Shown here one piece after another: positions 1 through 64,000 of a stretch of 64,000 nt of DNA. Below the pieces are notes generated by a model. The model was not told the DNA's origin, made no database searches, and worked only from the letters and a program-made list of their open reading frames with translations. Location of the stretch: the NCBI RefSeq assembly GCF_026340675.1, contig NZ_JAPEOX010000001.1, forward strand, positions 434,001 through 498,000, read 5' to 3'. The translations under genes were made by a program, and so were the position numbers. The first letter of the stretch is position 1. The number at the start of each line of letters is the position of its first letter. This DNA comes from Streptomyces sp. NBC_01264. GTDB lineage: Bacteria > Actinomycetota > Actinomycetes > Streptomycetales > Streptomycetaceae.

Positions 1-223
1 CCGTGTCGCACAGGGCGAGCCCCCGGACGAGTACGGCGCCGTGCTCGGTGACGAGGCCGTGCAGGGTGTGGCGGTGCTCGGCCGCCCAGGCCGGTAGACC
101 GGCCTGGTCGGGGGTCGGAACACGCAGGATCGGGGGCTTGCCCGGGCACAGGTCCGCTCGGGGCACGGACGCGGAGGTGAGCACGGGGCCGGGGCTCATC
201 GGGGCGGAGCTGGTGAATGACAT
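1..223 (-). CDS. TauD/TfdA-like Fe(II)/2-oxoglutarate oxygenase, N-terminal part only
   Basis: Only the first 74 residues are inside the window; the gene runs off the left edge. The start is ATG at 223 behind GGAAAGGACAGAGACC, a good ribosome binding site, 41 bp downstream of the NRPS gene stop on the same strand, so it is probably the third gene of that operon. The visible part contains LVTEHGAVLVRGL, the early strand-turn typical of TauD/TfdA and SyrP/clavaminate-synthase-like dioxygenases; the His-X-Asp iron ligands lie outside the window. Members of this family in NRPS operons often hydroxylate a free or carrier-bound amino acid, which would fit here, but the substrate is inference. Moderately sure of the family. 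Confidence 0.6.
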   Translation of the reverse strand, partial: MSFTSSAPMSPGPVLTSASVPRADLCPGKPPILRVPTPDQAGLPAWAAEHRHTLHGLVTEHGAVLVRGLALCDT

Positions 224-264
224 GGTCTCTGTCCTTTCCGTGACGGTGAGGAGGACGCCGGCGA

Positions 265-2823
265 TCAGGGGGAAGCCGGCTGTGCGACGGGGCGCTGGTG
301 GGATGCGGTGTCCAGGAACCTGGCCAGATCGATGAGGACGGGGTGTCGTACGACGTCTGCCGGGGACACGGCGCGGTCCAGGGTGATGGCGAGTTTCACG
401 GCCGACAGGGAGGTGCCGCCTCGGTCGAAGAAGTTGTCGCGCCGGTCGATCCGGCCCTGCGGAATGCCGAGCGCGCTCGCCCACGCGGCCGCCATCCGCT
501 GTTCGGCGGGCGTACGAGGCGCCTGGACATCGTCCTCGGTGGCGTGAAGCCGCGCGGCCAGGGCCGTCAGGGCTTTCCGGTCGATCTTGCTGTTGGGGGT
601 CAGCGGGAGGCTTTCCTGCCAGTGGATGGCCGAGGGGACCATGTACCCGGGCAGTGACGTGCCCAGCCGGTCCAGCAGGATGCTGGTTTCGAGCGGGTAC
701 GGGGCGGTGTAGAACGCCACCAGGTGGGTGCTGTGGTCGGGCCGTTCGGTGACCACGACGGCGCTGTCGCGGACCCCGGGTGCTCGTAGCAGGGTGTTTT
801 CGATCTCGCCGGTCTCTATGCGGAAACCACGGATCTTGACCTGGTTGTCGCGGCGGCCCAGGAACTCCAGCTTGCCGTCGGGCCGCCAGCGGCCGACGTC
901 GCCGCTGCGGTACAGCCGCTCGCCCTCACGGTGTGGATCGGCGAGGTACGTCGGCCGCGTGCGCTCGGCGTCGTTGACGTAGCCGCGGCCGACGCAGACC
1001 CCGGAGAAGGCGATCAGGCCGGGCGCGCCCAGGGGCACCGGGTTGAGGTGCTCGTCGACGACGTAGAGGCGCACGTTGTTGACGGGCCGGCCCAGCGGGA
1101 CCCGGTCGGCGTCCGGTGCGCGGTCCATGACCTCGTGGTTGGTGTCGTCGCTGGTCTCGGTCAGGCCGTAGGCGTTGACGAGTTTGATGTGGGGCTGGGC
1201 GGTGAACCAGCGCTGGGCGAGTTCCTTCTTCAGTGCCTCGCCCGTGACCGACACGTACCGCAGGTGCGGCAGCGCCCGGGGGTGCTGCTCGAGATGGGAC
1301 ACGACGACGTCGAGGTAGGAGGGGACGACCTGCAACACGGTGACCTGGCCTCGGGCAACGGTGTCGACGAACCGTGCGGCATCGAGGATCGTTTCCTGCT
1401 CGATCAGCAGGGTCCGCCCGCCGGCCAGCAGCGGGGCGAGCAGTTGCCACAGCGAGATGTCGAAACACTGGGGCGCGGTCTGGGCCACCACCTGCCCTTC
1501 GCCGATCTCGAGGTCGTCGATCTTGGCGTAGAGGTGGTTGAGCATGCCCTGGTGTTCGCACATCGCACCCTTGGGCTCACCCGTCGAGCCGGAGGTGAAG
1601 TAGATGTAGGCCAGCTGGTCCGGTGTGACGTCGATACCGAGATCGGTCCCGGCATGCTCCTCGCCGTAAGCGGTGTCGACGAACAGCGTCCGGACCTCGG
1701 GCCGGGAGGCCAAGGCCGGCTGGAGGGTGGCGGTGGCGGCCGGTTCTGTGATCACGAGCCCGCATCCGGCACGGGCCAGCATGGCTTCGATGCGTTCGGC
1801 CGGCAGATGCGGCTCGATGGGCAGGTACGCACCGCCGGCTTTGAAGACGGCCAGGACGGCGGCCAGCCAGTCCAGGTTCCTCTCCATCGCCACGGCAACC
1901 ACCCCTTCATGGCGGAGTCCTTGGGCCCGCAGGGCGCGGGCCAGCCGGTTGGCGCGGGTGTTGAGCTCCTGGTAGCTCCACCTCCGGTTGCCGTGCTGGG
2001 CCGCCACGGCGTCGGGATGCCGCCGTACACGCTGTTCGAACAGCTCGTGCACCCGGTATTCGGGCAGGTCCCGGCGCGGCCCGGCGAGGCCATGGAGCTG
2101 GAAACGGAGCTCTTCTGCCGACACCAGGCTCTGACCTGCGTGATCGGCATCCGGGTCAGCGGCCATCGAGGCGAGCGCGGTCAGGTGGTATCCGGCGATC
2201 CGGGCGGCGCAGTCCGCGTCGAGGACGTCGGTGCGGTAGCGCAGCCGCAGCGTCAGCCGTCCGTCGTCGTGGTGGGCGATGCCCGTCCACAGGGCCGTGC
2301 CGGCGGCCAGGGTGCTGCTGTCCGGGGCCGGGTCGGCGCCGGCCTCTGCGTCAGGGCGGTCGCCGCCGAGGCCGGTGGGGTCGAGTACGGTCTCGAAGGG
2401 TGGTTCGGTCAGGCCCGGTTCGCTCCTGAGGTCATCGACGGGGAAGTCCTGGTCGGCCAGGAATCGCGCGAGGGCGTGGTGGGTGTGCCGCAGCAGGGTC
2501 CGCCATGAGCCGGGGCCGGCCGTCAGTCCGCACGGCAGGGGGCGGCCACCGGAAGCGGCTACGTAACCGGTGGTGACCTCCTGCTCGCCGCTCAGCGCGG
2601 CCAGCACCTTCGCGTGCGCGGTCAGCAGCACACAGTCCAGCGACACCCCCAGGTCGTCTGCCAGCCGGCGCAATGCCGTCGCCCGGCCGGCCGGGACCTG
2701 CGCCTCGTACTCGGCCACGCCCGCGACCGGCGCCGGGGTCCAGCGCGGAAGGGGCGCGAAGCCGCTGCCGGCGGCCAGGACGCCGTGCCAGAACTCTCTA
2801 CTGGTGGATGCGTTGAGCTCCAT
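265..2823 (-). CDS. NRPS protein: half condensation-like domain, adenylation, thiolation
   Basis: 852 residues. Residues 1-240 resemble the C-terminal half of a condensation domain and lack HHxxxDG, so this part is unlikely to condense anything. The adenylation domain (about 255-755) has FTSGSTGEPKG at 409, FDISLWQ at 454, NAYGLTET at 550, YRSGD near 638 and the A10 lysine K746 in NSKIDRK. The carrier domain has DNFFDRGGTSL with S805 as the phosphopantetheine site. By-eye specificity positions read D-I-W-Q-S-T-A-D-D-K; the paired acidic residues suggest a basic or diamino substrate (inference). The start has AGGAGA before ATG and overlaps the upstream gene end by 26 bp, implying translational coupling. 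No condensation or thioesterase domain follows, so the product must pass to another protein, most likely the Pls-like neighbour. Confidence 0.88.
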   Translation of the reverse strand: MELNASTSREFWHGVLAAGSGFAPLPRWTPAPVAGVAEYEAQVPAGRATALRRLADDLGVSLDCVLLTAHAKVLAALSGEQEVTTGYVAASGGRPLPCGLTAGPGSWRTLLRHTHHALARFLADQDFPVDDLRSEPGLTEPPFETVLDPTGLGGDRPDAEAGADPAPDSSTLAAGTALWTGIAHHDDGRLTLRLRYRTDVLDADCAARIAGYHLTALASMAADPDADHAGQSLVSAEELRFQLHGLAGPRRDLPEYRVHELFEQRVRRHPDAVAAQHGNRRWSYQELNTRANRLARALRAQGLRHEGVVAVAMERNLDWLAAVLAVFKAGGAYLPIEPHLPAERIEAMLARAGCGLVITEPAATATLQPALASRPEVRTLFVDTAYGEEHAGTDLGIDVTPDQLAYIYFTSGSTGEPKGAMCEHQGMLNHLYAKIDDLEIGEGQVVAQTAPQCFDISLWQLLAPLLAGGRTLLIEQETILDAARFVDTVARGQVTVLQVVPSYLDVVVSHLEQHPRALPHLRYVSVTGEALKKELAQRWFTAQPHIKLVNAYGLTETSDDTNHEVMDRAPDADRVPLGRPVNNVRLYVVDEHLNPVPLGAPGLIAFSGVCVGRGYVNDAERTRPTYLADPHREGERLYRSGDVGRWRPDGKLEFLGRRDNQVKIRGFRIETGEIENTLLRAPGVRDSAVVVTERPDHSTHLVAFYTAPYPLETSILLDRLGTSLPGYMVPSAIHWQESLPLTPNSKIDRKALTALAARLHATEDDVQAPRTPAEQRMAAAWASALGIPQGRIDRRDNFFDRGGTSLSAVKLAITLDRAVSPADVVRHPVLIDLARFLDTASHQRPVAQPASP

Positions 2824-5530
2824 GAGGGGTCTCTCCTGTCTGGTAGCGATGTGGGTTGGCGTCAGACGCCACCGAGCGGGTTCGGGTGCGGGGCGCGGCG
2901 CCGGACGGCTGCGCCGGCGGCGGTGCGGGTGGCGGGGTGGGTGGCGGGGTGTAGTCCGGCAGCTGTCGGGCCGGGTTTCCCGCCCACCGGGCCCCCTGTG
3001 GGGCCTGCTCGCCTTTCATGAGGAAGGAATCGCAGGCGAGCTGGACACGGTCTGCCAACGTCACGCCGTAGTGGACGAGCGCGCCGACACCGAGGGTGCA
3101 GCCGTCACCGATCGTGGTGCGGTCGGACTTGAAGGCGCCGTCCTCCTGCGAGTGGCACTGGATCACCGTGCCCGCGTTCAACGTGCAGTCGTCCCCGATG
3201 GTGACGAGGCTCCGCTCGGGGAAGAAGCAGCCGTCGTCGAAGACCCGCTTGCCGATCCGCGCGCCCAGCAACCGCCAGACGAGGTTCTTGAACGGAGTCC
3301 CGTCGAAGAACTGGACGTAATCGACCGACGCCATCTTCCAGAAGCGCTCGTGCCGCCAGAACGACGGCTCGTAGATCGAGCAGTACAGAGGCTTCTGCGC
3401 CTTGAACCCGGTGACGGCCCGTTCGAGCAGCGCGAAGTAGACGACGCTGAACAGCAGCGTGAGGACACCGGCCAGCGCGAACGCCGACGCTCCTAGCGAG
3501 GGGTAGAGGGTGGTGGCGCCCAGGGCGAGAAGGGTCACGGCGAAGACGTGGATCCACCGCGCCATCAGGTACAGCCCCGCCGTGACGGCATTGTGCCGGT
3601 TCTTGGCAGCCAGGCGCCGACGCAGCTCGCCACCGCTCTCCAGCTCCTGGAACCGGGTGTCCCGCATCACCGTGCGCGGAATGGCGAAGGGGGGCGAGCC
3701 CAGCAGGCCCACGTTCTCCCGTACCTCTCCGTCGACCGGGACCATCACCTTCGTCGCCAGCAGACAGTTGTCACCGGTCCTGGCCCGCGAGGGGTAGGCA
3801 ATGTGGTTGCCGAGGAAACTGCGGGCTCCGATCGAGACCCGGGACAGCCTGAATGACGTGTTGGAGAATTCGGCGTTGATGACGGACAGGCCGTCGGCGA
3901 CCATCGTCCTGCTGCCCACCGAGGTCAAGAACGGGTTGTCGTGCTTCACTTCGCTACCGAAGTTCGAACCGGTCTGTGTGACACGGAACAGGTCGTAGCC
4001 GAGGTAGCGCAGGTAGTGGACGATCGCGGAGCTGTCGCCGAACAGTCCCGTGAAGAACTTCCTGTTGGTCAGCAGCGCGATGGCCCGCTGCAGACCGTAG
4101 TGGAAGCCGTAGAGCGGATAGACCGTGTCCGGCTTGACCGCCAGATGGAGCAGGCGCGGCACCACGCCCTGGATGACCAGCGCGGCGAAGGCGGCTCCGA
4201 AGAACAGCACGAAGGACGCGGCCAGCACACCCAGGTAGAACCTCCCGGTGGCGAACGCCGAAGTCCCGTCCTGAGACATTGTGTTCAGCTGTGACAGCGG
4301 GGCCAGCAGCACTGTGACACAGCCGGCGGCCAGCGGCAGATGCACCAGCATCAGGGCGAGCAGCTGTCCGACGGTGTAACGGAGCTTCCTGGCGGTGGAG
4401 CCGTCGACGGCACCGACCGTGCGGAAGTCCGTACCGGTGGGCTCGGCCGGTGACCCGTGCCAGCGCTCGCCCGCGGGGACGCTCTGACCGGCGTGCAGGC
4501 TGGAGGCGTGCCCGAGCTGGGCCCGGTCGCCCATCGAGGTGTTGATGTCGAGGACGGTCTGCTCACTGACGTGGACGTTGCGGCCGAGGGTGACGGGGCC
4601 GGTCTGGATGAGACCGTCGTGCGCCCGGTAGCAGGAGAGGAACGCATCCTTGCGGACCACGGTTCCGTCACCGATCGTGAGCAGATCGACGCAGACAGGG
4701 ACATGCGTGGAGAAGATCGCGACATCGCGCCCGATCTTCGCGCCCAGCGCCCTGAGATACGCCGAATACAACGGCGACCCGGTGAACAGACGGACAGGAC
4801 TCGTGCGGATCAAGGTTTTGACCAGCCACCAGCGTACGTAGCCGAGGGTCCAGACGGAAAACTCGCGGCTCGTGAAACGACCGATGAGGGTCCACTTCGC
4901 CACGATCGGCACCCCGCACAGGCCGGCAAAGCCGACACTGCCCAGCAGTACGGATCGCAGGTAGACATCGAGCACGCCGGAGCCGGCGCCGACCCACTCG
5001 AAGCCTCGGACCGTGGCCAGGGCGGCGAGGTAGGAGTAGCCGAGGAACACCAGGAACTGCAGCATTCCGCACAGCAGGTACTGCCCTGTGCCCGCCCGCG
5101 CCGCCATCCTGCGCACCGAAGCGGACACCGGCGTTGATGCCTGAGTTGATGCCTGGATTGATGCCGGTCCCGTGGTCACGGGCCCAGCGGATACGGGCGT
5201 CGAGGCTGCGGGCACGGTGTGAGTGGAAGCAGGGGCCTGGGGCGCGACGCGGGTGAGCGCCGAGGCCAGGCCGTTGGCCGTGGGATACCGGTAGACGTCC
5301 TTCATCGATACAGGCGGCAGGTCGGCCCGCTTCCTGACCCGGGCACAGAACCCGGCCATCACCAGCGAATCGGCACCCAGATCATCAAAGAAGTTGCTGT
5401 CACCCGGCACCTGCTCCACACCCACGGCCTCGGCAAGCACCTCCGCGAGGAGCCGCGCGGTCTCGGCCGCCGGGCTGCCGGCCGTGCCGGGCGGGCAGGA
5501 CGTCCAGGCATCGGTGGATTCTTCTAGCAT
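2798..5530 (-). CDS. Pls-like membrane protein: carrier domain plus three membrane-linked acyltransferase-type domains, no adenylation domain
   Basis: 910 residues from ATG at 5530 (GAGGAG ahead of it; a GTG two codons earlier would overlap that site). Residues 1-95 are a carrier domain with LGADSLV, S55. A Ser/Thr/Pro/Ala linker follows to about 140. Hydrophobic helix groups near 150-215, 385-460 and 650-710 alternate with left-handed beta-helix segments rich in IG-D motifs at about 250-365, 535-620 and 750-870, ending in a proline-rich tail. This is the layout of the C-terminal two thirds of epsilon-poly-lysine synthetase (Pls), where tandem domains join carrier-loaded amino acids through side-chain amides. 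The usual N-terminal adenylation domain is absent; an A-T protein is encoded immediately downstream instead. Probable role: membrane-bound oligomerisation or acylation of the loaded amino acid. Family clear, product unknown. Confidence 0.85.
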   Translation of the reverse strand: MLEESTDAWTSCPPGTAGSPAAETARLLAEVLAEAVGVEQVPGDSNFFDDLGADSLVMAGFCARVRKRADLPPVSMKDVYRYPTANGLASALTRVAPQAPASTHTVPAASTPVSAGPVTTGPASIQASTQASTPVSASVRRMAARAGTGQYLLCGMLQFLVFLGYSYLAALATVRGFEWVGAGSGVLDVYLRSVLLGSVGFAGLCGVPIVAKWTLIGRFTSREFSVWTLGYVRWWLVKTLIRTSPVRLFTGSPLYSAYLRALGAKIGRDVAIFSTHVPVCVDLLTIGDGTVVRKDAFLSCYRAHDGLIQTGPVTLGRNVHVSEQTVLDINTSMGDRAQLGHASSLHAGQSVPAGERWHGSPAEPTGTDFRTVGAVDGSTARKLRYTVGQLLALMLVHLPLAAGCVTVLLAPLSQLNTMSQDGTSAFATGRFYLGVLAASFVLFFGAAFAALVIQGVVPRLLHLAVKPDTVYPLYGFHYGLQRAIALLTNRKFFTGLFGDSSAIVHYLRYLGYDLFRVTQTGSNFGSEVKHDNPFLTSVGSRTMVADGLSVINAEFSNTSFRLSRVSIGARSFLGNHIAYPSRARTGDNCLLATKVMVPVDGEVRENVGLLGSPPFAIPRTVMRDTRFQELESGGELRRRLAAKNRHNAVTAGLYLMARWIHVFAVTLLALGATTLYPSLGASAFALAGVLTLLFSVVYFALLERAVTGFKAQKPLYCSIYEPSFWRHERFWKMASVDYVQFFDGTPFKNLVWRLLGARIGKRVFDDGCFFPERSLVTIGDDCTLNAGTVIQCHSQEDGAFKSDRTTIGDGCTLGVGALVHYGVTLADRVQLACDSFLMKGEQAPQGARWAGNPARQLPDYTPPPTPPPAPPPAQPSGAAPRTRTRSVASDANPHRYQTGETPHGAQRIHQ

Positions 5531-5959
5531 GGGCACTCCTCGACGATGTTCCGGGCGCCGCGGACCGCGGCGGTCGGCACCCGCCGGTCACGCGAGCGGA
5601 TTCGTGATGCCGCCCCTCCAGTAGGCCCGGCAGGGGCATATCCGTCATGCCGCTGGATTTCGTAACTTGACGCCCCGTGCTTGCGGCGGTAGGCGGCCGC
5701 CGGTGCCGGTCTTCACCCCTTGCTTTTTCGCGCATGCCGGGCGCATCCGCCCTCACCGGCCTGGATCAAGCCCGCCCGGCCCCTATCCCTGATCGTGGCC
5801 GATGTCAAGCCACGACATCCGGTGGCATGACAGAGCCGCGCTCAGCCCGCGTACTGGAGGAGTCCCGAAGACGTGGCACCAGGCGACACCTTCCCCGAGC
5901 CGCCCCCACAGGAGCCGGCGGTACCAGACGGCGCCGTGGGCGCATGCGAGGAGGCAACC
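5531..5959. promoter_or_regulatory. divergent promoter region of the biosynthetic locus
   Basis: 429 bp between the leftward Pls/NRPS operon and the rightward SbnA-like gene, with no convincing gene. It must carry both promoters. The best visible rightward candidate is TTGACG at 5667-5672, a 17-bp spacer and TAGGCG at 5690-5695, a moderate match to the housekeeping sigma-factor consensus; it would leave a leader of about 260 nt. No clear palindromic operator was found. Confidence 0.4.
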
Positions 5960-6943
5960 ATGCCGGTCATATCCGCCCCCCAGGATTTCAACCAGGACGA
6001 CCTCTACGTCGACCTCGAGGCCGTCACCGGGCACCGGCTGTTCCTCAAATGCGAAGGATTCAACTTCGCGGGGTCCATCAAGCTCAAAGCCGCAACCGCG
6101 ATGGTCGAGGCCGCCGAAAGCGACGGCCTGCTCACCCCTGGATCCATTCTGGTGGAATCCTCCTCCGGCAACCTCGGAGTGGCGCTGAGCATGATCGCAG
6201 CGAGCAAGGGCTACCGGTTCGTATGCGTGACCGACTCCCGCTGCAACCTGGCGACCCGGCTGCTCCTGGAGACCCTCGGCAGCCAGGTCCACATCGTCAC
6301 CGAGCCCTCCCCCACCGGCGGACTGCTCGGCGCCCGCATCGACCACGTCCGCGCCCTGTGCGCCTCCGACGACCGCTACGTATGGCTCAACCAGTACACC
6401 AACCCCAACAACCACAGCGCTCACTACCGGATCACCGCACCGGCCATCGCCCGCGCCTTCCCTGACCTCGATGTCCTCTTCATCGGGGCCGGCACCACCG
6501 GGACCCTGATGGGGTGCGCCCGCTACTTCCGCACCTGGCACCGCCCGGTACGCATCGTCGCGATCGATCCAGAGGGCTCCGCCACCTTTGGACACACGTC
6601 CGGTCGCCGCATGATCCCCGGCCTCGGCACCAGCATCCGCCCCCCGCTCCTCGACACCTCCTACGTGGACGAGGTGGTACACGTCAACGAAGCCGAGACG
6701 ATTCGCACGTGCCACCAACTGGCCCGCCACGGCTTCGTCTTCGGCGGCTCAACCGGAACTGTCGTCAAGGGAGCCACCCAATGGCTGGCCCAGCGGGAAC
6801 AGCAGGTGACCGCGGTCGCCATCGCCCCCGACCTCGGCGAGCGCTACCTCGACACCGTCTACCAGACCAGCTGGGTGCAGGACCTCTACGGCGAGGACGT
6901 GCTCCAGCCCCAGCCCGCCACCGCCGCCAGCCCGACGGGCTGA
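5960..6943 (+). CDS. SbnA-like PLP-dependent enzyme (cysteine synthase fold), 2,3-diaminopropionate route
   Basis: 327 residues. The frame is open further upstream, but ATG at 5960 follows GAGGAGG at ideal spacing and gives the usual family length. The PLP lysine is K41 in AGSIKLK; the substrate loop ESSSGNLGVALSM and the phosphate-binding GAGTTGTLMG are present. AGSIKLK with ESSSGNLG is characteristic of SbnA, which makes N-(1-amino-1-carboxy-2-ethyl)-glutamate from O-phosphoserine and glutamate; SbnB then releases 2,3-diaminopropionate. No SbnB-like gene is visible, but the locus continues beyond the left edge. Transcribed divergently from the Pls-like/NRPS operon, so it likely supplies the amino acid used there. 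Cysteine synthase proper is the main alternative. Confidence 0.82.
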   Translation: MPVISAPQDFNQDDLYVDLEAVTGHRLFLKCEGFNFAGSIKLKAATAMVEAAESDGLLTPGSILVESSSGNLGVALSMIAASKGYRFVCVTDSRCNLATRLLLETLGSQVHIVTEPSPTGGLLGARIDHVRALCASDDRYVWLNQYTNPNNHSAHYRITAPAIARAFPDLDVLFIGAGTTGTLMGCARYFRTWHRPVRIVAIDPEGSATFGHTSGRRMIPGLGTSIRPPLLDTSYVDEVVHVNEAETIRTCHQLARHGFVFGGSTGTVVKGATQWLAQREQQVTAVAIAPDLGERYLDTVYQTSWVQDLYGEDVLQPQPATAASPTG

Positions 6944-7006
6944 CCCACCGAGCGCTCCCCGGCCACACACCCCGAGGCCCCGCGGCCACTCACAGCGAGG
7001 TACTGA

Positions 7007-7284
7007 TTGAGCCGGCCGGCTGGGGCGTGTCGGCACCGACGGGCCGAGGCGGCCCGGCCGGCTCGGCCCGTGGTTCCGGGCATCACCCGGGACGAGCTCG
7101 TCGAGATCGTTCGCAGACTCCTGACGGCCTCTCCTGAGAGCGACTACTACCTGCGGCTCCTGGAAGCGAACGTGTCGCATCCCCGGGTGAGCGCCTGGTC
7201 TTCCACCCCTCGGGCAGCCTTCCGGGCGCGCCAGCGGAGCAGATTGTCGATGAGGCCCTGAAGTACCGGCCGATCGCGCTCTGA
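7007..7284 (+). pseudogene. frameshifted colicin/pyocin-type immunity protein remnant
   Basis: Reading from TTG at 7007 (GCGAGG upstream) or GTG at 7067 gives ITRDELVEIVRRLL, then SPESDYYLRLLEANVSHPRVS. Near 7192 the frame must shift by one base to continue as LVFHPSG, then EQIVDEALKYRPIAL and a stop at 7282-7284. The joined sequence has the helix pattern and the HPxxSDLI-like centre of colicin E7/E9 nuclease immunity proteins (about 85 residues). One missing base explains the break. No matching HNH nuclease toxin lies in the window. It follows the SbnA-like gene in the same direction but need not be linked to it. Family by similarity of pattern only. Confidence 0.5.
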
Positions 7285-7542
7285 GTCGCGGGATCATCTG
7301 GCCGTGGCCTGCTGTTCGGCGCGGGCGCGGGTGGTGGTGAGGCGGTAGGAGTCGGCGGTGCACCGCACACTCCGAGCGTGCGCGGAGAAGGGCTCCGGAG
7401 GCGGTAGGGTCCCCGCCAAGCCCGCTGGAGCCGGTACGCCGCGCCACCCGGCGTCGTCGCGCGGCAGTCGGAATGAGGACCTGCGCGTGTGAACCGGCCT
7501 GTGGGTCCTTCGGCTACGGCACTCGGAAAGTATGATCGAGCA

Positions 7543-8079
7543 ATGTCTGACATGATCGAAACCACGCCCGGCTGGCTGACCACGGACGAACTCGAAGTGG
7601 CCAGGGCCCAGATGCCGATCCTGTACGTGACAGCGGTTCCTGTGCGCGTGGACGAGAGCGGCGAAGTCACCAGCATCGGACTACTGCTGCGCATCGGCCC
7701 GGACGGAACGGTCAGCCGGACCCTCGTGTCCGGACGCGTCCTGCACCACGAGCGGGTCCGTGACGCGCTGTTGCGCCATCTGGAGAAGGACCTCGGGCCC
7801 GTGGCTCTGCCCCGTGTCCCCGCATCCCTCCAGCCCTTCACCGTCGCCGAGTACTTCCCCACCGCCGGCATCACCGCCTATCACGACCCCCGCCAGCACG
7901 CGGTGTCGCTGGCCTACGTCGTCCCGGTGGCCGGCGACTGCCGGCCCCGGCAGGACGCACTGAACCTGGTCTGGTTCAGCCCCCAGGAGGCCGCCGACCT
8001 CGCCGTCAACAACGAGATGCCCGGCGGCCACGGCGTACTGCTGAAGCAGGCACTCGCGCACACAGGACACACCTACTGA
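7543..8079 (+). CDS. DUF4916 (Nudix-like fold) protein
   Basis: 178 residues from ATG at 7543; the frame is open 18 codons further up, but MSDMIETTPGWLTTDELEVA is the usual N-terminus of this actinobacterial family. Recognisable blocks are MPILYV, RTLVSGRVLHHERVRDAL, EYFPTAGITAYHDPRQHAVSLAYVVPV and WFSPQEA. The overall strand order resembles Nudix hydrolases, but no canonical GX5EX7REUXEEXGU box is visible, so hydrolase activity is not assured. It stands alone, with 207 bp to the next gene. Function unknown. Confidence 0.75.
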   Translation: MSDMIETTPGWLTTDELEVARAQMPILYVTAVPVRVDESGEVTSIGLLLRIGPDGTVSRTLVSGRVLHHERVRDALLRHLEKDLGPVALPRVPASLQPFTVAEYFPTAGITAYHDPRQHAVSLAYVVPVAGDCRPRQDALNLVWFSPQEAADLAVNNEMPGGHGVLLKQALAHTGHTY

Positions 8080-8287
8080 GAGCCTCGTAGATACCGCAGA
8101 CGCAAAGCCTGCGCCGACCGGATCCCGACGGGGTCGCACACGTAGCCGGTGAAGATCGCTAGGGGCGCTCCGCCAGGAGCGCCCCTCCATGGCCCCGGCC
8201 CTGACGGACACCGGCACTGACACTCCGCTACGCCTTCTGACCCCGTCCGGCACCTTCTGGTGAAGGGCTGCCGTCGACTAGCGTGAA

Positions 8288-8665
8288 GTGGTGGACGATC
8301 TGCGCCTGTCTCACGAGCATCTGCCCGGCGACGTCACGCACGTGATCGCGGAGGGTGAACTGGACGTCTTCACCCACCCCCTGTTCCGTGAGTTCTCCAC
8401 CGAACTCATCATCCTCGGACACGTGTGGCAGCTCGTCGACCTGACCGGGGTCGACTTCATGGACACGTCCGGCGTCGCCGTCCTCCACGGTGCGCACAAG
8501 CGGGCGTCCGCTCATGGCGGCGCGGTGGCGGTCGTCTGCCACGAGGACGGCCCGGGCAAGCCCCTCCGCGTCATCCGGTTGAGCCGATGGGGGCCCACCC
8601 ACGAAACCGTGGAGCGCGCCTTGGAGGTGCTGGCCCGGGCACGCTCGGAATTCGAAGCCGGCTGA
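8288..8665 (+). CDS. STAS-domain anti-sigma factor antagonist
   Basis: 125 residues covering a single STAS domain. The conserved segment VDLTGVDFMDTSGVAVL carries the serine/threonine (MDTSG) that partner anti-sigma kinases phosphorylate in SpoIIAA/RsbV-type proteins. Two GTG codons in a row begin the frame at 8288; the ribosome binding site is weak. No anti-sigma kinase or sigma factor gene is adjacent, so the partner must be encoded elsewhere. Likely role is partner switching in a stress or developmental sigma-factor circuit (family knowledge). It converges on a small membrane protein gene 9 bp away. Confidence 0.85.
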   Translation: MVDDLRLSHEHLPGDVTHVIAEGELDVFTHPLFREFSTELIILGHVWQLVDLTGVDFMDTSGVAVLHGAHKRASAHGGAVAVVCHEDGPGKPLRVIRLSRWGPTHETVERALEVLARARSEFEAG

Positions 8666-8674
8666 CGAACCGCT

Positions 8675-8899
8675 TCACCGTGCGCCACGGAGCAGGGCGA
8701 CGGTGAAGACCCGCAACTCGCGCAGCAGGCCCAGGACGTGCGTGTCACGGGACGGGCGGAAGGGAAGGACGAGCAGTGCGGGCAAGCACGCCACCGTCAC
8801 CAGCAGGAGGACCGGCAGCAGCAGGACGGTCACGAGGACGGTGCGCAGCGTCGAGACGGTGGCTCGGGAGCCCAGGGACAGCAGCAGGGTGGTGAGCAC
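8675..8899 (-). CDS. small membrane protein, unknown function
   Basis: 74 residues. Start GTG at 8899 is fixed by a strong AGGAGGTCACC ribosome binding site directly ahead; longer readings upstream are less likely. A hydrophobic stretch of about 30 residues (TVLVTVLLLPVLLLVTVACL and on) could span the membrane once or as a hairpin, followed by a short basic tail. No recognised domain. It faces the STAS gene tail to tail and is divergent from the large NTPase gene. Confidence 0.6.
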   Translation of the reverse strand: MLTTLLLSLGSRATVSTLRTVLVTVLLLPVLLLVTVACLPALLVLPFRPSRDTHVLGLLRELRVFTVALLRGAR

Positions 8900-9048
8900 G
8901 GTGACCTCCTGGTGGGTGCGGGGCGGCGGACGTCGGTGACGAGCCGTGAGACCCACCGTGCGGCCGGGCCTGAGGGCCGGGACGGGTGGCGATCGGTGGC
9001 GACGGGAGGGGCCCGCGGCCGCGCTGTCGGCAGGACGACGGCGAGGAG

Positions 9049-12000
9049 GTGCGATGGAAGGCGACGAGTGCCGAAAGGGTGAGGGACGTGGGAACCGGGA
9101 GCGGGGATCGGGGGACGGAGGGGCGCGACGGCCCGTCCGGAAGTGGTGACGGCCCCACCACGGCCGCCACCTCCGCCACCGCCGCCCGGTCGGCCGTACG
9201 CAGGCCGCGGCCGGTGCCCGTGCCGCGCTTGCCGCCGGGGCCGTTGCGCACCCTCAAGCTGCGGCTGCACACCCTCTACCGGGCCGCCGGTGCGCCCTCC
9301 GTCGTGGGGATCGCCGAGCGGGTCGCGCAGGACGACGAGTTGCCCGGCGCGCCGTCCAAGGACACGGTGCACCGGCTGCTCGGCAGTGCCCAGTTGGCCT
9401 CCCTGGAGGACACGGTCTCGGTGGCCGCGGTCCTCGCCTCCGCGGCCGGCGAGGACCGGGCGGCCGTGGACGCCGAGATCCGGGCCCTGTGGGTGCGGGC
9501 GGGGCTGGAGCGGGGGACGACGCTCCGTACCGCCGGCCGCTGGGACCCGCTGTGGCTCGGGGTGCATCCGGCACCGGACCCGGACGGCTCCGGTGACGGA
9601 CCCCTGCCCGCGTACCTGGAACGCCCGCACGACGTGACGCTGCGCCGACGGCTGGGGCATGCCGCGCAGTCCGGAACCACGGTGTTCGTCCTGCTCGTCG
9701 GCCGGTCGGCGACGGGGAAGACCCGGGCCGCCTGGGAGGCCGTACGGGAAGTGCTGCCCGACTGGCCGGTGCTTTTCCCGTCCGACGCCCGGGAGTTGGC
9801 CGCGTGGACGGCGCAGAACGGCATCGACGGACGGACGGTGCTGTGGCTCGACGAGACCCAGCGCTACCTGTCGGGGGCGGACGGCGAGGAGGCTGCGCGC
9901 GCGGTGCTGCGGCTGATGGAGGAGGTCGCTCCGCTCGCGGTGGTGGGCACGATCTGGCCCGAGCACCTGCGGCGGCTGACCGAGGGAAGCCGGGACCGGT
10001 GGGGGCCCGGTCCTGAAACGGGGCCCGGGGCGGGGCCGGGTGCGGGGCACCACGTCCGCGCCCTGCTCAGCGGGCGGCACACGGTCGTCGACGTCCCGGA
10101 CTCCTTGCCGGCGCGGCTTCCGGGGCTGACGGGTGCCGCGGCCCGGGATCCGCGGGTGGCCGCGGCCCTGCGGGCGGCCGGTTCCGGCGGTCGGATGCTG
10201 CAGCACCTCACTTCCGGCCCGGCTCTGGTGGGGCGGTGGGAGAGCGGGCCGGACCACTGGTTCAGTGCCGCCGAGTACGCCGTACTGACCGCGGCCCTGG
10301 ACGCACGGCGGCTGGGGCACGCGAGCGCGGTTCCGGCCCGGTTCCTCAGTGAGGCGGCGGCCGGGTTCCTGGACGCGCGGGCCCGGGCCACGGCCGGCCC
10401 GGACTGGTTCGCGGCGGCGGTGGAATCGCTGACCACGGCGCACGGCGGCGTTCCCGCCGCGCTGATCGCCGAACGGCACCGCCCGGGGGTGGGCGCCCCG
10501 GACGGCTACCGGCCCGACGACTACCTCGATCAGCACGCCCGCAGGGTCCGGGCGCTCAGCGTGCCACCGGCCGGATTCTGGGAGGCGGCCCGCTGGGCGC
10601 GGACCGGAGACGACGCCCACGCCCTGGCCACGGCCGCGGCGGAGCGGCGGCGTTACGGCGTCGCGCTGTCCCTGTACGAGCGGGCGGCGGAGCTCGGTTC
10701 GGGGCGGGCCCGGGCAGCCTGGGCGGTACTGCGCGAGATCACCGACGGTCCCGGGGCGGCCGAGGCCGTCGCGGCCGGAGACCCGAGCGCGTGGGCGGCG
10801 CTGGCCGCGTCCCGTGAGGACGCGTCGGGACCGGCCGCCGCCGAAGCCGCGTACGCGCGGGCCGCCGGGCTCGGTGACGCGTGGAGCTGGGCGGCGCTGG
10901 CCAGGATCCGGGAATCCGGTGACGGAGCCGGTGACGCAGCCGGGGACGCGGTCGCCGAGGCGGCCACTGCCGCCGGTCACACGCTGGTCTGGCGTGTGCT
11001 CGGCCGGATCCGGGAGGTACGCGGCGACCTGCCCGGGGCACGGCGGGCCCTCGAACGGGCCGAGGCCCTGGGGGACGTCTGGGGAGCGATGGGCCTGGCC
11101 CGGATCATGGAACGCGATGGCGGCCGTGCCGAGGCGGTCCGCCACGCCGAGCGGGCCGCCGCGGCCGGGGTGACGGCCGCGCACCCGCTCCTCGTACGGC
11201 TCCACTGGAACGGCGACGACCGTCCGGCGGCGCGGGAGGCGGCACGCCTCGGAGCCGCCGCGGGGGACGCCGAGGGGTGGGCCGTCCTCGCCAGGCTGCG
11301 GGAGGCGGACGGCGACCCGGCCGGGGCGGCGGCCGCCTACCGTGCGGCCGCCGGCCTGGGGATGTCGTCCGCCTGGTCCCGGTTGGCCCTGATGGCCGAG
11401 CGGACGAAGGACCGGCCGGCGGCCGAGGAGTGGGCCGCCCTGGCGGCCCGAACCGGTGACGCCGACGCGTGGACGGCGCTCGCGGAGCTACGGCAGTCCC
11501 GGCGCGACCCGCCGGGTGCCGATCACGCGGCTCGGGAGGCGGCCCTCGCGGGCAGCGTGGAGGCCTGGACCGGCCTCGCCCGGGCGCGCGAGCTGGAGGG
11601 GGATCCGGACGCCGCGGAGGCGGCCGCCGACGGCGCCGCCGCGTACGGATCACCGCTGGCCTGGGGCGCTCTGTCGCGGATGCGTGAACGCGCCGGGGAC
11701 CGTCCCGGCTCCGGACGGGCCGTGCGGCGCGCGGTGGACCTGGGCGCGATCGAGGCCTGGACGGCACTGGGCCGGGTGCGCGAGGACGGCGGCGACACGG
11801 CGGGTGCCGAGCGCTGCTACCTGCGCGGGGCGGCGGCCGGTGACACGGCCGCGCTCGCGGCGCTGGGACCGCTTCTGGCCGGCTCCGGACGCGTGGCCGA
11901 GGCGCGGGAGGCCTACCGGCACGCCGTCGACGCGGGTCGTCCCGAGGCATGGGAGGGCCTGTTGTCGGCACTCGCCACGCTCCCGCCGCGCCCGTCCGGC

Positions 12001-12105
12001 ACCCGCCCGACGTCCCGGCTCCGCCGCGTCGGCCTGCCCGTCACGAGCCGTTTCCTGAGTCAGGAGCCCCCGTACGACCCTGCGGCGGGCCATGGGGTGC
12101 CGTGA
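9049..12105 (+). CDS. P-loop NTPase with HTH-like N-terminus and long TPR/Sel1-like repeat array
   Basis: About 1018 residues; the start is uncertain (GTG at 9049, 9082 or 9088, open frame from 8986). An N-terminal block around PLRTLKLRLHTLYRAAGAPS, then TVHRLLG, resembles the helix-turn-helix found at the front of Streptomyces STAND-type proteins. A nucleotide-binding domain follows with Walker A GRSATGKT and Walker B-like TVLWLDETQRY. From about residue 520 to the end run repeats of about 33-35 residues with the pattern A-W-ALARxRExxGDxxGA, similar to TPR/Sel1 solenoids. This is the architecture of regulatory or defence STAND ATPases: sensor repeats, ATPase switch, N-terminal effector or DNA-binding part. 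No catalytic effector is visible. Function unknown. Confidence 0.75.
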   Translation: MRWKATSAERVRDVGTGSGDRGTEGRDGPSGSGDGPTTAATSATAARSAVRRPRPVPVPRLPPGPLRTLKLRLHTLYRAAGAPSVVGIAERVAQDDELPGAPSKDTVHRLLGSAQLASLEDTVSVAAVLASAAGEDRAAVDAEIRALWVRAGLERGTTLRTAGRWDPLWLGVHPAPDPDGSGDGPLPAYLERPHDVTLRRRLGHAAQSGTTVFVLLVGRSATGKTRAAWEAVREVLPDWPVLFPSDARELAAWTAQNGIDGRTVLWLDETQRYLSGADGEEAARAVLRLMEEVAPLAVVGTIWPEHLRRLTEGSRDRWGPGPETGPGAGPGAGHHVRALLSGRHTVVDVPDSLPARLPGLTGAAARDPRVAAALRAAGSGGRMLQHLTSGPALVGRWESGPDHWFSAAEYAVLTAALDARRLGHASAVPARFLSEAAAGFLDARARATAGPDWFAAAVESLTTAHGGVPAALIAERHRPGVGAPDGYRPDDYLDQHARRVRALSVPPAGFWEAARWARTGDDAHALATAAAERRRYGVALSLYERAAELGSGRARAAWAVLREITDGPGAAEAVAAGDPSAWAALAASREDASGPAAAEAAYARAAGLGDAWSWAALARIRESGDGAGDAAGDAVAEAATAAGHTLVWRVLGRIREVRGDLPGARRALERAEALGDVWGAMGLARIMERDGGRAEAVRHAERAAAAGVTAAHPLLVRLHWNGDDRPAAREAARLGAAAGDAEGWAVLARLREADGDPAGAAAAYRAAAGLGMSSAWSRLALMAERTKDRPAAEEWAALAARTGDADAWTALAELRQSRRDPPGADHAAREAALAGSVEAWTGLARARELEGDPDAAEAAADGAAAYGSPLAWGALSRMRERAGDRPGSGRAVRRAVDLGAIEAWTALGRVREDGGDTAGAERCYLRGAAAGDTAALAALGPLLAGSGRVAEAREAYRHAVDAGRPEAWEGLLSALATLPPRPSGTRPTSRLRRVGLPVTSRFLSQEPPYDPAAGHGVP

Positions 12106-12186
12106 GCGCGGTGCGGGCGCTGGTGGTCCGGCCGTGGTGATCGACCCGCAGGGTGACGTGTGAGCCCGTCGGGCGTTGTTCCTGGC

Positions 12187-12378
12187 ATGGACGAGACCGT
12201 GGACCTCCTGGACGTGCTGCTCGACGGGGTGACCGAGCCGCGCCTGAAACTGATCAGCAAGGACGAGGCGCGCGCGTTGATGGTGCTCCTCGGGCTGCTC
12301 GAGGACACGGAGCCGCCCGAGGACGTACGCCGGGCGGTCGTCGAGATGCGGGTACGGATCGGATCCCGCCTCGGCTGA
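12187..12378 (+). CDS. small hypothetical protein
   Basis: 63 residues from ATG at 12187, or 72 from GTG at 12160, which has GGGTGAC just ahead. Acidic and helical (MDETVDLLDVLLDG), with no recognised domain. Codon third positions are G/C-rich as expected for a real gene. It follows the NTPase gene in the same direction after about 55-80 bp and could be cotranscribed. Confidence 0.5.
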   Translation: MDETVDLLDVLLDGVTEPRLKLISKDEARALMVLLGLLEDTEPPEDVRRAVVEMRVRIGSRLG

Positions 12379-12438
12379 CCGGCGCCCGCGCCGGCGTGTG
12401 CCGGAGCGGCGCCTACGGGGTGGGCCTACGGGGTGGGC

Positions 12439-13134
12439 CTACGATGTGGGCGGCTGGGTGAGGCGCAGCCAGGCGGTGAGCGCGGCCTGCAGTTCGAGCA
12501 CGGCCGGCCGGTCGAGGGCTTCGGCGGTCCGGCCGACACGCAGGGTGACGGCCCGGGGTGTGACGCTCCAGCCCACGGCGAGGCGTTCGGGCGATGTGAT
12601 CGCGGTGCCGTGGGCGAGGGTGCGCAGCATGGCTTCGATCCGGGGAGGGACGGGTGACCGGCGGGGCCGCCAGGTGACGTTCCGCGGCCGGACGGGCAGG
12701 CCGAGTGCGGTGCGGAAATCGTCGACGGCCGCGTCCAGGGACTGCTCCGTGTGGGGCGCGGTCCCGATGAAGGCGTCGGTCAGCTCGGGGTGGCGCCGGG
12801 CAGCTCGTGGGTTCTCCTTCAGGGGCAGGGGCTGCTCCTCCACGTCCAGGCGTACGCACGCCGGCGCGATGAGCACCTCCGTGTAGCCCCGCTCCGTGGC
12901 CGTGACGTGGTGGTCCCGAAGGCTGCTGATGGGGCCGGTCAGGATGTGTTCGCCCTTCCTCCAGGACAGGTCGGGGTGGAGATGTCGCAGCGGCAGTTTC
13001 GGCAGATCCAGCTTGGACGGCTGCCCGTACAGCCCGTGGGAGCGGTGCAGCACGCCGGACTCCGTGAGGAGAACGGTCACCTGCCTCCCGGTGACGGCAC
13101 GGCCCAGCCGGAACCCCACCGCGATCATCGGCAT
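12439..13134 (-). CDS. hypothetical protein
   Basis: 231 residues from ATG at 13134, chosen because GGAGAGG lies six bases ahead; the open frame extends seven codons further. No family recognised. Visible features are an N-terminal beta-rich part (MIAVGFRLGRAVTGRQVTVL), a central acidic segment and a C-terminal LELQAALTAWLRL helix. No signal peptide or membrane segment. It converges on the small gene ending at 12378. Confidence 0.55.
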   Translation of the reverse strand: MPMIAVGFRLGRAVTGRQVTVLLTESGVLHRSHGLYGQPSKLDLPKLPLRHLHPDLSWRKGEHILTGPISSLRDHHVTATERGYTEVLIAPACVRLDVEEQPLPLKENPRAARRHPELTDAFIGTAPHTEQSLDAAVDDFRTALGLPVRPRNVTWRPRRSPVPPRIEAMLRTLAHGTAITSPERLAVGWSVTPRAVTLRVGRTAEALDRPAVLELQAALTAWLRLTQPPTS

Positions 13135-13343
13135 CAGCCACCTCTCCGTCGCCACCGCCCACCGCTCGGAACGGCCTTACGACGGTAGCCGGGAAGCCCG
13201 CCGCGGTACCGGCGAATCCGGCAACGGAACACCCGCGCACGAGTGCGCACTCGCGCACGGCCCGAAGGGTGTGCGCTCGGCGAGCTGCCTGCGCCACTAC
13301 GCTCGCGGGCTCAACCCGGCACCTGGATGGAGGCACCCCGCAC

Positions 13344-13517
13344 ATGAGCGTGACCCGGCACTCCTCGCGTCGGATCCTGCTCATCGGCGGAGGAGCCGGC
13401 TCAGGGAAGACCGCCCTGGCTAGCGCCCTCGCCGACCTGGTGCCCGACGCAGCGCCGGTCCACCTGGACTCCTGCCACCACAGCGACCCCGACCTGGCCA
13501 CGTCACGCCGGAGCTGA
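13344..13517 (+). pseudogene. truncated P-loop kinase fragment
   Basis: 57 residues from ATG at 13344 (GGAGG ten bases upstream). It starts like a uridine/nucleotide kinase: ILLIGGGAGSGKTALASALA is a full Walker A, followed by VHLDSCHHSDPD, equivalent to the LDDFYHSDD substrate loop. The frame stops at 13517, whereas such kinases run to about 200 residues, and no continuation was found in the other frames before the subtilase promoter. It is best read as the 5' stub of a deleted kinase gene. Confidence 0.5.
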
Positions 13518-13581
13518 ACGACACATCGCTGAAGGTCACAGCAGCGACGGGTCCGGTTCCTGCGGGGCCTTGCCTGGCGGA

Positions 13582-13598
13582 TTGACGCCCTCCGTCAA
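13582..13598. promoter_or_regulatory. inverted repeat TTGACG-N5-CGTCAA upstream of the subtilase gene
   Basis: A perfect 6-bp inverted repeat with a 5-bp centre lies 108 bp before the subtilase start. The left half also reads as a -35 hexamer, but no good -10 is found at the right distance. The direct repeat GGTCAT/GGTCAT follows shortly downstream. Candidate operator; no regulator gene is adjacent. Confidence 0.3.
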
Positions 13599-13706
13599 CC
13601 GTTGCGAAACGGTCATGGACCGGTCATCGGCGCCCCCGCAATACTGCGAGCACACCGCGGTGTCTTCTTCCCGTCGGTGATCGCTTGTCTTTCAGGGGGA
13701 ATTGAC

Positions 13707-16700
13707 GTGCGTACACCTCGTATTCGGAGTTCGGGGGCGGCCGTTTCGGCGGCCGTCGCCGCCATCGCGCTCGCGGCGGGTCTCACCACACCCGTCGCCG
13801 CCGCACCCACGACCGGCAGTTCGGACGGACCGGTGGGTCAACAGCCCGCCGGGCAGGGGTTCACCCAACTGAACCTGATCACCGGGGACAAGGTCACCGT
13901 GGACCCCGAAGGCCGCCCCGTCGGCTTCGCCCCGGCCAAGGGCCGGGAGAAGATACCCGTGTCGGTCCGCCGGGACGAAGGCGGCAGCAGCCTCGTCCCG
14001 CTCGATGCCCGGCAGCTGATCGAGTCGGGCCGGCTCGATCCCCGCCTCTTCGACCTCACCGAACTCTCCCGCCCCGAATACCACAAGGCCCGAGGCGACC
14101 AACTGAAGCTCATCGTGCGCTACGACGGCTCCGCCCCGGCCGCCAAGTCCGCCCTGCGTTCCACCGACGGCGTGCGCGTGGATCGTACGTACGGCCTGCT
14201 CGACGCCGAGGCCGTGACCGCCTCCCCGGTGAGTGCCGCCGCGCTCTGGGTCGGGCTCACCGGCCGGCAGGGCGGCGCCGCCCGCCTGGCCGCCCCCTAC
14301 GGCATCGCCTCCGTCTGGCTCGACGGCATCCGCACCGCCAGTCTGGACAGGAGCACGCGTCAGATCGGCGCCGACAAGGCCTGGGCCGCCGGCTACGACG
14401 GCACCGGCGTGAAGATAGCCGTCCTCGACACCGGCATCGACACGGGCCACCCCGACCTCGCCGGCCAGGTCGTCGCCGCCGCGGACTTCTCCGAATCGGG
14501 CAGCACCGCGGACCGGTACGGCCACGGCACCCACGTCGCCTCGATCGCCGCCGGTACGGGGGCCAAGTCGGGAGGGAAGTACAAGGGCGTCGCGCCGGGA
14601 GCCAAACTGCTCAACGGCAAGGTTCTGGGCGACGAAGGCTACGGCAGCGACTCCGGCATCCTGGCCGGCATCGAGTGGGCCGTCGCGCAGGGCGCCCAGG
14701 TGGTCAACCTGAGCCTCGGCGGGCCCGATGCCCCCGAGACCGACCCGGTCGAAGCCGCCGTGAACAAGCTCTCCGCCGACAAGGGCGTCCTCTTCGCCGT
14801 CGCCGCCGGCAACGACGGAAAGTCCGGACCGGGCACCATCGACTCCCCCGGCAGCGCCGACGCCGCCCTCACCGTGGGCGCCGTCGACAAGTCCGACCGC
14901 CTCGCCGACTTCTCCGGCACCGGCCCCCGCGCCGGTGACGGCGCCGTCAAACCCGACGTCACGGCCCCGGGCGTGGGCATCACCGCGGCCGCCGCCGTCG
15001 GCAGCGCCATCGAACAGCGCGTCGGCCAGAACCCGGTCGGCTACCTCCCCCTTTCCGGCACCTCCATGGCCGCGCCGCACGCGGCCGGCGCCGCCGCCCT
15101 GCTCAAGCAGCAGCACCCGAAGTGGACCGGCGCGCAGATCAAGGGCATCCTCACCGGCTCCGCCGAGCCCGGCCCCTACAACGCCTTCCAGCAAGGCACC
15201 GGCCGCATCTCGGTCGGCCAGGCCCTCGGCCAGTCCGTGGTCGCCGAACCCCTCGCACTGGCCTTCGCCAACGCACTGTGGCCGCACGAGGACGACGCCC
15301 CCGTCACCCGGAAGGTCACCTACCGCAACCTGGGCACCGCTCCGGTCACCCTGAAGCTGTCCGTCACCGCCACCGGCCCCGACGGGAAGCCCGCTCCGGC
15401 CGGCTTCCTCGCCTTCGCCCGGCCGAGCGTCACCGTCCCCGCCGGCAAGACCGCGTCGGTGGACCTCACCCTGAACACCCGGCTCGGCGGCTCCGTCAAC
15501 GGCCGGTACACCGGGCACGCGGTGGCGACCGCGGCCGGGCAGAGCGTCCGTACGGCGATCGTCGCCGATCGCGAGGTCGAGTCGTACGCGCTGACCATCC
15601 GCCACATCGGCCGGGACGGCAAGCGGCCGGCCATCTACGCCAGCAACCTCCAGGGCGTGAGCGGGCTGGCCACCGGCAGGAGCTTCAGCAACCACGAGGG
15701 CTCCGGCTCCCAGACCATCCGCGTCCCCAAGGGCAGCTACATGCTCGACTCGCACCTCATGGCCGACCCGGAGATTGGCGAGGAGGCCCTCGACTGGATC
15801 TCCCAGCCCCGCCTCGACATCACCCGCGACACCACGGTCACGGTCGATGCCCGCACCACGAAGCCGGTGGACATCACGGTGCCCTCGGACACGGCCGTCA
15901 CCGGGTTCATCACCCCCAGCTACGAGCTGCGCGTCGGCGACGTCGGCTACACCTTCGGATGGTGGCTCTGGTCCGGAATCCCGCTGCGCACCCACGGCCA
16001 GGGTCCCGAGCCGGCCACCGGAAACACTCTGACCCAGCGGTGGGACAAGCACGCGGTGTCCGAAACCGAGGAGTACCACACCACGCTCGGCGGCCCGGTG
16101 CGCACCCTGGCCACCGGCTACACCCGCCATCTGAAGGCCTCCGACCTGGCCACCGTCACCGTCGATCACGGCTCCTCGGCCCCTGACAAGGTGGGCATCG
16201 TACGGGCGGTCGGCCGGCTGCCGGGCAACGACGGCCCGAGCTCCATGTGGCAGCCGCGGCTCCTGCCGACCACGGTCACGCTGCACCTCTCCTCGGTCGA
16301 CGGCGTGAAGTGGGCGCTGTCCGCCTCCCAGTTCGGCCTGGACGAGAACAGCAACGAGGTCGCGGAGACCTCGTACGCCGTCGAACGCGCCTACCCGGGC
16401 GGCCGCACCTACCAGGAACGCTTCAACACCGCTGCCGCCGGGCCCCTGGTGAACACCGCGGCGGGACTCGGGCTCTACCGCAAGGGCGACAAGATCTGGG
16501 GCACGCTGCCGCTGCTCGCGGACGGCGCCGGGCACGACGGGACCGGCTTCCACGCCAAGGGCAGGACCGTGCTCTACCGCAACGGGGTCGTCGTCGGCAA
16601 CCAGGCATCCGAGCTCCGCGACGCCAAGCGCTTCTCGGTCGCCCCCGGCGAGGCCTCCTACAAGCTGGTGGCCTCTGCCACCCAGTCCGGGACCGTCAGC

Positions 16701-17075
16701 CGCACCTCGTCGAAGGTGACCGCTACCTGGTGGTTCCGCTCCGGCACGACCGCGACGGGCACCCCGGCCCAACTGCCCGCCTCCGTCGTCCGGTTCGCTC
16801 CCGCGACACGTCTGGACGGGACCGTCAACGGGGGCCACCCGTTCCGCGTCCCCGTCACCGTCCTGGGCCCGGCGGCCGGGAAGGGACTGAAGTCCCTGAC
16901 CGTGTCCGTCTCCTACGACGACGGCTACACCTGGCAGACCCTGCCGGTCCAGGACGGGGCGGTCATCACGCAGACCCCGCCGTCCGGCGGCCACGCCTCC
17001 CTGCGCGGCACGGTGGTCGACACGGCGGGCAACAAATCCGAGGTCACGGTGCTGCGCGCGTACCTGACCGACTGA
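13707..17075 (+). CDS. secreted subtilisin-family (S8) serine peptidase
   Basis: 1122 residues from GTG at 13707 (AGGGGG 8 bases ahead); the frame is open 35 codons further up, but this start places a signal peptide at the N-terminus (RIRSSGAAVSAAVAAIAL, then AAA-P near residue 32). A propeptide follows. The catalytic triad is D241 in VLDTGIDTGHPDL, H273 in YGHGTHVAS and S453 in GTSMAAPHAAG. The oxyanion asparagine is in AAGNDG. About 600 further residues form beta-sandwich-like domains typical of large Streptomyces subtilases. Exported endopeptidase, probably for nutrient release. Monocistronic: own upstream region and a strong terminator after the stop. Confidence 0.93.
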   Translation: MRTPRIRSSGAAVSAAVAAIALAAGLTTPVAAAPTTGSSDGPVGQQPAGQGFTQLNLITGDKVTVDPEGRPVGFAPAKGREKIPVSVRRDEGGSSLVPLDARQLIESGRLDPRLFDLTELSRPEYHKARGDQLKLIVRYDGSAPAAKSALRSTDGVRVDRTYGLLDAEAVTASPVSAAALWVGLTGRQGGAARLAAPYGIASVWLDGIRTASLDRSTRQIGADKAWAAGYDGTGVKIAVLDTGIDTGHPDLAGQVVAAADFSESGSTADRYGHGTHVASIAAGTGAKSGGKYKGVAPGAKLLNGKVLGDEGYGSDSGILAGIEWAVAQGAQVVNLSLGGPDAPETDPVEAAVNKLSADKGVLFAVAAGNDGKSGPGTIDSPGSADAALTVGAVDKSDRLADFSGTGPRAGDGAVKPDVTAPGVGITAAAAVGSAIEQRVGQNPVGYLPLSGTSMAAPHAAGAAALLKQQHPKWTGAQIKGILTGSAEPGPYNAFQQGTGRISVGQALGQSVVAEPLALAFANALWPHEDDAPVTRKVTYRNLGTAPVTLKLSVTATGPDGKPAPAGFLAFARPSVTVPAGKTASVDLTLNTRLGGSVNGRYTGHAVATAAGQSVRTAIVADREVESYALTIRHIGRDGKRPAIYASNLQGVSGLATGRSFSNHEGSGSQTIRVPKGSYMLDSHLMADPEIGEEALDWISQPRLDITRDTTVTVDARTTKPVDITVPSDTAVTGFITPSYELRVGDVGYTFGWWLWSGIPLRTHGQGPEPATGNTLTQRWDKHAVSETEEYHTTLGGPVRTLATGYTRHLKASDLATVTVDHGSSAPDKVGIVRAVGRLPGNDGPSSMWQPRLLPTTVTLHLSSVDGVKWALSASQFGLDENSNEVAETSYAVERAYPGGRTYQERFNTAAAGPLVNTAAGLGLYRKGDKIWGTLPLLADGAGHDGTGFHAKGRTVLYRNGVVVGNQASELRDAKRFSVAPGEASYKLVASATQSGTVSRTSSKVTATWWFRSGTTATGTPAQLPASVVRFAPATRLDGTVNGGHPFRVPVTVLGPAAGKGLKSLTVSVSYDDGYTWQTLPVQDGAVITQTPPSGGHASLRGTVVDTAGNKSEVTVLRAYLTD

Positions 17076-17091
17076 CCTGTCCCCGTACGGC

Positions 17092-17130
17092 ATGACGAAC
17101 CCGGAGGCCTTCGCCTCCGGGTTTCGTCAT
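17092..17130. terminator. bidirectional hairpin terminator
   Basis: Arms ATGACGAA-CCCGGAGGC and GCCTCCGGGTTTCGTCAT pair with one bulged base around a CTTC loop. It sits between the converging subtilase gene and the 1538-residue gene, 16 bp past the subtilase stop, so it can serve both strands. Confidence 0.8.
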
Positions 17131-17174
17131 GCGGCGTCAAGAAGGACGGCCAGGCTCCGGACGGCCGTACCCGG

Positions 17175-20100
17175 TCACGAGGCCACCCCTCGACGGGCCG
17201 CGTGCCAGGCATCCGCGAACAGTTCGTGCGGCGGGACCGGGGACAGCAGGCGCAGGAACGGCATCTCGGGCTCCGAACTTCCGGCGCGGGCTCCGTGGGG
17301 GCCGAGCTTGACGGTTTCGAGCGGCGGATGCGGGGCTTTGAGGTCGGTCCACGGGCCGGGGAGGAAGGCCGTCCGGCCGGCGCGGGCCCGTCGGCCGGAC
17401 TCCACCGTGCCCGCGGCCACCAGCTCCGCCTGCGCCGCCTTGTGCCGGGCCGGGGTCCAGCCGTTCCAGCGGCGCACGTTCTGATCGGTGGGGCGGGCCA
17501 GCGCCAGGAGTTGGAGGTACAGGGCGGCTGCGTCGAGGCCCAGCCCGAGGACGGCTCCGGCCTCGGCCACCAGCTCCGGCACACTGAGCGCCGGGTTGAG
17601 CTCGTAGCCGCCGGGCGGGACCGGGCTTGCGGCGGCGCGGGCGAGCATCCGGTCCGGAGCCGCGCCGCGGACCGCCTGGATCCGGCGGACCGCCGCCAGC
17701 AGCTCGGGCAGGTCCAGGGTCGCGCACAGCCGCTCGGCCCGCTCGGCCCGGGCGGGTTCGGCGAGCGCGGCCGGCCGCAGGAACACGTCGCGGCCGGGCA
17801 CCGACACCACGAACAGCCCGTCGTCGTGGGCCGTGGAGACCACGGTGTCCTCGCGGTACAGGGGCCGGGGGCAGGGCAGCACCGTGCCCTCGTACGGGGT
17901 GAAGGCGGGGTCTCCTGGCACGGCCCGGCCCAGGGCCTGGTGCCGGCCGAGCGGGATCAGGGTGCGCGGGTCGTCCATCCGGGCCCGCAGGGCGGTGTGC
18001 ACCGAAGCGGCCGCGGCGGCGGCCGGATGGCCGGCCGGCAGTTCGGTCAGCGCCCAGGCGACGACGGACGCCGGAGCCGCGTGCAGGGGGTGCTGTACGA
18101 AGACCGGACGGCCGGCGCTGCCGTCGGCCTCGGCGTGGTGGAGGGAGAGTCCGCCGTTCGCGGCGCCGACCAGGACGCCGGGGGCCGCGGGCACGCACCG
18201 GCCGGCGGCTTCCGGGCCGCCGGTCAGGGCGAGGACCCAGCCGGCGCCCAGCCCGAGATCGGCCTCCAGTGCGGCGGCGAGGTCCTCGTCTACGTACTGC
18301 GTGGCGCCGAGGAGTCCCACCCATGCGCGGGCCATCCGCTCGGCGGCGGCGGTCGTCCCGCCCGGCTTCCACAGCTCGGAGGGGTCCTGCGGGACGCCCG
18401 CGGCGAGCACCGCCCGGCAGCCGCCGTCGCCGAGGCGGTGGCGCAGCTCGTCGTACTCCCGGGCCATCGCCTTGTTCGCCTTGTACGGGGCTGCCCGCAG
18501 GGCCTTGAGGTGTGCGTCGTGGTCCTTGTCGTGGGGCAGCCCACCGAGCACCAGAGCGGCGATGGCCCGCCGGGCGCCCGTGAGCCGTGCGAAGGCTTCC
18601 ACCGCCTCGGGCGGCAGGGCGAGCGGGCCGCGCCGGGCCAGGAGGTCCAGGAGCATGGGCAGGCGCCCCGCGTCGTCCCGGTGGACGGTGCGGGCCACAT
18701 CGTCCGCAGGGCTGTCGTTCCCCGGGGTGTCCGTCGCGTGGTCGGCGGGCCGCACGGCGGGGGCGCCGGTACACCCCGCGGACGGGGACCCGGCCCCGGT
18801 GCGCCAGCGCCCGCCGCGTGCGGCGAACGGCTGGTCGGCCCAGGTCTCCAGCAGGGCGGTGAGGGCCCCGCGGTCCTCGTCTGAGGTGGTGCGGACGGCG
18901 GCGCGCCACGCCACCGCGTCGATGGAGCCGATCAGCGCGGTCCATGGCGCCGGGGCCGCCGGCAGGGCCAGTTGCCTGGTCTCGTCGTCGATCTCGCCGC
19001 GAAGGTGGCGTCCCTCGGCCGCGACGGAGGTCAGGGTCGCGGGGTGCGCTCCGGGTACGTAGGAACCGTACGGACGGATCTGCGGCAGCAGTCCGCCCAG
19101 CGCGGGGGCGAGGGCGGTGTCCGGGACCGGGCGACGCAGTACGACCGCCGGGCCCGCGCGCACGATGCCGACGCGGCGGGAGAGCTCCTCGCGGCGGCGC
19201 AGGACGTCGGCGGCGAGCCGCGCGGCCCGTACGACGCCGTCCAGCACCCTCGGTTCGGACACCGCGGGCAGCAGCCGGGCGACGCGGTCCCGGAGGGGGC
19301 CGTCGTCCGGAGAGGCTTCGTGGCCGCCGGTACCGAGGGCGGCGTCCAGGAGGGCCCGTACGGTCTCGCTCCCGAGCGCGCGCAGGGCCGCGGAGGAGGC
19401 CGCGTGGCGCGGGGCGAGGAAGTGCCAGAAGGCGGGCGGCGGGAACGGGCCCACACCGTGGCTCGAGGGACGGCCCCGCCGCGCGGCGTCCGCGGCGGGG
19501 AAGCCACGGGCCTCCCAGAGCAGCGAGTTGTCCTCGGCGGCGTGGCAGCGGACCGCCGTCTCGCCCGCCAGGACGGCGTCCTCGCCTCCCTGCGGCATGC
19601 GGATGATGCCCCAGGGCCGGCGGCCCGGGCGTCCGCTGCGGTAGCGGGCGCGGCGCCCGTCGACGCCTTCGAGGAGGAACTCGGTCGGCGAGGGGCCCGC
19701 GTACGGGGTGCGGTGCAGCACCCGGCACCCGGTGAGGTCGCCGTCCTGGCCCAGGGGCGATGCGGGGGCGTCCGGCGGGAGGGCGGCGAGCGTCAGCTGG
19801 TCCCCGAAGAAGGCCGTGCCCGGGGGCAGATCGGCGGAGCCGTGGAAGGCGGGCAGGGTGTGATCAGCGGCTCGGTCCCCCGTCACGGGGTCCACGCGCG
19901 CCCAGCCCTTGAGCCCGGCGAAGACCTTGGAGCTCCAGACGCGGGCGCCGTCGCTCATCTGGAAGTCGTGGTGGTCGATGCCTTCCCGGCCTCCGGGGCG
20001 CAGGACGCGCTCCCCGTCGTGGCGGCCGCCGCCGTCCCGGGTCTCGAACTGGTAGCCCAGACCGCCCTGGATGCTGCCGCCGTAGGGTCGCAGGCCGTAA

Positions 20101-21791
20101 CCCCGGGCGGGCACGAAGACGTCCTCGGGGCGGTCGGACCAGAAGGCCAGGGATCCGAAGGCGTGGGCGGGGTCGGTGGACCAGCTGACCAGGAACTGCC
20201 CTCCCGCGTAGTGCACGACGTGGTGCGCGGCGTCCGCGGGCAGGGTGAAACCGGTGGAGGCACGGACGGAGCCGGGTGCCACGGCCACGGCCTTCGAGCG
20301 GCCGTAGACGGTCAGAACGGGCCAGGTGCAGGTGACCCCGGCGACCTCCTCGGGCGCCAGCGCGGCGAGCGCCTCCTCCAGGGCGGGCCAGCCCAGTTCC
20401 TCGGGGAGGCCGGCGCGCAGCGCACGGGCGAGCGGGCCGGCCGGGTCGAGGGCCGCGAGGGCCTCCTCGATGCCGTCCAGGGCGGTGGCCGTGGGCCGGT
20501 CCAGCAGGCCGGCCAGCTCCTCCAAGGCCTTGTCGGCGGCGGCGAGGCCGCCGCCCGCCAGGGCTCCGAGGAGGTTCTCGACGCGGGCGTGCACCTCGGC
20601 GGCGATGCCCGGGTTCTCCGGGAGCCGGGTGATGGCGGTGCCGCCGCCGCGCAGGCCGGCGTGCACGGTGCCCTCCAGCCGGGGCCCGAACACCGGGTCC
20701 GCGGCCAGGGCCTTGAGGTCGCGGCGCGAGCCGTCGCCCCAGAAGGTCAGCCGGATGCTGTCGCCGGGATCGGCGACGGCGATGCCCTCGGCGAGGCACA
20801 GGTCGAGGAGGTCCGCGTCGAGCCCGGGCCAGCGGTAGCGGTCCTCGTGCAGGGTGACCGGGGTACCGGCGGCGCGCAGCCGGGGCGCGAACCGGGTGAC
20901 CAGGTCGAACAGTTCCTCGGGCATGGGCTGTCGGGCCACGCCGCCGTAGGGCACCCGGTGGTGGGAGTACGCGCGGGTGTAGCGGGCCAGCCAGGCGTCG
21001 GGGCCGCCCTCCGGTGCGATGCGCCCGGCGGCGGCCGCGTCGGCGGCGCCGGAGCGCAGCAGGACGCGCAGCCAGGCGGCCGCGTCGTTCCTCGATTCGG
21101 GGAAGACGTCCAGGAGGGGGGCCAGGACGTCCTCGTCCTGCGGGTGGTCGGCGAGGAGGGCGGCGACCGCGTCGAGCAGCGCGTCCGGCAGCGCCTTCCC
21201 GCGCGCGGCGCCGACCGTGCGTGCCAGCACCCGGGCCTCCTCGGAGCCGTCCAGGCCCGCGGCGCGCGCCGAGGCGCGGATCCGGCGGGCCAGGTCGGCG
21301 GGGAGCTCCCCGGGCGAGGCCGCCCACGCGGCGAGCGCCCGTACGAACTCCTCGTGTGCGGCGGCCGGATCCAACTCGGTGGCCAGCCACTGCTGGTGTC
21401 CGCTCAGCTCCTTGACCGGGAGGCCGCCGAAGCGGGCGAGGAACAGGACGTTCCGCCGCCGCCACGCCGGGTCCACGGGCAGGTCGTGCTCCCGCTCGGC
21501 CGTGCGGGCCAGGGTGTAGGCCCGTCCCGCGGTGCGCGTGTCCCAGGAGGCGAACCGGTGGGCCACCGTGTCCCAGTACCAGGGCAGATGGGCCGGGGGG
21601 AGCGGGCGGGCGAGGCCGACCAGCCCGTCGAGTGCGCGCCCTGCCTTCGGGTACGCCCGGGAGATCCGGTCGCGGACTTCGGCGAGCAGGCCGCGCGCGG
21701 CGTCCTCGGAGCCCGGATCGTGCGCGCGGGCCCAGTCCGCGTAGGCCTCGGAGTGGCTGGGTTCCGACGGGAGCGGGACGGCAAGGTTCAT
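17175..21791 (-). CDS. large hypothetical protein (1538 residues)
   Basis: Start ATG at 21791 behind AGGATCGGATC; the frame is open far upstream, but the overlapping stretch is the divergent kinase gene. No catalytic motif, Walker box, signal peptide or membrane helix was recognised. The sequence is alanine- and leucine-rich with many helical stretches, plus a tryptophan/glycine-rich middle (HHVVHYAGGQFLVSWSTDP, LGYQFETRDGG) that looks beta-propeller or sandwich-like, and a C-terminal region with YLQLLALARPTDQNVRRWNGW. Similar giant proteins occur in Streptomyces beside MoxR/VWA ATPase genes, but no such partners are here. Function not assigned. Confidence 0.7.
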   Translation of the reverse strand: MNLAVPLPSEPSHSEAYADWARAHDPGSEDAARGLLAEVRDRISRAYPKAGRALDGLVGLARPLPPAHLPWYWDTVAHRFASWDTRTAGRAYTLARTAEREHDLPVDPAWRRRNVLFLARFGGLPVKELSGHQQWLATELDPAAAHEEFVRALAAWAASPGELPADLARRIRASARAAGLDGSEEARVLARTVGAARGKALPDALLDAVAALLADHPQDEDVLAPLLDVFPESRNDAAAWLRVLLRSGAADAAAAGRIAPEGGPDAWLARYTRAYSHHRVPYGGVARQPMPEELFDLVTRFAPRLRAAGTPVTLHEDRYRWPGLDADLLDLCLAEGIAVADPGDSIRLTFWGDGSRRDLKALAADPVFGPRLEGTVHAGLRGGGTAITRLPENPGIAAEVHARVENLLGALAGGGLAAADKALEELAGLLDRPTATALDGIEEALAALDPAGPLARALRAGLPEELGWPALEEALAALAPEEVAGVTCTWPVLTVYGRSKAVAVAPGSVRASTGFTLPADAAHHVVHYAGGQFLVSWSTDPAHAFGSLAFWSDRPEDVFVPARGYGLRPYGGSIQGGLGYQFETRDGGGRHDGERVLRPGGREGIDHHDFQMSDGARVWSSKVFAGLKGWARVDPVTGDRAADHTLPAFHGSADLPPGTAFFGDQLTLAALPPDAPASPLGQDGDLTGCRVLHRTPYAGPSPTEFLLEGVDGRRARYRSGRPGRRPWGIIRMPQGGEDAVLAGETAVRCHAAEDNSLLWEARGFPAADAARRGRPSSHGVGPFPPPAFWHFLAPRHAASSAALRALGSETVRALLDAALGTGGHEASPDDGPLRDRVARLLPAVSEPRVLDGVVRAARLAADVLRRREELSRRVGIVRAGPAVVLRRPVPDTALAPALGGLLPQIRPYGSYVPGAHPATLTSVAAEGRHLRGEIDDETRQLALPAAPAPWTALIGSIDAVAWRAAVRTTSDEDRGALTALLETWADQPFAARGGRWRTGAGSPSAGCTGAPAVRPADHATDTPGNDSPADDVARTVHRDDAGRLPMLLDLLARRGPLALPPEAVEAFARLTGARRAIAALVLGGLPHDKDHDAHLKALRAAPYKANKAMAREYDELRHRLGDGGCRAVLAAGVPQDPSELWKPGGTTAAAERMARAWVGLLGATQYVDEDLAAALEADLGLGAGWVLALTGGPEAAGRCVPAAPGVLVGAANGGLSLHHAEADGSAGRPVFVQHPLHAAPASVVAWALTELPAGHPAAAAAASVHTALRARMDDPRTLIPLGRHQALGRAVPGDPAFTPYEGTVLPCPRPLYREDTVVSTAHDDGLFVVSVPGRDVFLRPAALAEPARAERAERLCATLDLPELLAAVRRIQAVRGAAPDRMLARAAASPVPPGGYELNPALSVPELVAEAGAVLGLGLDAAALYLQLLALARPTDQNVRRWNGWTPARHKAAQAELVAAGTVESGRRARAGRTAFLPGPWTDLKAPHPPLETVKLGPHGARAGSSEPEMPFLRLLSPVPPHELFADAWHAARRGVAS

Positions 21792-21877
21792 GATCCGATC
21801 CTGACACGCGCCGCTGACACCCCGCCGCCGGCTCCGCGCGGTCCCGGCCGCCCCATGTGCTCGGGCAGGATGTCCGG

Positions 21878-22495
21878 GTGCAGACATCGGAGTTGATCGC
21901 GCGGGCGGACGGACTGGCCGGCCAGGGCGTCCGGCGGATCCTGGGCATCGCCGGGCCTCCCGGTGCGGGGAAGTCGACCGTGGCGGCGCTGATCGCGGAC
22001 GCGCTGGGGCCGGAGCGTGCCGTGGTGGTGCCCATGGACGGGTTCCACCTCGCGCAGGTCGAGCTGGAGCGGCTCGGGCGGGCGGAGCGCAAGGGCGCCC
22101 CGGACACGTTCGACAGTGCCGGATACCTCTGCCTGCTCCGGAGGCTGCGGGCACCCGGCGAACGCACCGTCTACGCACCGGCCTTCGACCGCTCGCTCGA
22201 GGAGCCGATCGCGGGCAGCATCCCCGTCGACCCGGGCGTGCCCCTGGTGATCACCGAGGGGAACTACCTCCTGCACGACGCGCCGGAATGGGCACCCGTG
22301 AGACCGCTCCTGGACCAGGCCTGGTACTTGGCGCCGGACGAGGGCCTGCGTGTGCGGCGCCTCGTCGACCGGCACGTCCGCCACGGCAAGGACGCGGAGT
22401 CGGCCCGCGCCTGGGTCGCCCGCTCGGACGAACCCAACGCCCTCCTCGTCGCACGCGGCCGCCACCGCGCCGATCTCGTGGTCGACGCCGGCTGA
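21878..22495 (+). CDS. nucleoside/nucleotide kinase-family P-loop protein
   Basis: 205 residues from GTG at 21878 (AGGA seven bases ahead). Walker A is GIAGPPGAGKST, followed by VVPMDGFHLAQVEL and VITEGNYLL, the signature trio of the uridine kinase / phosphoribulokinase / pantothenate kinase-like group, including fructose kinase YggC-type proteins. R-rich VRRLVDRHVRHGKD near the end fits the lid. It phosphorylates a small hydroxylated metabolite; the exact substrate cannot be read. Divergent from the 1538-residue gene with 86 bp between starts. Confidence 0.82.
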   Translation: MQTSELIARADGLAGQGVRRILGIAGPPGAGKSTVAALIADALGPERAVVVPMDGFHLAQVELERLGRAERKGAPDTFDSAGYLCLLRRLRAPGERTVYAPAFDRSLEEPIAGSIPVDPGVPLVITEGNYLLHDAPEWAPVRPLLDQAWYLAPDEGLRVRRLVDRHVRHGKDAESARAWVARSDEPNALLVARGRHRADLVVDAG

Positions 22496-22511
22496 CGATC
22501 GCGGCACGTCA

Positions 22512-22535
22512 CCCCGGCCGCGTGGCCGGCCGGGG
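22512..22535. terminator. hairpin between convergent genes
   Basis: CCCCGGCC and GGCCGGGG pair perfectly (8 bp) around an 8-base loop, 17 bp after the kinase stop and before the stop of the leftward transporter. No U-tract, as is usual in this genus. Confidence 0.5.
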
Positions 22536-22596
22536 CCCGATGGCCGGTCCGGTGCTCGCCTCCGGATCCCGCCCCCCTGGCTCCGGGCGGACGGCC

Positions 22597-23537
22597 CTAA
22601 CGCGGCGGCCGCGGTCGGCCCGGGCTCAGCTGGCCCGCCACGAGCGCCGCCAGGGCGAGGCCGAAGCCGGCGAGTTGGCCCGCGGTGAAGGCCTCGCCGA
22701 GCAGCAGCGCGCCGATGACGGCCGCGACCAGCGGTGACAGCAGGACCAGCAGGGCCGTCGCGGTGACTGGAAGGCGCCCGAGACCGCGGAACCACAGCAC
22801 ATGGGCGATGAAGCCGCCCACGGTGCCGAGCCACAGGTAGCCGGCCACCGCGGACCCGTCGAGGTGCGGAGGGGCTCCTTCGAAGAGGGCGGCGAGCGGG
22901 AGCAGGACGAGTCCGCCGGCCGTGAGCTGCCAGCCGGCGAGCGTCGCCGGGCCCACTCCGTCGGGCCGCCCCCAGTGCTTGGTGAGTACGATCCCCAGCG
23001 CCATCGACCCTGCCCCCGCGAGGATCCCGACCCCGTCGAGCCGCGCGTTCGGTCCGATGATCACGAGCCCGACGCCGCCCACTCCCGCGACGCCCCAGCC
23101 GATCCGCCACGCCGAGGCCCGTTCCCGCAGCACCACCACCGCCAGCCCCGCGACCATGATCGGCTGCACGGCGGCGAGGGTCCCCGCGACGCCACCGGGC
23201 AGCAGCTCGGCGGCCACGAACAGGAACGCGTAGACGGCGCCGATGTTGAGGTGCCGAGGACGGCCGCCTTCCACCACCACACGCCGTGCGGCAGTACCCG
23301 GGCGACCAGCACGAGCAGCAGCCCGCCGGGCAGCGACCGCAGCAGAGCGGCGAACAACGGGTGGCCGGGCGGCAGGAGTTCGGTCGTCACCGCGTACGTG
23401 GTCCCCCAGGCGGCCGGCGCGAGCGCGGTGGCGGCGATCAGCGCGAGCGTGCCGCCGGCCCGGCGCCGGACGGCTGCGGAGCCCGAGGTGGGCAGGGGCG
23501 GCGGGATCTGGCGCTGCCGGGGCGGGGAAGTGGTCAT
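22597..23537 (-). pseudogene. EamA/DMT-family transporter with a one-base frameshift
   Basis: From ATG at 23537 the frame encodes a basic tail and LALIAATALAPAAWGTTYAVTTELLP, then GVWWWKAAVLGT. Near 23250 the reading must shift by one base to continue as LNIGAVYAFLFVAAELLPGGVAGTL and on through the remaining helices to the stop at 22597. At the break the DNA has ACCTCAAC where ACCCTCAAC would restore the frame, so one C of a run appears lost. The joined protein (about 312 residues) has the ten-helix EamA drug/metabolite exporter pattern. Divergent from a LysR gene, a usual arrangement for such exporters. Either a recent pseudogene or a base-calling error. Confidence 0.75.
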
Positions 23538-23608
23538 GCGTGGAGTCTCGGCCCGCCGCGATCCATGCGTCCAACACATGATTGTCATCGGACTGATCGC
23601 AGGGGAAG

Positions 23609-24484
23609 ATGGATCACGTGGAACTCCGACAGCTCCGGTACGTCGTGGCCGTCGCGGAGACCCGGAACTTCACCCGGGCCGCCGCGCGTTGTTTCGTCGC
23701 CCAATCGGCGTTGAGCCGTCAGATCGGGAACCTGGAGCGCGAGCTGGGGGCGAAGCTGTTCGCCCGGACCAGCCGGCGGGTGGAGCTCACACCGGCCGGC
23801 GAGGCCTTCCTCGTCGGCGCGCGGCAGTGTCTGGAGGCCGCCGAGCGGGCCGTGGCCGACGCGGCCGCGGCGGTGGGCGAGGTCAGGGGCCGGCTGCTGA
23901 TCGGGACCGTCCCGACGGTGGTCGCGGTCGACATCGCCGAGGTACTCCAGCGGTTCCGCGAGCGGCATCCCCAGGTGCGGGTGGGCCTGCACGTGGGCGC
24001 CAGTGACGCCATGACGGCCGAGGTCGCCGCCGGTGACCTGGACGTGGCCTTCCTCGGCCTGCCGGCCGGCCAGGAGCCACAGGGCGTCGCCGCGCTGGAA
24101 ATCGGCCGGGAACAGCTCGTCGCCGTGGTCTCACCCGTGCACGAGCTCGCGGACCGTGACCGGGTCGGCCTGTGCCAACTCGCCGCTTCTCCGTTCGCCG
24201 ACTTCCCGGCCGGGTCCCCGGGCCGGGTGCAGAGCGACCGCGCCTTCGAAGCAGCGGAATCGGAGCGCGAGGTCGCCTACGAAATGATGTCCGTCGATCT
24301 GATGACGCGCATCGTGGGCCGCAACCTCGCCGTTGCCCTCCTCCCCGCCGCCATCGCCCGAGGCAACCCGTCCGTCCGCGCTCTCCCGCTCACCGACGGG
24401 CCGAGCCGCGTCGAGTACCCCGTCTGGAGCAGCTTCAACCCGACGCCCGCGACCAGGGCGTTCCTTTCCGCGTTCCGGCCGTGA
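23609..24484 (+). CDS. LysR-family transcriptional regulator
   Basis: 291 residues from ATG at 23609; GTG three codons later, giving VELRQLRYVVAVAE, matches the usual LysR N-terminus and has AGGGGA better placed, so 23618 is a good alternative. Winged HTH at residues 5-65 (FTRAAARCFVAQSALSRQIG), substrate-binding domain afterwards (RGRLLIGTVPTVVAVDIAEV). It is divergent from the EamA transporter gene across about 70 bp and most likely controls it; LysR proteins usually also repress themselves from the shared region. Confidence 0.92.
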   Translation: MDHVELRQLRYVVAVAETRNFTRAAARCFVAQSALSRQIGNLERELGAKLFARTSRRVELTPAGEAFLVGARQCLEAAERAVADAAAAVGEVRGRLLIGTVPTVVAVDIAEVLQRFRERHPQVRVGLHVGASDAMTAEVAAGDLDVAFLGLPAGQEPQGVAALEIGREQLVAVVSPVHELADRDRVGLCQLAASPFADFPAGSPGRVQSDRAFEAAESEREVAYEMMSVDLMTRIVGRNLAVALLPAAIARGNPSVRALPLTDGPSRVEYPVWSSFNPTPATRAFLSAFRP

Positions 24485-24497
24485 ACCCGCGGGGCAT

Positions 24498-24540
24498 GGT
24501 GATCCGGACCGTACGGCCAACCCGTACGGTCCGGATCACC
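24498..24540. terminator. long perfect hairpin between convergent genes
   Basis: GGTGATCCGGACCGTACGG at 24498 pairs over its full 19 bp with its reverse complement ending at 24540, around a 5-base loop. It lies 14 bp after the LysR stop and 11 bp before the stop of the leftward PEP-mutase-family gene, so it can end both transcripts. Confidence 0.85.
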
Positions 24541-24550
24541 GGAGCTCAGT

Positions 24551-25312
24551 TCAGGGCGTCCACGGCCCGAGCATGTCCTTCATCGCATCCGTCATCGCGA
24601 GTTGCAGCAGCGGACCATAGGTGATCCGCCTGACCCCCAGGCGGCGAAAGCGCTCGATGTCGTGCTTGACGGGGTGGGCCGTGGAGTTCACGGGAACGGC
24701 GATCGCACCGGTCACCGCTTCGAGCAGCTCGTCGTCGTCCTGGATGCGCACCGGGTAGACGCTGTCGGCGCCGGCGTGCTCCAGCGCCCGCAGCCGCTCG
24801 ATCGCCTCGTCCAGGACGGCTTTGGCGTCCTGCGCGTGCGCGAAGACGTCGGTGCGCCCGTTGATCCAGACCGGGATCCCGGCGGCGTCAGCGGCCGCCC
24901 GCAGGCCGGCGACGTAGCGGGCGTGCTCCTGCGCACTGCGCAGGCGTCCACCCTCCGAGTGGACGGTGTCCTCGATGTTGAGGCCGACGCCGCCGACCTC
25001 GATGAGTCCGGCGACGAGATCCGCGGGCTCCTGCCCGTACCCCGCCTCCAGGTCCACGGACACGGGGACGTCGACGCCCGCGATGATCGGCCGGACGGCG
25101 GCGAGCACCTCCTCGAAGGTCTGTCCCTCCTGGTCCTGTGCTCCCCGGGAGGCGGCGAGCGGATGGCTGCCCACCGTCAGTGCGGGGAATCCGGCGTCGG
25201 CCGCCGTCCTCGCGGACCAGACGTCCCAGACGGTCGGCAGCACGAGCGGCTTGTACTCCGCGTGCAGTTGCTTGAGGCGTCGAGCGCGCTCGACTTTAGT
25301 GCGAAAGTCCAT
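24551..25312 (-). CDS. isocitrate lyase / PEP mutase-family enzyme
   Basis: 253 residues, the usual length. TIM-barrel markers are LVLPTVWDVWSARTAADAGF (start of barrel), VPVSVDLEAGYG with the Mg-binding acidic residues, GLNIEDTV, and WINGRTDVFAH. The family includes PEP mutase, oxaloacetate decarboxylase-like and methylisocitrate lyase proteins that break or form C-C or C-P bonds next to a carboxylate. The KKCGH loop of isocitrate/methylisocitrate lyases is absent, so a small oxo-acid hydrolase or lyase role is more likely. A second, diverged member lies at 31240-32025. Monocistronic. Confidence 0.85.
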   Translation of the reverse strand: MDFRTKVERARRLKQLHAEYKPLVLPTVWDVWSARTAADAGFPALTVGSHPLAASRGAQDQEGQTFEEVLAAVRPIIAGVDVPVSVDLEAGYGQEPADLVAGLIEVGGVGLNIEDTVHSEGGRLRSAQEHARYVAGLRAAADAAGIPVWINGRTDVFAHAQDAKAVLDEAIERLRALEHAGADSVYPVRIQDDDELLEAVTGAIAVPVNSTAHPVKHDIERFRRLGVRRITYGPLLQLAMTDAMKDMLGPWTP

Positions 25313-25519
25313 GCCGAGAACGCTACTCCCGCACCGCCACGAACAGCGTGACTGCGGGGCCGTGGCCTGCGGAGCGCCGCCCTGGCGGCTTGTTGCGTGG
25401 TTCTTCTTCTTTTTTGCGGATCGATGCTTCTCTATTGCACCTCCGTGCGCAGCTCCCTACGCTCTCCCGCGTCAAGCCCCCGCGGCAGCGGATGCGATGA
25501 GCAGTCGGAGGAGATCCAG

Positions 25520-27505
25520 ATGGTTGTCACGCGTCGTACGGTTCTGCAGGCCGTCACCGCCGCCGGGGTCACCGGAGCTGTGGGAGTCGTCGGAGCCTCC
25601 CGGACCGCGCTCGCCGACGGCGCACGCGCGGCGAGCGCGCCCGGCGACGTCGTCGGCAAGGTCACCGTGGGATACCAGGGCTGGTTCGCGTGCGCCGGCG
25701 ACGGCGCCCCGATCAACGGCTGGTGGCACTGGGCCCAGAACTGGGGCCAGACACCGTCCACCTCGAACAGGGCCATCGTGGCGTGGCCCGATGTCCGCGA
25801 CTATCCGACCACCTACCGCACGGCCTTCGGGAACCTGGGCAACGGACAGCCCGCCTCGCTGTTCTCCTCCTACGACCAGTCGACCGTCGATGTGCATTTC
25901 CGCTGGATGAAGGAGTACGGCATCGACACCGCCGCGCTCCAGCGCTTCAACCCCACCGGGGGTGAGGGGCCGACCCGCGACGCGATGGCGGCGAAGGTGC
26001 GCGGCGCGGCCCAGTCCCAGGGCGTCAAGTTCTACGTGATGTACGACGTTTCCGACTGGACCTCCATGCAGGCGGACATCAAGGCCGACTGGGTGAACAA
26101 GATGCGTGCCCACACCGGCTCGCCCGCGTACGCCCGGCAGAACGGCAAGCCCGTGGTGTGCATCTGGGGCTTCGGCTTCAACGACAACCAGCGCCCGTTC
26201 GCCCCGGATGCCTGCCTGGATGTCCTCAACTGGTTCAAACAGCAAGGCTGTTACGTCATCGGCGGCGTGCCGACCTGGTGGCGGACGGGAGACCGGGATT
26301 CGCGTCCCGGCTTCTCCGGGGTCTACCACGCCTTCGACATGCTCTCGCCGTGGATGGTCGGCCGGATCGGCAACGCCGGGGACGCCGACAACTTCTACAA
26401 CGTCGCGACCGTGCCCGACCTCGCCGAATGCGCCGCGCACGGCATCGACTACCAGCCGTGCGTCCTGCCCGGCGGGGTGACCGAGCGGCAGCGCGCCCAC
26501 GGCGACTTCATGTGGCGGCAGTTCTACAACATGGGCCGGGCCGGGGTCCCGAGTGCGTACATCTCCATGTTCGACGAGTACAACGAGGGCAACCAGATCG
26601 CCAAGACCGCTGAGTCCCAGCTGTGGGTGCCCACCGGATCGGGCCTCGCGGCCCTCGACGAGGACGGGACCGCCTGCTCGTCCGACTACTACCTGCGGCT
26701 GACGGGCGACGGCGCCCGGATGCTGAAGGGGCAGATCCCCCTCACCGCCGTCCGCCCGACCCCGCCGGTCGTCGGCGGGGACACGGCCCCGCCGACGCCC
26801 CCCGGCAACCTGCGCGCGACCGCCGTGACCGACACCACCGTGACGCTGGCCTGGACCGCGTCCACCGACGACATCGGCGTGACGGGCTACCGGATCCGCC
26901 GGATCACCGGCGCCGGCGCCACCCCGGTCGGCACGGCCCCCGGGAACACCACCACGTTCACGGTGACCGGGCTCACCGCCTCGACGTCCTACACCTTCGA
27001 CGTGCAGGCCCTCGACGCGGCAGGCTCCGTCTCCCAGCCGTCCGGGCAGGTGACCCCGACCACCGCGGCCGACGGCTCCCCCACCGTCGACCTGGCCCTG
27101 AACCGGCCGACCGCCGAGAGCAGCCACACCCAGGTGTACGGATCGGGCAACGCCGTGGACGGGCAGGCGAACACGTACTGGGAGAGCACCAACAACGCCT
27201 TCCCCCAATGGCTCCAGGTGGACCTGGGCAACTCCGTCGGTGTCCGCCGCATCGTCCTCACCCTCCCTCCGGCCACCGCATGGGCCACCCGTACCCAGAC
27301 CGTCGCCGTCCAGGGCAGCGCCGACGGCGCCTCCTTCAGCCAACTGCTCGGCCCCTCGGCCCGCACTTTCGACCCGTCCACCGGGAACACCGCCACCCTG
27401 GCCCTCCCCGCCGGCACGGCGGCCCGCCACCTGCGGCTCGTCTTCACGTCCAACACGGGCTGGCCCGCCGGCCAGGTCGCCGGGTTCCGGGTGTACGGCG
27501 CCTGA
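25520..27505 (+). CDS. secreted glycoside hydrolase (GH71/GH99-like) with Fn3 and F5/8-type domains
   Basis: 661 residues from ATG at 25520, which follows GGAGGAGATCCAG; upstream open frame lacks support. The N-terminus TRRTVLQAVTAAG is a twin-arginine-like signal. The catalytic part (about 36-410) begins KVTVGYQGWFACAGDG and contains HFRWMKEYGIDTAALQRF, FYVMYDVSDW and AYISMFDEYNEGNQI, as in Streptomyces proteins annotated as GH71/GH99-like or xylosidase/arabinosidase. A fibronectin type III module (about 425-520) and a discoidin-like carbohydrate-binding module (about 530-661, ALNRPTAESSHTQ) follow. Exported polysaccharide-degrading enzyme; substrate not readable. The gene stands alone. Confidence 0.85.
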   Translation: MVVTRRTVLQAVTAAGVTGAVGVVGASRTALADGARAASAPGDVVGKVTVGYQGWFACAGDGAPINGWWHWAQNWGQTPSTSNRAIVAWPDVRDYPTTYRTAFGNLGNGQPASLFSSYDQSTVDVHFRWMKEYGIDTAALQRFNPTGGEGPTRDAMAAKVRGAAQSQGVKFYVMYDVSDWTSMQADIKADWVNKMRAHTGSPAYARQNGKPVVCIWGFGFNDNQRPFAPDACLDVLNWFKQQGCYVIGGVPTWWRTGDRDSRPGFSGVYHAFDMLSPWMVGRIGNAGDADNFYNVATVPDLAECAAHGIDYQPCVLPGGVTERQRAHGDFMWRQFYNMGRAGVPSAYISMFDEYNEGNQIAKTAESQLWVPTGSGLAALDEDGTACSSDYYLRLTGDGARMLKGQIPLTAVRPTPPVVGGDTAPPTPPGNLRATAVTDTTVTLAWTASTDDIGVTGYRIRRITGAGATPVGTAPGNTTTFTVTGLTASTSYTFDVQALDAAGSVSQPSGQVTPTTAADGSPTVDLALNRPTAESSHTQVYGSGNAVDGQANTYWESTNNAFPQWLQVDLGNSVGVRRIVLTLPPATAWATRTQTVAVQGSADGASFSQLLGPSARTFDPSTGNTATLALPAGTAARHLRLVFTSNTGWPAGQVAGFRVYGA

Positions 27506-27612
27506 TCACCGGGCGGTCCCCGGCGCCCCCGGCGGCAGGCACAAAAGGGGAGAGCGGGGGCGTCGGGCCGTGGTGGCCGGTAGCGTGACAACAGCCGACA
27601 CGAGGAGGGGAC

Positions 27613-28242
27613 ATGACCCGACGCAGGAGCGCGGCCGAGGTGTTCGACGCGCTGGGTGAGCGGTACGAGGACCTGTTCGGCTCCGTGCCCGAGCAGTCGG
27701 AGGCCCTGGACTGGCTCGTGGGGCGGCTGCCCGCCGGGGCCCGGGTGCTGGACGTGGGCAGCGGCACGGGCCGGCCGACGGCCGAGGTGCTCGTCCGTGC
27801 CGGGCATGCCGTGACCGGGATCGATGTTTCGGCGGCCATGGTCGAGACGGCCCGTGTCCGGGTTCCGGGGGCGCGGTTCGAGCAGGCCGACGTGCGCACG
27901 TACGTACCCGAGGCGGTCGGCTTCGACGCCGTGTGCTCCTTCTTCCCGCTCCTGGTCATGGACCAGTCGGACATCTCGGCGGCCCTCGACCGGATGGCGT
28001 CCTGGATCGCGCCGGGCGGTTACCTCGTGCTGGCCACGGTCCCGGGAGACATCAGGGGGCTGGACATCGAGTGGATGGGCCATCCGGTGACCGTCAGCAG
28101 CCTGTCCGCGGACCAGCACCTGCGGCAGCTGACGGCGGCCGGCCTCGAAGTGCTCCACCACCACACGTCGTCCTTCGTACCCGCGGACCCCCTCGCGGGG
28201 CCCGAGGAGCACTTCTTCTGCTACGCGACACGACCCGCGTGA
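27613..28242 (+). CDS. class I SAM-dependent methyltransferase
   Basis: 209 residues, ATG at 27613 behind GAGGAGGGGAC. SAM-binding motif I is RVLDVGSGTGRPTAEVLV, motif II GIDVSAAMVETA, and the acidic adenine-binding step FEQADVRTYVPE follows. The C-terminal half is short, without a recognised substrate domain, as in UbiE-like small methyltransferases. Substrate unknown. It is separated by 107 bp from the glycoside hydrolase gene and converges on the MFS gene. Confidence 0.88.
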   Translation: MTRRRSAAEVFDALGERYEDLFGSVPEQSEALDWLVGRLPAGARVLDVGSGTGRPTAEVLVRAGHAVTGIDVSAAMVETARVRVPGARFEQADVRTYVPEAVGFDAVCSFFPLLVMDQSDISAALDRMASWIAPGGYLVLATVPGDIRGLDIEWMGHPVTVSSLSADQHLRQLTAAGLEVLHHHTSSFVPADPLAGPEEHFFCYATRPA

Positions 28243-28331
28243 CCGCCCCGGCGGCCCGGCGGCCCGGCACGACCTGGAGGCGTCATCCCGGGCCTACGTC
28301 TTCCGACAGGTGACCTCGGCCCCGCGGTACG

Positions 28332-28348
28332 GGAAGCGGCCCGCTTCC
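28332..28348. terminator. short hairpin between convergent genes
   Basis: GGAAGCG and CGCTTCC pair around a 3-base loop, with flanking ACAGG/CCTGT able to extend pairing more loosely. Located between the methyltransferase stop and the MFS stop. Confidence 0.4.
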
Positions 28349-28358
28349 TGTCTGTTCG

Positions 28359-30836
28359 TCAGTCTTCGTGTCCGAGCCGTAGGTCCCGCTCGGTGCGCCC
28401 GCCGCCCGCGACCCGTAGGACCGTCGCCACCGGCGGATAGCCCGCCGCGATGACCGTGTACTCGCCCGACGGCAGGTCGATGAAGCGGAAGGTCCCGTCC
28501 GGACCGGTGGTCAGGGTGTCCACCACGTTGCCGGCCGCGTCGAGCAGGGTGACCCTGGCGTCCTCGACCGGCCTTCCCGCGCCGGCGCGCACGGTGCCGC
28601 GCAGGACCGCGCCACCCGCGAGTTCCACGTCCTGGCGGGTCTCGCGGGAGGCCTGCACGCTCACCGGCAGTGCGGCCGGCCGGAACGCCGGGGCGCTCGC
28701 GGCCAGGGTGTACTCCCCCGCCACCAGCTCCGAGATGACGTACGTGCCCTCCGGGCCGGTCCGGGTGGAGGCGACCACCTCGCCCCGGATGTCGGTGAGG
28801 GTGACGGCCGCGTCGCGGACCGGGGTGCCGTCGGGCGTGAGGACGGCGCCGGCCAGCCGCCCGGCCCCGCCGAGCACCACGTCGAGCTCGACCGGCCGCT
28901 CGCCCACGGTCACGCTGACGGCCTGCGGCTGATGGCCGGCGGCCGCCGCGATCAGGACGTACGAACCGGGGCCGCGCACGCTCAGGGCGTAGCGTCCGTC
29001 GGCTCCGCTGGCGCCCCGGCCGACTTGATGGCCGCTCACGTCGATCAGGGTCAGGGCGGCGCTGGGGACCGTACTGCCGTCGGGGTGCTGGACGGTTCCG
29101 CGGACCGGTAGTCCCCCCTGCTGGGAGGCGTCGGTCGAGGTCCGTGCGGCCGGGACCTCGCCGGGGAGCGGTTGCGGGAGGGCCTCGGAGAGCGGGGAAT
29201 CGGCTGCGGGGGCGTTGTGGGACACCAGCGGTTTCTCCTTGAGGAAGCAGGCGATGAGCAGGCCGAGGACGAGCACCGGCACGAGGTAGAGGAAGATCCG
29301 CGGCATCGCCTCGGCGTAGGCCGCGATGTACGCGTCCCGGACGGCCGGCGGCAGGGAGTGCACCAGTTGCGGGGTGATGGCGGAGGGGTCCGGGAGCCCG
29401 GCGGCGACGGGCAGCCGGTCGGCGAGGGCGTCGGTCAGCCGGCCGGCGAAGACCGTGCCGAAGACGGCGGCGCCGATGCTGCCGCCCATCTGCCGGAAGT
29501 AGTTGTTGGCGCTGGTGGCGGTGCCGAGGTCGGTGGGGCGCACGGAGTTCTGCACGGCGAGGACCAGCACCGGCAGCACCAGCCCGATGCCGATGCCGAG
29601 GACGGCCATCCACAGGCTGTAGGTGAGCTGGGTGGTGCCGGTCTCCAGCCGGGACAGCAGCCACATGCCGAGGGTGGACAGCGCCCCGCCGAGGACCGGG
29701 TAGACCTTGTACCGGCCGGTCCTGCTGATCAGCTGGCCGGAGCCGATGGAGGCGACGACGACCCCGCCCATCATCGGGAGCATCAGAAGCCCGGACTCGG
29801 TGGCGGTGGCGCCCTCGACCATCTGGAGGTAGGTCGGCAGATAGCTGGCGGCGCCGAAGAGCGCGATGCCGACGACGGCCCCGACCAGACCGGTGACCGT
29901 GAAGACCGGGTCGCGGAACAGCCGCAGCGGAATGATCGGCTCGGCCGCGTGGTGCTCGGCGACCACGAAGAGCAGGGACGTTCCGGCAGCGCCGACGGCG
30001 AGCCCCAGGATCATCCGCGAGTCCCACGCGTACTCGGTGCCGCCCCAGCTGGTCAGCAGCACCAGGCAGGTCGAGGCCGCGGCGAGGAGTACGGCGCCGA
30101 TCACGTCGAGCCGGGGCCTGACCGCGGGCTTGGGGAGCTTCAGCACGACGGCGATGACGGCCATGGTGATCAGCCCGAACGGGACGTTGATGTAGAAGCA
30201 CCAGCGCCACGACGCGTGGTCGGTGAAGAAGCCGCCGAGCAGCGGTCCGGCGACGGACGCGAGGCCGAAGGCCGCGCCGATCAGCCCCATGAAGCGGCCG
30301 CGCTGCCGGGGCGGCACGATGTCCGCGATGATCGCCTGCACACCGATCATGAGCCCGCCGGCTCCGATGCCCTGGACCGCGCGGAAGGCGATGAGCTCGT
30401 TCATGGTGCGCGACCAGCCGGCCAGCGCGGAACCGATGATGAAGACCACGATGGCGAACTGGAAGACGCTCTTGCGTCCGAAGAGGTCGCCGAGCTTGCC
30501 GTAGAGCGGCAGCCCGATGGTGGAGGTGAGCAGATAGGCCGTGATGGCCCACGACATCCGGTCCAGGCCCTGGAGTTCCCCGACGATCTTCGGCAGCGCC
30601 GTGGCGACGATCATCTGTTCCAGCGCGGCGAGCATCAGCGCGAGCATCAGCCCGAAGAACACCAGCCGGACCCGGCGCGGGCTGAACTCCTCGGGCGCCG
30701 TGCCCACTGAGGCGGAGGACGGCGGCCCGCTCGCGACGTCCCGGCCTCCCTGCTCGGGACCGCTCCCCTTCTCGAAGCGGACCGGAGCCGGCCGCGTGGC
30801 GGCCTGTTCGTCCGTCACCAGAGTGATACCGCCCAC
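28359..30836 (-). CDS. DHA2-type MFS drug exporter fused to three Ig-like (carboxypeptidase-regulatory/CnaB-type) repeats
   Basis: 825 residues from GTG at 30836 (GAGGGGAGCAGTAC ahead). Residues about 50-545 form a 14-helix EmrB/QacA exporter: motif A LGDLFGRK, the helix-five motif C-like [16 protein letters not shown] and the first-helix [18 protein letters not shown]. After a Pro/Ser linker come three repeats of about 85 residues, each with V-RGTV-(x)n-G-VxxAxVTLxDxxGxxV and TGxDGTYxxxxLxxGEYTL, the pattern of carboxypeptidase-D-regulatory/CnaB-like beta-sandwiches. The fusion is known in Streptomyces annotations but its role is unclear; the repeats may bind a cell-surface partner or form a cytosolic scaffold. 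A 13-bp palindrome sits just upstream of the start. Confidence 0.9.
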
Positions 30837-31239
30837 GTACTGCTCCCCTCGTTGCCTCAGGCAATCTCGCCTGCGCCGCCCTTTTCTCGCATTCGGCAAC
30901 AACTGTGGCAAACGCGCGGATTGACGTCCTGGACCCGCCCGACGGGCATACGTGCCGGTGGGACGGGGTGCCGCGAACGATCGGCCGGCACGGAGAACCA
31001 CCCGATCCGGTGAGGGGCCGCACCGGCCCGCAGCCGCGGAGCCACGCCCGCGTCGACAGCCGGGAGCTGCCGGTGGATGAATTCGACTGGACGTCGCGGG
31101 CTGGTTGCAGGAGCCGGTCTCGCGGCAACTGCGGTGCGTGGGCGGCGTCGCAGGTGATAGGCCTTGGACCGTGGCCTCGCGGTCCTTCCACCCGGACCGT
31201 GCACGCGGTCGCCGCCGGTCCAGTTGAGGAGAAGGTCTG
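30837..31239. promoter_or_regulatory. divergent intergenic region between MFS and PEP-mutase-family genes
   Basis: 403 bp without a supported gene. Apart from the palindrome at 30852-30864 it shows spaced GTGCCGG/CCGGCAC half-sites around 30950-30995 and otherwise ordinary GC-rich sequence. It must carry both divergent promoters. Confidence 0.45.
30852..30864. promoter_or_regulatory. palindromic operator TTGCCT-C-AGGCAA
   Basis: A perfect 6-bp inverted repeat with a single central base, 16 bp upstream of the MFS start and overlapping the place where the promoter and leader should lie. The size and shape suit MarR- or TetR-family repressors that control drug exporters. No such repressor gene is adjacent, so control would be from elsewhere in the chromosome. 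Confidence 0.55.
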
Positions 31240-32025
31240 TTGAGTCCCTCGTTCCACGCTCTGCACCACACCGACCGACCGCTGCTGCTCCTGCCCAACG
31301 CCTGGGACTTCGCGTCGGGCGCGGCGCTCGCCGCCGCCGGTTTCGCCGCCGTGGGTACGACCAGCCTCGGCGTTGCCGCGGGCAACGGTCTTCCGGACGC
31401 CGCCGGACTGGCCCGTACGGAAACCCTCGCGCTGGCCGGACGGCTGGTCCGGCTGCCGTGTCCGGTCACCATCGACATCGAGGCCGGGTTCGCCTCCGAC
31501 CCGGGAGCGGTGGGCGACCTCGTGTCCGAGCTGGCCGGCATGGGGGTGGCCGGGATCAACATCGAGGACGGGCGCGGCGACCGCCTCGCCGACCCCGGGA
31601 CCCAGTCGGAGCTGATCCGGGCGGTGAAGCGTCGCGCGCCCGGAGTCTTCGTCAACGCCCGGACGGACCCGTACTGGTTGGGAGTCGACGCCCCGTTGTC
31701 CGCGACGCTCGAGCGCGCGAAGCGGTACGCGGACGCCGGCGCCGACGGGATCTTCGTACCCGGCATGGCCGAGGAGGAGCACATCGCCACGGTGACCGCT
31801 GCCCTGCCGCTCCCCGTCAACGTGTTGTACGAGCCTGCGCTGGGCCTTCGACGCCTCGCGGACCTGGGCGTGCGCCGCGTCAGCACCGGCTCCCTGCTGT
31901 TTCGCGCATCCCTGCATGCCGCCGTCGGCACGGCGCTCGCGATCCGCGACGGAGGCGACTTGCCGACCGGGATCCCCGGCTACGCGGAAGTCGACGCGCT
32001 CAGCCGCCCGCCGGAGCCCCACTGA
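31240..32025 (+). CDS. isocitrate lyase / PEP mutase-family enzyme (second copy)
   Basis: 261 residues. TTG at 31240 is chosen because GAGGAGAAGG stands directly ahead and the protein then begins at the family N-terminus ([24 protein letters not shown]). Markers: [41 protein letters not shown], and [12 protein letters not shown] near the end. It belongs to the PEP mutase-like clade (LPNAWDxxSA) annotated in many actinobacteria without a proven substrate. It differs clearly from the copy at 24551-25312, so the two are not recent duplicates. Confidence 0.85.
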
Positions 32026-32090
32026 CCATTGCGCTGCTCCGTGCCGCACGACGCGTCGGCCCGGGCAGGCCGCCCGGTCGGCCGGCCTGG

Positions 32091-32702
32091 TCAGCGGTAA
32101 GGGCTCCAGCCCCCGAAGCGGGCCATGAGCTTCCGTGCAGCGTCCTCGTCGAGCCCGAGGGCGGCCGCGGCCTGACCGGTGTCGAGGTCGTTGGCGGTGC
32201 CCCGGGCCGCCCAGTAGCCGACCCGCCCCGCGGTGACCTCCAGCCGGCGGGCCGCCCGCACCGCCGCGACCGGGGAGGTCTTGGCCAGTTTGTCGATCTC
32301 CTCCTCCAGGCGCTCCAGCAACGTGGTGACCGTCTCCGGCAGAGGGACGGTGGTCGCCTCCACCTGCTCCGTGTGTTCGTCCCAGTCCTTGAGGCAGGCG
32401 TCCGCCTGGTCCTCCCCGCCGTCGTCCAGGTCCTGCTCGCCGATCGCCTCCCAGTCCAGACGGTGCTCGGGGCCGACCCAGCCGCAGGAACACACCGCGC
32501 GCAGCGCGGCCGCCCGCGGGACGTGCGTCCAGTGGCCGTCGTAGACGCTCCACTGGGAGACGGCCTGCCCTCCCGAGCCCGAGGCGCTGCCGAAGTGGAC
32601 CGGGTCCGGAACAGTGCCGTCGGCCAGGAGCACTCCGACCGCTCCCGCATGGGAGGAGCCGAACTCTTCCGTGGTCCATGTCTCACGTCTGCCCTCGCCC
32701 AT
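32091..32702 (-). CDS. hypothetical protein
   Basis: 203 residues from ATG at 32702, fixed by GGAGGAGTGCC. An N-terminal part with repeated tryptophans (SQWSVYDGHWTHVPRAAA) and AVCSCGWVGPEHRLDW, containing a CxC pair, is followed by an acidic stretch and a helical C-terminus with VAAVRAARRLEVTAGRVGYWAAR. No recognised domain or membrane segment; the tail (DLDTGQAAAALGLDEDAARKL) resembles a small helix-turn-helix. Function unknown. Confidence 0.6.
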   Translation of the reverse strand: MGEGRRETWTTEEFGSSHAGAVGVLLADGTVPDPVHFGSASGSGGQAVSQWSVYDGHWTHVPRAAALRAVCSCGWVGPEHRLDWEAIGEQDLDDGGEDQADACLKDWDEHTEQVEATTVPLPETVTTLLERLEEEIDKLAKTSPVAAVRAARRLEVTAGRVGYWAARGTANDLDTGQAAAALGLDEDAARKLMARFGGWSPYR

Positions 32703-32969
32703 GGCACTCCTCCAGCTGGCTGTCCCACGATGCTCGGTGCCACCGGCCGGCGGCGCCCGTGTACGACGATGCCGCAGCCCTACCGGCGGCCGGTCCCGAA
32801 TCCACGAACAACTCACGTACCCGGAGCCGGTGTGGTTCAGGTTCCCCAGCAGGAGTACGTCGGCACGCGGCTGCCGTGGCGCGCAGCTGCGGGGCGACGC
32901 CGGCGTCCGGTGATCTGCGCGGGTGGAGCTTCGCGACGGCCGGCCGCGGGGGTGGTGCGCCGGAAGCGG

Positions 32970-33251
32970 TCAGGGACGGGGGACTTCGGCAGCGCCGCCT
33001 GCCGTGACGGCGTCGAGGACGCGCTCGTGGAACGCGGCGAGACCACCGGGTGGGAGCGGGACCGGACTACCGGCGAGCGTGTACGACTCGTCCGCGCCGG
33101 TGTACTGGATGCGGACCTGAGCGGTGCCGTCCGGGCCGGCCTGGGTCGTCACGCTGACGTCGCCGGTGATGACACCGACCTCGTCCGTCATCGCTCCGCC
33201 GGGACCCGCCTTCACGTGAGAGGTCAGCCGATCCGACTGCTGGTTGGTCAT
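32970..33251 (-). CDS. small hypothetical protein, paralog of 49862-50197
   Basis: 93 residues from ATG at 33251 (GGAG about 11 bases ahead). The core VKAGPGGAMTDEVGVITGD, then VRIQYTGADESYTLAGSP and LAAFHERVLDAVTAGGAAEVP, is nearly repeated in the gene at 49862-50197. Both look like compact beta-rich proteins with a C-terminal helix. Family known only as hypothetical in Streptomyces as far as can be told here. Confidence 0.6.
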   Translation of the reverse strand: MTNQQSDRLTSHVKAGPGGAMTDEVGVITGDVSVTTQAGPDGTAQVRIQYTGADESYTLAGSPVPLPPGGLAAFHERVLDAVTAGGAAEVPRP

Positions 33252-33410
33252 GAGGGTCACGTCTCCAAGATTTCGATCAGCTTCGCCTTCTCCGCCAGGG
33301 CTTCCCGTACGCCCGCCCCCTGTACGTCGCCGGCGCGTGCCACCGGCCTCGGCGCCTGCGCCCCACTCAGTCTGCCCCTTCCCCTCGGCTCCCCCTCGGC
33401 TCCGCTCGGC

Positions 33411-34313
33411 TCAGGAGCTCGTGAGCCTCTCGACCTTCCGGGCCGCAGCCTTCACGCGCGTGCGCGCCTTCGCAGCCGCGCGTCCGGCCTCCCGCCGGCC
33501 GGCGACGGCATCCGCCTTCGCCGCACGTGCCGCCTCCAACTGCCTCGTCGCGGCCTGTACGCCTTCCTCGGCCGCTTCAACCGCCGCGCGTGCACGCTCC
33601 ACCAGCTCCAGCGCGGCCGCCTGGCCCGCCTCCAGACGCTCCACCTCCGCCCGAGCCTCGGCCAACTCCCCCTCGGCCGCCTCCACACGCTCTCGGCGTG
33701 CCCGTGCAGTCGCCGCGTCCGCATCGGCATCCGCGTCCGGTGCCGGTGCCGGTGCCGGAGGGGGCCGGTGGCCCGTCGGGGATCCGGCGGGTGGCGGCTG
33801 CATCGATCGTGGCGGTGCGGCGCCCGGCTGCGGTTCGAGACCGGCGAACCCCGACTCCAGGTCCGGGGTCGTCGCGAGACGGCCCGCCTCCCACTGCGCG
33901 GCGACACCGGCATCGGCGAGCACCGCGTGGAGGATCTGCTCGACCTCACGCTGCACCGACTCGCTCACCGCCTGCCCCGCCTCGTCGGCCAGGGTGCGCG
34001 CCGTGCGCGCGAGCTCGCCGATCACCACGTGCTGATCGTGCGACAGCTTCCGCAGCTGTCCTGCGTCCAGCGTCCGGTGCGCCGTACGGAGCGCCTCGCC
34101 GAGCTGGACCAGCCCGTGCGCCTCCTCGGGCCGCCGACGGGCCAGGAGACCGGCTGTCCACGCCGCGACCGTCGGCCTGCGCAACGCGCCGATCGCCTTG
34201 GCGAGGCCCTTGTCGCCGGCCTTCCGCGCCTTCGCCACCCGCGCGTTCCGGGCCGCGGTGAACTCCGAGGGTCTGAGCCCGTACAACTCCGCTGCCACCG
34301 ACTCCACGTCCAT
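33411..34313 (-). CDS. hypothetical protein with long alanine-rich coiled coil
   Basis: 300 residues from ATG at 34313 (GGGAGA eight bases ahead). The N-terminal 130 residues are helical (LYGLRPSEFTAARNARVAKA), followed by a Pro/Ala/Asp linker at about 165-205 and a heptad-rich segment (ERVEAAEGELAEARAEVERL) to the end, rich in Ala, Arg and Glu. No enzymatic motif. Likely structural or an oligomerising nucleoid-type protein (inference). Divergent from the RpiB-like gene. Confidence 0.65.
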   Translation of the reverse strand: MDVESVAAELYGLRPSEFTAARNARVAKARKAGDKGLAKAIGALRRPTVAAWTAGLLARRRPEEAHGLVQLGEALRTAHRTLDAGQLRKLSHDQHVVIGELARTARTLADEAGQAVSESVQREVEQILHAVLADAGVAAQWEAGRLATTPDLESGFAGLEPQPGAAPPRSMQPPPAGSPTGHRPPPAPAPAPDADADADAATARARRERVEAAEGELAEARAEVERLEAGQAAALELVERARAAVEAAEEGVQAATRQLEAARAAKADAVAGRREAGRAAAKARTRVKAAARKVERLTSS

Positions 34314-34430
34314 GACCGAAGTCTCCCGCTCACCCGGCAGCCCGTCCGGCACCTTGCCGGACACCGCGCGTCGGCGGGCGGTGCCGTCACCATCCGCGGT
34401 GCCTGTTCGTCGAGCGGCTAGTCTCGGGGC

Positions 34431-34886
34431 ATGCGGATCTGCGTTTCCTCGGACATGGACGAGCCCGTGGCGCGCGCCCTCCTCAAGCAGCTGCGCGACC
34501 GCGGACATCATGTGGTGGCTTACGGGGCGCTGAGCCCCGGCGACGATCCACAGTGGGCCGTCTGCTCGCAGGTGGCGGCCCGCGAGGTCGCCGCCGGGAA
34601 CGCCGATCAGGCCGTCGTGTGCTGCTGGACCGGTACGGGCGCGTCGATCGCCGCGAACAAGGTGCCCGGCGTACGCGCGGCCCTGTGCACCGACGCCTAC
34701 ACCGCGGACGGTGCGCGCCGCTGGAACGACGCCAACGTACTGGCCCTCAGCCTGCGCCTGACCTCCGAACCGCTCCTCAAGGAGATCCTCGACGCCTGGT
34801 TCGCCGCCGAGGCGAGCACGGACCCCGAGGACCGGGACAACGTGGCGCGCGTCGAGCGGCTCGACGACACCGGAACCGCATCCTGA
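34431..34886 (+). CDS. RpiB/LacA/LacB-family sugar-phosphate isomerase
   Basis: 151 residues, typical size. The catalytic cysteine region VCCWTGTGASIAANKVPGVRAAL corresponds to GLCGTGxGMSIAANK of RpiB, and ARRWNDANVLALSLR to the conserved SRxHNDANVLALG, with Trp in place of the family His. The initial SSDMDEPVARALLKQL matches the phosphate-binding N-terminus. Probably interconverts aldose and ketose phosphates in the cytosol; the W for H change makes the exact reaction uncertain. Stands alone, converging on the broken oxidoreductase gene. Confidence 0.85.
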   Translation: MRICVSSDMDEPVARALLKQLRDRGHHVVAYGALSPGDDPQWAVCSQVAAREVAAGNADQAVVCCWTGTGASIAANKVPGVRAALCTDAYTADGARRWNDANVLALSLRLTSEPLLKEILDAWFAAEASTDPEDRDNVARVERLDDTGTAS

Positions 34887-34904
34887 GGAGAGGCGGGGCA
34901 AGGG

Positions 34905-35824
34905 CTACGGCACGAGGACGATCTCGCCCTGGACCCGGCCGGTTTCACTGAGCTCATGAGCCTTCGCCGCCTCGGCGAGCGGGAGCGTCTCGGAGAACGT
35001 GGGGCGTATGCCGTGGGTGTCGACGAGTTCGGCGAAGGCGGTGAGTACGGCGGGGGTGGGTTCCAGGAAGAACTCCACGCATCGCACCCCGAGTTCGGCG
35101 GCTCGGGTGGTCACCTCGGTACGGTCCACTCCGACGCCGACGACGTCGACCAGGATGCCGCCCGGGTTGATGGTGGGCAGGGAGCGCGGGCCGTAGTCGC
35201 TGCTGATGGTGTCCAGCACGGCGTCGATGCCGCGCAGGGCCGAGAAGTCTTCCACCGTGTAGTCGATCAGCTCGTCGGCGCCGAGTCCGCGCGCAGGTCG
35301 TCGTGCTTGGCGGCGCGGGCCGTTCCGATGACGTACGCACCCCGGGCCTTGGCGATCTGCACGGCGAGGTGGCCGACGCCGCCGGCCGCGCCGTGGATCA
35401 GCACCCGCTGGCCGGGCCGCACCTCGGAGAGGGTGAATAAGGCCTGGTAGGCGGTGAAGCCGGAGATCGGCAGCGCGGCGGAGCCGACGTGGTCGAGGGT
35501 GCGCGGCCTGGGCGCGATCCGGTCTTCGGTCACGACCACGTGGTCGCCGTGGCTGCCCCGCGGCGGGACGGTCCAGCCGTAGACCTCATCACCCGGGGCG
35601 ACGCCGGTCACGCCCGCGCCGATGGCCTCCACGGTGCCGCTGAACTCGTGGCCGAGGACGAACGGCGTCGGGCCGAAGAAGTCCACCTTGCCGATGCGGA
35701 CCTTCCAGTCCGCAGGGTTCATGCCGGTGGCGCGTACACGCACCAGGACCTCGCCGGGGCCCGGCGAAGGAAGGGGTGGTCCACCGCCCGCTTCCGGATG
35801 CGGCGGGGCACCGCTGCCTCGCAC
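34905..35824 (-). pseudogene. frameshifted zinc-type alcohol dehydrogenase / quinone oxidoreductase
   Basis: The upper part encodes GPGEVLVRVRATGMNPADWK, LGHEFSGTVEAIGAGVTGV and the NADP-binding GAAGGVGHLAVQIAKARGA of the medium-chain reductase family, then runs into a stop after KHDDLRA. A shift near 35284 restores LGADELIDYTVEDFSALRGI and the rest to LSETGRVQGEIVLVP at 34905. The N-terminus is also abnormal: around 35772 the frame appears shifted (VDHPF in one frame, PSPGPGEV in another), and no convincing start with the usual first beta-strand was found. At least one and probably two indels, so it is treated as a pseudogene or error-affected gene. Confidence 0.75.
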
Positions 35825-35994
35825 AGGCTGCGGGCGTGTTCCCGGTCCCCTGACTCCCGGTGGCCGGAACTCGCCCGAGGTCGAGGGACAGATGCGTACC
35901 AGCTGGTAACTTGCGCGAGTTGATCATGTTTGCGGCCGTGGCCGGCCGCGCTCCCGGCCCGAGCCACCCCACCCGTCTCGCTCAAGGAACCACA

Positions 35995-37602
35995 TTGGCA
36001 CGCATCGCCCGGACGACCTCCCTCGTCTCCACATCCGCCCTCGCACTCACCCTCTCCCTCCTCGCCACCGCCTCCCCCGCGTCCGCCGCGGACGCGCCCA
36101 CACCACACCTGGACTCCGTCGAGCAGACCTTGCGTCAGGTCTCGCCGGGCCTGGAGGGCTCCATCTGGGAACGCACTTCCGGCAACCGGCTCGGCTCGTC
36201 CGAGCCCGGGGGCGCCGACTGGCTGCTCCAGACGCCCGGCTGCTGGGGCGACGCCACGTGCGCCGACCGGCCCGGATCGCGCCGTCTTCTGCAGAAGATG
36301 CGCCAGGACATCGCCGACGCCCGGCAGACGGTGGACATATCGACACTGGCGCCCTTCCCCAACGGGGGTTACCAGGAGGCGATCGTCGACGGCCTGAGGG
36401 AATCGGTCCGGAAGGGCAACCGGCTGAAGGTGCGCGTCCTGGTGGGCGCCGCACCCCTCTACCACTCCACCGTGATCCCGTCGTCCTACCGGGACGAACT
36501 GCTCGCGCGGCTGGGCCCCGCCGCCGCGAGCGGCATCACCCTCAACGTGGCCTCGATGACCACCTCGAAGACCGCCTTCTCCTGGAACCACTCCAAGCTC
36601 GTGGTGGTGGACGGCAGTTCGGTCATCACCGGTGGCATCAACAGCTGGAACGACGACTACCTGGACACCACCCACCCGGTGAATGACGTCGACCTCGCGC
36701 TCTCCGGGCCCGCGGCGGGCTCGGCCGGCCGCTACCTCGACTCCCTGTGGGACTGGACCTGCCGGAACAAGGCCAGCTGGAGCGCGGTCTGGTTCGCCGC
36801 CTCACCCGGCGCGGACTGCATGCCCTCCCTGCCCCGGCCCGCCTCGCCGCAGGGCGGGGGCGACGTGCCCGCGCTCGCCGTCGGCGGACTCGGCGTGGGC
36901 ATCCGTCAGAAGGACCCCGCCTCCCCGTTCCGCCCGGTCCTGCCGACGGCCGGTGACACCAAGTGCGGTATCGGCCTGCACGACTACACCAACGCCGACC
37001 GGGACTACGACACCGTCAACCCGGAGGAGAGTGCCCTGCGCGCCCTGGTCTCCAGCGCGAACTCGCACATCGAGATCTCCCAGCAGGACGTGCACGCCAC
37101 CTGCCCGCCGCTCCCCCGCTACGACGTACGCCTCTACGACGCCCTCGCCGCGAAGCTCGTCTCCGGCGTGAAGGTCCGCATCGTCGTGAGCGATCCGGCG
37201 AACCGCGGCACGATCGGCAGCGGCGGCTACTCACAGATCAAGTCCCTCTCCGAAGTGAGCGACGCCCTGCGCGGCCGGGTGACGGCCCTGACAGGTGACG
37301 GCGCCCGGGCACGGACAGCCCTGTGCGAGAACCTCCAGTTGGCCACGTTCCGGGCCTCCGACGCGCCGACCTGGGCCGACGGCAAGCCGTACGCCCAGCA
37401 CCACAAGCTCGTCTCGGTCGACGACGCGGCCTTCTACATCGGCTCCAAGAACCTCTACCCCTCCTGGCTGCAGGACTTCGGCTACGTCATCGAGAGCCCG
37501 GCCGCGGCCGCGCAGCTCAAGAGCGACCTGCTGGACCCGCAGTGGCGCTACTCCCGGACCACCGCGACGTACGACCACACCCGCGGCCTCTGCCAGGACT
37601 GA
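35995..37602 (+). CDS. pld: secreted phospholipase D-type enzyme
   Basis: 535 residues from TTG at 35995 with AAGGA six bases ahead; this start gives a classical signal peptide ([19 protein letters not shown], cleavage after ASA near residue 30). Two HKD motifs are visible: HSKLVVVDG followed by [10 protein letters not shown], and HHKLVSVDD followed by IGSKNLYP. Length and layout match secreted Streptomyces phospholipases D, which hydrolyse or transphosphatidylate phospholipids through a phosphohistidine intermediate. A hairpin follows the stop. Gene symbol given by family only. Confidence 0.88.
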
Positions 37603-37624
37603 CTCCCCCCGTCCCACGGCGTGG

Positions 37625-37646
37625 CCGTCACCTTCGATGGTGACGG
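37625..37646. terminator. hairpin after the phospholipase D gene
   Basis: CCGTCACC and GGTGACGG form a perfect 8-bp stem with a 6-base loop, 23 bp after the stop codon. Confidence 0.6.
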
Positions 37647-37754
37647 AGGAACCATCACCCCCACGGCAGGGCGTGTGCCCCGGCGAGGAGGAGAGCCCCT
37701 GCGCGTTATCCACGCCCCGTGCGGGGTATCGGGCAGCCGGGGAGAGGGGGAGGC

Positions 37755-38300
37755 GTGCGGACTGGCTTCGTGCGGGCCGCGGCCGGGCTCGGGGTTCTGG
37801 TGGTGCTGACGGTCGCCGGGTGGCTGGTGTGGGTGCTGCCCGGCCCGCAGCTGGGAGCCGTGCTCGGCGTCGGGCCGGTGGACGGGGTCGTCGTGGTCCA
37901 GGAATGCCACGAGGCCACCGATGAGGAGGGCTACGCAACCGGTACCGACTGCACCGGCCACTACACCCCGCGCCGCGCGGGCGAACCCGCCCGGGCGATG
38001 CTCCTCGACACGGCCGCCGAGGAGTACCGTCCCGGATCGGCCGTGCCGGTCCGGACGGCGAGGGGGCGCGCCTACGAGTTCTCCGGACTCGCCGTCTTCA
38101 ACTACGGCACCGCCACCGGCCTGTTGCTCGTGCCCTTCCTCACTCTCACGGCTTATCTAGCCGCCTGCGTACGCCGCCGCAACGGCCACCCGCCCGAGCC
38201 TGACGGCTATCTGTTCGCCGGTCTGGCCGGGCTGGTGGTCGTCATCGTGCTGGGTGCAGGGATCGGTTTCCTCGTCTCGATCGGCCGGGCAATCCTCTGA
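37755..38300 (+). CDS. membrane protein, unknown function
   Basis: 181 residues from GTG at 37755, preceded by a purine-rich GGGAGAGGGGGAGGC. One N-terminal transmembrane helix (AAAGLGVLVVLTVAGWLVWVL), an extracytoplasmic domain with two cysteines (QECHEATDEEGYATGTDC) that could form a disulfide, then two more helices (TGLLLVPFLTLTAYLAACV and LFAGLAGLVVVIVLGAGIGF). Resembles small actinobacterial membrane proteins of unknown role. Confidence 0.65.
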   Translation: MRTGFVRAAAGLGVLVVLTVAGWLVWVLPGPQLGAVLGVGPVDGVVVVQECHEATDEEGYATGTDCTGHYTPRRAGEPARAMLLDTAAEEYRPGSAVPVRTARGRAYEFSGLAVFNYGTATGLLLVPFLTLTAYLAACVRRRNGHPPEPDGYLFAGLAGLVVVIVLGAGIGFLVSIGRAIL

Positions 38301-38305
38301 GCGGA

Positions 38306-39460
38306 TCAGAGCAGCGCGTGCGGGTACTCCGCGGCTCGCTGCTGGAAGGCCAGGACCGCGGGGTTCTGGACGGTGCCGCCGCGGATCTCGATCGCTCGGC
38401 GAATGGTGTGGTCGTCGTCCCAGCCGGCCGGCCCTTCCAGGACCGACCGCAGGAAGGGAATCAGCGCCTCGCTGTTCTCCCAGGTGGCCGCGTCCCACAG
38501 GTAGGAGGGGCTGTGATCCACGGCGTAGTAGTGGACCTGGTCACCGACGGTGAACATCGGCGCGGTGAAGGTGGTGGGCCGGGCCCAGGCGAAACCCATG
38601 CCCTCGTCGCAGGAGACGTCGATGACGAGGGTGCCGGGCAGGAGCTTCGACAGGTCCTCCTCTATCAGGAACATCAGCGGCGCCGCCGTGTCCTGCAGCA
38701 CGCAGTTGACGATGATGTCGTGCCCGGCGAGGAAGTCGGCCAGCGGCTCCGGGCCGTCCTCCGTGACCACGATGCTGCGCCGCGGGTCGAGGGTGTCGTC
38801 GGCGACGTCGTGGTCGAAGTGCACGATCCGTGCCGAGTGGATCGGTGAGCTGACGGCGGCGATGCCGCGCGCGGTCAGCACGTCCACATCGTGAACGCCC
38901 AGCGCGCTGAGCGCGGTTACCGCGCCGCGGGCGGTGGCGCCGAAGCCGATCACCACCGCACGCCGGCGCCGCCCGTAGTCACCGGTCGCCCCGGTCAGCT
39001 GCATGGCGTGGAGCACCGACGAGTAGCCGGCCAGTTCGTTGTTCTTGTGGAAGACGTGCAGGCTGAATCCGCCGTCCCGGGTCCAGTGGTTCATCGCCTC
39101 GAAGGCGATCACCGTGAGCTTGCGGTCGATGGCGGCCTGCGTGACCTTCTCGTCCTGCACGCAGTGCGGCCACCCCCACAGCACCTGCCCGTCCCGCAGG
39201 TCCGCGAGGTCTTCGTGCAGCGGTTTGGCCAGCAGGATGACGTCGCACTCCGTGATCAGGTCCTCGCGCGAGCGGAAACCGGCGACCCATGGAGCGAGCT
39301 GTTCGTCCGAGACACCGAAGTGTTCGCCGTAGCCGGTCTGCAGGTAGATGCTGGGCTGGAGGTCGGCATCGATGCGTTCGAAGTGTGCTGGGTGGATCGG
39401 CAGACGGTACTCGTTCTCTTTGCGTGTCTGCGACATGATTCCGAGCTTGAGCTGCTGCAA
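38306..39460 (-). CDS. N5-(carboxyethyl)ornithine synthase-like / alanine dehydrogenase-family oxidoreductase
   Basis: 384 residues. TTG at 39460 (AAAGGGG ahead) is preferred over ATG eight codons later because the family starts with a KLG-strand before SRKENExRxPIHPxH, seen here as KLGIMSQTRKENEYRLPIHP. The N-terminal half has VLWGWPHCVQDEKV; the Rossmann motif is VVIGFGATARGAV; NHWTRDGGF and the C-terminal YYAVDHSPSYLWD match carboxyethyl-ornithine synthase, which reductively joins pyruvate to the side-chain amine of ornithine. Lysine/alanine dehydrogenase-like activity is the alternative. It lies back-to-back with the ABC exporter operon across 134 bp. Confidence 0.75.
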   Translation of the reverse strand: MQQLKLGIMSQTRKENEYRLPIHPAHFERIDADLQPSIYLQTGYGEHFGVSDEQLAPWVAGFRSREDLITECDVILLAKPLHEDLADLRDGQVLWGWPHCVQDEKVTQAAIDRKLTVIAFEAMNHWTRDGGFSLHVFHKNNELAGYSSVLHAMQLTGATGDYGRRRRAVVIGFGATARGAVTALSALGVHDVDVLTARGIAAVSSPIHSARIVHFDHDVADDTLDPRRSIVVTEDGPEPLADFLAGHDIIVNCVLQDTAAPLMFLIEEDLSKLLPGTLVIDVSCDEGMGFAWARPTTFTAPMFTVGDQVHYYAVDHSPSYLWDAATWENSEALIPFLRSVLEGPAGWDDDHTIRRAIEIRGGTVQNPAVLAFQQRAAEYPHALL

Positions 39461-39594
39461 AATGCCCCTTTGATTGTTACCTGTCTAACACACGCCGGAG
39501 CCGAGGGGATCTCGCCGGCGGTGACATTTGTACGGTCCGGGTCCGTACACGCGGCTCTTCCGCCTGCCCCGGGTCCCTCCGTAGCGTTTTGGAC

Positions 39595-40560
39595 ATGACG
39601 CAGACGACGCTCAAGACGGCGGGGGCAGGGCAGGGGGAAGAGGCGACGGCCGCGGTGCGGTTCCGGCACGTAGCCAAGTCCTTCGGGACCGTACGGGCCG
39701 TGGCCGAGCTCGACCTCGACATCCGGCGCGGCGAGACCGTCGCCCTGCTCGGCCGCAACGGCGCCGGGAAGTCCACCGCCATCAGCCTGCTGCTCGGGCT
39801 GAACGAGCCCGACGCGGGCGGCGTGCGCCTCTTCGGGGACCGTCCCGAGCGGGCTGTACGGGCCGGCCGGGTCGGCGCGATGCTCCAGGAGGGGCGCCCC
39901 GTGCCACGGCTCACCGTGCGGGAGCTCGTCGGCTTCGTCGCCCGGACCTATCCCGCCCCGATGCCCGTCGCCGAGGCCCTCGGCCTGGCCGGGCTCACGG
40001 AGGTCGCCGGCCGCCGCGCCGACCGGCTCTCCGGCGGTCAGGCCCAGCGGGTCCGCTTCGCCGTCGCCCTCGCGGGCAACCCCGAGCTGCTCGTCCTCGA
40101 CGAGCCGACCGCCGCCCTCGACGTCGAGGCCCGGCGCGCCTTCTGGGAGTCCATGCGGGCCTACGCCCGGCGCGGCAACACCGTCCTGTTCTCCACGCAC
40201 TACCTGGAGGAGGCCGACGCCCACGCCGACCGCATCCTGGTCCTGGACCGGGGCCGCCTGGTCGCCGACGACACCGGTGACGGGCTCCGGCGCGCCGCCG
40301 GCGGCTCCGTGGTCGCCCTCGACCTGGCCGGCCGCTCCACCGGGGAGCTGGCCGGGCTGCCGGGGGTGATCGCCGTAGAGGTGCGCGGGGAGCGCGCGAG
40401 GCTGCGTACGAGCGACCCTGACGCCACCGTCGTCGCCCTCGTGCACCGGGGCGACGTTCGTGGACTGGAGGTCACCGGCGCCTCCCTCGAAGACGCCTTC
40501 CTCGCCCTGACCAGCTGCGAGGCCGACGCCGAAGCCACCCCCGCGGAGCGTGTCCGATGA
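39595..40560 (+). CDS. ABC exporter ATP-binding protein
   Basis: 321 residues from ATG at 39595; no ribosome binding site is visible, so translation may be leaderless or start at TTG 39589. Walker A GRNGAGKST, signature LSGGQAQR, Walker B LLVLDEPTAAL and the H-loop STHYLEE are intact. The C-terminal extension (about 230-321) is that of the DrrA/NatA-type group. It overlaps the permease start by ATGA. With the following permease and two-component pair it forms one four-gene operon. Confidence 0.92.
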   Translation: MTQTTLKTAGAGQGEEATAAVRFRHVAKSFGTVRAVAELDLDIRRGETVALLGRNGAGKSTAISLLLGLNEPDAGGVRLFGDRPERAVRAGRVGAMLQEGRPVPRLTVRELVGFVARTYPAPMPVAEALGLAGLTEVAGRRADRLSGGQAQRVRFAVALAGNPELLVLDEPTAALDVEARRAFWESMRAYARRGNTVLFSTHYLEEADAHADRILVLDRGRLVADDTGDGLRRAAGGSVVALDLAGRSTGELAGLPGVIAVEVRGERARLRTSDPDATVVALVHRGDVRGLEVTGASLEDAFLALTSCEADAEATPAERVR

Positions 40561-41279
40561 TCGTGACGGCGTACGTCCGCCTCGAAGTCCGCCGCGCCCT
40601 GCGCGACACCGGATTCGTCGTCTTCGGCATCGGCATGCCGGTGGTGATGTACCTCCTCTTCACCAACCTCGGGACCGACGCCGCCGAGTGGAAGACCGCC
40701 TCCATGGTCGCCATGGCTGCCTACGGGGCCCTGGGCGCGGCCCTGTCGACCGGCACGGGCATCGCGGAGGACAAGGGCGCCGGCTGGCTGCGCCAGCTGC
40801 GGGTCACCCCGATGACCCCGCGCCAGGTGGTGGCTGGCCGGGCGCTGACCGGTTCGGTGGTCGTGCTGCCCGCCATCGCCGCCGTGCTCGCGGCGGGCGC
40901 GCTCGTCAACGGGGTCCGTCTGGACGCCTGGCAGTGGGCGGCCGTCGCCCTCGCGCTCTGGCTCGGTGCCTTGCCGTTCACCCTGCTCGGCATGGGCAAC
41001 GGCTACCGCCTCACCGCCCAGACCACCGGCCTCGCCAACGTGGCCTGCAACCTGCTGCTGTCCATCGTCGGCGGCCTCTGGTTCCCGGTCGAGCTGTTCC
41101 CGCACTGGCTGCGCTCCCTCTCCGCCCTCACCCCCACCCACCGCTTCGCGGAGATCGGGCAGTCCCTCGCCGCCGGCGCGGCTCCCGCCGCCGCGGCGGT
41201 GGCGGTGATCGCGGCCTGGGCGCTGCTGTTCGGTTCCTACGCGGTCCTCTCGTACCGTCGGTCCGCGAGGACGGTGTAG
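40557..41279 (+). CDS. ABC-2 type permease
   Basis: 240 residues with six hydrophobic helices and the ABC-2 C-terminal signature ANVACNLLLSIVGGLWFPVELFP. The loop AGWLRQLRVTPMTPRQVVAG is the conserved segment contacting the ATPase. Its start overlaps the ATPase stop, so equal expression is likely. Substrate unknown; such pairs with DesKR-like regulators often relate to membrane stress or lipid homeostasis. Confidence 0.9.
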   Translation: MIVTAYVRLEVRRALRDTGFVVFGIGMPVVMYLLFTNLGTDAAEWKTASMVAMAAYGALGAALSTGTGIAEDKGAGWLRQLRVTPMTPRQVVAGRALTGSVVVLPAIAAVLAAGALVNGVRLDAWQWAAVALALWLGALPFTLLGMGNGYRLTAQTTGLANVACNLLLSIVGGLWFPVELFPHWLRSLSALTPTHRFAEIGQSLAAGAAPAAAAVAVIAAWALLFGSYAVLSYRRSARTV

Positions 41280-41282
41280 GCG

Positions 41283-42548
41283 ATGGGCGCGGTCCGCGGA
41301 GCGGAACGGTGCACGGAACGGGGCACGGAGATGGGGAACAAGCGCGAGCGGCGCGGGTCCGGACCGATCGGGGTGTCCGGCGGGCTCACCCTGCTGCCCT
41401 GGCTCCTGCTGGGCATGGGGGCCTTCTCCAACATCCTGCAGGGCAGGACGCCGAACCCGGTGATCGGCGGCGCCGGCCTGCTGATCTTCAACTCCCTGTA
41501 CATCAGCGTGGTGTTCCGCGCCTTCCACAAGCGGTCGCGGGAGGCCGCGAGCACCCGTTGGTGCCTGGTCGTCATGGGTCTGGTCACCTGCGGACTCGCC
41601 CTCGGCTACGGCGGCAGCTGGCTCACCTTCTTCCCCCTGCTGGGCCTCGCCACCGGAGCCGTGCTCCGGGGCCGGACGCTCGGGGTGGCCGTCATCGGAC
41701 TCAGCGCCGTGGGCGGGGCGATCGCCGTGTACCACGACGGCTGGGGAGCGGTCGGCGTCGTTTACGGGACCTTCCTGTCCGGCATGGTCACCGCGGCCAT
41801 CCTCGCCCTGTCGGAGACCGTACGGGAACTGCGCGAGACCCGGCAGGAGCTGGCCCGGGCGGCGGTGGAACAGGAGCGGCTGCGCTTCTCCCGGGACCTG
41901 CACGATCTGCTCGGCCACACCCTGTCGGTGATCGTCGTGAAGTCGGAGGCGGCCCGCCGGCTCGCGCCCCGCGACCTTGACGCTGCCCTCGCCCAGGTCG
42001 CGGACATCGAGTCCGTCGGGCGCCAGGCCCTGGTCGAGATCCGGGAGGCCGTCACCGGCTACCGCGAGGCGAGCCTGGCCGGCGAGCTCGACCGGGCCCG
42101 GGGCGTACTGACCGCCGCCGGAATCGAGCCCGTCGTACGGCAGTCGGGACCGCCGCTGCCCGCGCGGACGGCGGCGCTGCTCGGGTGGGTGGTGCGCGAG
42201 TCCGTGACCAACGCGATCCGGCACAGCGGTGCGACCCGCTGCGAGATCGAGGTGCGGGGCGCGGCGGAGCGGGTCCGGCTGGTGATCACGGACGACGGGG
42301 GCGCAGGCGTAGGCTCGGACCCGCCGGACGATGGTCCGAAGAGTGGTGATCCGAAGAGTGGTGGTCCGCCCGGCGGTGGTCCGGCGGGCAGCGGTCTGAA
42401 AGGACTCGCCGAACGGCTCGCCGCGGCCGGCGGCACCCTGGGCAGCGGCCCGGCCCCGGGCGGCCGGGGCTTCCGGGTCACCGCCGAACTCCCGGTGGAC
42501 GAGGACTCCGTACGACCGGTGGCCGAACTGGAAGGGGAGGGCCGATGA
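41283..42548 (+). CDS. DesK-like sensor histidine kinase
   Basis: 421 residues from ATG at 41283, or 405 from ATG at 41331. Five or so transmembrane helices occupy the N-terminal 170 residues. The phosphoacceptor is the His in FSRDLHDLLGHTLSVIVV, typical of HisKA_3 kinases; the ATPase domain has VVRESVTNAIRHS and ITDDGGAG. The ATP-lid region carries a Gly/Pro/Ser/Asp-rich insertion (42330-42395) built from near-repeats of GGTCCGAAGAGTGGTGATCC-like DNA. Overlaps the response regulator by ATGA. Likely senses membrane state and controls the upstream exporter. Confidence 0.9.
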   Translation: MGAVRGAERCTERGTEMGNKRERRGSGPIGVSGGLTLLPWLLLGMGAFSNILQGRTPNPVIGGAGLLIFNSLYISVVFRAFHKRSREAASTRWCLVVMGLVTCGLALGYGGSWLTFFPLLGLATGAVLRGRTLGVAVIGLSAVGGAIAVYHDGWGAVGVVYGTFLSGMVTAAILALSETVRELRETRQELARAAVEQERLRFSRDLHDLLGHTLSVIVVKSEAARRLAPRDLDAALAQVADIESVGRQALVEIREAVTGYREASLAGELDRARGVLTAAGIEPVVRQSGPPLPARTAALLGWVVRESVTNAIRHSGATRCEIEVRGAAERVRLVITDDGGAGVGSDPPDDGPKSGDPKSGGPPGGGPAGSGLKGLAERLAAAGGTLGSGPAPGGRGFRVTAELPVDEDSVRPVAELEGEGR

Positions 42549-43150
42549 TCAGGCTCCTGCTGGCCGAGGACCAGGGCATGATGCGCGGCGCCCTGGCCCT
42601 GCTGCTCGGGCTGGAGGAGGACATCGAGGTCGTGGCGCAGGTCGGAGCCGGGGACGAGATCGTGCCCGCCGCCCTGGCGACCCGGCCCGACGTGGCCCTG
42701 CTCGACATCGAACTCCCGGGCCGCAGCGGGCTCGACGCGGCGGCGGACCTGCGCCGCGAGTGCCCCGGCTGCCGGGTGCTGATCCTGACCACCTTCGGCC
42801 GGCCCGGCTATCTGCGCCGGGCGATGGACGCGGGGGCGGCCGGCTTCCTGGTGAAGGACGGGCCGGTCGAGGAACTGGCCGAGGCGGTACGCCGCGTGCT
42901 CGCCGGGGAGACCGTGATCGACCCCGCGCTCGCGGCCGCGGCCCTCAGCGCGGGCCCGAACCCACTGACCCCGCGAGAGGTGGACGTGCTCAGCGCCTCC
43001 GTGGACGGTGCCACCGTCGCCGACATCGCGGCGAGGATCCACCTGTCGGAGTCGACCGTACGCAACTACCTGTCCTCGGCGATCGGCAAGACCGGAACCC
43101 GCAACCGCATGGAGGCCGTCCGCGCCGCGCGCCGCCAGGGCTGGCTCTAG
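42545..43150 (+). CDS. NarL/DesR-type response regulator
   Basis: 201 residues. Receiver domain 1-120 with phospho-aspartate in ALLDIELPGRSG and the acidic pocket LLAEDQ; LuxR-type HTH at the end (LTPREVDVLSASVDGATVAD, then LSESTVRNYLSSAIGKTGT). The GxTGTRNRxEAxRxAxxxGWL ending is typical of DesR-like regulators. Cotranscribed with its kinase and the ABC exporter genes, which it probably regulates. Confidence 0.93.
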   Translation: MIRLLLAEDQGMMRGALALLLGLEEDIEVVAQVGAGDEIVPAALATRPDVALLDIELPGRSGLDAAADLRRECPGCRVLILTTFGRPGYLRRAMDAGAAGFLVKDGPVEELAEAVRRVLAGETVIDPALAAAALSAGPNPLTPREVDVLSASVDGATVADIAARIHLSESTVRNYLSSAIGKTGTRNRMEAVRAARRQGWL

Positions 43151-43167
43151 GGCCTGTCGTCAAGCTC

Positions 43168-43196
43168 CGGCCTGTGGCGGCTTCAGCCACCGGCCG
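43168..43196. terminator. hairpin at the convergent gene ends
   Basis: CGGCC-T-GTGGC and GCCAC-C-GGCCG pair (10 bp with one mismatch) around a 7-base loop, just after the response regulator stop and overlapping the last codons of the carotenoid oxygenase gene. Confidence 0.45.
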
Positions 43197-44619
43197 TCGG
43201 GAGCCAGCAGCCGTGCAGGCCGAGCGGGACCCGGACGGGAATGGGGGCGCGGGCCACGGGGCCCGAGGCGGGGTCCTGGGCCGGGACGACCAGGAACCAC
43301 GCGGACCCGTCGGTGCGGTCGGTGGCGAACGTCAGCCAGTAGCCCTCCTCCTCGGAGTCCCGCCCCGGCACCGGTGCGAAGACCGGCTCCCCGACGGACA
43401 GGTCCCCGGCATCCCAGACGCGGGCGGTACCGGTCTCGGTGTCGTGGAACCGCACGGCGTCGTACTCGCCGGGCAGCAGGTCCGTCCGGCCGGTCTCGGT
43501 GGCCAGTGCGGCGTAGCGGTGGCGCCGGCCGATGCGCCGGTCGTCGATGCGGGGGAACTCGACCCGGGCGTCGTCCAGCAGGGTCCGGACCATGGTGCCC
43601 GCCACCGGGTCGATGCGTGCCCGTACGAGTCCGCCGCTCGCGGGGGTCGCACCGGGCTCCGGTTCTGAGCCGACGGTCAGCCGGCTCCACTGCACGTAGT
43701 CCAGGACCACCGGGGCATCCGGGCCGGGCCCGTCGTCGTACGCGTTCACGGTGTGCCAGAGCCAGAACGCCTCGTCGGCGGCCCAGCGCGGCGGCCCGCC
43801 GTCGCGCGGGACGAGGACCACGCGGGTCCCGCGCTCGGGCCGCCAGGCGAGGAACGAGCCGCCCGCCATGGCGGCGGGGAGGTCGAAGAAGGCGGGCGCG
43901 AGGACGATGACCGCGTAGCGCTCGGTCAGGGCCATGTCGTGGATCATCATCGGCTCGTCCACTCCGCCGACCGGTGTGGGACCGCGCGTGACCGCGCCGT
44001 CGCGGCCGATGACCGACCAGGTCAGGTACGGCGCCTCCAGGCCGTAACAGAAGACGACCATCTCGCCGGTGACCGGATCGATCTTGGGGTGGGCCGTGAT
44101 GCCCACCGGCAGGGCGCCACCGAAGTCTTCCCGGCCGAGCGTCTCCAGGCCGGCGCCGATCCGGTACGGGCACGCGGACTCGGCGAGGGCCAGGAGCCGG
44201 CCGCCGTGCCGTACGACGTTGATATCGGGCATGTCCCTGAAAGTGCCCGCCAGTTCGGGCCCGACCTGGTCGGCGTCCGGCATGATCATCGACTCCAGGC
44301 CGCCCCACAGGGCCCGGCCGGCCCGTTCCTCGGCCAGGAGCGCGTGGGTGCGTACGAAGCGGTTGCGGTAGCGGGCGCGCCCCTGCGAGAGCCAGACCCC
44401 GTGGAGCATGCCGTCCCCGTCGATGGGGTATAGGTACGAGCCGATCGGGGTGAAACGCGGATTGGGGCCGTTGCGCAGGTACAGCCCGTCCAGCGCCGAC
44501 GGGATCTCACCGGTCACTTCGAGGTCGGCGACGTCCACCTCCTCGCTGACCGGCGCGAATGCGCCCAGCAGGTGGGGAACCCGGGTGGGGTCGAAGCGCG
44601 GCGGCGTGTGCGTGTTCAC
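43183..44619 (-). CDS. carotenoid oxygenase (RPE65/CCD family)
   Basis: 478 residues from GTG at 44619 behind GGGAGGTCAC. The family hallmarks are present in order: YLRNGPNPRFTP, GDGMLHGVWL, TAHPKIDPVTGEMV, MMIHDMALTERYAVI, WLWHTVNAYDDG and the C-terminal HGCWLP. The histidines in AHPK, IHDM, WHTV and the final HG are the four iron ligands. Cleaves a conjugated double bond of a carotenoid, apocarotenoid or stilbene with O2 in the cytosol or at the membrane. No carotenoid biosynthesis genes are nearby. Confidence 0.93.
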   Translation of the reverse strand: MNTHTPPRFDPTRVPHLLGAFAPVSEEVDVADLEVTGEIPSALDGLYLRNGPNPRFTPIGSYLYPIDGDGMLHGVWLSQGRARYRNRFVRTHALLAEERAGRALWGGLESMIMPDADQVGPELAGTFRDMPDINVVRHGGRLLALAESACPYRIGAGLETLGREDFGGALPVGITAHPKIDPVTGEMVVFCYGLEAPYLTWSVIGRDGAVTRGPTPVGGVDEPMMIHDMALTERYAVIVLAPAFFDLPAAMAGGSFLAWRPERGTRVVLVPRDGGPPRWAADEAFWLWHTVNAYDDGPGPDAPVVLDYVQWSRLTVGSEPEPGATPASGGLVRARIDPVAGTMVRTLLDDARVEFPRIDDRRIGRRHRYAALATETGRTDLLPGEYDAVRFHDTETGTARVWDAGDLSVGEPVFAPVPGRDSEEEGYWLTFATDRTDGSAWFLVVPAQDPASGPVARAPIPVRVPLGLHGCWLPTAGG

Positions 44620-44700
44620 GTGACCTCCCGGGGCGTACTGGCCGACTTCGGTCTTACCGGTACTTCCCAGTGAAACGCGGTGGCCGGTCCGGTGCCAGCC

Positions 44701-44730
44701 GTCCGGCCCCCGGCCGGCCGGGGGCCGGAC
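44701..44730. promoter_or_regulatory. perfect 30-bp palindrome upstream of the carotenoid oxygenase gene
   Basis: The left arm GTCCGGCCCCCGGCC is followed immediately by its exact reverse complement, giving 15 bp per arm with no spacer. It lies 82 bp upstream of the oxygenase start, between it and the small peptide gene on the same strand. It could form a cruciform or act as a second terminator for the upstream leftward transcripts; as all G/C it may also be a protein-binding dyad. Confidence 0.5.
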
Positions 44731-44793
44731 CGTAGGGACCGAGTCGGCGGCCGGGCTGAGTCAACCGCCTCGGCAGCCGCAACGCCGCGGAGG

Positions 44794-44827
44794 CCGGGCC
44801 GGAGCGTGTTCTCCCGCTCCGGCCCGG
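44794..44827 (-). terminator. hairpin terminator of the Rieske/small peptide transcript
   Basis: CCGGGCCGGAGCG pairs perfectly (13 bp) with CGCTCCGGCCCGG around an 8-base loop, 15 bp past the stop of the small leftward gene. Confidence 0.7.
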
Positions 44828-44841
44828 GCCGGGAGGGCTGA

Positions 44842-44991
44842 TCAGCCGCTGACGAGTTCCGCCTTGTTCATCGCGACCACGGTCGTCGAGGACTGCGCCG
44901 TGCCGGAGGAGCCGAGGTACGCGGCGGATCCGGCGAGGATGCCGACCGCGGCAAGTGCGAGCAGGACCAGGGAGATGCGTCGGTTGCGCAT
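44842..44991 (-). CDS. 49-residue secreted or membrane-anchored small protein
   Basis: ATG at 44991 behind TGGAGCG at good spacing. The protein is MRNRR followed by a hydrophobic stretch (ISLVLLALAAVGILAGSAAY) and a Ser/Thr-rich tail ending MNKAELVSG. It reads as one membrane anchor or an uncleaved signal with about 22 residues outside. It is 108 bp downstream of the Rieske gene on the same strand and has its own terminator hairpin, which supports it being real. No family recognised. Confidence 0.6.
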   Translation of the reverse strand: MRNRRISLVLLALAAVGILAGSAAYLGSSGTAQSSTTVVAMNKAELVSG

Positions 44992-45099
44992 GTGTTTCGC
45001 TCCAGGGATGCGGGTGCGGGCCCCCGGCAGGGCGGCCCCGCTCGACGGTACGTCGAGCCCCGTGCCGGACGATACGGCTCCGGGTGCGAACGGCCCGGC

Positions 45100-46428
45100 T
45101 CAGTCCGTGGGATCCTCGCCCGGCTGCAGGCGCAACTGGTCACCGGTGCGGGTGATGCCGAACCGGGCCAGGGCCTGGGTGGCCGGACCCTGCAGGACGG
45201 CGCCGGTGGCGGCGTCGAAGGAGGAGTTGTGGCAGGGGCAGAGGAAGCGGCCGTCCTTGGGCGGGTTCACGGTGCAGCCCGAGTGGGTGCAGAGCCCGGA
45301 CAGGGCGGTGTACTCCCCCGGTTTCGGCTGCTGCACGTAGACCGGGTCTCCGCTCCCCGGCGCGGAGACCCGTAGCGCACCGCCCACCGGAACCGACGCG
45401 GCGGCGAACCCGGGGCCCGAGGGCCCGGCGGAGGCCGAGGGCGCGGGGGCGGGAGCGGGGGCGTCTGTCGGCGCCGCGCTGGTGCGCGGGCGGCTGCGGG
45501 CCGCCGCCGCTCCGGTCAGCAGGGTCGCTCCGGCGACGGCCAGGGTGGCGATGGCACCGTCCAGCAGGAGGTGGCGGCGGACGTGGAGACGGGCGCCCGC
45601 GGCGCCGGCCGTCGGGCGGCCGCGGCGGGCCGTCAGCGCGTCCAGGGAGAGGTGGGGCGTCCCTACGAGCATCAGCGGCAGCCAGGCCACCAGGTAGATC
45701 AGGTCATTGCCCAGGGGCTCGTCGGCCAGCTTGTCGACCGGGAGCTTGGCCAGAGCGGTGGGGTCGCCCTCGTCCGGCTCGAACAGCTGCATGAAGATGC
45801 CCTCGGAGCACGCCGTCACCTGGTAGGCCTTGGGGAAGCGGTCGCACATCTTCTCGGCGGCCGCGACGTCCAGGTGCGACACGAACATCGTGCCGTGGCC
45901 TACGCCATGGATGCAGGACCTGGTCTGCTCGGGGCCGCACAGGGTGGTGACGGCAGTGACCGGATTCGGCATCTCCTGCAGTTTCTCCTCCACCACCCCG
46001 TGCAGGTAGCCGGAGCCGCAGACGTCGTTGAGGAAGTTCACCGCCTTGGTGAAGTCTCCGTGGTACTTCGTCAGCGCGGAGCGTCCGAGGTCGTGGGCGA
46101 TGGGGTGACAGAAGGCGTTCGCATAGGGGGACTTGACGGTGATCCGTTCCAGGTCGGCGAGTGCGACTCCCGGATCCTTCTCGATGGCCTCGGCGACCAG
46201 GTAGTTGCGCAGGGTGCTCCGTGTCCATACCGCCGGAACGGTGGGGGCAGTTGAAGGCGACGTGGTGGAAGGTGCGGCGCCCGACCGGGTCGGCGGCCCG
46301 GGCGTCACCAAGGCCGCCGCCGACGACGGAGCCGGACCGGCGCCGCCCGACCAGGGAGTGGTGGCCACGGCACAGACTCCCGCCACGCACAGGTAGAACG
46401 CCAGGAGCAGAGCGAGCGGTCGGTACAT
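45100..46428 (-). CDS. chimeric protein: His/Cys-rich exported domain plus membrane segment plus Rieske [2Fe-2S] domain
   Basis: 442 residues from ATG at 46428. A signal-like N-terminus (YRPLALLLAFYLCVAGVCAV) precedes a domain with FCHPIAHDLGRSAL, CGSGYLHGVVEEKL, TRSCIHGVGHGTMF and ACSEGIFMQLF, whose ordered His and Cys residues suggest metal or haem binding. At about residue 255 the text changes abruptly to GNDLIYLVAWLPLMLVGTPHLSLDAL, which resembles the last helix of DoxX/DoxD-type proteins, then a second membrane segment and a Rieske domain with CTHSGCTVN and CPCHNSSFD. Such a Rieske end is normally attached to a DoxX or a Tat anchor. The join looks like a fusion by deletion; whether functional is unknown. 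Confidence 0.75.
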   Translation of the reverse strand: MYRPLALLLAFYLCVAGVCAVATTPWSGGAGPAPSSAAALVTPGPPTRSGAAPSTTSPSTAPTVPAVWTRSTLRNYLVAEAIEKDPGVALADLERITVKSPYANAFCHPIAHDLGRSALTKYHGDFTKAVNFLNDVCGSGYLHGVVEEKLQEMPNPVTAVTTLCGPEQTRSCIHGVGHGTMFVSHLDVAAAEKMCDRFPKAYQVTACSEGIFMQLFEPDEGDPTALAKLPVDKLADEPLGNDLIYLVAWLPLMLVGTPHLSLDALTARRGRPTAGAAGARLHVRRHLLLDGAIATLAVAGATLLTGAAAARSRPRTSAAPTDAPAPAPAPSASAGPSGPGFAAASVPVGGALRVSAPGSGDPVYVQQPKPGEYTALSGLCTHSGCTVNPPKDGRFLCPCHNSSFDAATGAVLQGPATQALARFGITRTGDQLRLQPGEDPTD

Positions 46429-46576
46429 CGGCAGGCCCCCGGGCGACGGTGTGCAGCTGCGGTACGGGGCACACGCCCCGTCCTCTGTCCGGGCAACGCC
46501 CGGACCGACCATCCTGCGTTCACACCGGCCGGAGCGTCTTGGATAAATCGGAGGCCGATTGCGGGGCGGCGGATGG

Positions 46577-47179
46577 TCAGCGCCCCGGCGGCCCCTCCTG
46601 CGGGGCGGGCCGGCGACGGGCCAGGGCCCCTGAGCCGCCCAGCAAGCCCAGCGCGAGCAGCAGCGGTGCCCACGGCGTCCCGGATCTCCGCACTTGCGGT
46701 GAGACCCTGCGGCCCGGGTCGTAGGCGACCTGGATCCGTCCGCCCTGGGGTGCCAGGCGACGGTCGTCCTTGAGCTCGTCCGGGTAGCCGTCGGGGCAGC
46801 TCAGTACGTGGCGGTAGACCGTCCTGGGCGGAGGGCCGCCCTCCCCCGAGGAACTCTGAGTCTTCTCGTGGACCTCGGAGACCACGCAGTCGGCGACCGC
46901 CCCGCGCACCGCCGTCCGATCCGCCAGCGCCACCAGCGTCAGCAGTCCCAGGACCAGGAAGATCGCCCCGAAGACACCGGCACTGCCCCCGACCAGCTTG
47001 AGATACCCGACCCAGGCGGCCACGAGCATGACCGCGCCAACGGCGACGGCGACCGTCATCGACGGCGCGGACGCTCCCGCCAGGCACCACCAGGCCCAGC
47101 CGTACACCACGGACGCCGCGATCACCACGAACACCGCACCGGCAGTGCGCGAGCCGGTCCGGGCTTCCGTCCCCTCCAT
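46577..47179 (-). CDS. membrane protein, DUF3592-like
   Basis: 200 residues from ATG at 47179. Three N-terminal helices (TAGAVFVVIAASVVYGWAWW, TVAVAVGAVMLVAAWVGYL, GVFGAIFLVLGLLTLVALA), an external beta domain with one cysteine pair (ADCVVSEVHEKT, then LSCPDGYPDEL) and YDPGRRVSPQ, then a final helix and a basic tail. The order resembles DUF3592-type proteins. Function unknown. The upstream 207 bp to the divergent gene hold its promoter, with GGGGGTGGTGGGG just before the start. Confidence 0.65.
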   Translation of the reverse strand: MEGTEARTGSRTAGAVFVVIAASVVYGWAWWCLAGASAPSMTVAVAVGAVMLVAAWVGYLKLVGGSAGVFGAIFLVLGLLTLVALADRTAVRGAVADCVVSEVHEKTQSSSGEGGPPPRTVYRHVLSCPDGYPDELKDDRRLAPQGGRIQVAYDPGRRVSPQVRRSGTPWAPLLLALGLLGGSGALARRRPAPQEGPPGR

Positions 47180-47386
47180 CCCCACCACCCCCGGTAGTGG
47201 GACGCCGCGGACCCCGCGCCCGGTTGCCGAACCGGCCCCGGGACCCTTCGTGGCGGATTCCCCGGGTGGGCCCGGGTGCCAGGGCTCCCCCCCCCCGGGG
47301 AGGAGAGAGGGGAGCCTTCGAACTCCACCCTCCTCTCCACCCCTGGGTCCAGGCGTCGCGAGCCGCCGCGCAGCAGGCTTGAGGGC

Positions 47387-47911
47387 ATGACAACGACCGA
47401 GTGGATCACCGACATCGCCCTCCTCCTCATCGTCTTCCGGCAGCTTCGGGAAGGCCGCCTCGACCTCAGGTCCTTCCTGATCCCGCTGGGCATCGTGGCC
47501 TTCGTGGCCTACTCCTACCTGGACACCATCCCCACCGCCGGCAATGACCTGGTGCTGATCGCGGTCCTGGTCTCCGTGGGCGCCGCGCTCGGCATCGCGG
47601 GTGGCGTCTACACCCGGGTCCGTACCGTCGGGGAGCACGTCCTGATCAAGGCCGGTGCGGTGGCGGCGGTCCTGTGGGTCGTGGGCATGGGAGCGCGGAT
47701 GGGCTTCCAGCTGTGGGTCGAGCACGGTGGCGGCGCCGCCGATGTCGCCCGGTTCAGCGCCGCGCACCAGATCACCAGTGACAAGGCCTGGGTGGCGGCG
47801 TTCGTACTGATGGCCCTCACCGAAGTGGTCACGCGGCTGGCGACGATCTTCATCCGGAGCCGCAGCCTCGCCGTGGCCCGCCCCGCGCCCGTGCTCAACC
47901 GTACGGTGTGA
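47387..47911 (+). CDS. membrane protein, cytochrome c biogenesis CcdC-like / DUF1453-type
   Basis: 174 residues from ATG at 47387; the open frame extends 37 codons up without a ribosome binding site. Five helices with short loops: TDIALLLIVFRQLREG, SFLIPLGIVAFVAYSYL, VLIAVLVSVGAALGIAGGV, VLIKAGAVAAVLWVVGMG and WVAAFVLMALTEVVTRL. The GGVYTRVR turn after helix three is a feature of this family. Its stop overlaps the following kinase start, so the three genes to 49796 form one operon and this protein may be a sensor accessory. Confidence 0.7.
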   Translation: MTTTEWITDIALLLIVFRQLREGRLDLRSFLIPLGIVAFVAYSYLDTIPTAGNDLVLIAVLVSVGAALGIAGGVYTRVRTVGEHVLIKAGAVAAVLWVVGMGARMGFQLWVEHGGGAADVARFSAAHQITSDKAWVAAFVLMALTEVVTRLATIFIRSRSLAVARPAPVLNRTV

Positions 47912-49122
47912 CCGTGCAGTATGTTCTGCGCATGCCCCCGACGAAGACCCCTCCGCCTCCGGGAACGGCACCGTCCCCGGAGGCGGAGGCGCGTCCGGTT
48001 CCCGGACAGGACCCCAGGGTCCGGTGGGCACTGACCTTGGCGGTCGTGGTCGTCGGAGCCGTGACGATCCGGCCCATGGGCTTCAGCGGCCGGGGGCTGG
48101 CCGTCGCCGTACTCTTCGTGGTCAGCGCGGCCGCCCTGTTGGGCCGGGGTCTGCCCGAGAACGCGGCGACCCGGCGGTTCGCCCCCGTCTGGCTGACCGG
48201 CGGTGTCATCGCCGCGGCCGCCCTGATCGGCCTCAGCAGCAGCGGTTCGGGCTATCTCTTCGCGTTCTTCCTTTCCGGTCACATCGGATACCGGCTGGAG
48301 ACCAAGTGGGCCCTGGCGCTCGCGGGACTCTGCAGCGTGCTCTGCGCCGGCGCCATCTCTCTCGATCTCGGGGGGCATCAGCCGTTGCCGTGGCTGCTCG
48401 GCCTGGCCACCGGCGCCCCGGTCCTGGTCGGCATCCTCAACCGCAGCCAGCGTCAGGCGGTCCTGGCGGTGATCGCGGCGTCCGAGTCCGCCGAACGCGC
48501 CGCCCGGGCCGAGGCGCGGACGGCCGTGCTCAGCGAACGGGGCCGGATCGCCCGGGACGTGCACGACGTACTGGCGCACTCGCTGGCCGGGATCAACATG
48601 CAGCTGGAACTGACCGACGCGTTGATCGACACCGGTGACCTGGAGAAGGTCCGGGAAGCCAACGCCAAAGCCCACGCCCTGGTCCAGGAGAGCCTCAAGC
48701 AGGCGCAGTGGACCGTACACGCGCTGCGCGAGGACGCGTTGCCGCTCGTGGAGAGCTTGACCGCGATGGTCGAATCCTCGGGCCGCCACGCCCGCCTCAC
48801 CGTCACCGGTACGGCCCGTGAACTCCCCACCCGAGTGACCCAGAACCTGCTGCGGATCGACCAGGAGGCGCTGACCAACGCGGCCCGGCACGCGCCGGGG
48901 GGCGCCGTCGGTGTGGATCTGGGGTTCGCCGCCGCATCGACGACGCTGAGGATCCACAACGGCCCCGGCACCCGCCCCGCGACCGCGGGGCCCGGCAGCG
49001 GGATGGGCCTGATCGGAATGCGCGAACGCGTCGCCCTACTGAATGGAACCGTCACCGCGGGCCCGGTCACCGAAGGGCCGGACCGGGGCGGATGGCACGT
49101 GGAGGCAGTGATCCCGGGATGA
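47908..49122 (+). CDS. NarL-type sensor histidine kinase
   Basis: 404 residues from GTG at 47908, overlapping the previous stop by GTGA (ATG eight codons later is possible). A Pro-rich start precedes about six membrane helices up to residue 180. HisKA_3 phosphoacceptor is in RIARDVHDVLAHSLAGINM; ATP-binding motifs are DQEALTNAARHAPG, LGFAA and GSGMGLIGMRERVALLNG. Pairs with the overlapping response regulator gene. Signal unknown. Confidence 0.9.
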   Translation: MTVQYVLRMPPTKTPPPPGTAPSPEAEARPVPGQDPRVRWALTLAVVVVGAVTIRPMGFSGRGLAVAVLFVVSAAALLGRGLPENAATRRFAPVWLTGGVIAAAALIGLSSSGSGYLFAFFLSGHIGYRLETKWALALAGLCSVLCAGAISLDLGGHQPLPWLLGLATGAPVLVGILNRSQRQAVLAVIAASESAERAARAEARTAVLSERGRIARDVHDVLAHSLAGINMQLELTDALIDTGDLEKVREANAKAHALVQESLKQAQWTVHALREDALPLVESLTAMVESSGRHARLTVTGTARELPTRVTQNLLRIDQEALTNAARHAPGGAVGVDLGFAAASTTLRIHNGPGTRPATAGPGSGMGLIGMRERVALLNGTVTAGPVTEGPDRGGWHVEAVIPG

Positions 49123-49796
49123 GCGAACCGACCGAGGAACGTCACAGGCTGAGGGTGATCGTCGCCGACGACCAGGCCGCCGTCCGGGAGCCGCTCGCCG
49201 CGGTACTGGGCCTGGCCGAGGACATCGACGTCGTGGCGGCCGCCGCGGACGGGACGGAGGTGCTCGCGGCCGTCGCCGCCGGGCCGGTGGACGTCGTACT
49301 GATGGACCTGAGGATGCCCGTCATGGACGGGATCGAGACGACCCGGCGGCTGTGCGAGGAGTACCCGCAGGTGGCGGTGGTCGTGCTCACCACGTTCGCC
49401 GATGACGACTCGATCCTGGGCGCACTGGGCGCGGGAGCCCGCGGGTACCTGACGAAGAACGCGGGACGCAAGGACATCACCCGCGCCATCCGGGCCGCCG
49501 CCGGTCAGTCCGTACTCGACCGCGAAGTACAGGACCGGCTGCTGGCCACTGTCAGGAACACGGCCGCGCCCACGCATGCCCCCGTGCCGGGATCGGCCCT
49601 GCCCGAGGACCTGACACGCCGCGAACGCGAAGTCCTCGCGCTGATCGGCCAGGGCCTGCCCAACCGGGGAATCGCCGAGAGGCTCTTCATCAGCGAGGCC
49701 ACGGTGAAGACCCACATCAACAACCTCTTCGCCAAGGCCGGCATCCAGGACCGGGCGGCGGCCGTCCGGCGGGCCATCGAAGCGGGGCTGGCCTGA
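49119..49796 (+). CDS. NarL/LuxR-family response regulator
   Basis: 225 residues from ATG at 49119 (ATGA overlap with the kinase stop). Receiver: VIVADDQAAVREPL with the acidic pocket, phospho-aspartate in VVLMDLRMPVMDGIE, and VVLTTFADDDSIL. HTH: LTRREREVLALIGQGLPNRGIAERL, ISEATVKTHINNLFAKAGI. The stop codon lies in the first copy of a 15-bp tandem repeat. Confidence 0.94.
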   Translation: MSEPTEERHRLRVIVADDQAAVREPLAAVLGLAEDIDVVAAAADGTEVLAAVAAGPVDVVLMDLRMPVMDGIETTRRLCEEYPQVAVVVLTTFADDDSILGALGAGARGYLTKNAGRKDITRAIRAAAGQSVLDREVQDRLLATVRNTAAPTHAPVPGSALPEDLTRREREVLALIGQGLPNRGIAERLFISEATVKTHINNLFAKAGIQDRAAAVRRAIEAGLA

Positions 49797-49849
49797 CACG
49801 GGGCCGGTCTGACACTGGGCGGTCTGACACTGGGCGGTCTGACGCGGGG
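49790..49849. repeat. short tandem repeat, about four copies of a 15-16 bp unit
   Basis: The unit GGTCTGACACTGGGC occurs exactly at 49806-49820 and 49821-49835, flanked by a degenerate copy on each side (49790-49805 and 49836-49849). The first copy contains the TGA stop of the response regulator gene, so each unit repeats the same stop context. It looks like replication slippage at the gene end. Confidence 0.85.
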
Positions 49850-49861
49850 ACATGCCTGATG

Positions 49862-50197
49862 TCAGGGACTGGACTTGGGTACTTCGGCCGCTCCCCCGGC
49901 CTTGACCACGTCGACGACGCGTTCGTGGAACGCGGCGAGGCCGTGCGGTGGGAGGGGGGCGGGGCTACCGGTCAGGGTGTACCACTCCTCCGCCCCGGTG
50001 TACCGGACCCGGACCCGGACGGTGTCGTACGGGCCGACCTCGGTCGTCACGGTGAGATCGCCCGTGACCACGCCGACCTCGTCGGTCATCGCCCCGCCGG
50101 GACCCGCCTTCAGGTGCGCGGTCAACACGACCGAGCTCCACTCCGGGCCGCCGCCGTGGCCGGGGGACGGACGCTCTGCCGACAGGTGGGTGGTCAT
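49862..50197 (-). CDS. small hypothetical protein, paralog of 32970-33251
   Basis: 111 residues from ATG at 50197, with GGAGGATCGCCCCTC ahead. The segment LKAGPGGAMTDEVGVVTGD, then YTGAEEWYTLTGSPAPLPP and LAAFHERVVDVVKAGGAAEVP, is close to the protein at 32970-33251, with an extra His/Gly/Pro-rich N-terminus. No known domain. A CCTGA-TG-TCAGG palindrome overlaps its stop. Confidence 0.62.
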   Translation of the reverse strand: MTTHLSAERPSPGHGGGPEWSSVVLTAHLKAGPGGAMTDEVGVVTGDLTVTTEVGPYDTVRVRVRYTGAEEWYTLTGSPAPLPPHGLAAFHERVVDVVKAGGAAEVPKSSP

Positions 50198-50343
50198 GAG
50201 GGGCGATCCTCCGATAGGGGTCGGACGGCCGGGTGCGGGCCGGGGTTCGGATCGTCTGCCCCCGTTCCGCGGGCTCAATCACAGACCGCTCATGGTTCCC
50301 GACAGCCGAAGCCCCGGGCCCGACAAGATCCGAAAGAGACGGC

Positions 50344-51177
50344 CTAGGGGGTGGTGAGGTTCGGGAAGGTGAAGGTGTAACCCCGCGCCTTGAGCCACGG
50401 CAGGTACTCCTTGAGCGCCGCGACCGTCTCGCTGCGGTCGCCGCCCCCGTCGTGGAAGAGGACCGTCGGCCGGGCGGGCAGCTGTCCCTCCACGGTGGCG
50501 ACGATGGCGGGCAGCCCCGGCCTGCTCCAGTCCTTGGGGTCCACGCTCCAGCCCAGGGGCCGCATCCCGTTCGCGGCGGCTATCGCACGGCTGTCGGGGG
50601 TGAAGGCGCCGCCCGGAGCACGGTAGTAGCGGACGGCGACCCCCGGCCCGGCCTCCTCGATCATCGCCTTGCCGTCGAGGATCTGTTGCTGCTGGTACGC
50701 GACGGGCTTGTGGTCCATGGTCACGTCGTGGTCGACGGAGTGGTCGCACAGCCGGTGCCCCTCGGCCGCGACCGCACGCACCAGGTCCGGGTGCTGCTGG
50801 GCGCTGGTTCCGATCATGCAGAAGGTGGCCTTGACATGGTTCTCCCGCAGCACCTTGAGGACTTCCGGCGTCCAGCGCGGGTCCGGACCGTCGTCGATGG
50901 TGATGGCGATGGCGTGGCCCGGGCCCGCCGCCAGCCGGGAGATCCCGACCGGGACCCGGGCGGGGCCGTAGGCGCTCGCAGCCGAGGAGCGGGCCGCCGA
51001 GGACCCTTCGGCCGAGCGGTCGGACGAGCCGGCCGCACCCGCCGAGTCGGCGGAGCCCGCCGGGCCGTTCGGAGCGGCGAGGGCCGGTGCGCCGCCGGCC
51101 GCCAGAACGGCGAGGGTGGCGGCCGCGATGGCGGATCCCGCCCGAAGACGGCGTACGGAACTACGGGTGATGCCCAT
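50344..51177 (-). CDS. secreted polysaccharide deacetylase (NodB fold)
   Basis: 277 residues. Signal peptide at the N-terminus (RRLRAGSAIAAATLAVLAAGGAPALA), then a Ser/Ala-rich linker to about 80. NodB motifs: ITIDDGPDPRWTP (catalytic Asp and metal Asp), HSVDHD (metal histidines), RYYRAPGGAF and VLFHDGGG. It removes N- or O-acetyl groups from a surface or peptidoglycan/chitin-like polymer outside the cell. Divergent from the phosphodiester-glycosidase gene across 373 bp. Confidence 0.93.
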   Translation of the reverse strand: MGITRSSVRRLRAGSAIAAATLAVLAAGGAPALAAPNGPAGSADSAGAAGSSDRSAEGSSAARSSAASAYGPARVPVGISRLAAGPGHAIAITIDDGPDPRWTPEVLKVLRENHVKATFCMIGTSAQQHPDLVRAVAAEGHRLCDHSVDHDVTMDHKPVAYQQQQILDGKAMIEEAGPGVAVRYYRAPGGAFTPDSRAIAAANGMRPLGWSVDPKDWSRPGLPAIVATVEGQLPARPTVLFHDGGGDRSETVAALKEYLPWLKARGYTFTFPNLTTP

Positions 51178-51550
51178 GGAAGCGCTTTTCCTTCGTGCTC
51201 GGCCCCCCCGGTCTCACACTGCTGCCCGTCCAGGCTAGGTCCTCCGCCGGGGCGCCGTCCTCGCCCGATCGGCCCATCGGGCGAGCTCCCGGGAGGCACC
51301 GTGCGGGCGGGCGGGGCGCCCCGGGCCCGTACTGCCCCGTAACGGATGAATGGGGTGATATCCCTCACAGTCGCACGTCGCACCCGAGCTCAGCGCTGTG
51401 CGTCGACCGGGGCACGGCGCCCGCGTCCTGGCACAGGGCGTCGGTGATGCGCATCAGGAATTCATGCGAACGGCGAACTGCGTTGCGCCATCCGCCACAT
51501 GGCGCTCCTGCACTGGACGGACGCACCATCTCACCTTCAGGGAGAGCCGT
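51178..51550. promoter_or_regulatory. divergent region between two secreted cell-envelope enzyme genes
   Basis: 373 bp with no supported gene. It contains a perfect 9-bp inverted repeat TCGCCCGAT-N6-ATCGGGCGA at 51261-51284, 84 bp before the deacetylase start, and a lower-GC patch GGTGATATCCCTCACA near 51355 that could be part of the rightward promoter. A c-di-AMP riboswitch was looked for because both neighbours are exported envelope enzymes, but no convincing match was seen. Confidence 0.45.
51261..51284. repeat. 9-bp inverted repeat in the divergent promoter region
   Basis: TCGCCCGAT pairs exactly with ATCGGGCGA across six bases. It may be an operator dyad or a hairpin in the leader of the deacetylase mRNA. 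Confidence 0.5.
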
Positions 51551-53182
51551 ATGCGTCAGCCACCGCACCTCGCCGTGACGTCCGTCGCCGTCCTCGCCGT
51601 CTGCGCGCTCGCCGCTCTCGGTGCGGCGCCGGCGACCGGAGCGGCCGAACGGCCGGCCGTGACCCCGAGCCCGGTGGAGGCCGCCGCTCCCGGGCCCAGC
51701 ACGCTCCCGTTACCCGAGTCCCGGCAGTCCACCGTGATCGCCCCCGGGGTCACCCAGACCTCGATCGTCCTCGGCCGGACCGATGCCGACGACGTCTGGA
51801 CCGTCCACGTGAACCAGCCCTTGACCGCCGACGGCCCGTACAGCCGGGCCACCGCGGCCCTCGGCCCCAAGGAGCGAGCCGACCGGCTGGCCGCGGCCCT
51901 GCGGGCCAAGGGCCTCGAACCCCGGGTGGAACGGGTCCTGATCCCCGCCTTCGCCGACCGCCCGGTCGGCACCCTGGGCTGGACCGTGCGGATCGGCCGG
52001 TACGCCGACCAGGGCGCGGCGACGGCCGCGCTCGCACAGGTCCGGGCGGCAGGGTTCGCCGGGGACACCCGGTACACGGCGCAGGACGGTACGGACGCGG
52101 ACGCCCTCCAGCGGGTGTTCGTGCTGCGGGTGGACTTCAAGCGGTTCACCGGCAGTCTGACCAGTGACTTCGGGCCAAGCATCGACGTCCACGAGAAGCT
52201 GCCCGATCTGGCGGCCGCCGCCGGGGCCCTCGCGGGCATCAACGCCCAGTGGTTCGCGGCCGGCGCGTCGCTCGGCCTGTACGTCAAGGACGGCCGGCTG
52301 CTGAGCGGGGCGACTCAGGGCCGCGGAGGCTTCAGGATCACGAACGGCGGGCGGCAACTGGACGTCGACACGTACACCACGCGGATCACGGTCAGGGCGG
52401 GCGGCTCCACGAGGGAGATCGACGGCGTCAACCGGATCCCCGGTGAGATCTGGAACTGCGGGGGCGTCGGCGGGGACCAGCCCACCCAGCACCCGCAGCA
52501 CGACTTCAAGTGCACCGACGAGAGCGAGCTCGTCCGCTTCACCCCCGAGTGGAGCACCCCGCCGACCGGGGCGGGAGCCGAGGTGGTCCTGGACCGCGAC
52601 GACCGGGTGACGGCGGTGCACCGCACGCGCGGGGCCAAGCCGCCCGCGGGAGGCTCCACCCTCCAGGCCATCGGGGAGAGCGCCACATGGCTGCTGGCCC
52701 ACGCACGCCCCGGAGCCCGGCTGGGAATCGCCCAGCGCGTCCTGGACGGCGCCGGTCACGATGTCCCGCTCACCCCGGACACCACGATCCTCCAGATCGG
52801 CCCGACACTGGTCCGGGACGGGCGGATCGCGGTGAACGCCCTCGCCGACGGCATCATCCGCGAAGGAGACGACCAGACCTTCACCTACAACTGGCTGGTC
52901 CGCGGCAACCCGCGCTCGATGATCGGCGTCGACGCCCAGAGGCGGCTGCTGCTGGTCGTCGTGGACGGGCGCCGGGCCGGGTGGAGCGAGGGCCTGGGCG
53001 TCGCCGCGGCCGCGAAACTGATGAAGTCCTTGGGCGCCCGGGAGGCACTGAACCTCGACGGCGGAGGATCCAGCGTGATGGTCACCGCGGCGTCGGGCAT
53101 CGTCAACCGCCCCTCGGACCCCACGGGTCCGCGCTCGCTCGGCAACGTCCTGCTGCTGCACAGCGCGTCGCCCGGCCGCTGA
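51551..53182 (+). CDS. secreted SPOR-domain phosphodiester glycosidase (NAGPA family)
   Basis: 543 residues from ATG at 51551 (CAGGGAGAGCCGT ahead). Signal peptide LAVTSVAVLAVCALAALGAA, then a SPOR-like module (about 120-185, LGWTVRIGRYADQGAATAAL) that can bind denuded peptidoglycan, and the C-terminal NAGPA fold: GINAQWFA, DGRLLSG, and the signature ALNLDGGGSSVMVT near the end. The family removes terminal sugars from phosphodiester links, so a role in wall polymer or teichoic-acid turnover is plausible. Confidence 0.88.
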   Translation: MRQPPHLAVTSVAVLAVCALAALGAAPATGAAERPAVTPSPVEAAAPGPSTLPLPESRQSTVIAPGVTQTSIVLGRTDADDVWTVHVNQPLTADGPYSRATAALGPKERADRLAAALRAKGLEPRVERVLIPAFADRPVGTLGWTVRIGRYADQGAATAALAQVRAAGFAGDTRYTAQDGTDADALQRVFVLRVDFKRFTGSLTSDFGPSIDVHEKLPDLAAAAGALAGINAQWFAAGASLGLYVKDGRLLSGATQGRGGFRITNGGRQLDVDTYTTRITVRAGGSTREIDGVNRIPGEIWNCGGVGGDQPTQHPQHDFKCTDESELVRFTPEWSTPPTGAGAEVVLDRDDRVTAVHRTRGAKPPAGGSTLQAIGESATWLLAHARPGARLGIAQRVLDGAGHDVPLTPDTTILQIGPTLVRDGRIAVNALADGIIREGDDQTFTYNWLVRGNPRSMIGVDAQRRLLLVVVDGRRAGWSEGLGVAAAAKLMKSLGAREALNLDGGGSSVMVTAASGIVNRPSDPTGPRSLGNVLLLHSASPGR

Positions 53183-53256
53183 CACCGGGGCCACGGTCCG
53201 GGGCGCCCCGTCGCGGACCGTGCGGACCCCGCACTCGCGCGCCTCCGGGCTCCGTC

Positions 53257-53697
53257 TCAGCCCAGCTGCTCGGCCAGGCCGATGATGACGCCCTCCGGTC
53301 CGCGGACGTAGCAGAGCAGGTAGCTGTCCTCGAACCGGGCGATCTCGCCCACGAGTTCGGCGCCATGAGGGCGCAGGCGAGCAACGGTGTCCTCGAGGTC
53401 GTCGACGGCGAACATGACGCGGTGCGTGCCCAGAATGTTGTGCGGCCGATTGCGCACTCCGTCCCTGACCGCTACGGGGCTGCGGTACTTCGCCAGTTCG
53501 AGGCGGCTGTGGCCGTCCGGGGTACGGACCATCGCGATGTCACAGTGGACGCCGTCGAGTCCGGTGCACTGGTCGGCGACGAGGCCCTTGACCTCCGCCC
53601 TGCCCTCCAGCTCCATACCGAGCTCCACGAAGAACGCGATGGCGGCGTCCATGTCTTCGACGACGATGCCCACATTGTCCATCCGCTGAATCGCCAT
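53257..53697 (-). CDS. VOC-family (glyoxalase/dioxygenase fold) protein
   Basis: 146 residues from ATG at 53697, with GGAGAAACCGGC ahead. Two beta-alpha-beta3 halves are visible: MDNVGIVVEDMDAAIAFFVELG and HRVMFAVDDLEDTVARLRPHG. Likely metal-facing residues include the glutamate in SRLELAKY and the His of HRVMF. Possible lyase, dioxygenase or resistance protein; no clear substrate. Divergent from the YheO-type regulator gene, which may control it. Confidence 0.88.
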   Translation of the reverse strand: MAIQRMDNVGIVVEDMDAAIAFFVELGMELEGRAEVKGLVADQCTGLDGVHCDIAMVRTPDGHSRLELAKYRSPVAVRDGVRNRPHNILGTHRVMFAVDDLEDTVARLRPHGAELVGEIARFEDSYLLCYVRGPEGVIIGLAEQLG

Positions 53698-53882
53698 GCC
53701 GGTTTCTCCCTCTTCCTCGTGCGGCCCGTGGTGGCCGCTGATGTCCCTGGGACGGAGCCGACGGCGTGTTCTCGACATCCTCCGACTGCCGGACACCGAG
53801 CATTCTGGATCGCGCACCGGCACCACCACGGCTTCGGCGCGGCGGGGGCTCCGGCGCGTCCGCCCAGACGCATCCGATAGAA

Positions 53883-53898
53883 TCGATGTCTAAATCGA
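53883..53898. promoter_or_regulatory. AT-rich inverted repeat TCGAT-N6-ATCGA
   Basis: A perfect 5-bp inverted repeat in a markedly AT-rich stretch (AATCGATGTCTAAATCGAGA), 31 bp before the YheO-type regulator start. Placement suits an autoregulatory operator. Confidence 0.4.
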
Positions 53899-53928
53899 GA
53901 TAAAAAGTTGAGATGCTGTGGGGTGCTC

Positions 53929-54597
53929 ATGGACGGTGGGGCGGATGGAGCGGCGCAGCGTACGCATGCCGGCACCGAGGCGGACGAGCACCTCATCCGC
54001 GAGGTCGAGAAGATCGTCGTCGGCCTCGGCCGGATGTTTCCGGGACTGTGCGAGGTGGTGCTGCACGACCTGCGCGACCCGCAGAACGCCGTCCGGGCGA
54101 TCGAGAACAACCTTTCCGGCCGGGCGGTCGGGGATTCCGCCACGGAGCTGGGGCTGCGCCGCATCAGCGACCCGCAGTACCCGACCGTGATCCAGAACTA
54201 CGCCAACCGCTTCCCCGACGGCCGCCCGGCGAAGAGCACCTCGATCGGCATCAAGAACGCCGCGGGCGAGTACATCGCGGCGCTCTGCCTGAACCTCGAT
54301 GTGTCCGTCCTGTCCCCGGTGACGCTGACGCTGTCGAACCTCATCGCGACGGACGGCACGCACGGGGAGCAGCCCGTGGAATCGCTGCGGGACCGCAACG
54401 CCCAGGAGCTGCGCCACGTGGTCGAAGCACTGTCGGCGGAGCGCGGCAGCACCCCCCGGTCCCTCAGCCGCACGGACAAGCGGGCCCTGGTCCGGAGACT
54501 GCGCGAGGACGGCTACTTCGACTCGCGTGACGCCGCGCAGGCCATGGCGGACCTGCTCGGGGTGTCCCGGGCAACCGTTTACAACTATGCCAAGTGA
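53929..54597 (+). CDS. YheO/DauR-type transcriptional regulator
   Basis: 222 residues from ATG at 53929 (GGGG five bases ahead; GTG at 53923 also possible). The YheO-like PAS domain covers about 25-135: GLGRMFPGLCEVVLHDLRD, AIENNLSGRAVGDSATELGL and SIGIKNAAGEYIAALCLNLD. The DauR-like HTH closes the protein: LSRTDKRALVRRLREDGYF and LLGVSRATVYNYAK. Family members sense small molecules such as D-amino acids and control neighbouring catabolic genes. The acetyltransferase gene follows after 57 bp and is probably cotranscribed. Confidence 0.88.
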   Translation: MDGGADGAAQRTHAGTEADEHLIREVEKIVVGLGRMFPGLCEVVLHDLRDPQNAVRAIENNLSGRAVGDSATELGLRRISDPQYPTVIQNYANRFPDGRPAKSTSIGIKNAAGEYIAALCLNLDVSVLSPVTLTLSNLIATDGTHGEQPVESLRDRNAQELRHVVEALSAERGSTPRSLSRTDKRALVRRLREDGYFDSRDAAQAMADLLGVSRATVYNYAK

Positions 54598-54654
54598 GGG
54601 CTCCCACCGGCCCGTGCGCGCCGTCGCCTGAGCGCACCCAGAGAGAGGAAACCC

Positions 54655-55005
54655 GTGTTCGTCACCTTCGCCCAGGTCGAGGAGAGCGGCGAACTCGCCG
54701 CCTGCGCCACCTTCAGCACCGAACCCCTGCCCAACATCCCCGCCCTGGCCCCCTTCGCGGCCGAGGGGGTGTGGCGGCTGCGCAAGATGGCCAGCGATCC
54801 ACTCGTCCGCGGGCAGGGTTTCGGCGGGGCCGTACTGCGCGCCGGCCTGGAAGCGTGCACGGCGCGCGGCGGCCAGCTCGTCTGGTGCAGTGGCCGCCTC
54901 GCCGCAGCCGGCTTCTATCGGCACCAGGGCTTCACCGCGGTCGGCGACCAGTACACCGTCCCGGGCATCGGGCAGCACTACCACTTCGTCCGCGAACTCC
55001 CCTGA
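54655..55005 (+). CDS. short GNAT-family acetyltransferase
   Basis: 116 residues from GTG at 54655 behind AGAGAGGAAACCC. The acetyl-CoA loop is VWRLRKMASDPLVRGQGFGGAVL, the Q/RxxGxG/A motif being RGQGFGG, and the C-terminal strand FYRHQGFTAVGDQYTVPGI ends with HYHFVREL. It is shorter than the usual 140-150 residues and lacks the first strand-helix of the fold, though the ribosome binding site supports this start. Substrate unknown. Confidence 0.8.
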   Translation: MFVTFAQVEESGELAACATFSTEPLPNIPALAPFAAEGVWRLRKMASDPLVRGQGFGGAVLRAGLEACTARGGQLVWCSGRLAAAGFYRHQGFTAVGDQYTVPGIGQHYHFVRELP

Positions 55006-55061
55006 GCCGACCGGCCGTCACGTGCTCCTGCTTCCGGCCTCAGCTCGTACTCATCGGGCAT

Positions 55062-55784
55062 TCACCTGCCCTGCTCCGTGAGCTTGCCCTTGCGCAGGTT
55101 GAGGATGCGGTCGGACTGCGCGGCCAGTTGCTGGGAATGGGTGACGACGACCACGCACTTGTCCTGGTGGTGGGCGAGGTCGCGGAAGGTGTCGATGATG
55201 CCCTGGGCGGTGTCCTCGTCGAGGTTTCCGGTGGGTTCGTCGGCGAAGAGGATGTCGACGTCGCAGGCCAGGGCCCGGGCGATGGCGACGCGCTGTTGCT
55301 GGCCACCGGAGAGCCTCATGACGTTGCGGGTGGCCATCTCCTTGTCGAGGCCGATGTTCTCGAGGAGTCGCAGGGCGCGGGCCTTGCGGCTGCCGGTGGC
55401 GGGTTTCGCGCCGGTGATCTCCATGGCGGTGGTGACGTTCTGGAGGGCGGTCATGTAGGTGAGGAGGTTGTACTGCTGGAAGATCGTGGCGGCGTGCTTG
55501 TTGCGGTAGCGGCCGAGGCCGAGTTCGGTGAGGTTCCGTCCGTCGAAGCTGACGGTGCCCTGGGTGGGGGTGTCGAGGCCGCTGGCGAGGGACAGCAGGG
55601 TGGTCTTGCCGCTGCCGGAGGGGCCCAGGATGGTGTAGAAGGTGCCGCGTTCGAAGGCGTAGTCGACGTCCCTCAGGACCGTGGTCCTGCGGCGCCCGCC
55701 GGAGTAGGTGTGGCTGACGCCGGCGAGGCGCAGGACGGGCGGGGCCGTAGTGGCGGTGGTCGCGGTCGTGGTCATGGCGGTCAC
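55062..55784 (-). CDS. MacB/LolD-type ABC transporter ATP-binding protein
   Basis: 240 residues from GTG at 55784 (GTGA overlap with the permease stop; ATG at 55775 possible). Walker [10 protein letters not shown], signature [17 protein letters not shown], Walker [17 protein letters not shown]-loop [12 protein letters not shown]. Works with the two FtsX-type permeases encoded just upstream in the same operon; in this class the ATPase drives mechanical transmission or substrate extrusion. Confidence 0.93.
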
Positions 55785-57160
55785 TTGCCCTTCGTGAGGA
55801 TGGTGCGGGGACTCAGCCGCAGTACGGACGCGGCCGGGAGGGCCGTGGCGAGGAGGCCGATGCCGAGGCCGACGCCGCCGACCGTGGCGAGGTCCGCCGG
55901 GTCGAGTGCCACCGTGATCCTGTCGATGGGGTCGGCGTTCTCGACGGGCCTGCCGTTCGGGTCGATGCCCTGGTCGAGCCCGGTGCTGCCGGGGGCCGGG
56001 GGTTTCCAGGAGTCGAGCTTCCGCTCGGCGGCGGAGGCTTCCCTGCCGAGCAGTGCCTGGCCGGCGCTCTGGGTCAGCTTCGGGGCGACAAGGGAACCCA
56101 CGCCGATGGCGATGACGGCGACGATCGCGATCTCCAGGGCCTGCTGGGCGATGAGCCTGGTCTTCTTCTCCCCCATCGCCAGCAGGACGCCGTACTCGCT
56201 ACGGCGCTGCTTGACGGCCAGGTTGACCAGGAGCGCCAGGACCGCCGCGCCCGCGAGGCCCATCAGCCACATGGCGACGGTGGCCGTGGAGCGGATGCTC
56301 TTGAGGGGGCCCGTCATCTGCTGGACGGCCTTGTCGTTGGCGTCCAGCTTGAAGCCGGCCAGCGCCGGGCCCGCGATCCGCTTCGCCTCGCGCTTGAACG
56401 CGCCCTGTACGTCCGCGTCCTGCAGGAGGAACGTCGCCTTGCCGACCTTCTGCGGCCCGTTGCCTTCGGGACTCAGCGCGGAGAGGCCGCCCACCGTTCC
56501 GTAGAGCATGTTGGCCGGGCTGACGCCGTACTCGGCGTCGGCCTCGGCGGTGGGGCGGGCGTCGCGGTAGATGCCGCCGACGGTGAACTCGGCCGTCGTC
56601 TTCTCGTCGTTCCCGGTCAGGGTGATCCTGTCGCCGACCTCGAGGCCGTTCTGCCGGGCCAGCCGCTCCTCGATCAGCAGCTGCTTCTCGCTCTTGTCGG
56701 CGGCCGTGATGTGGGCGCCGGACACGAGGGTGGACTTGCCGCTGCGGAAGTCAGGCAGCAGCGAGGAGTCGAGGACGCCCGTAGCGACGGTTCCGCCGGG
56801 GCCCATCGGGTCCTTCGGGCCGCCGTCGACCAGCTTGTTCCTGCCCGTGAGGAGGGCGCGGTCCCACACCGAGTACGTGTACTTCTGCACCTGGGGCAGG
56901 GCTCCGAGCCTGTCGACGGTCGAGGCCTCGATGCTCGGTGCCTGGAGCTGTGCCGTTCTGCCCATCTGGCTCATGTCCACGTCGAGGTTGACCTCGGCGC
57001 CCACGGAGCGTTTGGCGTCCTGTTCGGCCCGGGCCGTCGCACCGTTGATCAGGACGCCGACGAGCACCATCACGGAGATGACGAGGAAGGTGGCGAGGTG
57101 GATCAGGGTGCGGCCCTTGCGGGCCCACAGGCTGAGCCCTGCGCGTTTGACGAAGTTCAA
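55781..57160 (-). CDS. FtsX/MacB-type ABC permease
   Basis: 459 residues. The frame begins with TTG at 57160, giving (M)NFVKRAGLSLWARKG, which matches the N-terminus of the neighbouring permease and supports this rare start despite a weak ribosome binding site. One N-terminal helix, a large extracytoplasmic domain (about 45-290) and three C-terminal helices, with the FtsX signature YGVLLAMGEKKTRLI. The external domain differs from the partner permease, so the pair may form a heterodimer. Confidence 0.9.
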   Translation of the reverse strand: MNFVKRAGLSLWARKGRTLIHLATFLVISVMVLVGVLINGATARAEQDAKRSVGAEVNLDVDMSQMGRTAQLQAPSIEASTVDRLGALPQVQKYTYSVWDRALLTGRNKLVDGGPKDPMGPGGTVATGVLDSSLLPDFRSGKSTLVSGAHITAADKSEKQLLIEERLARQNGLEVGDRITLTGNDEKTTAEFTVGGIYRDARPTAEADAEYGVSPANMLYGTVGGLSALSPEGNGPQKVGKATFLLQDADVQGAFKREAKRIAGPALAGFKLDANDKAVQQMTGPLKSIRSTATVAMWLMGLAGAAVLALLVNLAVKQRRSEYGVLLAMGEKKTRLIAQQALEIAIVAVIAIGVGSLVAPKLTQSAGQALLGREASAAERKLDSWKPPAPGSTGLDQGIDPNGRPVENADPIDRITVALDPADLATVGGVGLGIGLLATALPAASVLRLSPRTILTKGK

Positions 57161-57219
57161 GGGGATCTGCTGCTCTCTCGGTCCGTGCGGATGGGTGGCT
57201 GTTCGGGGAGGTCAGGCGG

Positions 57220-58497
57220 CTAATCGCCGTCCGTGAGGATGGAGCGGGGGTGCAGGCGCAGGATCCCGATGCCCGGCATGACGGTGGAGACCAGGGAGAT
57301 CCCGAGAGCGATGCCGGCGACCTTGCCGACATCGGCCGGCCCGACCCGTACCGCGGGCGGAGCGATCCCGGTTCCCGGGGCGCGGGCGGCCACGACCGGC
57401 CCGGCGTCCTGGTGGCCGAGGAACGCCTCGCCGGCGGGCTGTCCGGCCAGTGAGCCGGCCAGGGCGGCGAGCGCGACCGCGGGCAGGGCCACGGCCACCA
57501 CCTCGACGGCGTGCTGGCCGATGAGCTTCCACTTCTTCTCGCCCATCGCGAGCAGCACGCCGAGCTCCGTGCGCCGTTCGCGGATCTGCAGCGTCACGAT
57601 GAGGCCGAGGATCAGCGCTCCGGCCAGGGCGATCACCCAGACGATCAGTCCCGCGAACGTACCGACGCGCTGGATGGGGAGGACCTGGTCCTTGTACGCC
57701 TTGTCGTTGACGCGGAACTCGAAGCCGCCCTTGCCCAGGAGCCTCTCGGCTTCGGCGTGCAGCTGCCGGGCGCCGTCCGGCGAGCCGATCTTGAACACCG
57801 CCTCGCTGACGGTCACCGCGCCGGCAGCGAACTTCTGTGCGGTCGCCGTGGGTACGTACACCGTGTTGCCGGGCAGTTCGTGCGGAGGCGTCCACATGGT
57901 CGGATCCCGTGTCGGGTCCTGGAAGATGCCGACGACCGTCACGGACGTCGTCGTGCGCGCGCCGTCCGCCGACCGCACCCGTACGGTGTCGCCCACCTTC
58001 AGGTGGTTCTCGTCGGCCAGGCGCTGCTCGATCACCGCGACGTCGCCGCCCGCGTCCTCAGGGGTGATGCCGCGGCCCGCCACGATCTTCGTCGAGCCGT
58101 ACGAGAAGGGGAGCAGCATGTCCGAGTCACGCACGCCGTTGAAGGCCAGCGCGCCCGTCGTCCGCTGCCCGGCCGCGGCGCCGCCCGGCTCCGGAACCTT
58201 CGGCGTCAGCGGCGCGAACCCCTGCGCGTCGGCCCGTACCCGGATCTCCACGTTGTAGCGGTGCACCGGGCCGGCGCCGCCGAGTCGGTCGGCCAGGGCC
58301 TGGGTGAGCCCCTCCTTCCTGACGGTCACGTCGACACCGATGGAGCGCTGCGCGTCGGCTTCCTGGCGGGCTGCGGCGGCCTGCAGCAGGAAGCCGCCGA
58401 GGAGCAGGGTGCAGATGACGAGGAAGATCGCGAGCAGGGCCGCGGTCTTGGATCTTCTGGCACCCAGGCTCGTAGCGGCACGCTTGGCGAAGTTCAT
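57220..58497 (-). CDS. FtsX/MacB-type ABC permease
   Basis: 425 residues from ATG at 58497. Same layout as the downstream permease: NFAKRAATSLGARRSKTAAL, first helix, MacB-like periplasmic-type domain, then three helices with LGVLLAMGEKKWKLIGQHAVE. No strong ribosome binding site. It begins the three-gene operon and is divergent from the OmpR-type regulator gene across 134 bp. Confidence 0.9.
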   Translation of the reverse strand: MNFAKRAATSLGARRSKTAALLAIFLVICTLLLGGFLLQAAAARQEADAQRSIGVDVTVRKEGLTQALADRLGGAGPVHRYNVEIRVRADAQGFAPLTPKVPEPGGAAAGQRTTGALAFNGVRDSDMLLPFSYGSTKIVAGRGITPEDAGGDVAVIEQRLADENHLKVGDTVRVRSADGARTTTSVTVVGIFQDPTRDPTMWTPPHELPGNTVYVPTATAQKFAAGAVTVSEAVFKIGSPDGARQLHAEAERLLGKGGFEFRVNDKAYKDQVLPIQRVGTFAGLIVWVIALAGALILGLIVTLQIRERRTELGVLLAMGEKKWKLIGQHAVEVVAVALPAVALAALAGSLAGQPAGEAFLGHQDAGPVVAARAPGTGIAPPAVRVGPADVGKVAGIALGISLVSTVMPGIGILRLHPRSILTDGD

Positions 58498-58631
58498 GAC
58501 CGAGACCAAAGCAGTCTGCTGCTTGCTGCGGGATAAGGGTGTTACAGCGGTATAAGGACCTGCCTCACGGGTCTCCCCCTGTTCCTCGCGCCTTTATCCG
58601 GCTGCAATCGTGATCTTGGTTTCCTGTAGTC

Positions 58632-59294
58632 ATGAGAGTCCTGGTAGCAGAGGATCACCGCGTTCTCGCCCGTACCATCGCCACCGGTCTGCGCCGCCAG
58701 ACGATGGCCGTCGACATCGCCTCCACGGGCGCGGAGGCCGAGCGGATGTGCCTGCTCACCTCCTACGACGTACTGATCCTCGACCGCGACCTGCCGGTCA
58801 TGAGCGGCGACGAGGTCTGCAGACGGTTGCGCGAGCTCACCGACCCACCACGGATCCTGATGCTGACCGCGGCGGGCGAGCTCACGGACAGGGTCTACGG
58901 CCTCACCGAGCTCGGCGCCGACGACTACCTGGCCAAGCCGTTCGACTTCACCGAACTCGTCGCCCGGGTACGGACACTGAGCCGGCGCACCCCGAAGCCG
59001 CACCACACGGTGCTGAGCTTCGGCAACATCACCCTCGACGACACGCGTCGCGAAGTGTCCGTGGACGGAGTCCCGCTGGAACTCTCCCCGAAGGAGACCG
59101 CGGTCCTGCGCCTGCTGATGCGAGCCGGCGGAGCACCCGTGGCCCACGACGACATCGTCCGCGCCGTCTGGGACGAACACCTCGACACGCGCACCGGCGT
59201 CGTCCGCACCACGGTGAGCCGCCTGCGCGGCAAACTCGGTGACTCCTGCCTGATCCTCACCGACAAGGGAGAGGGATACCGGCTGTGCGACTGA
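58632..59294 (+). CDS. OmpR-family response regulator
   Basis: 220 residues. Receiver: RVLVAEDHRVLARTIATGL, phospho-aspartate in VLILDRDLPVMSGDE, and ADDYLAKPFDFTELVAR with the conserved lysine. Winged helix from about 125: LSFGNITLDDTRREVSVDGV, LSPKETAVLRLLM, RTTVSRLRGKLGD. The kinase gene overlaps its end by 10 bp. Divergent from the MacB-like operon, which it most likely activates in response to envelope stress or a peptide antibiotic. Confidence 0.94.
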   Translation: MRVLVAEDHRVLARTIATGLRRQTMAVDIASTGAEAERMCLLTSYDVLILDRDLPVMSGDEVCRRLRELTDPPRILMLTAAGELTDRVYGLTELGADDYLAKPFDFTELVARVRTLSRRTPKPHHTVLSFGNITLDDTRREVSVDGVPLELSPKETAVLRLLMRAGGAPVAHDDIVRAVWDEHLDTRTGVVRTTVSRLRGKLGDSCLILTDKGEGYRLCD

Positions 59295-60643
59295 ACCTCC
59301 GGGCGCTGCTGCATCCCCGGGCCCTGCTGAATCCTCGGGCCCTGCTGAGGGGACTGCCTTTCCGCATCCGCCTGGCCATGGCCTTCTCCGGCCTCTTCCT
59401 CCTCGCCGGCATCCTCCTACTCACCTTCGTCGTGCTGCTCGCACGCTACGGAACGGCCCAGCAGGTCCAGGGAATCTCGGTCACCTACGCCGACATGCCG
59501 GACGGTCGGACCACCCCCAGGGAGCCCGGTGAGCCCAGTGGGCCCAGCGAGCTCAGGGAATCGGCGGGGCCCGCGAACCCCGCCGAACCCGTGCACCCCA
59601 CCCGGCCGGACGGCAGCGCCGAGCCCCCGAGCGATGTCGCCATGATCCAGAAGATCGACCGAACCGTGCGGGCCGTCCAGGACACCGCGCTGCGCCAAAT
59701 GGTCCTCTGGTCCGCCGTCGGCCTGCTCGTCATGGCACTCATGGCCGGGCTCCTCGGCCGGTGGCTGGCCGGACGGGCACTGCGTCCCGTCGTCTCCGTG
59801 ACCGATGCCGCCCGCCGCATCAGCGAACAGAACCTGCACCAGCGCCTCGCACTCACCGGCCCCGACGACGAGCTCCACCGCCTCGCCGACACCTTCGACA
59901 GCATGCTGGACCGGCTGGAGAAGTCCTTCGAGGGCCAGCGCCGCTTCATCGCGAACGCCTCCCACGAACTCAAGACTCCCCTCGCGGTGCAGCGCACCAC
60001 CCTCCAGGTCGGCCTCGCCGATCCCCTGCCCGACGGCCTCACCGAGGTCCGCGAGGACCTCCTCACCGCCAATCGGGAAGCGGAACAGCTCATCAACGCG
60101 CTCCTGCTGCTCGCCCGCAGCGACCGCGGGCTGGAGGAGACCGAACCCGTGGACCTCAGGGTCACCGCCCGGCTCGTGATCGCGGAGTTCGCTCCACTCG
60201 CGGCCGAGGCCGGCCTGCGCATCGACGCGGACACCGACACCGGGACGCCCCTGGTGGTTGCGGGTGACCCCGTCCTGCTGCGGCACCTGCTGGCGAACCT
60301 GATCAGCAACGCGGTCCAGTACAACCACCCCGGCGGCCACGTCCTCGTACGGCTCGACGCCTCCTCCGTGACGGTGACCAACACCGGCCCCCGCGTCCCC
60401 GCCGACCGCGTCCCCGACCTGTTCGAGCCCTTCCGGCGCCTCGACGGAGACCGCACCGCCAGTACCGGTCACGGCCTGGGCCTGTCGATCGCGGCCTCCA
60501 TCGCCAGAGCCCACCACGCCACCTTGACCGCACACCCCGGCGGCCCGGAGGGCGGACTCACCCTCACCCTCCACTTCCCCGACGACCGCCAAGAGCTCGC
60601 GTCACTCACACCCCTGGACGACCGGAGCGGACGGCCACACTGA
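59285..60643 (+). CDS. sensor histidine kinase (HAMP, HisKA, HATPase) with Pro/Glu-rich sensor loop
   Basis: 452 residues from GTG at 59285. Two helices (LAMAFSGLFLLAGILLLTFV near 20-45 and MVLWSAVGLLVMALMAGLL near 140-160) enclose an extracytoplasmic loop of about 90 residues, in which GEPSGPSELRESAGPANPAE shows low-complexity Pro/Glu/Ser repeats. HAMP follows, then H-box FIANASHELKTPLAVQRTTL, N-box NLISNAVQYNHPG, and GHGLGLSIAASIA. Operates with the overlapping OmpR-type regulator. Confidence 0.93.
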   Translation: MRLNLRALLHPRALLNPRALLRGLPFRIRLAMAFSGLFLLAGILLLTFVVLLARYGTAQQVQGISVTYADMPDGRTTPREPGEPSGPSELRESAGPANPAEPVHPTRPDGSAEPPSDVAMIQKIDRTVRAVQDTALRQMVLWSAVGLLVMALMAGLLGRWLAGRALRPVVSVTDAARRISEQNLHQRLALTGPDDELHRLADTFDSMLDRLEKSFEGQRRFIANASHELKTPLAVQRTTLQVGLADPLPDGLTEVREDLLTANREAEQLINALLLLARSDRGLEETEPVDLRVTARLVIAEFAPLAAEAGLRIDADTDTGTPLVVAGDPVLLRHLLANLISNAVQYNHPGGHVLVRLDASSVTVTNTGPRVPADRVPDLFEPFRRLDGDRTASTGHGLGLSIAASIARAHHATLTAHPGGPEGGLTLTLHFPDDRQELASLTPLDDRSGRPH

Positions 60644-60693
60644 GAACCCCTCACGGAATGACCGCACAGCAGACCCGCTTGATGGTGCATGGC

Positions 60694-61452
60694 TCAGAGG
60701 CAGAGGTCCCAGATACGGACATCGCCCTTGCCGTCGGCCGGTGTCCCAGATCTCGACACGTGTGCCGTGGGCTGTGGCGAGGGACTTGCCGTCAGGGCTG
60801 AGCGCCGTGGGAGCAAGAATGCTGGTGCGTTTCGCGGGCAGGGTGGACAACGGGCGGCTCACATTCGACAGGTCCCACACGAGGGTCTGTTCGTACCCTG
60901 TGTGGAACAGCGACCCGTCCGGTCCGAATGCCAGCGTCCCCCGCGCGGGACCTGTGAGTGCTGGACGTTCTGTTGCACTCACCGTGAGCGGGCGTGGATG
61001 ATCGGCGCCACCAGACGCCTTCGGTGGTGGAGGCGGTGCCTGTGTCGGCGTTCGACTCAGCCGCCGCAGGCGCTCTTGGACCTCCCGGGCTGAGGCCGGC
61101 CGCCCTGCGGGGTCGCGCCTTACAGTTCGTCGACGAGGTGCGCCACCTCGGCCGGCAGATCGGGCCGGAACACACCCAGACGCGGTGCATCCTCGACTTG
61201 CTTGCGCTGCATGATGATCAAGGCACTGTCTGCGGTGAAGGGAGCCTGCCCCGCGAGCATGGTGAAGAGCACAGCCCCCAGCGCGTACAGGTCCGAACGA
61301 CTGTCTCCTTGGAGGGAGTGGAACTGCTCGGGAGCACCGAAAGCGGGAGTGCCGGCCGGCCTGAGCTGCGACGTCTCCGCCCCACCGATCGTGTTGCTCA
61401 GCACGCGCGCGATACCGAAGTCGACAACCTTCACTTGGCCGCTCGAAGTCAG
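60694..61452 (-). pseudogene. Ser/Thr kinase-WD40 gene remnant, truncated by IS fragments
   Basis: Homology starts abruptly at 61452 with LTSSGQVKVVDFGIARVLSN (the DFG loop of a Hanks-type kinase), then APEQFHSL, RSDLYALGAVLFTML and PRLGVFRPDLPAEVAHLVDEL. A stop near 61120 is bypassed by a one-base shift into RRDPAGRPASAREVQERLRR, followed by a Pro-rich linker and WD40-like text (LAFGPDGSLFHTGYE, LSPDGKSLATAHGTRVEIWD). A second shift near 60738 gives ADGKGDVRIWDLCL and a stop at 60694. The N-terminal lobe and catalytic loop are missing, replaced by transposase fragments at 61454. Not functional as a kinase. Confidence 0.75.
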
Positions 61453-61453
61453 C

Positions 61454-61782
61454 GGCAAGCGCGGCCGCCCCAGGCGTCGTCCGGACATCGTGGTCGGTGA
61501 CCGCGGCTACGACCACGACAAGTACCGGCGCCTGACGTAGCGGTTCCGGGGGCGCGATTCGCACGGGGGTGTTCGTATGGTGTTCCGCGTATCGGCGGGA
61601 CGGTCTCGAGCAGCGGGATGAGCTGGGTGACGTCCTTGCGGTGCCGCCGGTCAGGGTGGCGGCGAGTGGGATGCCGGTCGCATCAGTGATCAGGTGGTGC
61701 TTGCTACCGGTCCTGCCCCGGTCCACGGGGCGTCGCCCACGGTTCCGGACTGGGCAGGGTCCGCTGGGTGGTCGAGCGCACG
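61454..61782. mobile_element. scrambled IS5-family transposase fragments
   Basis: Three pieces of IS5-type transposase text: on the plus strand 61454-61537 (GKRGRPRRRPDIVVGDRGYD, HDKYRRL, carrying a DDE-type aspartate), on the minus strand about 61726-61590 (VDRGRTGSKHHLITDATGI, DVTQLIPLLETVPPI with a one-base break between), and on the plus strand 61729-61782 (GVAHGSGLGRVRWVVERT). In an intact transposase the order is second, first, third, all on one strand. So a segment has been inverted, or two oppositely oriented copies recombined. No terminal inverted repeats or complete ORF remain. Confidence 0.7.
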
Positions 61783-61867
61783 AGACCCCCGTATCCGATG
61801 ACTCGCGGCAGCTGACGGGCAGTCGGCCGCTGTGCGGTGGTGGGCCTTGTCGCGCTGGTGGTGACCG

Positions 61868-62925
61868 TTACGCGGTCACCACGGGTACGCCGTCCGGGCG
61901 GTCGGCGAGCAGGGCCGCGATGTGGTCCGCGCAGCGAAGGGCCGCAGTGGCCATGGCGTTCCTGGTCATCCCGGCGACATGCGGGGTCAGCAGGGCGTTC
62001 GGCAGACCGAAGAGCGGGGACGCGAAGGCGGCGTGCTCGTGCTCAAAGGTGTCGACGGCGGCTGCCGCGAGAGGATGTACGGGGTCGCGCAGCGCATCCG
62101 CCAGCGCCTGCTCATCGACGATCCCGCCCCGGGCGGTGTTCAGCAGTATCGACCCCTGCCGCATCAGCGCCAGCTCCGCCCGACCGATCATCCCTCGGGT
62201 CCGCGGTGTGAGCGGAAGGTGCAGGGAGACCACGTCACTGGTCGTCAGCAGCGTGGTGAGAGAGCGTGCCAGGGGCACCGAGCCCCCGGCCGGGTTCCGG
62301 GAGAAGCCCTGAACACCCATGCCCAGAGCGGCCGCCCGGCCGGCCAGGGTCAGGCCGATCCGGCCCAGGCCGACGATGCCCAGGGTCAGCTCCGACAGCT
62401 CCACCGTCGGCGCGGCCGGTGAAGGCCAACGACCCTGGTGCGAGGCCTCGTTGTGCACCTCGAGATCTCGAGTCAGGGCGAGCCGCTGGGCAAGGGCGAA
62501 CTCGGCGACCGCGTTCGCGTTGGACCCCGGGGTATGGGTGACCGCGACGCCGTGGCGAGCGGCGGCAGGCAACTCGACGTGGTCGGTACCTGCCCGGCCC
62601 GGCCGATGACGCGGAGACGGTTGGGCAGCGCGGCACCGGTGACCGCCGCGAGGAACGCGGCGCGCAGCGGTACACCGGCACGGGACTTGATCGCGTGGTA
62701 TCCGAGTCCGCCCCGGAGCATCTCGGTGAGCAGCGCGGACTCGTCGAAGGCGTCGAAGTCAGTGAAGTCCACCCGGCCGCCCCAGGCAGCACGTGTCCCA
62801 GTGTGATCGTCCACCCGCCGAAGATTCAGCGTGACGGCCAGCCCATGGCCGAGCAGACGCTCCAGCTCCCGGCCGAGCAAGTCGCCGGGAGCGGCGTCCA
62901 GCAGCAGGACTCGGGCCCGCTCCAA
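61868..62925 (-). pseudogene. frameshifted D-isomer-specific 2-hydroxyacid dehydrogenase
   Basis: TTG at 62925 has GAGGAGGGGG ahead and starts ERARVLLLDAAPGDLLGREL. The frame runs to LRVIGRAG near 62595, where a one-base loss (one G of a run) breaks it; the next frame continues GTDHVELPAAARHGVAVTHT, then the NAD site GIVGLGRIGLTLAGRAAALG, TARGGIVDEQAL and the catalytic-histidine region LTPHVAGMTRNA, to the stop at 61868. The joined product of about 352 residues would be a complete phosphoglycerate-dehydrogenase-like enzyme. Real decay and a base-calling error are both possible. Confidence 0.78.
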
Positions 62926-63043
62926 GTGGACCCCCTCCTCTGCGTGACCTCTGCATGATCTCTGCCTGAACCCTACTGAGGTCCAGGAACTGGTCACCGA
63001 GAGCCTGCGGGAATCAGCGTCCTCCCCGGGCCAGGACCGCTGG

Positions 63044-63475
63044 TCAGTTCGTGTCGACGACCTTGACCGCGACCGGGGTCCCGGCCTCCACCGTGCGGCT
63101 GACCGTGCAGAGCTTGTCGTGGGACGTCTTCACCGCGCGAGGCAGGATCGTACGGGCCCGGTCGCCGGCCTCGCCCGTGGGGAAGCGGACGGTGAAGGCG
63201 GCTTCCAGGTCCGTCATGCGGTTGCCGTCGGCGTCCTCGACCTTGTGCCCGTGGACGTCGACGGAGAACTCGGTGGGTTCGGCGTGCCGACTGGTGGCAA
63301 CGTCCACGTCGGCGGCGGAGCAGCCGCCGATCGCGGCGAGGAAGAGCTCGACGGGGGTGAAGCCCCCGCCCGATCCGGTGCCGAAGCTGATCGTGTCACC
63401 GCGGGAGTTGGTCGCGGTGAACATGCCAGGACCGGTCCGCTCGACGGTGACGGAGCGCAGGGAGTCAGGTGTCAT
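63044..63475 (-). CDS. OsmC/Ohr-family peroxide-reducing protein
   Basis: 143 residues from ATG at 63475; no good ribosome binding site. The two redox cysteines are in LAAIGGCSAADVDVA and KLCTVSRTV, and the segment FTPVELFLAAIGGCSA is the family signature. OsmC/Ohr proteins reduce organic hydroperoxides in the cytosol using lipoyl or thiol donors. Divergent from a small regulator-like gene; an AT-rich palindrome lies between the two starts. Confidence 0.88.
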   Translation of the reverse strand: MTPDSLRSVTVERTGPGMFTATNSRGDTISFGTGSGGGFTPVELFLAAIGGCSAADVDVATSRHAEPTEFSVDVHGHKVEDADGNRMTDLEAAFTVRFPTGEAGDRARTILPRAVKTSHDKLCTVSRTVEAGTPVAVKVVDTN

Positions 63476-63546
63476 GGCATTGACGTTAGCCTCGCGGCCC
63501 CGTACCCACCGCGCCGCGCTCGGCCACTCGCCCCACCCCCCTCTAC

Positions 63547-63563
63547 CAAAATTGTAGATTTTG
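63547..63563. promoter_or_regulatory. AT-rich inverted repeat CAAAAT-N5-ATTTTG
   Basis: A perfect 6-bp inverted repeat in an AT-rich island standing out from the surrounding GC-rich DNA, between the divergent OsmC gene (start 63475) and the gene at 63578 (15 bp away). Very likely an operator or promoter core shared by the two genes. Confidence 0.6.
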
Positions 63564-63577
63564 TGAAGAATGGGGCC

Positions 63578-63997
63578 ATGATGACCGTTCTGGTGACGGG
63601 TGTGTCGGACGGCGCCGAGCTGGAAGCCCTCCGTACGTGCATACACACGGGGCCGCACTTCCGCATCGTCGCCCACACGCACGACGCCGACGTCGCCCTG
63701 GCGCAGGCCCGCGTACTGCTTCCGGACATCGCCGTGGTCAGCCTCCACCGCCCCGACGCCCAAGGAGAAATCGAGCGCCGGACCCTCGTCCTCGCCCTTC
63801 GGTCCTTCGACCCTCCCACCGGGATCATCCTGCGCCGCGACCCGCACGAGGCGGCCGCGCCGATCGGCTCGGGACTCGAGCCGGTCGAAGGGGCGATCCA
63901 CGAGGTCCGACGCGCCGATCTCGACGCCCTCCACCACGCCCTGCTCGCCATCGGGCGCCGCCGGGCCAGCTGCAACATCGACCCCGCAGCACACTGA
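63578..63997 (+). CDS. small receiver-like protein of unknown function
   Basis: 139 residues from ATG at 63578 (a second ATG follows). MTVLVTGVSDGAELEALRTCI and VALAQARVLLPDIAVVSLHRPD give the alternating strand-helix pattern of response-regulator receiver domains, but the phospho-acceptor position has no clear aspartate and no DNA-binding domain follows before the stop at 63995. It may be a phosphorylation-independent pseudo-receiver. It shares the AT-rich palindrome with the OsmC gene. Confidence 0.55.
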   Translation: MMTVLVTGVSDGAELEALRTCIHTGPHFRIVAHTHDADVALAQARVLLPDIAVVSLHRPDAQGEIERRTLVLALRSFDPPTGIILRRDPHEAAAPIGSGLEPVEGAIHEVRRADLDALHHALLAIGRRRASCNIDPAAH

Positions 63998-64000
63998 CCC

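Follow-up and report, generated by a model that had tools for sequence, protein, structure and literature searches.

A five-gene unit at the left end of the window (the whole stretch of DNA that was analysed, 64,000 nucleotides, C1:434001-498000 of a 10.67 Mb genome) brings together an adenylation-carrier (A-T) protein, a separate membrane protein (T-Pls) that is an adenylation-less (A-less) branch of the TIGR02353 family and not a single-chain Pls, a TauD-type oxygenase, and enzymes of the SbnA and SbnB types. We lean towards reading this unit as a self-contained pathway to an isopeptide-linked oligomer or polymer of L-2,3-diaminopropionate (Dap) that is probably oxidised, of which we infer the substrate, the oxidation and the product. 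An earlier note made from the letters alone had described an A-T protein, an A-less Pls-like membrane protein, an SbnA-like enzyme and the start of a TauD-like oxygenase, and all four were found where it had placed them; its reading of a Dap-derived isopeptide product gains support from the checks run here, with the product and the A-domain substrate still putative.

T-Pls, A-T, TauD and SbnB follow one another in this order in a minus-strand operon, from which SbnA diverges on the plus strand. T-Pls and A-T overlap by 26 bases and TauD and SbnB by 4 bases, with a gap of 41 bases between A-T and TauD; these overlaps and the gap, as well as the ATGs of T-Pls and SbnA, depend on the start codons that we picked. 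The features are as follows, in window positions unless C1 is given.

C1:432065-433171, minus strand: SbnB (TIGR03944), just left of the window, overlapping the end of TauD by 4 bases
1..223, minus strand: opening 74 codons of a TauD/TfdA-family Fe(II)/2-oxoglutarate oxygenase whose entire gene is C1:433168-434223 (annotation and profile)
265..2823, minus strand: A-T protein, 852 aa, with half condensation, adenylation and carrier domains and without thioesterase (domain profiles)
313..498, minus strand: carrier (T) domain of A-T, DRGGTS motif (profile and motif)
544..2055, minus strand: adenylation domain of A-T, residues 257-760, code DIWQSTADDK (AMP-binding profile and alignment)
2089..2823, minus strand: putative C-terminal half of a condensation domain, A-T residues ~1-245 (PF00668 and model)
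2798..5530, minus strand: T-Pls, 910 aa, with carrier and Pls/PosA terminal membrane domain and without adenylation domain (profiles)
2969..5074, minus strand: TIGR02353 (Pls/PosA) terminal domain, matched over its full length, 1-695 of 695 (profile)
5255..5452, minus strand: carrier (T) domain of T-Pls, DLGADS motif (profile and motif)
5531..5959, no strand: divergent intergenic region between T-Pls and SbnA, 429 bases (coordinates)
5960..6943, plus strand: SbnA-type PLP enzyme, 327 aa, predicted first step to Dap (TIGR03945 and structure matches)

SbnB, which the earlier note had suggested looking for on the left, sits directly beside TauD and scores 411.3 bits against the TIGR03944 equivalog cut-off of 326.9; neither a thioesterase gene nor a dedicated exporter was seen at the locus. 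Ten frames in the ~10 kb scanned to the left of the window include an SRPBCC gene, two PucR-type regulators, two esterase-type genes, an Nramp gene and an AMP-binding fragment, and this stretch holds no unrelated complete pathway of the kind named as evidence against the Dap reading. On the right side lies a DUF4916/NUDIX gene. Besides the five cassette genes, any neighbour cluster of ordinary size was common to at most 6 of 80 related loci, according to rough gene calls that were made from codon composition, as was the annotation of the genus loci discussed below; in one set, each reading frame was run back to the stop before it, which adds non-coding residues to some of the lengths. Two clusters of short frames (103 and 70 aa) occur in 26 and 23 of the 80 loci and, judged by one of them (L027, 16514-17359), lie antisense within the SbnB gene.

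The terminal domain of T-Pls reaches 746 bits against the TIGR02353 cut-off of 423.1 in a profile search, and the runner-up family, a hexapeptide acyltransferase, reaches 36 bits. A generic hexapeptide acyltransferase, the identity that the earlier note had held would undo its reading, was rejected on these scores. Directly before the terminal domain stands a carrier (PF00550, residues 29-94, E 9.2e-8), a simple hydropathy script finds six TM-like segments, and profile searches gave no match to an AMP-binding domain in T-Pls. Canonical Pls (13 rows, at least 92%) and the T-Pls group (85 rows, at least 97%) have 54 columns in common, one residue each, which include, in the last soluble domain, N787, Q793, H795 and D799 (912-aa numbering), and the C3 motif is retained. 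These conserved columns, the four named residues among them, may have a catalytic role.

Profile searches of the A-T protein find an AMP-binding domain (E 2e-85) and a carrier (E 1.1e-8), and the adenylation motifs sought (A3, A4, A5, A7, A8 and A10) are all present. Absent from the earlier note was the N-terminus, where the first ~245 residues look like the C-terminal half of a condensation domain according to Pfam and the secondary structure of an AlphaFold2 model (pLDDT 83): PF00668 matched 21 of 22 homologous N-terminal pieces, and the window's own piece scored 30.6 bits, just at the curated cut-off, over profile positions 193-282 of 456. In 46 of 68 relatives A-T carries a fused thioesterase; among the 22 in which none was seen, 17 lack it and 5 are cut by contig ends. 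Such a fusion would suit the release of a small product and speaks against a polymer. In that alternative, A-T would provide one oxidised Dap and T-Pls would bear another, a single amide would be formed, and a small capped product (such as an oxidised Dap dimer or cyclic dipeptide) would be released by the fused thioesterase where one exists; the unlike types of the two carriers (DRGGTS and DLGADS) and the presence of the A-T/TauD/SbnB/SbnA unit in other NRPS-type surroundings fit it as well. We nevertheless regard it as rather unlikely, since the terminal domain of T-Pls belongs to a polymerising family, several of its relatives carry two or three tandem carriers, and the 17 A-T relatives with a visible C-terminus, together with the window's A-T, have no fused thioesterase.

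SbnA scores 386.6 bits for TIGR03945 against an equivalog cut-off of 349.95, and its nearest solved structures are S. aureus SbnA and then capreomycin CmnB. By family membership, SbnA and SbnB would together make Dap.

The split layout recurs in other genomes, which rules out a frameshift or assembly error as its cause, and recurrence and profile scores together exclude chance. A scan of contigs found 315 relatives; the analysis used the best 80, so that the sample favours close relatives, and gene presence in these loci was scored by tblastn at thresholds that we set. Among the best 80 of 315, 61 loci have more than 8 kb on each side of T-Pls, and 54 of the 61 hold an A-T gene. All five genes are present in 52 of these 54, the other two (L028 and L065) being without SbnB only; the seven full-flank loci without A-T are six orphans in which T-Pls is the only one of the five genes, and one (L073) with TauD. 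The five-gene unit was found in Streptomyces, Pseudonocardia, Kibdelosporangium, Amycolatopsis and Actinoplanes.

In a sample of 199 genomes of the genus (Streptomyces, to judge by the relatives), our own included, 80 hold a close A-T relative, at least 110 have a TIGR02353 match, and in at least 66 no more than 4.5 kb separates an A-T gene from a Pls that counts as A-less on its frame length. Among the matches listed, 72 of 91 A-T matches have an A-less Pls this close, and 72 of the 77 A-less Pls rows carried over are paired with A-T; the 77 consist of 76 rows with frames of 629-1144 aa and one (G494) whose 2327-aa frame also holds an A-T match. A-less in the genus sample is a judgement by frame length and not by domain search, with long-frame rows set aside as single-chain and two rows with cut or unclear frames (G408 and G566) excluded from the pairing; A-less Pls in Streptomyces mostly have 830-980 residues. 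The search for A-less Pls beside a free A-T gene that had been proposed thus finds such loci to be common, both among relatives and across the genus. Single chains, the form that the earlier note gave for Pls-type enzymes, are not the sole layout, A-less Pls being common in Streptomyces.

The specificity code of A-T, read at positions that we take from GrsA numbering and anchored on motifs, is DIWQSTADDK in 58 of 69 rows (window included) and DIWQSTTDDK in 7, with 4 rows cut by contig ends. It has neither the Glu at position 3 nor the Phe at position 2 typical of poly-Dap and poly-Dab enzymes; in relatives these two residues belong to the cis A domain, which T-Pls no longer has. Among 38 A domains read in the stretches examined, of 70 matches in the same genome, the pattern D-I-W-x-x-x-A-D-D-K occurs in three, one of which is the cassette's A-T. 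The second belongs to an NRPS cluster on C3, ~17 kb from an SbnA/SbnB pair, and seven further A domains near that pair all have other codes; the third lies ~8 kb from an SbnA-like gene that misses the cut-off at 248.9 bits and is outscored by another match in the genome (260.7 bits).

Sixteen further genus loci, hand-picked from further down the ranking of A-T matches, divide into 4 with T-Pls and 12 without. SbnB and SbnA are both present in six of the 12 (L151-L154, L163 and L164), the other six have an SbnA-like gene only (31-32% identity), and TauD is found in 10 of the 12 (not in L158 and L159). An argininosuccinate-lyase-type gene adjoins the SbnA-like gene in L156, L158 and L160, where the A-T relatives are 46-48% identical, and an ATP-grasp ligase gene occurs in L156 and L159 and a GHMP kinase gene in L158 and L159; lyase and kinase were scored in L158 and assigned by clustering in the other loci. 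Sets of SbnA-like, lyase and GHMP kinase genes presumably fit 2,3-diaminobutyrate formation. Judged by these surroundings, the A domain goes with 2,3-diamino-acid genes of varied make-up, and the SbnA/SbnB pair of the cassette points to Dap here.

It is improbable, in our view, that the substrate of A-T is some other small amino acid, serine or 2,3-diaminobutyrate, with Dap serving merely as nucleophile or partner. The D, W, D and K of its code recur in DVWHVSLVDK from the same genome, which we take to be a serine-type code, and A-T relatives adjoin a non-SbnB gene set in L156-L161; however, of the 38 A domains read in this genome only 3 have a code ending in DDK, each at most 17 kb from an SbnA-type gene (one of them weak), and there is no GHMP kinase or lyase among the annotated cassette genes. 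DVWQMIGDDK, which appears for beta-hydroxylated diaminobutyrate in the accessible part of a published list (PMC12283262), has 6 of its 10 positions in common with DIWQSTADDK, which is a hint only. Searching open-access literature for the exact code gave nothing relevant.

The six genus loci (of the 16 examined) that hold A-T, TauD, SbnB and SbnA without T-Pls (L151-L154, L163 and L164) mean that this unit may serve another purpose, and they would suit a T-Pls that is a relic, with the other four genes alone yielding a free oxidised amino acid. To this we attach very little probability, as the T-Pls frame is open and conserved with its C3 motif and stands within 4.5 kb of 72 of the 91 A-T matches listed from the 199 genomes.

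In TauD, H120-x-E122, H314 and R323 are kept in 14 of 14 aligned sequences, and we assume that H120, E122 and H314 form the facial triad and that R323 is the arginine binding 2-oxoglutarate. Its only PDB matches at E 0.001 or better are four sequences, namely the At3g21360 protein, a TauD/TfdA-like protein without named function and, weakly, clavaminate synthases. A statement that its nearest relatives in the same genome sit in NRPS clusters was dropped, because that comparison covered NRPS regions only. A hydroxyl at C3 (the beta position) of free Dap would be an unstable hemiaminal, so dehydrogenation, or oxidation once the beta-nitrogen is acylated, is likelier than plain hydroxylation of the monomer. 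Hydroxylases acting on carriers and on free acids are treated as two subfamilies in the available part of one account (PMC13285481), and the carrier-acting 2-oxoglutarate NRPS hydroxylases described there resemble the cassette in that a 2-oxoglutarate oxygenase gene adjoins the A-T gene.

The distribution of TauD bears on whether the product is ordinary beta-poly-Dap, with TauD modifying an end group or only a small fraction of it, and with no chemical reason behind the split. Poly-Dap is a known Streptomyces product, made by a single-chain enzyme of the same terminal architecture (PMC4668381, in the portion accessible). We still consider this unlikely, as all 54 A-T loci with flanks above 8 kb contain TauD, as do the free-A variant loci L059, L073 and L082, and it is absent, in the stretches examined, from all five relatives with an intact cis A domain (L165, L166, L167, L170 and L090_b2). 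These five are also without a trans A-T there. The stretch of L090 opens with an SbnB tail and an SbnA gene, and a cassette may lie past its end.

The terminal domain of T-Pls is 26-29% identical to three canonical single-chain Pls (L016, L107 and L115) and 45-54% identical to single-chain enzymes from Paenarthrobacter, Skermanella, Shinella, Phyllobacterium and Pseudonocardia. The Skermanella enzyme adjoins ectB. Five intact A domains of the 45-54% group have the codes DFECLSVVTK or DFEALGTVTK; poly-Dap and poly-Dab enzymes have, in the accessible part of a survey, Phe at code position 2 and a conserved Glu at position 3, and alanine at position 2 is given for poly-lysine enzymes, matching the code DAESIGTVVK of the second Pls in our genome, L016 (PMC10522769). 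The terminal domain of T-Pls is accordingly nearer to the poly-Dap/poly-Dab group than to the poly-lysine enzymes, in groups assigned by A codes and not by assays. A quick tree set seven canonical single-chain rows across a long branch (SH-aLRT 100), with A-in-cis members among the rest.

Five relatives with usable context have a degenerate cis A domain, in which the A10 lysine and other motifs are missing, and four of the five have a trans A-T at the locus. Two of these (L039 and L094) have trans A-T, TauD, SbnB and SbnA, and another (L063_b2) has all four plus a second, A-less T-Pls, which the trans A-T adjoins, so that its link to the decaying enzyme is indirect; in L051 the start of A-T lies at the contig end. 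The fifth, L169 of P. autotrophica, has TauD, and no A-T was found there. L057, P0116 and P0118 also have a degenerate A domain, have no usable context and are outside the four of five. Since some Pseudonocardia relatives keep decaying A domains at loci with a separate A-T, the split probably arose by decay or loss of the cis A domain.

In the oxidised-oligomer pathway that we favour, SbnA and SbnB would synthesise Dap, and A-T would activate it and load its own carrier and, in trans, that of T-Pls. CmnA-A1/CmnI is a demonstrated case of an A-less module that receives Dap in trans, in the available portion of that report (PMC12400406). TauD would oxidise the carrier-bound residue or the growing chain; by analogy with Pls and PosA, the three hexapeptide-type domains of T-Pls would link one residue to the next at the beta-amino group, with the product exiting at the membrane and release in this clade proceeding without a thioesterase. 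As for its evolution, a single-chain poly-Dap/Dab synthetase may have been joined by a separate A-T/TauD unit, after which the cis A domain, which would load unoxidised Dap, may have decayed and been lost, so that every monomer would pass the oxygenase. Against the polymer reading stand the 6 of 61 full-flank loci in which T-Pls has none of the other four genes, L073, where TauD occurs without A-T, an A code without the position-3 Glu of Pls enzymes, and L169, with its degenerate cis A domain and TauD and no A-T.

Several known systems share parts of this arrangement, and are compared here as far as the accessible parts of their sources reach. The poly(L-diaminopropionic acid) synthetase of Streptomyces albulus PD-1, which has A, T and terminal domain in one chain and its Dap genes elsewhere (PMC4668381), is alike in monomer class, in the type of terminal membrane domain and in obtaining Dap from a pair of cysteine-synthase and ornithine-cyclodeaminase homologues (PMC4668381); unlike it, the cassette has A on a separate protein and both Dap genes and TauD at the locus, and the available part of the PD-1 account names no oxygenase. 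The epsilon-poly-L-lysine synthetase Pls and the delta-poly-L-ornithine synthetase PosA have a TIGR02353-type domain, six TM segments and a preceding carrier (PMC10522769), but are single chains with another A code, and the three canonical Pls reach only the low identity to T-Pls given above. The A-less module CmnI of capreomycin synthesis likewise has a carrier that is loaded with L-Dap in trans by the A domain of another protein, CmnA-A1, but has an ordinary condensation domain, no Pls terminal domain and a cyclic pentapeptide product (PMC12400406). Streptothricin ORF18/ORF19 also concern a diamino-acid isopeptide oligomer with the activating domain on a separate protein, whereas the free A domain there itself elongates the chain, and the part of the source available names no Pls terminal domain (PMC9606270). 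In the open-access literature searched, the single-chain poly-Dap enzyme was found and a description of the cassette was not; as far as that search goes, the parts are all known, and what is undescribed is the layout (A-less, served in trans, with an oxygenase) and how often it occurs.

Poly-amino-acid synthetases are sought as long single chains, and a published network applied a length filter of 1100-1800 residues, by which A-less enzymes of 830-980 residues would be left out (PMC10522769, in the part available). Because activator, oxidiser and polymeriser are separate proteins, each step is assayable alone, and the decaying Pseudonocardia A domains make the origin of a trans-acting NRPS traceable. 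More broadly, and only tentatively, as we would sooner expect it to fail than to hold, about a third of Streptomyces species may make undescribed isopeptide oligomers of oxidised Dap, the loss of the cis A domain forcing monomers through a carrier-acting oxygenase and the parts of a former single chain acting as trans activator, oxidiser and polymeriser. If the favoured reading of the cassette is right, a biosynthetic unit common in Streptomyces, and uncharacterised as far as our searches show, has been overlooked.

Outside the window, the genome of Streptomyces sp. NBC_01264 (G000) also encodes a single-chain Pls and an NRPS cluster:

G000:C1:1686823-1690620 (loci L016 and L147), single-chain Pls with adenylation (A) code DAESIGTVVK
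G000:C3:125001-185000 (loci L136-L138), NRPS cluster carrying an SbnA/SbnB pair of its own

The single-chain protein is probably an epsilon-poly-lysine synthetase, and the NRPS cluster includes an A domain with the code DIWEVTADDK together with two TauD genes.

Among the fetched relatives, T-Pls, the carrier and terminal membrane protein lacking an A domain, was found in several other arrangements:

L036, L038, L041 and L043, each at ~10 kb, orphan T-Pls, no A-T gene within the fetched stretch
L168:5584-11409, orphan T-Pls, no A-T gene within the fetched stretch
L042:9872-13669, T-Pls bearing three carriers in tandem, with a peptidoglycan-binding domain at its C-terminus
G494:C1:27780-32618 (outside the window), single 2327-aa open frame with both T-Pls and A-T matches

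A DUF418/acyltransferase-3 membrane gene lies shortly upstream of the five orphans listed. Separate A-T-bearing loci occur in the orphan-bearing genomes of S. jeddahensis (orphan L036, A-T L074), S. wuyuanensis (L038, L105) and a third, Ru62 (L050, L081). The G494 frame is perhaps a fusion of the T-Pls and A-T proteins. A third layout (L059, L073, L082) combines T-Pls with TauD, a free carrier protein and a TIGR03098-type ligase, the ligase profile score being taken in L082.

Some rarer actinomycetes carry a threonine-synthase-like PLP gene beside SbnB or SbnA, an assignment whose profile score comes from the first copy:

L093:17132-18295, threonine-synthase-like PLP gene adjoining SbnB or SbnA
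L053, L058 and L070, matching genes

A Streptomyces scabies-potato proteomics study discusses an SbnB homologue, C9YUJ1, whose gene has an sbnA homologue and an NRPS gene in its vicinity (PMC11479980); this locus may be the same cassette as in Streptomyces sp. NBC_01264.
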